Assembly: GCA_902489515.1 (NCBI GenBank)
Contig: CABUAL010000002.1
Span: 1 to 21,686 of the forward strand
DNA from: an uncultured Collinsella sp.
GTDB taxonomy: Bacteria > Actinomycetota > Coriobacteriia > Coriobacteriales > Coriobacteriaceae
Direction of reading: 5' to 3'
DNA length: 21,686 nt
A program made the translations under genes and the position numbers. Numbering within the stretch: the stretch's first letter is position 1; every line of letters begins with the position of its first letter. Below are positions 1 through 21,686 of this stretch, piece after piece. Below the pieces are notes generated by a model. It searched no databases. It was not told where the DNA came from and saw nothing but the letters and a program-made list of their open reading frames with translations.

Positions 1-27
1 CTTCATTACTCCAACGACGAATTCTAG
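1..27 (+). CDS. Possible 3' end of an upstream gene (last 8 codons)
   Basis: Read from base 1, the frame gives LHYSNDEF and then a TAG stop at 25-27. Two perfect palindromes follow at once, as expected after the end of a gene. Eight residues are too few to name a family. A transposase or integrase tail is possible but is only a guess. The real reading frame cannot be proven from this window. Confidence 0.3.
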   Translation, partial: LHYSNDEF

Positions 28-36
28 GCGGTGTCC

Positions 37-79
37 CCTCCCTTTCAAGAAAGGGAGGAGGCGGGGCATGCCCCGCCTC
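37..79. repeat. Two abutting perfect 22-bp palindromes
   Basis: Bases 37-58 form a perfect inverted repeat (arms like CCTCCCTTTC around a tiny AA centre). Bases 58-79 form a second one centred on GGGGCATGCCCC. They share base 58. Either could fold as a very stable RNA hairpin just after the stop codon at 25-27. Neither is followed by a run of T on the plus strand, so they are not classical terminators. They could be a processing or barrier structure, or the end of a mobile element. Confidence 0.6.
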
Positions 80-111
80 TTACACCACATCTCTGTGCGC
101 TACCAAAAACT

Positions 112-147
112 GAAAGGGGCTTGGAAAACTGTTTCCAAGCCCCTTTC
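112..147 (-). terminator. Intrinsic terminator of the ATPase gene
   Basis: A 16-bp perfect stem (112-127 with 132-147, GAAAGGGGCTTGGAAA type) with a 4-base loop. Read on the minus strand, it follows directly after the TAA stop at 148-150 and is itself followed by AGTTTTTGG, a U-tract. It therefore ends the minus-strand transcript of the 148-1530 gene. On the plus strand the tail is CTTTCTTATA, so some bidirectional activity is possible. Confidence 0.8.
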
Positions 148-1530
148 TTATAGTAGTCGCTCGAGCCCAACAAGCCTCACGCTGCCTGTTTGAGCCGCTC
201 TATTTTGACACGCTTTGGTAAATCCACTCTTGCTAAACAAGTAGTACTGTTTGATCGACCGGCCCAGCAGCGCCCCGCGCCGCTCGAGTGTTTCAAGAAC
301 GTCAGTATCTACAGGCTCGTTTCTCCATTTGCACTCGCCAACGATGAGCTCCCCATCGGCGTCCTCAAGCACAACGTCAATCTCTTCTTGCCGGCGCGTG
401 TTCGGGTTCGTGCCCCACCAAGAGCCGATTGCCTTGGGCAGCACATCCAGCTCGCTCTCAACAACCTGCCGCATCAACCACTGGCGGCACACTTCTTCAA
501 ATGAGGGACCCACAAAGGTGGACAAATCATGCTTGGCGATACGCGCGGCCACAGCGGCTCCGAGCCCCTCCTCAATTGTTCCCGCGTACTGTGGAACAAA
601 CCGATACCAAAACCTAAACAAGTTGTCGCAGATCCGATAGATTACTTGACGTTTTGTTGCATTTACAACAGGCGTGACGCGCTCAACGATTCGCAGCTCG
701 ATCAATGCGTCGAGCAGTCGCGCGACCTGTGGCGTTGCGAGGTGGGTAACATCGGCAATCTCTTTGGAGCGTACATAGCCGTTGGCAATGGCGGTTATGA
801 CGGCATTGTAGATAGCTGGGCTGCGGACCTCTTGCAGCAGATAGTTCTGGGGTTCGGCATACAAAAACGCATCTTGACGCAATAGCGCATGTTCAAGGTT
901 CCATTGAGTGGAACGCGTGCCATCGAGCTGCGATAGATAGAGCGGCATCCCGCCAACAACGGAATACAGCTCGATGACCCGTTCGATGGGTGCATCGGGA
1001 AGCATGAGCGCCACGTCAAAGATGGTGAAGGGGTCAATGCGCAGCTGCATGGTGCGGCGCCCATAAAGAGGGCTTTGGTGTCCTAGTACCTGGTGTTCCA
1101 TAAAGCTCATGGACGATCCGCAGAGTACGAGGAACAGCTTGCTCGTGTCTTTATGTCGATCGATAAGTGTTTGCAGGCACGACGAGACGCCCGGGTCGCT
1201 CTCGGCGAGGTAGGGATACTCGTCAATAATCAGAACGATTCGCTCTGTCTTGGCGTGTTCGAAGACGGATTCGAGTGCAACCTGGATAGAGGGGAACGCT
1301 GCTCTTGCGGCGCTATTGTCAAGTATCTCGCGGCTGAGCAGCGCGAGGTTTTCGCTTGCAACGGTTTGCTGCCCGGTAAAGAAGATCACATGGGGTTTGC
1401 CCTGTGTAAAGACGCGAAGCAGGCTGGTTTTACCCACGCGACGCCTTCCATAGACTACGGCAAACTGAAAGGAACCCTTTTGATAGGCGGTTTCCAGGGA
1501 TTCAAGCTCTTCCCGACGTCCAACAAACAT
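148..1530 (-). CDS. ATP-binding protein, archaeal-type ATPase_2 with C-terminal DUF234/PD-(D/E)XK-like domain
   Basis: A 460-residue P-loop ATPase. It begins MFVGRREELE, the usual start of this family. Walker A is GRRRVGKTS at residues 28-36, Walker B is VLIIDE at 99-104, and a sensor-like CGSS lies at 137-140. A winged-helix region spans about 240-290. The C-terminal part (about 340-460) carries EEID (382-385) and GECKW (398-402), the D...ExK pattern of a restriction-endonuclease-like fold, as in DUF234. The length is normal for the family. The start is ATG at 1530-1528 with GAGG about 6 bases upstream. These ATPases are widespread in archaea and gut bacteria and their role is poorly known; a nucleic-acid function is inferred from the nuclease-like fold. 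The gene has its own terminator (112-147) and a repeat-rich upstream region (1541-1588) that suggests tight local control. Confidence 0.9.
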   Translation of the reverse strand: MFVGRREELESLETAYQKGSFQFAVVYGRRRVGKTSLLRVFTQGKPHVIFFTGQQTVASENLALLSREILDNSAARAAFPSIQVALESVFEHAKTERIVLIIDEYPYLAESDPGVSSCLQTLIDRHKDTSKLFLVLCGSSMSFMEHQVLGHQSPLYGRRTMQLRIDPFTIFDVALMLPDAPIERVIELYSVVGGMPLYLSQLDGTRSTQWNLEHALLRQDAFLYAEPQNYLLQEVRSPAIYNAVITAIANGYVRSKEIADVTHLATPQVARLLDALIELRIVERVTPVVNATKRQVIYRICDNLFRFWYRFVPQYAGTIEEGLGAAVAARIAKHDLSTFVGPSFEEVCRQWLMRQVVESELDVLPKAIGSWWGTNPNTRRQEEIDVVLEDADGELIVGECKWRNEPVDTDVLETLERRGALLGRSIKQYYLFSKSGFTKACQNRAAQTGSVRLVGLERLL

Positions 1531-1540
1531 GATGTGCCTC

Positions 1541-1588
1541 GCTCATATACGTATTACTAACATATATATTACTAACACTTATATGAGC
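1541..1588 (-). promoter_or_regulatory. Repeat-rich promoter/operator upstream of the ATPase gene
   Basis: A 9-bp inverted repeat (GCTCATATA at 1541-1549, TATATGAGC at 1580-1588) encloses two direct copies of TATTACTAACA (1552-1562 and 1567-1577), 15 bp apart start to start. On the minus strand these read TGTTAGTAATA and contain -10-like TAATAT/TAATAC. The block lies 10 bp upstream of the ATPase start codon, so a protein bound here would control that gene. That it is an operator is an inference from position and symmetry. Confidence 0.5.
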
Positions 1589-1632
1589 AACTTTTCACCC
1601 GTCAATCGGATGGCAAAGAAATGACAGCGTTT

Positions 1633-2991
1633 CTACTTAACGTGGCGCTTGAGTCTGGCATAGTCCTGAACCTGCTTTTTGCGCTTGGCGTTGAGGAGGT
1701 TGTTGAGGTCGAGCTTCTCGGCGGTGCAGCGTTTGAGTAGCTCGGAGCTGTCAAAGCCGTTTGACTCAATGTCTTCATCCAGATCGTGCTTGAGCTTGGT
1801 CCATTTGTTGAGCTGCGAGCGCACGTAGGCCGCGGGACGTTCTATTTCGTTGGCGATGTCGCGTACGCCGGCGCCCGTTCCAAACAACTCGCGTATCTTT
1901 GCCGTCTCCTTGCGCGTGCGCTCGTTTTTGGCATCGGTCTTGCATCGATCGCTGCAATAGTGCCGTTTGACGCCACGATGCCCGGCAAGTGAGTAGGCGC
2001 GTCCGCACTGCTCGCAATAGCCAATTTTGACGGTGCTCAGCTTACGCGAAAAATCAAACCAGAGCCATGAGAGATAGCTGTCAAAGGAGAGGAACCCTGT
2101 GGACTCGTTGCCCTGGAACACATCCACGTGCGCGCCCGAGAGATGCGAGATCACGAGCGCCTGTACCAAAGCGGTGAGTGCATCGCGGTCATCGTTGTCA
2201 AGTTCTTCGCGGCGCTCCTGGATATCTGCTTGAGGGTCGATTGCATAGAAGCTCTCCTCGCTATTGTTAACCTTGAGTCGCGCTGAAATCTCCAAGCTGG
2301 AGTCTTCGTCCATGTAGAACATCGCCTGCAAAACACTGAAGTCATTGGCGGTGAGCTCGTGTTCAAAAGAGAGCACGTTGAGTGCAACGAGGGATTCTTC
2401 CTCGTCGATCATAAACATAAAGGCGTAGAAATATCCCGCATCGGATTCGATTTTGCGCACGATAGGCAGGCTTTTGAATGAGTCGGTATAATCTCCGCCC
2501 GCCCTCAGGATAGTGGTGTAGATCTTGAAGGATGACCCGTTTGCCGCGCAGGTCACCACTGATTTCTCGATTCTTTCCAATGCAGAGACCTTTGCGATGG
2601 TGCAGCTCCCGTTGAGGTATTCCTGGATGCGCATGGCAATAAGTGCTGCCATCGCGGCATTGGCCCAATCGCGTACGGATTCTATTGCGTGCTTGCCAAA
2701 AAGCGGCCCGGTCTGTTCGGCGTAATCAAGTACGCTAAAGAGGCTTGCGCGGAAGGGCTGCTCTTTAACGGCGGTGGGTTCGATGCATGATGCCAGCCTG
2801 ATCAGATCGGCATGGCGCTCGCTGTGTGCGGGTCCTTCGTTGCTTTTGCTGCCGGCCAGCTCGGTGGGCATGTAGAGTTCAAAGACAAGCTGGGCCTCGC
2901 CAACGGGCCTATTGGGTTCGTTCTCTATGAGGTTGACTTTCTTAAACGGAATCGAACCTTCAACGGTGCGTATTTGGGAGAACTCAAACAT
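1633..2991 (-). CDS. Hypothetical protein with C-terminal zinc finger and HTH-like segment
   Basis: A 452-residue protein that I do not recognise as a named family. The N-terminal 320 residues look globular, with no membrane segment or signal. The C-terminal part has a CxxC...CxxxC cluster (C326, C329, C346, C350) in the context YCEQCG...RHYCSDRC, typical of a small treble-clef or CGNR-like zinc finger. A basic stretch follows, then a predicted helix-turn-helix around 364-397 (IRELF...VRDIANEI...AAYVRSQLNKW). DNA binding is therefore likely. The start is ATG at 2991-2989 with AGGGG about 6 bases upstream. It lies 102 bp upstream of the ATPase gene on the same strand. The repeat block between them suggests that the two are not simply co-transcribed. 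It is divergent from the zinc-ribbon gene at 3131. Confidence 0.75.
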   Translation of the reverse strand: MFEFSQIRTVEGSIPFKKVNLIENEPNRPVGEAQLVFELYMPTELAGSKSNEGPAHSERHADLIRLASCIEPTAVKEQPFRASLFSVLDYAEQTGPLFGKHAIESVRDWANAAMAALIAMRIQEYLNGSCTIAKVSALERIEKSVVTCAANGSSFKIYTTILRAGGDYTDSFKSLPIVRKIESDAGYFYAFMFMIDEEESLVALNVLSFEHELTANDFSVLQAMFYMDEDSSLEISARLKVNNSEESFYAIDPQADIQERREELDNDDRDALTALVQALVISHLSGAHVDVFQGNESTGFLSFDSYLSWLWFDFSRKLSTVKIGYCEQCGRAYSLAGHRGVKRHYCSDRCKTDAKNERTRKETAKIRELFGTGAGVRDIANEIERPAAYVRSQLNKWTKLKHDLDEDIESNGFDSSELLKRCTAEKLDLNNLLNAKRKKQVQDYARLKRHVK

Positions 2992-3130
2992 TGTTACCCC
3001 TGTCTTTGGCTGCAGATTTAATAGCGTAGCACGTTTAGGAAAATTACCCGGTCAAAATCTCTATATCGGATAAACGACAAACCGTATCTTGTGATCGTCA
3101 AGAAAAGGGGTAACGAGAAAGGACCCGATT

Positions 3131-3748
3131 ATGCATTGCAAACAGTGTGGAGCAGAGATTAACGACGGCGCCAAGTTCTGCGGCGTGTGCGGAACGCCTA
3201 CGGTCGCGGCTGCGGCCAGCACAGCGGGAGATGCGATTTACGTCGAGGCCCGGCCAATTGAGAGCCAGTCTGTCGAGGCTCAGTTTCAAGCGGCGGAGGA
3301 TGCAGAGGACGCTTCTTGCCTGCAAGATTCACTTCGCGAGTCCATCGGGTCCCTTGCGCGAGCGTCGGTGATTTCGTTGCTCTATGTGCTCTTTTTCAAT
3401 TACGTGCTGGGAGGTGGCTCGCTGGGGCTCGACTATATGATTCCGCTGGCGCTGCTTCTGATTGGTCCCTGGAAGGTGATTATCTCGCTGTACCGCAGCG
3501 GTGTAAGGCTTCCCTTTGTCTATGGTGGCGGCATTATCGGTATCACGTTTATGCTAATCGAGCTTGTGGTTCTCGTGGGTCTTCCTGTCGTGGTTCTGAT
3601 GCTTTTTTACTGGTTGGGCAGCGTGATTCACGGAGCGGTTCCGGTTGTTCCCGAATTAGCACCGATGACGATGGTGGCACTTTGGCCTATCGTCTCGGTT
3701 GCCAACATCATCTTCAAGGCAATCAAGCTGCACATGGCTCGCGCCTAG
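3131..3748 (+). CDS. Zinc-ribbon membrane protein
   Basis: A 205-residue protein. It starts with a zinc ribbon (C3, C6, C17, C20; CKQCGAEI...AKFCGVCG), followed by an Ala/Glu-rich linker to about residue 70. Four or so hydrophobic segments follow (about 76-94, 101-120, 132-164, 179-199), so the ribbon probably faces the cytoplasm. This architecture is common in uncharacterised gut Actinobacteria and Firmicutes proteins; no enzyme motif is visible. The start is ATG at 3131 with GAAAGGA at 3116-3122. It is divergent from 2991 and 149 bp upstream of a second ribbon-membrane gene with a near-identical ribbon, which suggests a related role. Confidence 0.8.
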   Translation: MHCKQCGAEINDGAKFCGVCGTPTVAAAASTAGDAIYVEARPIESQSVEAQFQAAEDAEDASCLQDSLRESIGSLARASVISLLYVLFFNYVLGGGSLGLDYMIPLALLLIGPWKVIISLYRSGVRLPFVYGGGIIGITFMLIELVVLVGLPVVVLMLFYWLGSVIHGAVPVVPELAPMTMVALWPIVSVANIIFKAIKLHMARA

Positions 3749-3839
3749 CAAGTAGCCCGTCGCATGCCTTCCGCGTGGGGTCAGGCGAATTTGAAAGGTG
3801 AAGGAAAAGGTTTACAGTCGAGCAAATTGTTCCTGGGCC

Positions 3840-3868
3840 TTTACTGTTTGCAGGCTGCGGGCTATCGT
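3840..3868 (+). promoter_or_regulatory. Possible promoter of the 3898 gene
   Basis: TTTACT (3840-3845) and TATCGT (3863-3868) are separated by 17 bp and lie about 30 bp upstream of the start codon. The match to the sigma-70 consensus is moderate. No clear terminator was seen between this gene and 3748, so read-through from upstream is also possible. Confidence 0.3.
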
Positions 3869-3897
3869 TTCGATATGCTGAAGTTCTAGGGGGATTT

Positions 3898-5391
3898 ATG
3901 TACTGCGCAAGCTGCGGGGCAAAGATCAAAGACGGGGCGCGATTCTGTTCCGCATGCGGAAAACCGTTGGATGTGGATGATGCGCCGGCGAATGCTCAGC
4001 AGTCGCTTCCTTCAGGTACACCAAAGGCGTCTGCTGATAGAAAAGCGACAAGCGATCCTGCTGCATCTCGCATAGAGAGCGCTTCTCCGGCGCCCTCTGA
4101 TCATATGTCCTTTGCGGCCTTTATGATGCAGCGTCGGCAGATCGGCCGTTTTGCTGTGCCTACGTTTGTCACCATTCTTGCAGCAATCATCTTTACCGCT
4201 GGTGTCGCTTACGCCCTGGTCAAAGCTTACGAAGCCTTTGTGCTGCCTCAAACGCAGCAGCAGGAGCAGCCGGCTGCAGTCGAGAAGAAGTCGTCTAAAA
4301 AGAAGGTCGCGGCAACAAACAAGAAAGCACGCAGGGCTTACGAGGGCGTGGTTGCGCGTTACGAGGACTTTGCGAGCTATTGCGAGCGGAAGGGGGCTGG
4401 TGCTGCCAGCTACGACGACTGGGCCCAGGGACGCGGTGATGATTCTGGACTGGGGCAGATATTCGTTTATAACAACCAGACTGCCCCCGGCTTTTTAAGC
4501 TACTACTATGCTTTCGATGATTTGAATGGCGACGGAATTGACGAGCTGCTTGTTGGGTCTGTCGATGCGCAGAACGATATTTCGGCGATTGTGGGTGCCT
4601 ACTGCTTTGTTGATGGAGCGGCCGTTTCGGTTATGCCTTCGTCAGAGATGGTAGAAGGCTCCAGCAATATGACAAATCAGTATGACGGTTTTATTGCTCA
4701 GGGTGAGAGCCAAGTCATTACTGTCTGTAAGGACGGCATCGTTAAATTTACTTGTAGTCAGGATTGTAGCCAGGCAGATTTCTATATTTCGCTTACTGCA
4801 AAGGGTCCTGAGGTCGTAGACGCGGCGCAAATTCAAAATAAGGAATTCGATAGGCAGAATGGCGTCTACTTGGTGAGGACCGTTGAGGATGCTGGCAAAC
4901 CGCAGGAGTCGATGGTCCAGGGGCGTGAGGAAGCGTGCAAAATTCTTGACGAGCTCGCCGGGAAGTATCCGGAGGCCGACATTGAAATGCCATCCGCAAG
5001 CAGCGATATGTGGAAGGCATTCAAAGGGGCGGAGCCTTCGGAGAGCTCTTTGAAGGACGGTTCTGGCACTGCGGACGATCGATCTGGCGCATCTCAAGCA
5101 CCATCTGAAGCGGCATCCGATAGCAGCGACGATGGGGAGGCCGCTGCGCGCGGCGATGGCGTGATCGCCGACATGGATGCGTTCATTGCAAACGCCAAGC
5201 GCGAGTTGATTGTGCCAGATGACGCCTCTATTACGTTCAAGGTCGCTGATAAGCCAAACTATTGGGAGGGGGCGGCAACGTACGTTTGGTACGTCGAGTT
5301 TTATAAAGACGGAAAGGTCGTAGCGTCTGCGGAATGCGGCTCTGAAGGGTACCCATGTCGGTCGATTATGGCCTATCACGAGAGCCGGTAA
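3898..5391 (+). CDS. Zinc-ribbon, single-pass membrane protein with large C-terminal extracytoplasmic region
   Basis: A 497-residue protein. The N-terminal zinc ribbon has C3, C6, C17 and C20 (CASCGAKI...ARFCSACG). A disordered linker (about 22-80), one membrane helix (about 85-110) and a Gln/Lys-rich stretch (117-145) follow. The rest is probably outside the membrane. DLNGDGIDELLVG (208-220) is an FG-GAP/EF-hand-like loop that usually binds calcium. A Ser/Asp-rich linker (about 377-420) leads to a last small domain (about 424-497). The start is ATG at 3898 with AGGGGG 5 bases upstream. It pairs with the upstream ribbon gene by domain design. A sensor or envelope role is an inference; no catalytic motif was seen. 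Confidence 0.8.
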   Translation: MYCASCGAKIKDGARFCSACGKPLDVDDAPANAQQSLPSGTPKASADRKATSDPAASRIESASPAPSDHMSFAAFMMQRRQIGRFAVPTFVTILAAIIFTAGVAYALVKAYEAFVLPQTQQQEQPAAVEKKSSKKKVAATNKKARRAYEGVVARYEDFASYCERKGAGAASYDDWAQGRGDDSGLGQIFVYNNQTAPGFLSYYYAFDDLNGDGIDELLVGSVDAQNDISAIVGAYCFVDGAAVSVMPSSEMVEGSSNMTNQYDGFIAQGESQVITVCKDGIVKFTCSQDCSQADFYISLTAKGPEVVDAAQIQNKEFDRQNGVYLVRTVEDAGKPQESMVQGREEACKILDELAGKYPEADIEMPSASSDMWKAFKGAEPSESSLKDGSGTADDRSGASQAPSEAASDSSDDGEAAARGDGVIADMDAFIANAKRELIVPDDASITFKVADKPNYWEGAATYVWYVEFYKDGKVVASAECGSEGYPCRSIMAYHESR

Positions 5392-5466
5392 CTTTAACCG
5401 AGCCGTTTTGGCATTACAGCGCGCGCAGCTCTTATACCTTTCCCCTTGTTCCATCCGACGAGTTTA

Positions 5467-5489
5467 GTTACGGCTAAAACGGCCGTTAC
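5467..5489 (+). other. Hairpin abutting the tRNA-like locus
   Basis: GTTACGGC (5467-5474) pairs with GCCGTTAC (5482-5489) with a single T-T mismatch and a 7-base loop. It ends at the base before the tRNA-like sequence starts. It could be a processing signal or a remnant of a terminator. Confidence 0.4.
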
Positions 5490-5579
5490 GAAGAGCTGAC
5501 CGAGAGGCCGAAGGCACTCGCCCGCTAAGCGGGTATGCCCCAAAAGGGTATCTGGGGTTCGAACCCTCCCGGTTCTTCG
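5490..5579 (+). tRNA. tRNA-Ser(GCU)-like, atypical and probably degenerate
   Basis: The sequence matches the bacterial tRNA-Ser plan: acceptor 5490-5496 with 5572-5578, T8 and G9, a D-arm with GAGAGGCCGAAGG, an anticodon arm 5517-5533 with anticodon GCT at 5524-5526, a long variable arm (TGCCC/GGGTA around 5536-5550), TTCGAAC T-loop, and discriminator G5579. CCA is not encoded. Several positions are abnormal. Position 33 is C (5523) in place of the near-invariant U. The first D-stem pair is A-C. The T-stem has a mismatch and a G-U pair, and two extra bases (CG, 5570-5571) sit before the 3' acceptor strand. The anticodon arm can refold as CCCGC-TAA-GCGGG. It is likely a pseudo-tRNA or a tRNA-like RNA with another role. 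Confidence 0.6.
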
Positions 5580-5621
5580 TCAGTTGACCAAAGGTGCGAC
5601 ATTATTACCGCTCATCGGGGG

Positions 5622-5658
5622 TGGCTAAATGAGATGACTTGAGGGCTATAATTAGCCA
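5622..5658 (+). promoter_or_regulatory. Promoter region of the SPFH operon with flanking inverted repeat
   Basis: A perfect -10 hexamer TATAAT lies at 5647-5652; no good -35 is visible 16-18 bp upstream. TGGCTAA (5622-5628) and TTAGCCA (5652-5658) form a 7-bp inverted repeat that brackets the -10. Such symmetry over a promoter with a weak -35 fits control by an activator or repressor. That is inferred, not shown. Confidence 0.45.
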
Positions 5659-5665
5659 AGCTAAG

Positions 5666-5774
5666 TTGGGGACAGATTGAGGCGCACAGGCTTTCGATGC
5701 GCCTGTCGACTCGGCAGTTCGCAATTTATTAGACACGCGGAACGCGTGGTTTGGGATTAACGAAAGGAATCAGC
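5666..5774 (+). promoter_or_regulatory. Structured 5' leader of the SPFH operon
   Basis: About 110 bases between the -10 and the start codon. GGCGCA (5681-5686) can pair with TGCGCC (5699-5704), or ACAGGC with GCCTGT in an overlapping register, so two alternative hairpins are possible. A GGGGACAG core (5668-5675), as in the hairpin family elsewhere in the window, is present without its own flanking stem. The ribosome site GAAAGGAA is at 5762-5769. Confidence 0.35.
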
Positions 5775-7151
5775 ATGTCACTGTTCCATAGCGATAACGA
5801 AAAGGAAGAAAAGCACAGCGGAATTCTCGGTGCCTTTTCTGTCGACAATATCAAATGGGAGCCTGGCAACGACGAAGATGCCTCGCTTGTCTCATTCCGC
5901 TATCCCTACGAGGATTTTCCCAACGGGTCCTATCTTCAGGTTGCGCAATCGCAGATTGCCGTTTTTACCAACAATATGGGGGCGGGCAGTTCTACTGACG
6001 CTACGGGTGCCGGCGATTCTCAGGTAAGCGTGTTTGTCGGTCCGTGCAAGATCAAGCTCGACACGGGAGACAGCCGATTCGCCCCGTTTCGCAATGCCGC
6101 CCATTCGCTTACCGGCGGTAGCTCGGCGTTCCATTCCGTTGTGTACTTTATCAATACTAACTACATGAACGAGCTGCGCTGGGGCACGACCGAGCCCATC
6201 ATCGTCCAAGACCCTGAGGAAGACGTCAACATTCATGTTCGCGCCTTCGGTTTGTTTGGCGCACATATCGAGCAGAATGACTCGAGCCTGGTTCCCATTC
6301 AGGTGAGGAAGTTCCTCGTTAAGGTCGTGGGCACGCGAGATCGCTATACGCGAGAAGAACTTACTTCCTTTATGCGGGCAAAAATCCTTGAGTATGTTCC
6401 TGACCTGCTTGCCAAGGCGATTGTTGACCAGGAGGTTTCCGTTCTTAAAATTGCGACGCATCTGAGCGACTTCTCGTCTCAGATGCAGGGCAAGCTCGTT
6501 AACTATTTCGATGAGTTTGGTCTCACACTCGATAACTTCTCGTTCAACAGCATCAAGCCCTTCGAAGAGGACCTTGCCGCCATCAACGAGATGAAGATCC
6601 AGCGTAAGCGGAGCATTCTCGAGGCACAGGGTAACGCTGCCCAGATGGACATCGAGTCCGAGGCACTTGCCAGGAAGCGTGCGCGCGAAGGCTACAACTA
6701 TCAGCAGGAGCGCGGCATGGACGTAATGGAGAGTGCTGCGGGCAATGAGGGGAGTGCCGCATCGGGCCTCATGGGAGCCGGTATGGGACTCGGCATGGGC
6801 GTTGGCATGGGCGGTGCATTTGGAGCCGGCTTCTCCAACTTGGCCAACCAGACCATGGGCGCTGTTGCTCCCATGGTTGGAACGGCTTCCGCGTCCGCAG
6901 GTATGCAAAACGGTCCCGTATGTCCCAGTTGCGGAAACGTTAATCCGATGGGTGCTAAGTTCTGCCTGGAATGCGGACAAAAGTTCGAGCAGGGTGTTGC
7001 GTGTTTGGCGTGTGGGCATCTTAACCCGGTCGGTGCCAAGTTCTGCCTTGAGTGCGGGAACCGGTTGACCTCGCCAAGGTGCCCGAGCTGCGGAGCCGAG
7101 TTGCCCGAAGGGACCAAATTCTGCCCCGATTGTGGAACTAAGATCCAATAA
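5775..7151 (+). CDS. SPFH/band-7 domain protein with three C-terminal zinc ribbons
   Basis: A 458-residue protein. Residues 20-280 match the SPFH group that includes B. subtilis YdjI: an N-terminal FSVDNIKWEP segment, the core with VFVGPCKIKLDTG, and a helical part ending in FEEDLAAINEMKIQRKRSI. A charged helix (about 270-315) is followed by a Gly/Met-rich linker (331-353). Three CxxC...CxxC zinc ribbons follow (C383/386/397/400, C410/413/424/427, C436/439/450/453). SPFH proteins form oligomeric scaffolds at membranes; the ribbons probably mediate protein contacts. The start is ATG 5775 with GAAAGGAA upstream. An in-frame TTG at 5751 lacks a ribosome site. It is the first gene of the operon and 12 bp upstream of a membrane protein. 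Confidence 0.88.
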   Translation: MSLFHSDNEKEEKHSGILGAFSVDNIKWEPGNDEDASLVSFRYPYEDFPNGSYLQVAQSQIAVFTNNMGAGSSTDATGAGDSQVSVFVGPCKIKLDTGDSRFAPFRNAAHSLTGGSSAFHSVVYFINTNYMNELRWGTTEPIIVQDPEEDVNIHVRAFGLFGAHIEQNDSSLVPIQVRKFLVKVVGTRDRYTREELTSFMRAKILEYVPDLLAKAIVDQEVSVLKIATHLSDFSSQMQGKLVNYFDEFGLTLDNFSFNSIKPFEEDLAAINEMKIQRKRSILEAQGNAAQMDIESEALARKRAREGYNYQQERGMDVMESAAGNEGSAASGLMGAGMGLGMGVGMGGAFGAGFSNLANQTMGAVAPMVGTASASAGMQNGPVCPSCGNVNPMGAKFCLECGQKFEQGVACLACGHLNPVGAKFCLECGNRLTSPRCPSCGAELPEGTKFCPDCGTKIQ

Positions 7152-7163
7152 GGAGAAACAAAG

Positions 7164-7865
7164 ATGAACGGTTCTGTTAAACGTGTCATTTTAGGCGAGG
7201 CAATCGTCTTGGTGGCGTGGCTTGTAATTATGTTTGTCTGCCATAACGCGCTGATGAACCCTATCGTCTTTGCTATGTCGCTTGGCTTTGGGGTTTTGGC
7301 TTTTGCGGTGGCTTCGATTTCGGCTACCATGTCCGATAAGCAGTCCACGGTCAAAAGCACGACCGAAATCCATTATTTGCCGATTGCATTCAGCTGCGCC
7401 TTTTTTGTTGTTGCCCTTCTTGCCAATACGTACTTTGCGTTTGTGGCGTATGGGTGGGGCGGCAGCACGATCCCGGTTGTCGCAAACGTTGCTCTTCTCG
7501 TTGTGCTTGTCCTTGTGCAGATGGGTCTTGGCTCCTATGCCCGCCGGGCAGACCAAAAGGTTGCCGCCGTCGCCGCAAAGACGGTTCAAACGGCGCAGTT
7601 CGGATTGTGTGTGGGGCAGCTTCTTGCCGTAGCGGAGGACGCTCAGGTTAAAGCCGAACTCAAAGCGCTCAAGGATGACATCTCCTTTAGTTCCAACATG
7701 TCGCAGCCCCATGTTCAAGAGATCGAGCGACAGTTCTCCGCCGCGCTTGAGGCGGTCTCGAATTCCATGAGTGCCGATGAGCCGGCAGATGTTACGGTTG
7801 GCCTTGTCCATGATGCGCGCAATATCTGGAAAAAGCGCAATGCGGCGCTGACCGCTGTCAAATAA
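7164..7865 (+). CDS. Four-helix membrane protein of the SPFH operon
   Basis: A 233-residue protein with four predicted membrane helices (about 7-27, 33-54, 71-95, 102-124). A soluble helical C-terminal region (about 125-233) follows. It has no signature motif that I recognise. The start is ATG 7164 with AAGGAG upstream, 12 bp after the SPFH stop, so the two are almost certainly translated from the same mRNA. Given that the SPFH protein has no membrane helix of its own, this protein could be its membrane partner; this is an inference from adjacency. Confidence 0.8.
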   Translation: MNGSVKRVILGEAIVLVAWLVIMFVCHNALMNPIVFAMSLGFGVLAFAVASISATMSDKQSTVKSTTEIHYLPIAFSCAFFVVALLANTYFAFVAYGWGGSTIPVVANVALLVVLVLVQMGLGSYARRADQKVAAVAAKTVQTAQFGLCVGQLLAVAEDAQVKAELKALKDDISFSSNMSQPHVQEIERQFSAALEAVSNSMSADEPADVTVGLVHDARNIWKKRNAALTAVK

Positions 7866-7919
7866 GGGCTCGTGCTGCTTTTTGCCAGGGCACTTTGATG
7901 GTTGAAGTGGGGGAAGCTA

Positions 7920-8726
7920 TTGGAAATCAACGGAATAACTTGCGAGGGCTGCGGCAGCACCGATGTCGAATTTGACCCCGCAACTCGAAAGGTTCATTGC
8001 AACCAGTGCGGTCGCGAGATGTACTATTCGCGGGCGCGTCTGGGGGCCACGGGCAAAATCGCGTTTGCCAAGGACAATGCCATCAAGTTTTTTAAGGGCG
8101 GCAACTTCCCGGAGGCCCGCAAATTTGCCGCAGACGTGCTCAATATGATGCAAGACAACGCGGCGGCACAGTTTATGGTTGCGTACTGCGATGAGTTTTG
8201 CGAAGGTCTTTCGGGTTCGATGACGGTTTTCTTTAAAAGGGCCGAAGATATCCCTCTCGAATATGACGAAGTGCGTGACTTGATCGACTTGTTTGAGTCG
8301 ACGCTCTACAACATGCGTGACTTTGAGATTCAGATGGTATCGCTCGTGGTCGCCAATATGCAGAGCATGGAGGATCGGTCTCGACTTGAGAACTTTATCG
8401 ATGCTGTGTGCCCGTTCTGCATAGCACGGTATGCTTCGGAAGACTTTATGACTGCAGAGCGGGAGAGTTTCTATCAAGATATTGCCGCCAACTGCAATAT
8501 ACCCAAAACGTGTCTCGCACTACTCAAGGGCATTAGAGAGAACCCCGGGTCCCCCTATAAAACTGGTTCGTTTGCGTTACGAAGAAGGACTTCGTACTTT
8601 TTCGAACACTATGTGGAGCCAGTCGGGCGCATCGTCAATTCGATGAAGGCAAGCCAATACAAGCAGAAGTTTCTTGTGGCCTATCAGCAGGTGTCCGAGC
8701 AATACCGAAGCATGGCCTCTCAATAA
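7920..8726 (+). CDS. TFIIB-type zinc-ribbon protein with helical repeat region
   Basis: A protein of 268 residues if the TTG at 7920 is used. That start has GGGGGA about 6 bases upstream; a second in-frame TTG at 7902 lacks one. The N-terminal zinc ribbon has C8, C11, C27 and C30 (CEGCGSTDVEFD...VHCNQCGREM), the TFIIB-type spacing. The rest is mostly helical; the stretch NAIKFFKGGNFPEARKFAAD resembles a TPR-like unit. No membrane segment is seen. YdjG in the B. subtilis ydj operon also begins with a TFIIB-type ribbon, which supports a related role. It follows the membrane protein by 54 bp. Confidence 0.78.
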   Translation: MEINGITCEGCGSTDVEFDPATRKVHCNQCGREMYYSRARLGATGKIAFAKDNAIKFFKGGNFPEARKFAADVLNMMQDNAAAQFMVAYCDEFCEGLSGSMTVFFKRAEDIPLEYDEVRDLIDLFESTLYNMRDFEIQMVSLVVANMQSMEDRSRLENFIDAVCPFCIARYASEDFMTAERESFYQDIAANCNIPKTCLALLKGIRENPGSPYKTGSFALRRRTSYFFEHYVEPVGRIVNSMKASQYKQKFLVAYQQVSEQYRSMASQ

Positions 8727-8798
8727 AGCAGATGGCGGGCGCTTGCTCGCTTAAAGCTATTGGATGATCTAAACGGTACAAACTGAAAGGTGGTACAG

Positions 8799-10454
8799 AT
8801 GAGTGATTCGGGATTAGATACTGCCCTTATCGAGCGCAGGATCGCCGCTATTGGAACTAAAGTTGACCAGATGACCACGAAGGTCGATAAGGTCGAATCC
8901 CAAATGGAGGAAGTGCGGAAGGACCTTAAAAAGCTCCGAAAGGACTTTCTCGAGATGATGCTCGAGCAGCGTCGTACCGCCGCACTTGAGCAGGCGACTA
9001 CGGAGCTCGTGAGCGTCCGGCAGGAGATGGACAAGAAGTTCGGCAACTACTCGGTGGTTCGAAACACCATGGTCGGTATTCTCCAGGCAACCGATGCAGC
9101 GCTCGTGCGCAAGGCGACGATTTCGACGGTCTCCGAGGAGTTAATGATCTCTACCCCGGACTACTGGCTGGCACCTGTCCTGGTTGCCCTTGCGGCATGG
9201 ATCAACAACAACCGAGATCTTGCAGAGCGCGCAATACGCGAGGCTGTCAAACGTGACAACGAGCACACGTCGCTTGCGATGGCTCTGATCTGCAGACGTA
9301 ATAACCGCACTGCTACGTGCTACGAATGGCTAGCGCGCTACTTCTCGACGCAAAACGCCGCCCGCATCGATGCCGATGCGATGGTCTACATCGATGCCTA
9401 TATCAACGGCATCTTCGGAACCGACGAAAAGCACCTGTGCGACGACTATATGGCGGGTTGGATCGAGCAGATCAGAAATCAGAGCCCTGAGTTCGAGAAT
9501 GAGCAGTCAGAGTCATGGGCGGAGTACTTTACCGGCTACGAGGAGGATATGAGCTCGAGATATCCGGCGCTCAAGGTGGTGGTCAAGGAGTTTGACTACA
9601 TCAATAAGTATCTCGGTAAAGTCGAGGCAATCGAGAGCATCTCCAATGACTTCGCCGACCTCAGAGCTTCTGATGTTGACGAGAGGACGCTTGCCGAGCA
9701 GGTTGACAGGCATTTGATGGAGCTCGTTAACTCCGATGACTCCAAGGAGCGAAATTTGCGCCGCCAGGAGGAGTATCTTCTTGCGGTCAAGGCATTTGGC
9801 GGAGACGTGGAGCGCGCCCGAGAGCTCGTCAATCGTCGCCGCGATGAGAAGCGTCAGCAGACGATGAACATCATCGACCAGATGACACGCTCGATGCGCG
9901 ACCAGAGTGCGTCTGTGGATGTGCATAAGAAGAAGACTGCAATTCAGTTTTTGGGTTCCTATATCAACGGTGGTTTCAACCGGTATCGCAAGAGCGATAT
10001 CCCCGAATTTCCGCAGGCGATCACCCTCGACTTCGACGGATGGACAAGCAGGGCGGTTACCGGCGATGAGGGCAATGCGCTGCGCGGCGATTATGTTCGC
10101 TATGTCGGTGAAGAGAAGAAAAAGGAGCTCGCTGAGCTTGATGTCAGGGTTGCGAAGGGCAACAAGAGCTACAAGATAGCGGCCGTTGTCCTCGCTGTTT
10201 TGGGAGTAGCTTTCTTTGCGTTTGTAAACCAGGTTATTGGCATTCTGCTACTTGCGGGGGCTGGCTATTGTCTAGTAAAGACGAGCCTCTCGGGCAAGCA
10301 GCGCACTGCGGAGGCAGAAGAGATTGAGGCCAAATACTCCAAACGCATCCAGGAAGGCTGTTCCGAGATCGATCTGGCGCTTAATCAGTGGAAGAGCGCG
10401 AAGGAAGCGGCGGCCGAGCGCAGCGACCTGCTTAAGCTCGATAAGGTTGCCTAG
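8799..10454 (+). CDS. Coiled-coil protein with C-terminal membrane hairpin
   Basis: A 551-residue protein. A heptad-rich coiled coil runs over about 10-80 (KVDQMTTKVDKVESQMEEVR...). A large helical region follows, then two adjacent membrane helices (about 457-477 and 478-496) and a short helical tail. It is therefore likely anchored by its C-terminus, with the coiled coil in the cytoplasm. I do not recognise the family. The start is ATG 8799 with AAAGGTGG at 8786-8793; an in-frame GTG at 8790 overlaps that site and is unlikely. It sits 72 bp after the zinc-ribbon gene, on the same strand. It could occupy the structural slot that the coiled-coil PspA homologue (YdjF) has in the B. subtilis operon, though no PspA similarity is seen. 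Confidence 0.8.
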   Translation: MSDSGLDTALIERRIAAIGTKVDQMTTKVDKVESQMEEVRKDLKKLRKDFLEMMLEQRRTAALEQATTELVSVRQEMDKKFGNYSVVRNTMVGILQATDAALVRKATISTVSEELMISTPDYWLAPVLVALAAWINNNRDLAERAIREAVKRDNEHTSLAMALICRRNNRTATCYEWLARYFSTQNAARIDADAMVYIDAYINGIFGTDEKHLCDDYMAGWIEQIRNQSPEFENEQSESWAEYFTGYEEDMSSRYPALKVVVKEFDYINKYLGKVEAIESISNDFADLRASDVDERTLAEQVDRHLMELVNSDDSKERNLRRQEEYLLAVKAFGGDVERARELVNRRRDEKRQQTMNIIDQMTRSMRDQSASVDVHKKKTAIQFLGSYINGGFNRYRKSDIPEFPQAITLDFDGWTSRAVTGDEGNALRGDYVRYVGEEKKKELAELDVRVAKGNKSYKIAAVVLAVLGVAFFAFVNQVIGILLLAGAGYCLVKTSLSGKQRTAEAEEIEAKYSKRIQEGCSEIDLALNQWKSAKEAAAERSDLLKLDKVA

Positions 10455-10495
10455 CCGATAGGATTGACTCGATAACCATGAATGGAGTGAAATAG

Positions 10496-10687
10496 ATGAC
10501 TGATGATGTGACTGATTTCGACCATAACGATGCTGCGATGCAGGACTTCGATGCATTGAGCGAGCTCGATAGTCTGTTTGAAGAGGACGAGCGACTGAAG
10601 CAAGCTGAGAACAATGTTTTGACTCAAAATCTCTCAGGCTTTGCAAACTGCTTTCCCGATTGGGATTTGCATCCGCCGGTAGCGTAG
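10496..10687 (+). CDS. Small acidic protein ending in a FPDWDLHPP tail
   Basis: A 63-residue protein with 16 Asp/Glu against one Arg and one Lys. The acidic N-terminal half (1-32) is followed by a short amphipathic helix and the C-terminal motif FPDWDLHPPVA (53-63). A good ribosome site (GGAG, 10484-10487) precedes the ATG, and the gene sits 41 bp after the coiled-coil gene and just upstream of a terminator, so it looks like the real last gene of the operon. The tail looks like a short linear binding motif. No family is known to me. Confidence 0.6.
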   Translation: MTDDVTDFDHNDAAMQDFDALSELDSLFEEDERLKQAENNVLTQNLSGFANCFPDWDLHPPVA

Positions 10688-10720
10688 AAAAGCGCTTGAA
10701 ACACAAGCTGCGATCATTTG

Positions 10721-10736
10721 GAAACATCGATGTTTC
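10721..10736. promoter_or_regulatory. Perfect 16-bp palindrome
   Basis: GAAACATCGATGTTTC is its own reverse complement. It lies between the stop codon at 10687 and the terminator at 10738. It is a possible protein-binding site or part of a composite 3' structure. Confidence 0.4.
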
Positions 10737-10737
10737 T

Positions 10738-10769
10738 GCGGGCTAGAAGCCATGGGGCTTTTGGCCCGC
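10738..10769 (+). terminator. Terminator of the SPFH operon
   Basis: GCGGGC plus TAGAAGCC (10738-10751) pairs with GGCTTTTG plus GCCCGC (10756-10769), a 14-bp stem with a few wobble pairs and a 4-base loop. It is followed by TGTCTTTC, a weak T-tract. It lies about 50 bp after the last gene of the operon. Confidence 0.6.
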
Positions 10770-10888
10770 TGTCTTTCATATGCTGGTCGGCGGCATAGGG
10801 CATCAACCGTATTCTAGGTTCTTGGAAGCCAAGCCGACTTGCTTCGGATCGGGCGCTACACCAACTTTCTCGACACTACCAATCTGAC

Positions 10889-10921
10889 AGGGCCTCGTCC
10901 GTGCTCGGGCGGGGCCCTTTT
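10889..10921 (+). terminator. Strong intrinsic terminator with no assigned gene
   Basis: AGGGCCTCGTCCG (10889-10901) pairs over 13 bp, two of them G-U, with 10906-10918 around the loop TGCT, and is followed by TTTTGTGT. It is stronger than the preceding operon terminator. Either it is a second terminator for the operon, or it ends a small transcript from the stretch 10770-10888. Confidence 0.8.
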
Positions 10922-10954
10922 GTGTGGCCTAAAAGGTTTGCTATACTGCTAGCA
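10920..10954 (+). promoter_or_regulatory. Promoter of the toxin-antitoxin operon
   Basis: TTGTGT (10920-10925) and TATACT (10942-10947) are separated by 16 bp. TGCTAGCA (10947-10954), a palindrome, overlaps the start region and could be the operator for the ribbon-helix-helix antitoxin, which normally represses its own operon. The operator is inferred from position and symmetry. Confidence 0.55.
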
Positions 10955-10971
10955 CGTAGGAAGGAGCCGCT

Positions 10972-11316
10972 ATGGGTACGGCAATGGTGCAGCTCAACAC
11001 ACGAATCGATCCTATGCTCAAGGCTGGTGGCGATGCGGTCCTGACTCGCAATGGATTGGGGCCGAGTGATGCCATTCGCGCGCTTTGGGCCTATCTTGTC
11101 GAGCATCAAGCGTTGCCGGGATTTATGCTGGCGGATAAGCGTGAGCTGCCCCGCGCGAAGAGCCTTGCCGAGCAGGGGTGTGGGCTAGCTTTTTCCTCGT
11201 TGGGGCTAAGCGCTTCGGATTTTGCGCCAGCTGAATCGTCTGCGGAAGACTGGGATGCCGTATGCGATGATATGTATGACGCGATGATTGCCGACATGGA
11301 GGCGAATTGCCGATGA
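10972..11316 (+). CDS. RelB/DinJ-like ribbon-helix-helix antitoxin
   Basis: A 114-residue protein. The N-terminal MVQLNTRIDPMLK...AVLTRNGLGPSDAIRALWAYLVEHQALPGF (5 to about 51) is the beta-strand plus two helices of the RelB/DinJ family, which forms DNA-binding dimers. The C-terminal half is the expected flexible part that binds and neutralises the toxin. The start is ATG 10972 with GGAAGGAG upstream. It overlaps the toxin gene by four bases (ATGA), the usual translational coupling. Pairing with a PIN toxin rather than a RelE/YafQ toxin is notable. Confidence 0.88.
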   Translation: MGTAMVQLNTRIDPMLKAGGDAVLTRNGLGPSDAIRALWAYLVEHQALPGFMLADKRELPRAKSLAEQGCGLAFSSLGLSASDFAPAESSAEDWDAVCDDMYDAMIADMEANCR

Positions 11317-11780
11317 TCGAGGCAAAGCGCCTGCTTGTGGATACGAATGTGTGGCTTGATTATTACCTGCAAGAGGGGGCATTCGACGAAGCGAAGCACC
11401 TGGTGGAGCTTGCCGAGGCGGGAAAGATTGACCTTCTGTACGCGCCAACGACGGCAAAGGATGTGTTCTACATTTTGCCTCGGCGTCTAGCTCGGCGGAA
11501 CGCGAACGGAGTCAACGTGTCGTTTGCTCCGGCATCATGGGCCTGTATCGAGCATATGATGCAGGTGGCAACGGCTTCTCCGCTTTCGTTGGCGGAGTGC
11601 GAGATGGCACGAATGCTTGGCAAGCGTATGCCGGATCTTGAAGACAACCTCATCATCGCCTCGGGCGAGACGGCGGATGTTGACTATATGGTCACGAGTG
11701 ACCGACGCATGCTGGAGGCAATGCCTGAGGTGTGCCTGACGCCTGCCCGTGCTCTCGAGCTGATTGGAATTCTCAACTGA
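11313..11780 (+). CDS. PIN-domain ribonuclease toxin
   Basis: A 155-residue protein. The PIN fold is shown by LLVDTNVWLDYYL (D10 as first acidic residue), LEDNLIIASG (D111), and the last acidic site in YMVTSDRRML (D130). D50 in TAKDVFYIL may be the other acidic residue. PIN toxins are Mg-dependent RNases that cut tRNA or rRNA. The start is ATG 11313, overlapping the antitoxin stop, with GGAGG at 11298-11302; an in-frame TTG at 11307 is less likely. All core acids seem present, so it should be active. Confidence 0.88.
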   Translation: MIEAKRLLVDTNVWLDYYLQEGAFDEAKHLVELAEAGKIDLLYAPTTAKDVFYILPRRLARRNANGVNVSFAPASWACIEHMMQVATASPLSLAECEMARMLGKRMPDLEDNLIIASGETADVDYMVTSDRRMLEAMPEVCLTPARALELIGILN

Positions 11781-11845
11781 TCTTGCCCGTTTCGTTTCGC
11801 TATCATATTGAGCATTATGGCTCTCATGCAATTTTGGAGGACGGA

Positions 11846-12310
11846 ATGGCGGATAACGAAGCGCTGTTTACGCCTGAGCTGGTGTTTTTTGATTGGGAGT
11901 GCGCGGCGCCGGATGAGGTGTTTGCGCAGCTCGAGGACGAGCTCGCCCCGCGCGGCTACATTGCGCCCGGTTGGCTCGACGCCGTCCGCACACGCGAGGG
12001 CGCTTATCCCACGGGGCTTGCCATGCCGGCGGCTAACATCGCTATCCCGCATACCGACCCGGGGTTTGTGGCTAAGCCCTATATTGCCGTGGTAAAGCCT
12101 GCCGCGCCTGTGACGTTTAACGCGATGGCGGGCATGGGCGCTCCGGTGCCGGCGCAGATCATCGTCAACCTGGGTATTTCCGAGCCGGGCGGTCAGGTCG
12201 AGGCCCTGCAGGCGCTCATGAATATCTTTATGGACGCCGACGCCGCAGCCGATGTTCTCGGCCAGACCACGCCCCAGGGCATGGTCGACGCCATCCGCCG
12301 CCACTTCTAA
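11846..12310 (+). CDS. PTS sugar transporter subunit IIA (fructose/galactitol type)
   Basis: A 154-residue stand-alone EIIA domain of the mannitol/fructose (PTS_EIIA_2) family. The phosphorylated histidine is H69 in IAIPHTDPG. It accepts phosphate from HPr and passes it to an EIIB domain. No EIIB or EIIC gene lies nearby, so it serves a transporter encoded elsewhere or has a regulatory role. The start is ATG 11846 with GGAGG at 11836-11840; an upstream in-frame ATG at 11732 lies within the toxin gene and lacks a ribosome site. GatA-like by length and motif. Confidence 0.88.
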   Translation: MADNEALFTPELVFFDWECAAPDEVFAQLEDELAPRGYIAPGWLDAVRTREGAYPTGLAMPAANIAIPHTDPGFVAKPYIAVVKPAAPVTFNAMAGMGAPVPAQIIVNLGISEPGGQVEALQALMNIFMDADAAADVLGQTTPQGMVDAIRRHF

Positions 12311-12375
12311 GGTGGCAGTTAGACCTGTCCCCTTTGCACCAAAATGGTGCAGATTAACCTGTCCCCCATGCACCA
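12311..12375. repeat. Two-unit hairpin element with GGGGACAGG loop core
   Basis: The minus strand carries two copies of the core GGGGACAGG (plus strand CCTGTCCCC at 12324-12332 and 12358-12366). TGCACCA (12335-12341), TGGTGCA (12345-12351) and TGCACCA (12369-12375) can pair in alternative ways, and the second copy of the core lies in the loop of the last pair. A less perfect half arm GGTGGCA is at 12311-12317. It is a member of the dispersed family described in the findings. It directly follows the EIIA stop codon. Confidence 0.6.
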
Positions 12376-12442
12376 GGTGTGTCGCGGGGGCTGCGTTGTG
12401 ACACAATGGCGTTTGTTCGATTCGTGATGCGAAAGGCCAAAC

Positions 12443-13666
12443 ATGGCAAACAAGAAAAAGAACCCCGAGGTCGCGCCGACGTCCGAGCAACGGTCCCGCG
12501 CCGCCTCCAGCTCTCGCAAGAAGCAGCGCAAGACCTATGTGTCCAAGACCGTCAAGATTGTCCTGGTGGTCATCGGCGTGCTGGCGATGCTGCTCTCCGT
12601 CTCGGCCATGGCGTGCTCCGGCCTGATGTCGCAGACCGAAAGCGCCAGCTCGGGCTATAAGCTCACCGGTGGCGTGGCTGCCACTATCAACGGCACCAAC
12701 CTCACCGAGGACACCGTGACCAAGCAGATTATGAGCATGCGCACGTCCTATGGCTACACCAAGGACAAGGACTGGGCGCAGTACCTGGTCGACAATGACC
12801 TCACGCCCAAGAAGTACCGCAAGCAGCTCATCGACTCCTACACGCAGCAGATTCTGCTTCAGCAGGCGCAGAAGGAAAACGGCGTGACGGTGTCGGACGA
12901 GGAGGTCGAGAAGGCTTGGAAGGACGCGTGCAAGAGCGCGGGCGGCGCCAAGACCTTTAAGAAGACGCTTAAGACCTACGGCTACACCGAGGACACCTAC
13001 AAGGATTCGCTCAAGGAGAGCCTGGCGCAGCAGAAGCTCAAGGATGCCGTGGCACCCACCAGCAAGCCCAAGGACAGCGAGATTGTCGATTACATCAACG
13101 AAAACCTGTCCAGCTACAACGACGCCCGCCGCTCGTCGAACATTCTGATCAAGGTTGATTCCGACGCTTCCGACGAGGACAAGGCTGCCGCCAAGGCCAA
13201 GGCGCAGGAGTGCCTGGACAAGATCAACTCCGGTGAGCTGAGCTTTGAGGACGCCGTTGAGCAGTACTCCGAGGACACCGGTTCCAAGGAGAAGAAGGGC
13301 GATGTGGGCTGGGATAAGCTTACCACCTTCGTCGACAGCTACCAGACGGCGCTCGAGGGGCTCAACAAGGGCGACGTGAGCGACGTGGTCGAGTCGACGT
13401 ACGGTTACCATGTCATCAAGTGCACCGACTACTTCCATGTCGATAATCAGGTTGATGATATCAACCAGGTGCCCAAGGCCATCAAGAAGTATGTCTCCAA
13501 CGTGGTGAAGACGCAGGCGGCCAGCACCGCGTACAGCGAGTGGCTAGAGCAGTACAAGAAGGATGCCGACATCACCGTTAATCCCATGCCCAAGGACGTA
13601 CCCTATAACGTGAGTCTGAAGGGCGTCACCAAGAGCTCGACCGACGATTCGTCGACGACTGAGTAA
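12443..13666 (+). CDS. PrsA/SurA-like foldase with parvulin peptidyl-prolyl isomerase domain
   Basis: A 407-residue protein that helps secreted proteins fold outside the cytoplasmic membrane. A Lys/Arg-rich N-terminus (1-38) is followed by one hydrophobic segment (about 36-57). The SurA-like helical chaperone part spans about 75-205. The parvulin domain spans about 225-330, from RRSSNILIKV to YGYHVIKCTDY, with the typical FEDAVEQYSEDTGSKEKKGDVGW core. The C-terminal helix wraps back as in PrsA. AMAC58 lies at the end of the hydrophobic segment, but the -3 residue is Ala, so a lipoprotein anchor is uncertain; it may stay as a membrane-anchored protein. The start is ATG 12443 with GAAAGG upstream. 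Confidence 0.88.
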   Translation: MANKKKNPEVAPTSEQRSRAASSSRKKQRKTYVSKTVKIVLVVIGVLAMLLSVSAMACSGLMSQTESASSGYKLTGGVAATINGTNLTEDTVTKQIMSMRTSYGYTKDKDWAQYLVDNDLTPKKYRKQLIDSYTQQILLQQAQKENGVTVSDEEVEKAWKDACKSAGGAKTFKKTLKTYGYTEDTYKDSLKESLAQQKLKDAVAPTSKPKDSEIVDYINENLSSYNDARRSSNILIKVDSDASDEDKAAAKAKAQECLDKINSGELSFEDAVEQYSEDTGSKEKKGDVGWDKLTTFVDSYQTALEGLNKGDVSDVVESTYGYHVIKCTDYFHVDNQVDDINQVPKAIKKYVSNVVKTQAASTAYSEWLEQYKKDADITVNPMPKDVPYNVSLKGVTKSSTDDSSTTE

Positions 13667-13671
13667 TCATG

Positions 13672-13697
13672 GGGCGGTGCTCGCACGAGTGCCGCCC
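13672..13697 (+). other. Intergenic hairpin between foldase and yqeY-like gene
   Basis: GGGCGGTGCTCG pairs with CGAGTGCCGCCC over 12 bp, two of them G-U, with a CA centre. No T-run follows, so it is not a full terminator; it may protect the foldase mRNA or attenuate read-through to the 13721 gene. Confidence 0.5.
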
Positions 13698-13720
13698 ACG
13701 CTATTAGAGAGGATTTGCAG

Positions 13721-14164
13721 ATGACCAACGAAGAGCTGCAGAAAGAAATGATCGCGGCCATGAAGGCCAAGGACAAGGTTCGCCTGTCCATCATTCGCCA
13801 GGTCAAGGCCGAGGTGAAGAATATCGAGGTTAACGAGCGCCGCGATGTGACCGAGGAAGACGTCAACAGCATGATCAAGCGCCTGATCAAGCAGACGAGC
13901 GAGACGCTGGAGATGTCCATCAAGGCCGGCACCGACCAGGAGCGTACCGACAACCTGACCGAGCAGGTCAAGATCCTGGAGAGCCTGCTGCCCGCGCAGG
14001 TTTCGGGCGAGGAGCTCGAGGCCCTGATCGAGCAGGTTATCGCCGAGCTGGGCGCCACGTCCAAGAAGCAGATGGGCCAGGTCATGGGTGCCCTGGGCAA
14101 GGCCACCGGCGGCAACTTCGATAAGCCGGCCGCAGCAAAGATCGTCGGAGCAAAGCTGGCTTAA
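13721..14164 (+). CDS. GatB/YqeY domain protein
   Basis: A 147-residue protein of the YqeY family, homologous to the tail domain of the amidotransferase subunit GatB that binds tRNA. The sequence has the family pattern: MTNEELQKEMIAAMKAKDKVRLSIIRQ at the start, LLPAQVSGEELEALI in the middle and KKQMGQVMGALGK near the end. The stand-alone family has no proven function. The start is ATG 13721 with AGAGAGGA at 13706-13713; an in-frame TTG at 13715 is too close to that site. It is followed by an intrinsic terminator. Confidence 0.9.
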   Translation: MTNEELQKEMIAAMKAKDKVRLSIIRQVKAEVKNIEVNERRDVTEEDVNSMIKRLIKQTSETLEMSIKAGTDQERTDNLTEQVKILESLLPAQVSGEELEALIEQVIAELGATSKKQMGQVMGALGKATGGNFDKPAAAKIVGAKLA

Positions 14165-14190
14165 GGGCCGAGCGGTACATAGTTGATGTT

Positions 14191-14224
14191 AAGGGGACGT
14201 GACCATTGCGGTCGCGCCCTTTTT
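14191..14224 (+). terminator. Terminator of the yqeY-like gene
   Basis: AAGGG and CGTGACC pair with GGTCGCG and CCCTT around the loop ATTG, with a small GA bulge. A run of five T (14220-14224) follows. It lies 26 bp after the stop codon. Confidence 0.75.
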
Positions 14225-14256
14225 GTTGGCCGATGAAGGGCGCCTCCCCTGGCTGG

Positions 14257-14301
14257 TCATTGGGCACTCATTGGGGACAGGCTTAAATGAGTGCCCAATG
14301 A
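14257..14301. repeat. Perfect 16-bp-stem hairpin with GGGGACAGGCTTA loop
   Basis: 14257-14272 and 14286-14301 are perfect inverted repeats (TCATTGGGCACTCATT type). The 13-base loop is GGGGACAGGCTTA. It is the cleanest single-unit member of the hairpin family and lies between the yqeY terminator and the ABC operon. Confidence 0.75.
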
Positions 14302-14377
14302 GCGCCAACGAGCAGGTGGAAGGTTGCGGGTTCTTTACGGGAATGTAGTGTGGGCTGCGGAAACGCGGTTCTTTCCG

Positions 14378-14383
14378 TACAAT
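14378..14383 (+). promoter_or_regulatory. Possible -10 of the amino-acid ABC operon
   Basis: TACAAT at 14378-14383, about 35 bp before the start codon. No good -35 is visible at 16-18 bp, so the call is weak. Confidence 0.35.
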
Positions 14384-14418
14384 AGTGCAACTCGTGTAAA
14401 CGCAGGGAAGGGACATTC

Positions 14419-15150
14419 ATGGCAGACATGATCGAGATCAAGCATCTCAACAAGTACTTTGGCGACCTGCATGTGCTCAAAGATATCAATCTCACCGTCA
14501 AGCGCGGCGAGAAGCTCGTAATGATCGGGCCTTCCGGTTCGGGTAAGTCGACGCTCATCCGTTGCGTCGATTATCTGGAGGAGCCCACGTCGGGCGAGGT
14601 CGTCATCGACGGTACGCCGCTCACCAAAAAGAATCACCTGGAGATGGCTCGCAAGTATAGCTCCATGGTGTTTCAGCAGTTCAACCTGTATCCCAACATG
14701 ACGGTGTTGGGCAACCTGACGCTCGCGCCCATCAAGCTGCAAAAGAAGAGCAAGGAGGAGGCGACCGAGATCGCCATCGCCGCGCTCAAGCGCGTTGGCA
14801 TGGCGCATAAGGCCGGCGAGTATCCGCAGAACCTCTCGGGCGGTCAGCAGCAGCGCATCGCCATCGCCCGCGCCCTGTGCACCAAACAGCCCATCATCCT
14901 GTTTGACGAGCCGACCTCGGCGCTCGACCCCGAGATGGTCCAGGAAGTCCTGGACGTTATGATTGAGCTCGCGCAGGAGGACATCACCATGATCTGCGTG
15001 ACGCACGAGATGGGCTTTGCGCGCCAGGTGGCCGACCGCGTCATCTTTATGGAGGACGGCCGCATCCTGGAGGAGGGCACGCCCGAGCACTTCTTCGATA
15101 ACCCCGAGAACCCGCGTTGCCGCGAGTTCCTGTCCAAGATTCTGCACTAG
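14419..15150 (+). CDS. Polar amino-acid ABC transporter ATP-binding protein (GlnQ family)
   Basis: A 243-residue ATPase that powers amino-acid import. Walker A is GPSGSGKST (37-45), the Q-loop is at Q86, the signature is LSGGQQQR (139-146), Walker B is ILFDE (160-164), the D-loop is SALDPE, and the H-loop is VTHEMGF (H196). The [10 protein letters not shown] segment is typical of the GlnQ/GltL branch. The length is standard. The start is ATG 14419 with GGGAAGGGA upstream. It is the first gene of a four-gene operon with the binding protein and both permeases. The substrate is probably a polar amino acid such as glutamine, glutamate or cystine; the sequence does not say which. Confidence 0.95.
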
Positions 15151-15158
15151 GCGCGGTG

Positions 15159-16034
15159 ATGGACATGACGGATATGACGAGGGCGGCCGTGTCGCGCCGT
15201 CACTTTTTGCAGCTGGCTGGCGCCGGCATGCTCGCGCTGACGGGCACCGCGCTTACCGGTTGCGGCAACTCCACCAGCGGCGAGGGCTCCGACAAGGGGT
15301 CCAAGCTTGCGGCCATTAAGTCGCGCGGCCATCTGAATGCCGGCGTTAAGAAGGATGTTCCCGGCTACGGCTATTACGACACCGCCAAGGGCCGCTTTGA
15401 GGGCATGGAAGTCGATTTGTGCTACCAGATCGCCGCTGCCGTCTTTGGCGTGAGCTACAAGGATGCCCGCGCCCAGGAGCTTGTCGAGTTTACCGACGTA
15501 ACGCCCAAGACGCGCGGCCCGCTGATCGATAACGGCCAGCTCGATGTGGTCGCGGCGACCTACACCATCACCGACGAGCGCAAGAAGAGCTGGGATTTCT
15601 CGACGCCGTACCGTATCGACTACGTGGGACTCATGGTCAAGAAGCGTTCGGGCTTTACCTCGATTGAGGATCTGGACGGCAAGGTCATCGGCGTGAGCCA
15701 GGGTGCTACCACACAGGGCCTCATCGAGCAGATGATCAAGGACAACGGCTTTAGCTGCGAGCCCGAGTTTAGGGCCTTTAGCGGCTACCCCATCATCAAG
15801 AGTTCGCTCGACGCCGGCAATATCGACGTCTTTGCCATGGACCGCTCCACGCTGGCCGGTTACATGAACGAGACCGTTGAGCTGCTGCAGCCCGAGGTCA
15901 AGTTTGGCGAGCAGGGCTACGGCGTGGCGACCAAGAAGGGCTGCGACCTTTCGGCCGTGGTCGATCAGGTGATTTGCGATCGCCTGGCCGACGGCTGGCT
16001 CGACCAAGAGGTCAAGACCTGGGGTCTTGTATAG
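15159..16034 (+). CDS. Amino-acid ABC transporter substrate-binding lipoprotein with Tat signal
   Basis: A 291-residue periplasmic-type binding protein (SBP_bac_3 family). The signal has the twin-arginine motif SRRHFLQ (12-18), a hydrophobic stretch and the lipobox LTGC (C35), so it is exported folded by Tat and lipid-anchored outside. Core motifs include GYYDTAKGRFEGMEVDLC, TITDERKKSWDFSTPY and GVSQGATTQGLIE. The start ATG 15159 gives 11 residues before the RR motif; an upstream in-frame TTG at 15117 lies inside the ATPase gene. The ribosome site is weak, so translation may be coupled to the ATPase gene, whose stop is 8 bp upstream. Confidence 0.92.
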   Translation: MDMTDMTRAAVSRRHFLQLAGAGMLALTGTALTGCGNSTSGEGSDKGSKLAAIKSRGHLNAGVKKDVPGYGYYDTAKGRFEGMEVDLCYQIAAAVFGVSYKDARAQELVEFTDVTPKTRGPLIDNGQLDVVAATYTITDERKKSWDFSTPYRIDYVGLMVKKRSGFTSIEDLDGKVIGVSQGATTQGLIEQMIKDNGFSCEPEFRAFSGYPIIKSSLDAGNIDVFAMDRSTLAGYMNETVELLQPEVKFGEQGYGVATKKGCDLSAVVDQVICDRLADGWLDQEVKTWGLV

Positions 16035-16059
16035 GCGCATCGTCCAAGGAAGGAATCAA

Positions 16060-16806
16060 ATGCTCGAAGGATTATTTGACGCCGACCGTTGGTCGACGAC
16101 ATTTCAAAATATGGGGCCCTTCTGGGAGGGCTTTGGCGTGACGCTACAGGTGGTCGTTGCCGGACTGCTGCTGTCGCTGGTGCTGGGCACGCTGCTGGGC
16201 GTGTTCTCTACCACTCGCTCGCGCGTGCTGCGCGCCATAAGCCGCGTGTACGTGGAGTTTTACCAGAACACCCCGTTGCCCGTACAGGTGCTCTTTATGT
16301 ACATGGCCGGTCCGCAGTTTTTGCAGGCCATAACCGGTGCCGATCAGCCGGTGCGTATCGCGCCGTTCGTGCTGGGCTTCTTGGGCGTGGGCCTGTATCA
16401 CGCTGCCTACATTTCGGAGGTCATCCGCACTGGTATCGAGGCGGTTCCGCGCGGTCAGATGGAGGCGGCCCAGAGCCAGGGCTTTACCCGTGCGCAGGCC
16501 TACTGGTACATCGTGCTGCCCCAGACGTTCAAGATCATTCTGCCGCCGCTGTGTAACCAGGCGCTCAACCTGGTCAAGAACACGTCGGTGCTGGCGCTTG
16601 TGGCCGGCGGCGACCTTATGTACCGTTCCGACAACTTTGTGAGCCTGTACGGTTACCTGCAGGGATACATCGTCTGCTGCCTTATGTACTTCATCATCTG
16701 CTTTCCGCTCGCCATGCTGGTGCAGTGGCTCGAGCGCCGCTCCAAGGAGCGTCCGCGCGGCGTGAGCCTGGCCGAGCTGGGGCTCGACAACGTAGAGGAG
16801 GCCTAG
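16060..16806 (+). CDS. Amino-acid ABC transporter permease (HisM/GlnP type), first subunit
   Basis: A 248-residue inner-membrane permease. The first helix and TPLPVQVLFMY (71-81) match the HEQ/His-Glu-Gln permease family. The EAA loop that contacts the ATPase is in the segment RGQMEAAQSQG (131-141) and ends in VLPQ. Five or so membrane helices are visible. The start is ATG 16060 with AAGGAAGGA 6 bases upstream; the in-frame TTG at 16027 overlaps the end of the binding-protein gene. It pairs with the next permease 3 bp downstream to form the membrane channel. Confidence 0.92.
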   Translation: MLEGLFDADRWSTTFQNMGPFWEGFGVTLQVVVAGLLLSLVLGTLLGVFSTTRSRVLRAISRVYVEFYQNTPLPVQVLFMYMAGPQFLQAITGADQPVRIAPFVLGFLGVGLYHAAYISEVIRTGIEAVPRGQMEAAQSQGFTRAQAYWYIVLPQTFKIILPPLCNQALNLVKNTSVLALVAGGDLMYRSDNFVSLYGYLQGYIVCCLMYFIICFPLAMLVQWLERRSKERPRGVSLAELGLDNVEEA

Positions 16807-16809
16807 CGC

Positions 16810-17448
16810 ATGGAAATCTTCAACGCGACCAACCTGCTCTACATTTGGGGCGGCTTTGTTAAGACGATCGAGATCTCGGCGCTGTCAATCTTTTTCTCGC
16901 TCATCTTTGGCACGGTGCTGGCGCTTGTTAAAAGCTATGCGCCCCGCCCGTTCCGTATTTTGGTGAGTGCCTATATTGAGCTGTTCCGTTGCACGCCGAA
17001 CCTGCTGTGGATCCTGTTTATCTACTTTACGGTACAGGGTTTGGACATCGTGATTTCGACCATCGCCTTTACGCTGTTTACCAGCGCCGTTATGGCCGAG
17101 ATTGTGCGCGGCGGCCTCAACTCGATTCCGCGCGGCCAGTTTGAGGCAGCGCAGAGCCAGGGCTTCGGCTTCTTTGCCACCATGCGCTACATCATTCTGC
17201 CGCAGACGTTTAAGACGATCATTCCGGCGCTGTTTAGCCAGTGCACGACCGTCATTAAGGACAGCTCGTATCTTTCGGGCATTAACGTGGCCGAGCTCAT
17301 GTACACGGCAAACGTCGTGATGGCGCATGCGATCGACCTGTCGCAGGTGCTTATGCTCTATGGCCTGGTGTTTGCGATGTACTTTGTGCTCAACTTTGGT
17401 ATCTCGCTGCTGGTCCGAGCGTATCAACGTCGTATCGTAGCCGCATAG
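16810..17448 (+). CDS. Amino-acid ABC transporter permease (HisM/GlnP type), second subunit
   Basis: A 212-residue permease. The family segment RCTPNLLWILF is at 60-70, and the EAA loop is RGQFEAAQSQG (108-118) followed by LPQ. It has about five membrane helices and is slightly shorter than the first permease. It starts 3 bp after the first permease's stop, so the two are translationally coupled. It is the last gene of the operon; the long imperfect palindrome at 17450-17553 begins 2 bp after its stop. Confidence 0.92.
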   Translation: MEIFNATNLLYIWGGFVKTIEISALSIFFSLIFGTVLALVKSYAPRPFRILVSAYIELFRCTPNLLWILFIYFTVQGLDIVISTIAFTLFTSAVMAEIVRGGLNSIPRGQFEAAQSQGFGFFATMRYIILPQTFKTIIPALFSQCTTVIKDSSYLSGINVAELMYTANVVMAHAIDLSQVLMLYGLVFAMYFVLNFGISLLVRAYQRRIVAA

Positions 17449-17449
17449 T

Positions 17450-17553
17450 CCTGCTTCCCCAAGCACGGCACCTTGCCCCTCAATCGTCACTTGCGTACAT
17501 TTAGTACGCGGCGCTCCTCTTTCGGGGCAATCTGCCGCACTTGGGAAACCAGG
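17450..17553. repeat. Long imperfect palindrome (104 bp)
   Basis: The outer arms, 17450-17479 and 17524-17553, match at 24 of 30 positions as an inverted repeat (CCTG, CCCAAG, CGGCA and TTGCCCC are conserved). An inner hairpin GCGTAC (17493-17498)/GTACGC (17504-17509) sits between them. No T-run follows. It could be a MITE-like or REP-like element or a large RNA structure after the ABC operon. Confidence 0.6.
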
Positions 17554-17619
17554 ACGGTCGTAAGTGACAAAATGGGAATCAGGAATCGCCTATTTTTCAT
17601 TTGTTAGAAAGGAATCGCG

Positions 17620-18243
17620 ATGAGCGATCTGGAGAATAAGAAGAATCCTGTGGTCATTACCATCGCGCGCGACTTTGGCGCCGAGGGCCACGAGATTGGT
17701 CGCATGCTTGCCGACGAGCTGGGGATTCCACTGTATGACAACGAGCTGCTGGTGCGCGCATCGCTGCGTGCGGGCGAGTCACTCGATAAGATGGCCGCCT
17801 ATGACGAACGTCTGGCCGTGGAGAACATGGCGTTCCTGCCCGACCGTTACGATGCCCGTTCGTACTCGGACAAATTATTCCAAAAGATGAGCCAGGTGAT
17901 CTTGGACCTGGGCGAGACCGAGAGCTGCATTATCGAAGGCCGCCTGTCCGATTATCTGCTTCGCAACAACCCCAACCACATTGCCGTGTTGGTGACCGCT
18001 CCCTTTGAGGACCGCGTCGAGATCGTGCGCAAGAAGCGTGGCCTTAACAAAAAGAAGGGCGCCAAGCTGGTCAAACAGCAGCAGAAGGCGCGCGAGGCGT
18101 TCTATAAACGCTACAGTGCCGGCAAATGGAAGATGACGAGCGGTAAAGACATCGTCGTCAACCGCGCCAAGCTGGGCCGCGAGGGTTGCAAAGACGTTAT
18201 TGCCGCAGCCTACCGCTACAAGGTGGCCCAACTCGAAGGCTAA
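17620..18243 (+). CDS. Cytidylate kinase-like family protein
   Basis: A 207-residue protein of the cytidylate-kinase-like group (AAA_26). VVITIARDFGAEGHEIGRMLADELGIPLYDNELL (11-44) is the family start: the ordinary GxxxxGK(S/T) P-loop is replaced by ARDFGAEGHEIG. CIIEGRLSDYLL (103-114) is the second core strand. A Lys-rich stretch (138-155) resembles the lid. It may phosphorylate a nucleotide or another small molecule; the altered P-loop makes the substrate uncertain. The start is ATG 17620 with GAAAGGA upstream. It is single-gene, with its own intergenic region on both sides. Confidence 0.85.
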   Translation: MSDLENKKNPVVITIARDFGAEGHEIGRMLADELGIPLYDNELLVRASLRAGESLDKMAAYDERLAVENMAFLPDRYDARSYSDKLFQKMSQVILDLGETESCIIEGRLSDYLLRNNPNHIAVLVTAPFEDRVEIVRKKRGLNKKKGAKLVKQQQKAREAFYKRYSAGKWKMTSGKDIVVNRAKLGREGCKDVIAAAYRYKVAQLEG

Positions 18244-18256
18244 CCGACCAAAACCA

Positions 18257-18297
18257 CCACAAAGGCGCCGCCCCTTTGTGGCGGTCGGTCGACCGAC
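18257..18297. other. Hairpin and palindrome downstream of the cytidylate-kinase-like gene
   Basis: CCACAAAGG (18257-18265) pairs with CCTTTGTGG (18273-18281) over 9 bp. A 14-bp perfect palindrome, GTCGGTCGACCGAC, follows at 18284-18297. No T-run is present, so it is not a textbook terminator; the terminator at 18304-18339 is close by. Confidence 0.45.
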
Positions 18298-18303
18298 ATA
18301 GAA

Positions 18304-18339
18304 AAAGTCCCCGCCGGGCGCGTGCTCGACGGGGACTTT
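18304..18339 (-). terminator. Bidirectional terminator, mainly for the nfn operon
   Basis: AAAGTCCCCG (18304-18313) pairs with CGGGGACTTT (18330-18339). On the minus strand the stem is followed by TTC after the T-rich arm (CTTTTTC), giving a good U-tract for the nfnB end at 18368. On the plus strand it also follows the cytidylate-kinase-like gene, with a weaker tail (TTTGCCGTTT). Confidence 0.75.
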
Positions 18340-18367
18340 GCCGTTTGGTGGCTAGTGCTGTAGGTGA

Positions 18368-19793
18368 TTACTCGCCCAGCAGGCTCTTGGTGATGGAAGC
18401 GGCGGCCTTCTTGCCGGCGCCCATCGCCAGAATGACCGTAGCGGCACCGGTGACGATGTCGCCGCCAGCCCAGATGCGGGGATCGGTGGTCTGGCCGGTC
18501 TCCTCGTCGGCGACGATGTAGCCCCACTTGTTGAGCTCCATCTTGCCGCCGATCTTCTTTGCGAAGGGGTTGGCGTTGGTGCCGATAGCCGAGATCGCGA
18601 CGTCGCAGGGAATCTCCTCGATGGCGCCCTCGATGGGCACCGGGCGACGACGGCCGGACTCGTCAGGCTCGCCGAGCTCCATCTTCTGGACCTTGACGGC
18701 GCACACGGAGCCGTCCTCGCCAGCGACAAACTCGAGCGGGGAGACGAGCGGCAGAACCTCGACGCCCTCGGCCTTAGCATGGTGCAGCTCGGCGCGACGG
18801 CAGGGCATCTCGTCCTCGGTACGACGGTAGGCGATGATGGCGTGGCCTGCCCAGGCCGAGGGCGTCGCCCAGACGCTTGGCGGTACGGACGGCGTCCATA
18901 GCCACGTTGCCGCCACCAAAGACGACGACGTTCTTGCCGTGCTTGGTGGGGGTGTCGTACTCGGGGAACTTGTTGGCCTTCATCAGGTTCACGCGGGTGA
19001 GGTACTCGTTCGCGAAGAAGACGTTGGGCAGGTTCTCGCCGGGGACGTTGAGGAACTTGGGCAGGCCAGCGCCGGTCGCCACGTAGATGGCGTCGAAGCC
19101 CTGCTCGAACAGCTCCTCGGCCGTGGCCATGTTGCCCACGACGGAGTTGTACTCAAACTTGACGCCCATGTCCTCCAGGCCGTCAATCTCGCGCTTGACG
19201 ACCGCCTTGGGCAGACGGAACTCGGGGATGCCGTAGACCAGCACGCCGCCGCCGGTGAAGAAGGCCTCGAAGACGGTAACGTCAAAGCCGTTACGGGCGA
19301 GCTCGCCGGCGCAGGTGATGCCGGACGGGCCGGAGCCGACGACGGCGACCTTCTTGCCGTTCTTGGGGGCCATCTTGGGCGTGGAGGCGAGCTCGGGGCG
19401 ATCACCCAGGAAGCGCTCGAGCTGGCCGATGGCCACGGGCTCGGACTTCTTACCACGGATGCACTTGCCCTCGCACTGGTTCTCCTGCGGGCAGACGCGG
19501 CCGCAGATGGCGGGAAGCATGGAGTCCTCGCGGATGGTATCGAGAGCGCCGCCGAAGTCCTTCGCGCGGATCTGCTCGATAAAGCGGGGAATGTTGATGT
19601 TGACGGGGCAGCCCTCAACACAGAGCGGCTTCTTGCAGTTGAGGCAGCGCTCAGCCTCGGCCAGCGCCATCTCCTCGGTGAAGCCCTTGTCGACGGGGCG
19701 GAAGTCGCAGGCGCGCTCGGCAGCCGGCTCCTCGTTATCGGGGGTGCGGGGCGACTTCATATCGGCAACGAAACGACCGTTAACTAGTGGCAT
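18368..19793 (-). pseudogene. nfnB: NfnB/GltA-like flavoprotein, frameshifted
   Basis: NADPH-binding iron-sulfur flavoprotein of the glutamate-synthase small-subunit family, here probably the bifurcating subunit NfnB. From ATG 19793 one frame encodes about 310 family residues: cysteine clusters C50/53/58/62 and C97/101/107/111 for two [4Fe-4S] centres, the FAD motif VVGSGPSG (151-158) and the NADPH motif VFGGGNVAMD (291-300). After RTAKRLG the frame leaves the family and stops at 18774. The rest (HAIIAYRRTEDEMP to KSLLGE, with the family's AIGTNANP and WAGGDIVTG motifs) continues in the next frame to the TAA at 18370. A 16-base stretch at 18845-18860 containing a palindrome accounts for the shift; without it the protein would be 469 residues, a normal length. 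It overlaps nfnA by 10 bp. It may be a real mutation or a sequencing/assembly fault. Confidence 0.82.
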
Positions 19794-20623
19794 GCGCAGC
19801 TCTTTTCCTCATAGGCCTTGAGGGACTCGCCCTCTTCGGAACGGTAAGCGGCCTGGCGGGCACGAAGGTCATCCCAGTCGACCAGGGTGGCATCGAAGTC
19901 GGGGCCGTCGACGCAAGCGAACTTGGTCACGCCGCCCACCTCGACGCGGCAGCAGCCGCACATGCCGGTGCCGTCAACCATGATGGGGTTGAGGGACGCG
20001 GTGATGGGGGTGTCGTACTTCTGGGCGGTGAGGGTCGAGAACTTCATCATCGGAACGGGGCCGACGCAGAAGACCTGGCTCACGGCCTTGTCCTGCAGCA
20101 GGCGCTCCAGCGGAGCGGTGACAACGCCCTGCTCGCCGTAGGAGCCGTCGTCAGTGGTGATGTGGATGTGGTCCTCGTCGAGGAGCTCGCGGAACTGGTC
20201 CTCCATGAGCAGGAGGTCCTTGGTGCGGGCGCCCATGATGGCGTGAACCTCGTGACCGGTCTCGACCAGGTGCTTGGCGACCGGGAAGGCAATTGCCAGA
20301 CCGACGCCGCCGCCAATGACGGCGCAGGGGCCCTCGGCCATCTCGGTGGGAACGCCCAGCGGGCCCACGACGTCGCGCAGCGACTCGCCGGCCTCGTAGG
20401 TGGACAGCATCTCGGTAGTCTTGCCGATCACCATGAAGATGAACTCGACCCAGCCCTCGTCACCGTTCCAGCCGGCCAGGGTAAACGGGACGCGCTCGCC
20501 CGTCTCGTTGGCGCGAACCATGAGGAACTGTCCAGCGTGCGCATGCTTGGCGATTGCAGGCGCCTCGATGCGGAACTTGAACACCTTCTCCGAGAACTGC
20601 GTCTTCTCCAGGATCTTATACAT
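19784..20623 (-). CDS. nfnA: NfnA-like NAD/FAD-binding [2Fe-2S] subunit (sulfide/dihydroorotate dehydrogenase type)
   Basis: A 279-residue ferredoxin-NADP reductase-like subunit. The FAD motif is RVPFTLAG (44-51), the NAD motif GGGVGLA (104-110), and FCVGPVPMM (185-193) is the family's third motif. The [2Fe-2S] ligands are C222, C224 or C225, and C237 in GTGMCGCCRVEVGG...FACVDGPDF, with another of this set. It links NADH, ferredoxin and NADP with NfnB by electron bifurcation. The PyrK and SudB relatives share this fold, but the partner gene, with no GltB-type large subunit nearby, favours NfnAB. The start is ATG 20623-20621 with GAGAGGGG upstream. Its last codons overlap nfnB by 10 bp. Confidence 0.9.
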   Translation of the reverse strand: MYKILEKTQFSEKVFKFRIEAPAIAKHAHAGQFLMVRANETGERVPFTLAGWNGDEGWVEFIFMVIGKTTEMLSTYEAGESLRDVVGPLGVPTEMAEGPCAVIGGGVGLAIAFPVAKHLVETGHEVHAIMGARTKDLLLMEDQFRELLDEDHIHITTDDGSYGEQGVVTAPLERLLQDKAVSQVFCVGPVPMMKFSTLTAQKYDTPITASLNPIMVDGTGMCGCCRVEVGGVTKFACVDGPDFDATLVDWDDLRARQAAYRSEEGESLKAYEEKSCACH

Positions 20624-20690
20624 AGAACCCCTCTCTTGTTAGGGCCGCCGAACCGTGCCTCCACGGAAATGGACGGTAGCCCGAATAAAA

Positions 20691-20723
20691 CCGTACGCGC
20701 ACAGGCGTTGTGCAGACATACGG
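20691..20723 (-). other. Hairpin at the 5' end of the nfn leader
   Basis: CCGTA (20691-20695) pairs with TACGG (20719-20723) and GCACA (20699-20703) with TGTGC (20709-20713) in one nested stem. It lies just downstream of the predicted -10 on the minus strand, in a leader of about 100 bases. It could stabilise the mRNA or affect its expression; no known riboswitch pattern was recognised. Confidence 0.4.
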
Positions 20724-20728
20724 TGCAA

Positions 20729-20734
20729 ATTATA
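20729..20734 (-). promoter_or_regulatory. Predicted -10 of the nfnAB operon
   Basis: On the minus strand 20734-20729 reads TATAAT, a perfect -10, about 105 bp upstream of the nfnA start. The expected -35 region is weak. Confidence 0.45.
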
Positions 20735-20763
20735 CCCTCATGGACATGCTGTTTACGTGTATC

Positions 20764-20828
20764 TTTGGCAGGCGGGAGCAGGGTTTATCCACTTTGGCCT
20801 GCCAAATAGGGACAGGTTTATTTTGGCA
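20764..20828. repeat. Two-unit hairpin element with GGGACAGGTTTA loop core
   Basis: TTTGGCAGGC (20764-20773) pairs perfectly with GCCTGCCAAA (20797-20806); the loop holds a worn core GGGAGCAGGGTTTA. TGCCAAA (20800-20806) can instead pair with TTTGGCA (20822-20828) around the good core GGGACAGGTTTA (20809-20820). The shared middle arm makes a two-unit element like the one at 12311-12375. Confidence 0.6.
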
Positions 20829-20849
20829 AGTTTTATCAGGCAAAACGGC

Positions 20850-20891
20850 AAAGGGGGCCGGCCTCAGGTTGTGATGAGGCCGGCCCCCTTT
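20850..20891 (-). terminator. 17-bp stem, probable pth terminator
   Basis: 20850-20866 pairs perfectly with 20875-20891 (AAAGGGGGCC... type) around an 8-base loop. Read from pth on the minus strand, the stem is followed by GCCGTTTT, a modest U-tract. It also lies upstream of the nfn promoter and would insulate that operon from pth. Confidence 0.65.
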
Positions 20892-20958
20892 GGGGCGCTA
20901 TGTGTGTATGGCAGTGCGGGGTTTATTGCGATGCGGCCACTGGGGCGTTTTCGTAGAT

Positions 20959-20997
20959 AAAACCTGCCAAAATAAACATCCCTTTTTGGTAGGTTTT
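20959..20997. repeat. Hairpin element overlapping the pth stop codon
   Basis: AAAACCTGCCAAAA (20959-20972) pairs with TTTTGGTAGGTTTT (20984-20997) with one G-U pair. On the minus strand the loop is AGGGATGTTTA, a shortened form of the family's core. It is inverted relative to the 20764-20828 element, and the two flank the terminator at 20850-20891. Its right arm includes part of the pth stop codon (20996-20998). Confidence 0.6.
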
Positions 20998-21625
20998 AGT
21001 GCTTGCCGTTGGCGGAAGCGGCGCCGTTTACGTGATCGCGGGCGTAGATTACGCCGTGGACGATGGCCAGACCGGCGGCGTCTGCGGCGCGGGCGCAGGT
21101 GTCCTGGAAGTCCTCGGCCTCGCGGGCGCGCAGCTGCTTGAGCACATAGTCTGCCACGGCCATCTTGCCGGGAGGGTTGCCAATGCCGGTGCGGATGCGA
21201 CTAAAGTCGCGGCTGCCCATCTTGTCGATGATGGAGCGCAGGCCGTTATGGCCAGCATGGCCGCCGCCCACCTTAACACGCACGTCGCCGGCGGGAATAT
21301 CGAGCTCGTCGTGGATTACGAGTAGCTCCTCGGCCTTGATTTTGTATTCGCGGCAAAGCTTGGAGATGGGGCCACCCGAGGTATTCATGTACGACTGCGG
21401 CTTGACCAGCACGATCTGGCGCTTGCCGCCCTCTTCCTCGGCATCGTTGATATTGATGAGCGCGACCTCGGCGCCTGCTTGGTTTTTCCAGTACGTGACG
21501 CCGGCCTGACGGGCCAGCTCGTCGATCGCCTTAAAACCGGCGTTGTGGCGGGTCTCGGCATACTCATCGCCAGGGTTGCCAAGTCCGGCAACCATGCGAA
21601 TCTTAAGCGGCTGTGCAGCTGCCAT
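20996..21625 (-). CDS. pth: Peptidyl-tRNA hydrolase
   Basis: A 209-residue enzyme that frees tRNA from peptidyl-tRNA dropped by ribosomes. The Pth family residues are all visible: N17 in GLGNPG, catalytic H27 in ETRHNAGF, N81 in SYMNTSG, D106 in VIHDELD and N127 in GHNGLRSI. The start is ATG 21625-21623, with AAAGGA about 5 bases upstream; an in-frame ATG 6 bases earlier is too close to that site, and one at 21664 lacks a site. The length is slightly above the usual 190-200 because of a 20-residue Asn/Ala/His-ended tail. The upstream end of the operon lies outside the window. Confidence 0.95.
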   Translation of the reverse strand: MAAAQPLKIRMVAGLGNPGDEYAETRHNAGFKAIDELARQAGVTYWKNQAGAEVALININDAEEEGGKRQIVLVKPQSYMNTSGGPISKLCREYKIKAEELLVIHDELDIPAGDVRVKVGGGHAGHNGLRSIIDKMGSRDFSRIRTGIGNPPGKMAVADYVLKQLRAREAEDFQDTCARAADAAGLAIVHGVIYARDHVNGAASANGKH

Positions 21626-21686
21626 GTTCATCCTTTCGTTACACAAAAGTTCAATCAACGACAAAGGCTACCACGCCCGCCGAAGG

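Follow-up and report, generated by a model that had tools for sequence, protein, structure and literature searches.

The window, i.e., the whole stretch of 21,686 nucleotides analysed here, stems from the Collinsella aerofaciens group; near-identical copies of the operon described below are present in C. aerofaciens (loci L035, L036 and L038) and in a Collinsella sp. (L037). Seven open reading frames, designated A to G, lie in a row on the plus strand, and the positions given for them in a preliminary description of this DNA were borne out. A (start at 3131, plus strand) encodes one zinc ribbon according to Pfam and five membrane segments, and B (start at 3898, plus strand) encodes one Pfam zinc ribbon and two membrane segments, one of them strong. 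The product of C (5775–7151, plus strand) consists of an SPFH/Band_7_1 domain, which meets PF13421 with 83.7 bits against a gathering score of 24 (1.8e-23), a helical stretch, a Gly/Ala-rich linker and three C-terminal zinc ribbons (Zn_Ribbon_1, Pfam); it has no hydrophobic segment. D (7164–7865, plus strand) codes for a protein with four transmembrane segments and a helical tail, which matched no family in Pfam or NCBIfam. E (7920–8726, plus strand) starts with TTG at 7920, the position at which the first methionine is located in the majority of relatives, and its product combines an N-terminal four-cysteine zinc ribbon with a TPR-like helical repeat, without a membrane segment. F (8799–10454, plus strand) specifies a protein with an N-terminal coiled coil (residues 8–96), a TPR-like region (about residues 100–245) and a C-terminal helical hairpin, whose hydrophobic tip (10161–10289, plus strand; about residues 455–497) is predicted to insert into the membrane. 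G (10496–10687, plus strand) encodes an acidic protein of 63 residues.

Hydropathy thus agreed with the membrane segments previously assigned to the products of A, B, D and F (in F one segment). The former count of six zinc ribbons was likewise upheld: A and B have one each and C three, all by Pfam, and the ribbon of E, which with 20.8 bits remains below the cut-off of 29 for Zn_Ribbon_TF, is to be counted because its four cysteines are invariant in 44 aligned sequences. Sequences resembling ribosome-binding sites, judged by eye, precede all seven genes, and the gaps between C and D, D and E, E and F, and F and G amount to 12, 54, 72 and 41 bases, which is consistent with the close spacing noted before. 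A promoter scan was uninformative (4 found, 5.2 expected). Two features were absent from the preliminary description: a tRNA-Ser(GCT) gene between B and C (5489–5581) and a conserved C-terminal tail of G (10637–10678, plus strand), which reads GFANCFPDWDLHPP in the window and has the consensus GFAxCFPxWDxxPP.

Extent and distribution of the operon

Genes C to G (5775–10687) are one conserved five-gene operon, and A and B lie outside this unit. Loci were gathered by one scan of genome contigs with the alignment of E as seed, by which an absence of E is undetectable; it yielded 39 loci in Coriobacteriia, Clostridia and Spirochaetales, with the gene order C-D-E-F-G on a single strand. C was present in 35 of the 36 loci whose contig extends to it, L048 being the exception; D was detected in 35 of 38, with L048, L058 and L060 lacking it and four of the 35 scored by position and transmembrane segments only. 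Thus, not every part appears to be always needed. F was found in 38/38 loci, and G followed F in 38/38, where the contig reaches. The question raised in the preliminary description, whether the five genes stay together, can therefore be answered: D, E, F and G accompany the SPFH gene C as a conserved set across the 39 loci. Hosts were Collinsella, a Coriobacteriaceae metagenome-assembled genome, Atopobium, many Lachnospiraceae, Butyrivibrio, Oribacterium, Oscillospiraceae, Lawsonibacter, other Clostridia, Christensenella and a metagenome-assembled genome of Spirochaetales. Comparison with the four Collinsella copies gave dN/dS ratios of 0.04–0.31 in 19 of 20 cases, the exception being D against L035 (0.63); since the same gene order recurs across phyla and these ratios are low, the arrangement is not due to chance.

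The scope of seven genes proposed earlier had to be narrowed, as A and B were found beside C-G in Collinsella only. They adjoin the three Collinsella operons whose contig extends far enough (matches below 80% identity and 60 residues, covering the ribbon only, were dropped here), and B, at 91–96% identity, occurred only in the 4 operon-bearing genomes among 42 of the genus. Upstream of the operon in L043, another ribbon protein is encoded, which contains a Yip1 domain. A sixth conserved gene was not detected when flanking genes were clustered without the four near-identical Collinsella loci; the widest clusters covered 7 loci, with members that varied in position and lay on either strand.

Within the genus, F was found in 4 of 43 genomes, and within the class in 13 of 396, two of these matches (G353, G369) being weak and partial. 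Both were excluded from membership, as were six weak matches in the class of G069. Among the remaining 11 genomes of the former class, G275 carries a sister type of F (see below) and G140 a mixed locus, and the contig in G418 is short. F matched in 12 of 391 genomes in the class of G069, strongly in six, of which G068 and G069 carry the C-G operon and four the sister F. At the corresponding site in eight genomes of the genus without the operon, matches of 60 bases or more were absent to the left of window position 11846 (seven genomes) or 10881 (one genome). The tRNA-Ser gene adjoining the operon has diverged and is the second of its kind in the genome: two copies were present in 4/4 genomes with the operon and one in 3/3 genomes without it. 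A weaker SPFH relative of C (about 32% identity, from residue 92 on) occurred in 13 of 24 genomes of the genus, so C is to be regarded as an accessory paralogue there.

The phylogenetic distances of C, E and F agree with each other (r 0.83–0.86, n = 30). In a tree of C+E+F (34 sequences), the operons of Collinsella and Coriobacteriaceae (1.0) group with that of a Lachnospiraceae member, L040 (0.997), followed outward by the operon of Spirochaetales (0.80) and then by L043, again from Lachnospiraceae (1.0); the operon of Atopobium pairs with another from Lachnospiraceae, L065 (1.0). From these groupings, together with the correlated distances, the C-G block appears to move as a unit and to have crossed phyla.

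Predicted folds and the conserved tail of G

Over the best 18 columns, conservation was 0.950 for C, 0.906 for F, 0.858 for E and 0.618 for D (25–30 sequences); the TPR-like region of F and the tail of G are among the most conserved stretches of the operon. The model of E (pLDDT 90) shows the ribbon followed by helices, and that of F (pLDDT 84) the coiled coil (8–96), the TPR-like region and two helices (425–475 and 478–540) with a hydrophobic tip; the hydropathy peak of F (residues 465–483 of a longer frame) falls into this hairpin. Many alignments of E with TPR structures cover about 70 residues at 2.1–2.6 Å, and those of F with PEX5, OGT, Tom70 and APC/C cover residues 74–393. Judged from the models only, E and F would thus belong to TPR-like fold classes, such alignments being in the range of chance matches between helical proteins; with Foldseek, neither model had a PDB match at E ≤ 0.001. 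Searches of solved structures by sequence yielded coiled coils for F and ribosomal eS27 (over the ribbon only) for E; the matches of C were confined to its ribbons and comprised ribosomal L40e and one "putative regulatory protein". Two relationships which were considered gained no support: the hairpin of F resembled the PspA/ESCRT-III fold no more than unrelated hairpins did, and E and F do not appear to be relatives of each other (hhalign E 0.041, probability 1.3).

The tail GFAxCFPxWDxxPP was found in all 38 readable loci besides the window, this figure being the number of loci which satisfy a regular expression with these ten letters fixed; mean conservation over its 14 columns was 0.949 (35 sequences). 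The possibility that the tail marks other proteins for sorting was rejected, since a loose DNA pattern of it matched once in each of 23 operon genomes out of 24 (covering 24 of the 35 non-Collinsella loci); the genome without a match, G082, has P-T-W in its tail. Of 42 genomes of the genus, the 4 with the operon had a single match each and the other 38 had none, and 19 control regions, with 3,852 frames, contained no match to a related protein expression. A phage origin of the tail was discarded as well, as the pattern of the C-G operon (type 1) had no match in viral contigs; the pattern of the second operon type, the sister type, had one, on the contig of L171. Tail and F are too conserved in the C-G type to show joint variation.

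The sister module and mixed loci

The profile of F detected one locus in the viral collection (L171), and more distant F genes were obtained from searches of genomes, plasmids and phages. Nine loci form the sister type: L171, L187, L206, L207, L209, L230 (Streptococcus satellite phage Javan368), L231 and L232 (plasmids) and L233 (Fusobacterium). Besides the satellite phage, the sister module is thus borne by plasmids, from Komagataeibacter and Comamonas, and by chromosomes. The sister F, 28–36% identical to F of the window, is followed in 9/9 loci by a gene ending in PxW(D/S/N)xxP(P/A), which is small except in L187, where it codes for a ribbon protein. After the tail gene come a protein of about 150–190 residues (placed by position in L231, where tblastn gave no match) and an AAA+ ATPase, and at one end of the module stands a protein of about 160 residues in 8/9 loci; in L207 the contig ends inside the AAA gene. 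Thus, as in C-G, a homologous F precedes a tail-bearing gene, whereas in the sister module (U163, F, tail gene, U168, AAA) the ATPase and two short proteins replace the SPFH, four-TM and ribbon-TPR proteins, and the order varies. None of the nine loci had a match to C, D or E. The name Ycf46 may apply to the ATPase; a literature search gave no useful support for it. In Javan368, the proteins of the module are FIG-numbered hypothetical proteins.

Other loci contain mixtures of these components. L208 has F and a ribbon-tail protein and no AAA gene within 18 kb, and its genome (G494), the sequence of which may be incomplete, gave no AAA match, domain matches included. In L189, a short contig, the gene after F codes for a ribbon protein whose end, LPAFDPLPPVGNVVSRKK, is diverged, and no AAA gene precedes the contig end. 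The tail-bearing protein itself carries ribbons in L187, L208 and L189. L188 contains an SPFH-ribbon gene (28% identical to C), a relative of D (hhalign 97.7%), a gene whose ribbon resembles that of E over 31 columns (65%), a HerA-like ATPase, three F-like genes, one of them followed by a tail-like end, and an AAA gene; AAA and SPFH were found together in this locus only.

A docking of membrane partners onto the SPFH scaffold by way of ribbons had been suggested in the preliminary description; comparison of the loci points to a different shared element, although ribbons are present in the tail-bearing protein of L187, L208 and L189. Judged from gene content, F and the tail are the shared core of the operon types; because both are constant across them, the tail is proposed as the ligand of F, on which the tail of G may dock. 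The alternative pairing of F and tail with an AAA+ ATPase, the TPR-like folds of E and F and the co-occurrence of SPFH and AAA in L188 would also suit a hub of membrane proteostasis similar to HflKC-FtsH, in which an SPFH assembly is linked to AAA machinery. In such a hub the SPFH ring would sequester or present clients by way of E and F, the tail of G would mimic or regulate client tails and the AAA protein of the sister module would serve as an unfoldase. However, no protease gene was seen to be conserved with either operon, full-length relatives of the sister AAA were found in only 2 of 28 operon genomes (G064 and G067), and clients ending in this tail were not seen, as the tail pattern occurs once per operon genome; this explanation appears improbable, and HflKC-FtsH serves rather as an analogy for the two operon types of F. 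The idea that the type-1 operon requires an AAA protein encoded elsewhere was discarded, since full-length relatives were limited to the two genomes just named and the other matches were to the AAA domain only.

Relation to known systems and possible function

The preliminary description had drawn a parallel to ydjFGHI of Bacillus subtilis, where YdjI, YdjG and YdjH are required for PspA at the membrane, according to Scholz 2021 (PMC8581546); the domain make-up of the proteins is set out in Ravi 2024 (PMC11237479). The parallel holds for C, which, as described for YdjI, is an SPFH protein with C-terminal ribbons and no membrane segment of its own, and membrane proteins and a second ribbon protein are co-encoded in both cases; beyond the SPFH-ribbon protein, however, the parallel is weak. 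Unlike YdjG, which has two ribbons, an NTF2-like domain and a transmembrane segment, E has one ribbon, a TPR-like body and no transmembrane segment, and C-G lacks both PspA and the TPM domain of the membrane protein YdjH; a counterpart of F or G is not named in the available portions of these descriptions (PMC8581546, PMC11237479). PspA (PF04012) had no match in C-G, and TPM (PF04536) none in D or F, at E ≤ 0.1, in line with the earlier statement that these genes are not plain homologues of ydjH or ydjF. PspA was absent from 4/4 operon-bearing Collinsella genomes, with matches in 9 of 14 control genomes, and among 24 further operon genomes it exceeded the cut-off in 3; one TPM-domain protein was encoded among 110 flank ORFs near 19 operons, outside the operon. 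A plain variant of the ydjFGHI envelope-stress system recruiting PspA to the membrane is therefore largely refuted and very improbable, in spite of the three genomes with PspA and the single TPM protein. By analogy, the C-G operon may resemble YdjI in needing membrane partners, but it is a different system.

Operons of Band-7 or flotillin proteins with CesT/Tir-PspA or YqiJ/YuaF-like proteins, as far as they are covered by the accessible parts of PMC11237479, likewise combine SPFH and membrane partners; in contrast, C belongs to PF13421 and has ribbons, and C-G contains neither AAA nor PspA. The accessible text of PMC13376191 mentions neither "AAA" nor "ATPase". A published description of such an operon was not found in searches of an open library of papers.

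The products of C-G are likely to be membrane-associated and would probably form a shared complex. We favour, with slightly less than even confidence, one membrane-associated complex encoded by an accessory, horizontally moved operon, which would protect the membrane or its proteins against stress, with phage attack as one possible cause. C would assemble at the cytoplasmic membrane, on its inner face, into an SPFH ring or cage anchored by D with its four transmembrane segments and by the membrane hairpin of F, and E and F could serve as TPR-type adaptors. G would be a small linker or regulator, the near-invariant tail of which is bound by the conserved TPR-like region of F, and could thereby report on or close the assembly. 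For bacteria of gut and rumen, the operon adds an SPFH system which mostly dispenses with PspA; four of its protein families (D, E, F and G) stay below every Pfam and NCBIfam cut-off. The peptide of about 14 residues, nearly unchanged across phyla and with relatives adjoining the same partner in the second operon type, provides a testable handle; should the tail bind F, a new class of membrane modules and a means of finding its members would become available. Tentatively, and with considerable doubt, F and its tail partner could be regarded as the core of an unrecognised, widely mobile class of membrane modules working either with an SPFH scaffold or with a CDC48/FtsH-like AAA+ ATPase, the tail being a switch peptide which couples F to the ring in infection or membrane damage.

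Protection of the membrane or its proteins is rated slightly above a role in defence. In the latter case, the membrane complex would sense infection and target the cell membrane, G serving as its sensor or brake, and the AAA sister would do likewise with its ATPase. Such an anti-phage module would be compatible with the patchy spread of F in genus and class, the transfer as a block, the occurrence of the sister module on the satellite phage and plasmids mentioned above, an ATPase of the window which matches the PADLOC candidate PDC-S27 (5e-55), and a RelB/PIN toxin-antitoxin pair in the window. However, PADLOC matches of C-G itself were weak only (best PbeC, 3e-4, over the coiled coil of F; Cas12u4, 0.017, over the ribbon of E), the sister AAA matched IetA (2e-34) over the AAA domain only, and one of 50,697 phage records matched F; an anti-phage function is thus conceivable but on balance doubtful. 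No sign of a location in defence islands was seen, the flanks looking no richer in PADLOC models than controls: 5 models were matched in 110 flank ORFs (19 loci) against at least 107 in 110 control ORFs at E ≤ 1e-10, counting models and not ORFs, of which one can match several; the controls were drawn from these same contigs, and restriction genes and Dpd/Druantia-like genes were by chance among them. Among the best 25 of 101 families of flank genes, most were metabolic and regulatory, and two were integrases.

Genes adjoining the operon

Upstream of the conserved operon C-G (SPFH protein C to the small acidic protein G), the window begins on the minus strand with an ATPase gene (148–1530), which matched the PADLOC candidate defence model PDC-S27 (5e-55). 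The same strand encodes a protein of 452 residues (1633–2991), in which Cys motifs of the CxxC type were recognized by eye; searches against Pfam and PADLOC gave no match for this protein. The genes for the two ribbon-TM proteins A (3131–3748) and B (3898–5391) lie outside the conserved operon. Proteins similar to B are encoded in many Collinsella genomes, with the similarity limited chiefly to the N-terminal part of B. Directly downstream of the operon, a RelB-like antitoxin is paired with a PIN-domain protein (10972–11780), and this region falls inside a stretch that was matched in one operon-free genome (L146).

ARAGORN called a second, diverged copy of tRNA-Ser(GCT) in the window (5489–5581), the identity of which to the other copy is 86–87% in relatives. 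Such a second copy was present in four of seven genomes tested, i.e., only in those bearing the operon. Unlike the window copy, those of genomes G001 and G020 were not called by ARAGORN; they show several nucleotide differences from it, which also affect the anticodon loop.

SPFH relatives and flanking ORFs

A second SPFH relative, with about 32% identity to C, was found in 13 of 24 Collinsella genomes (L008, L009, L011–L016, L027–L030); for 11 of these 13 matches, one in-frame stop was listed. Among 110 flanking ORFs near 19 operons (set A7), one matched the TPM_phosphatase family (3.9e-45).

Sister module and mixed locus

The sister module is composed of F, the tail gene, a protein of about 168 residues, the AAA-type ATPase and a protein of about 163 residues (L171, L187, L206, L207, L209, L230–L233). 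It is carried by a satellite phage, plasmids and genomes, and its hosts include Komagataeibacter, Comamonas, Fusobacterium and one genome from the window's own order. Locus L188 combines SPFH-ribbon, D-like (membrane protein), ribbon, HerA-like and three F-like (coiled-coil) genes with the AAA gene, and may represent an ancestral or a composite form. Unlike G, the tail-bearing proteins of three distant loci possess zinc ribbons of their own (L187, 10466–11245; L208, 11375–12241; L189, after 2471).
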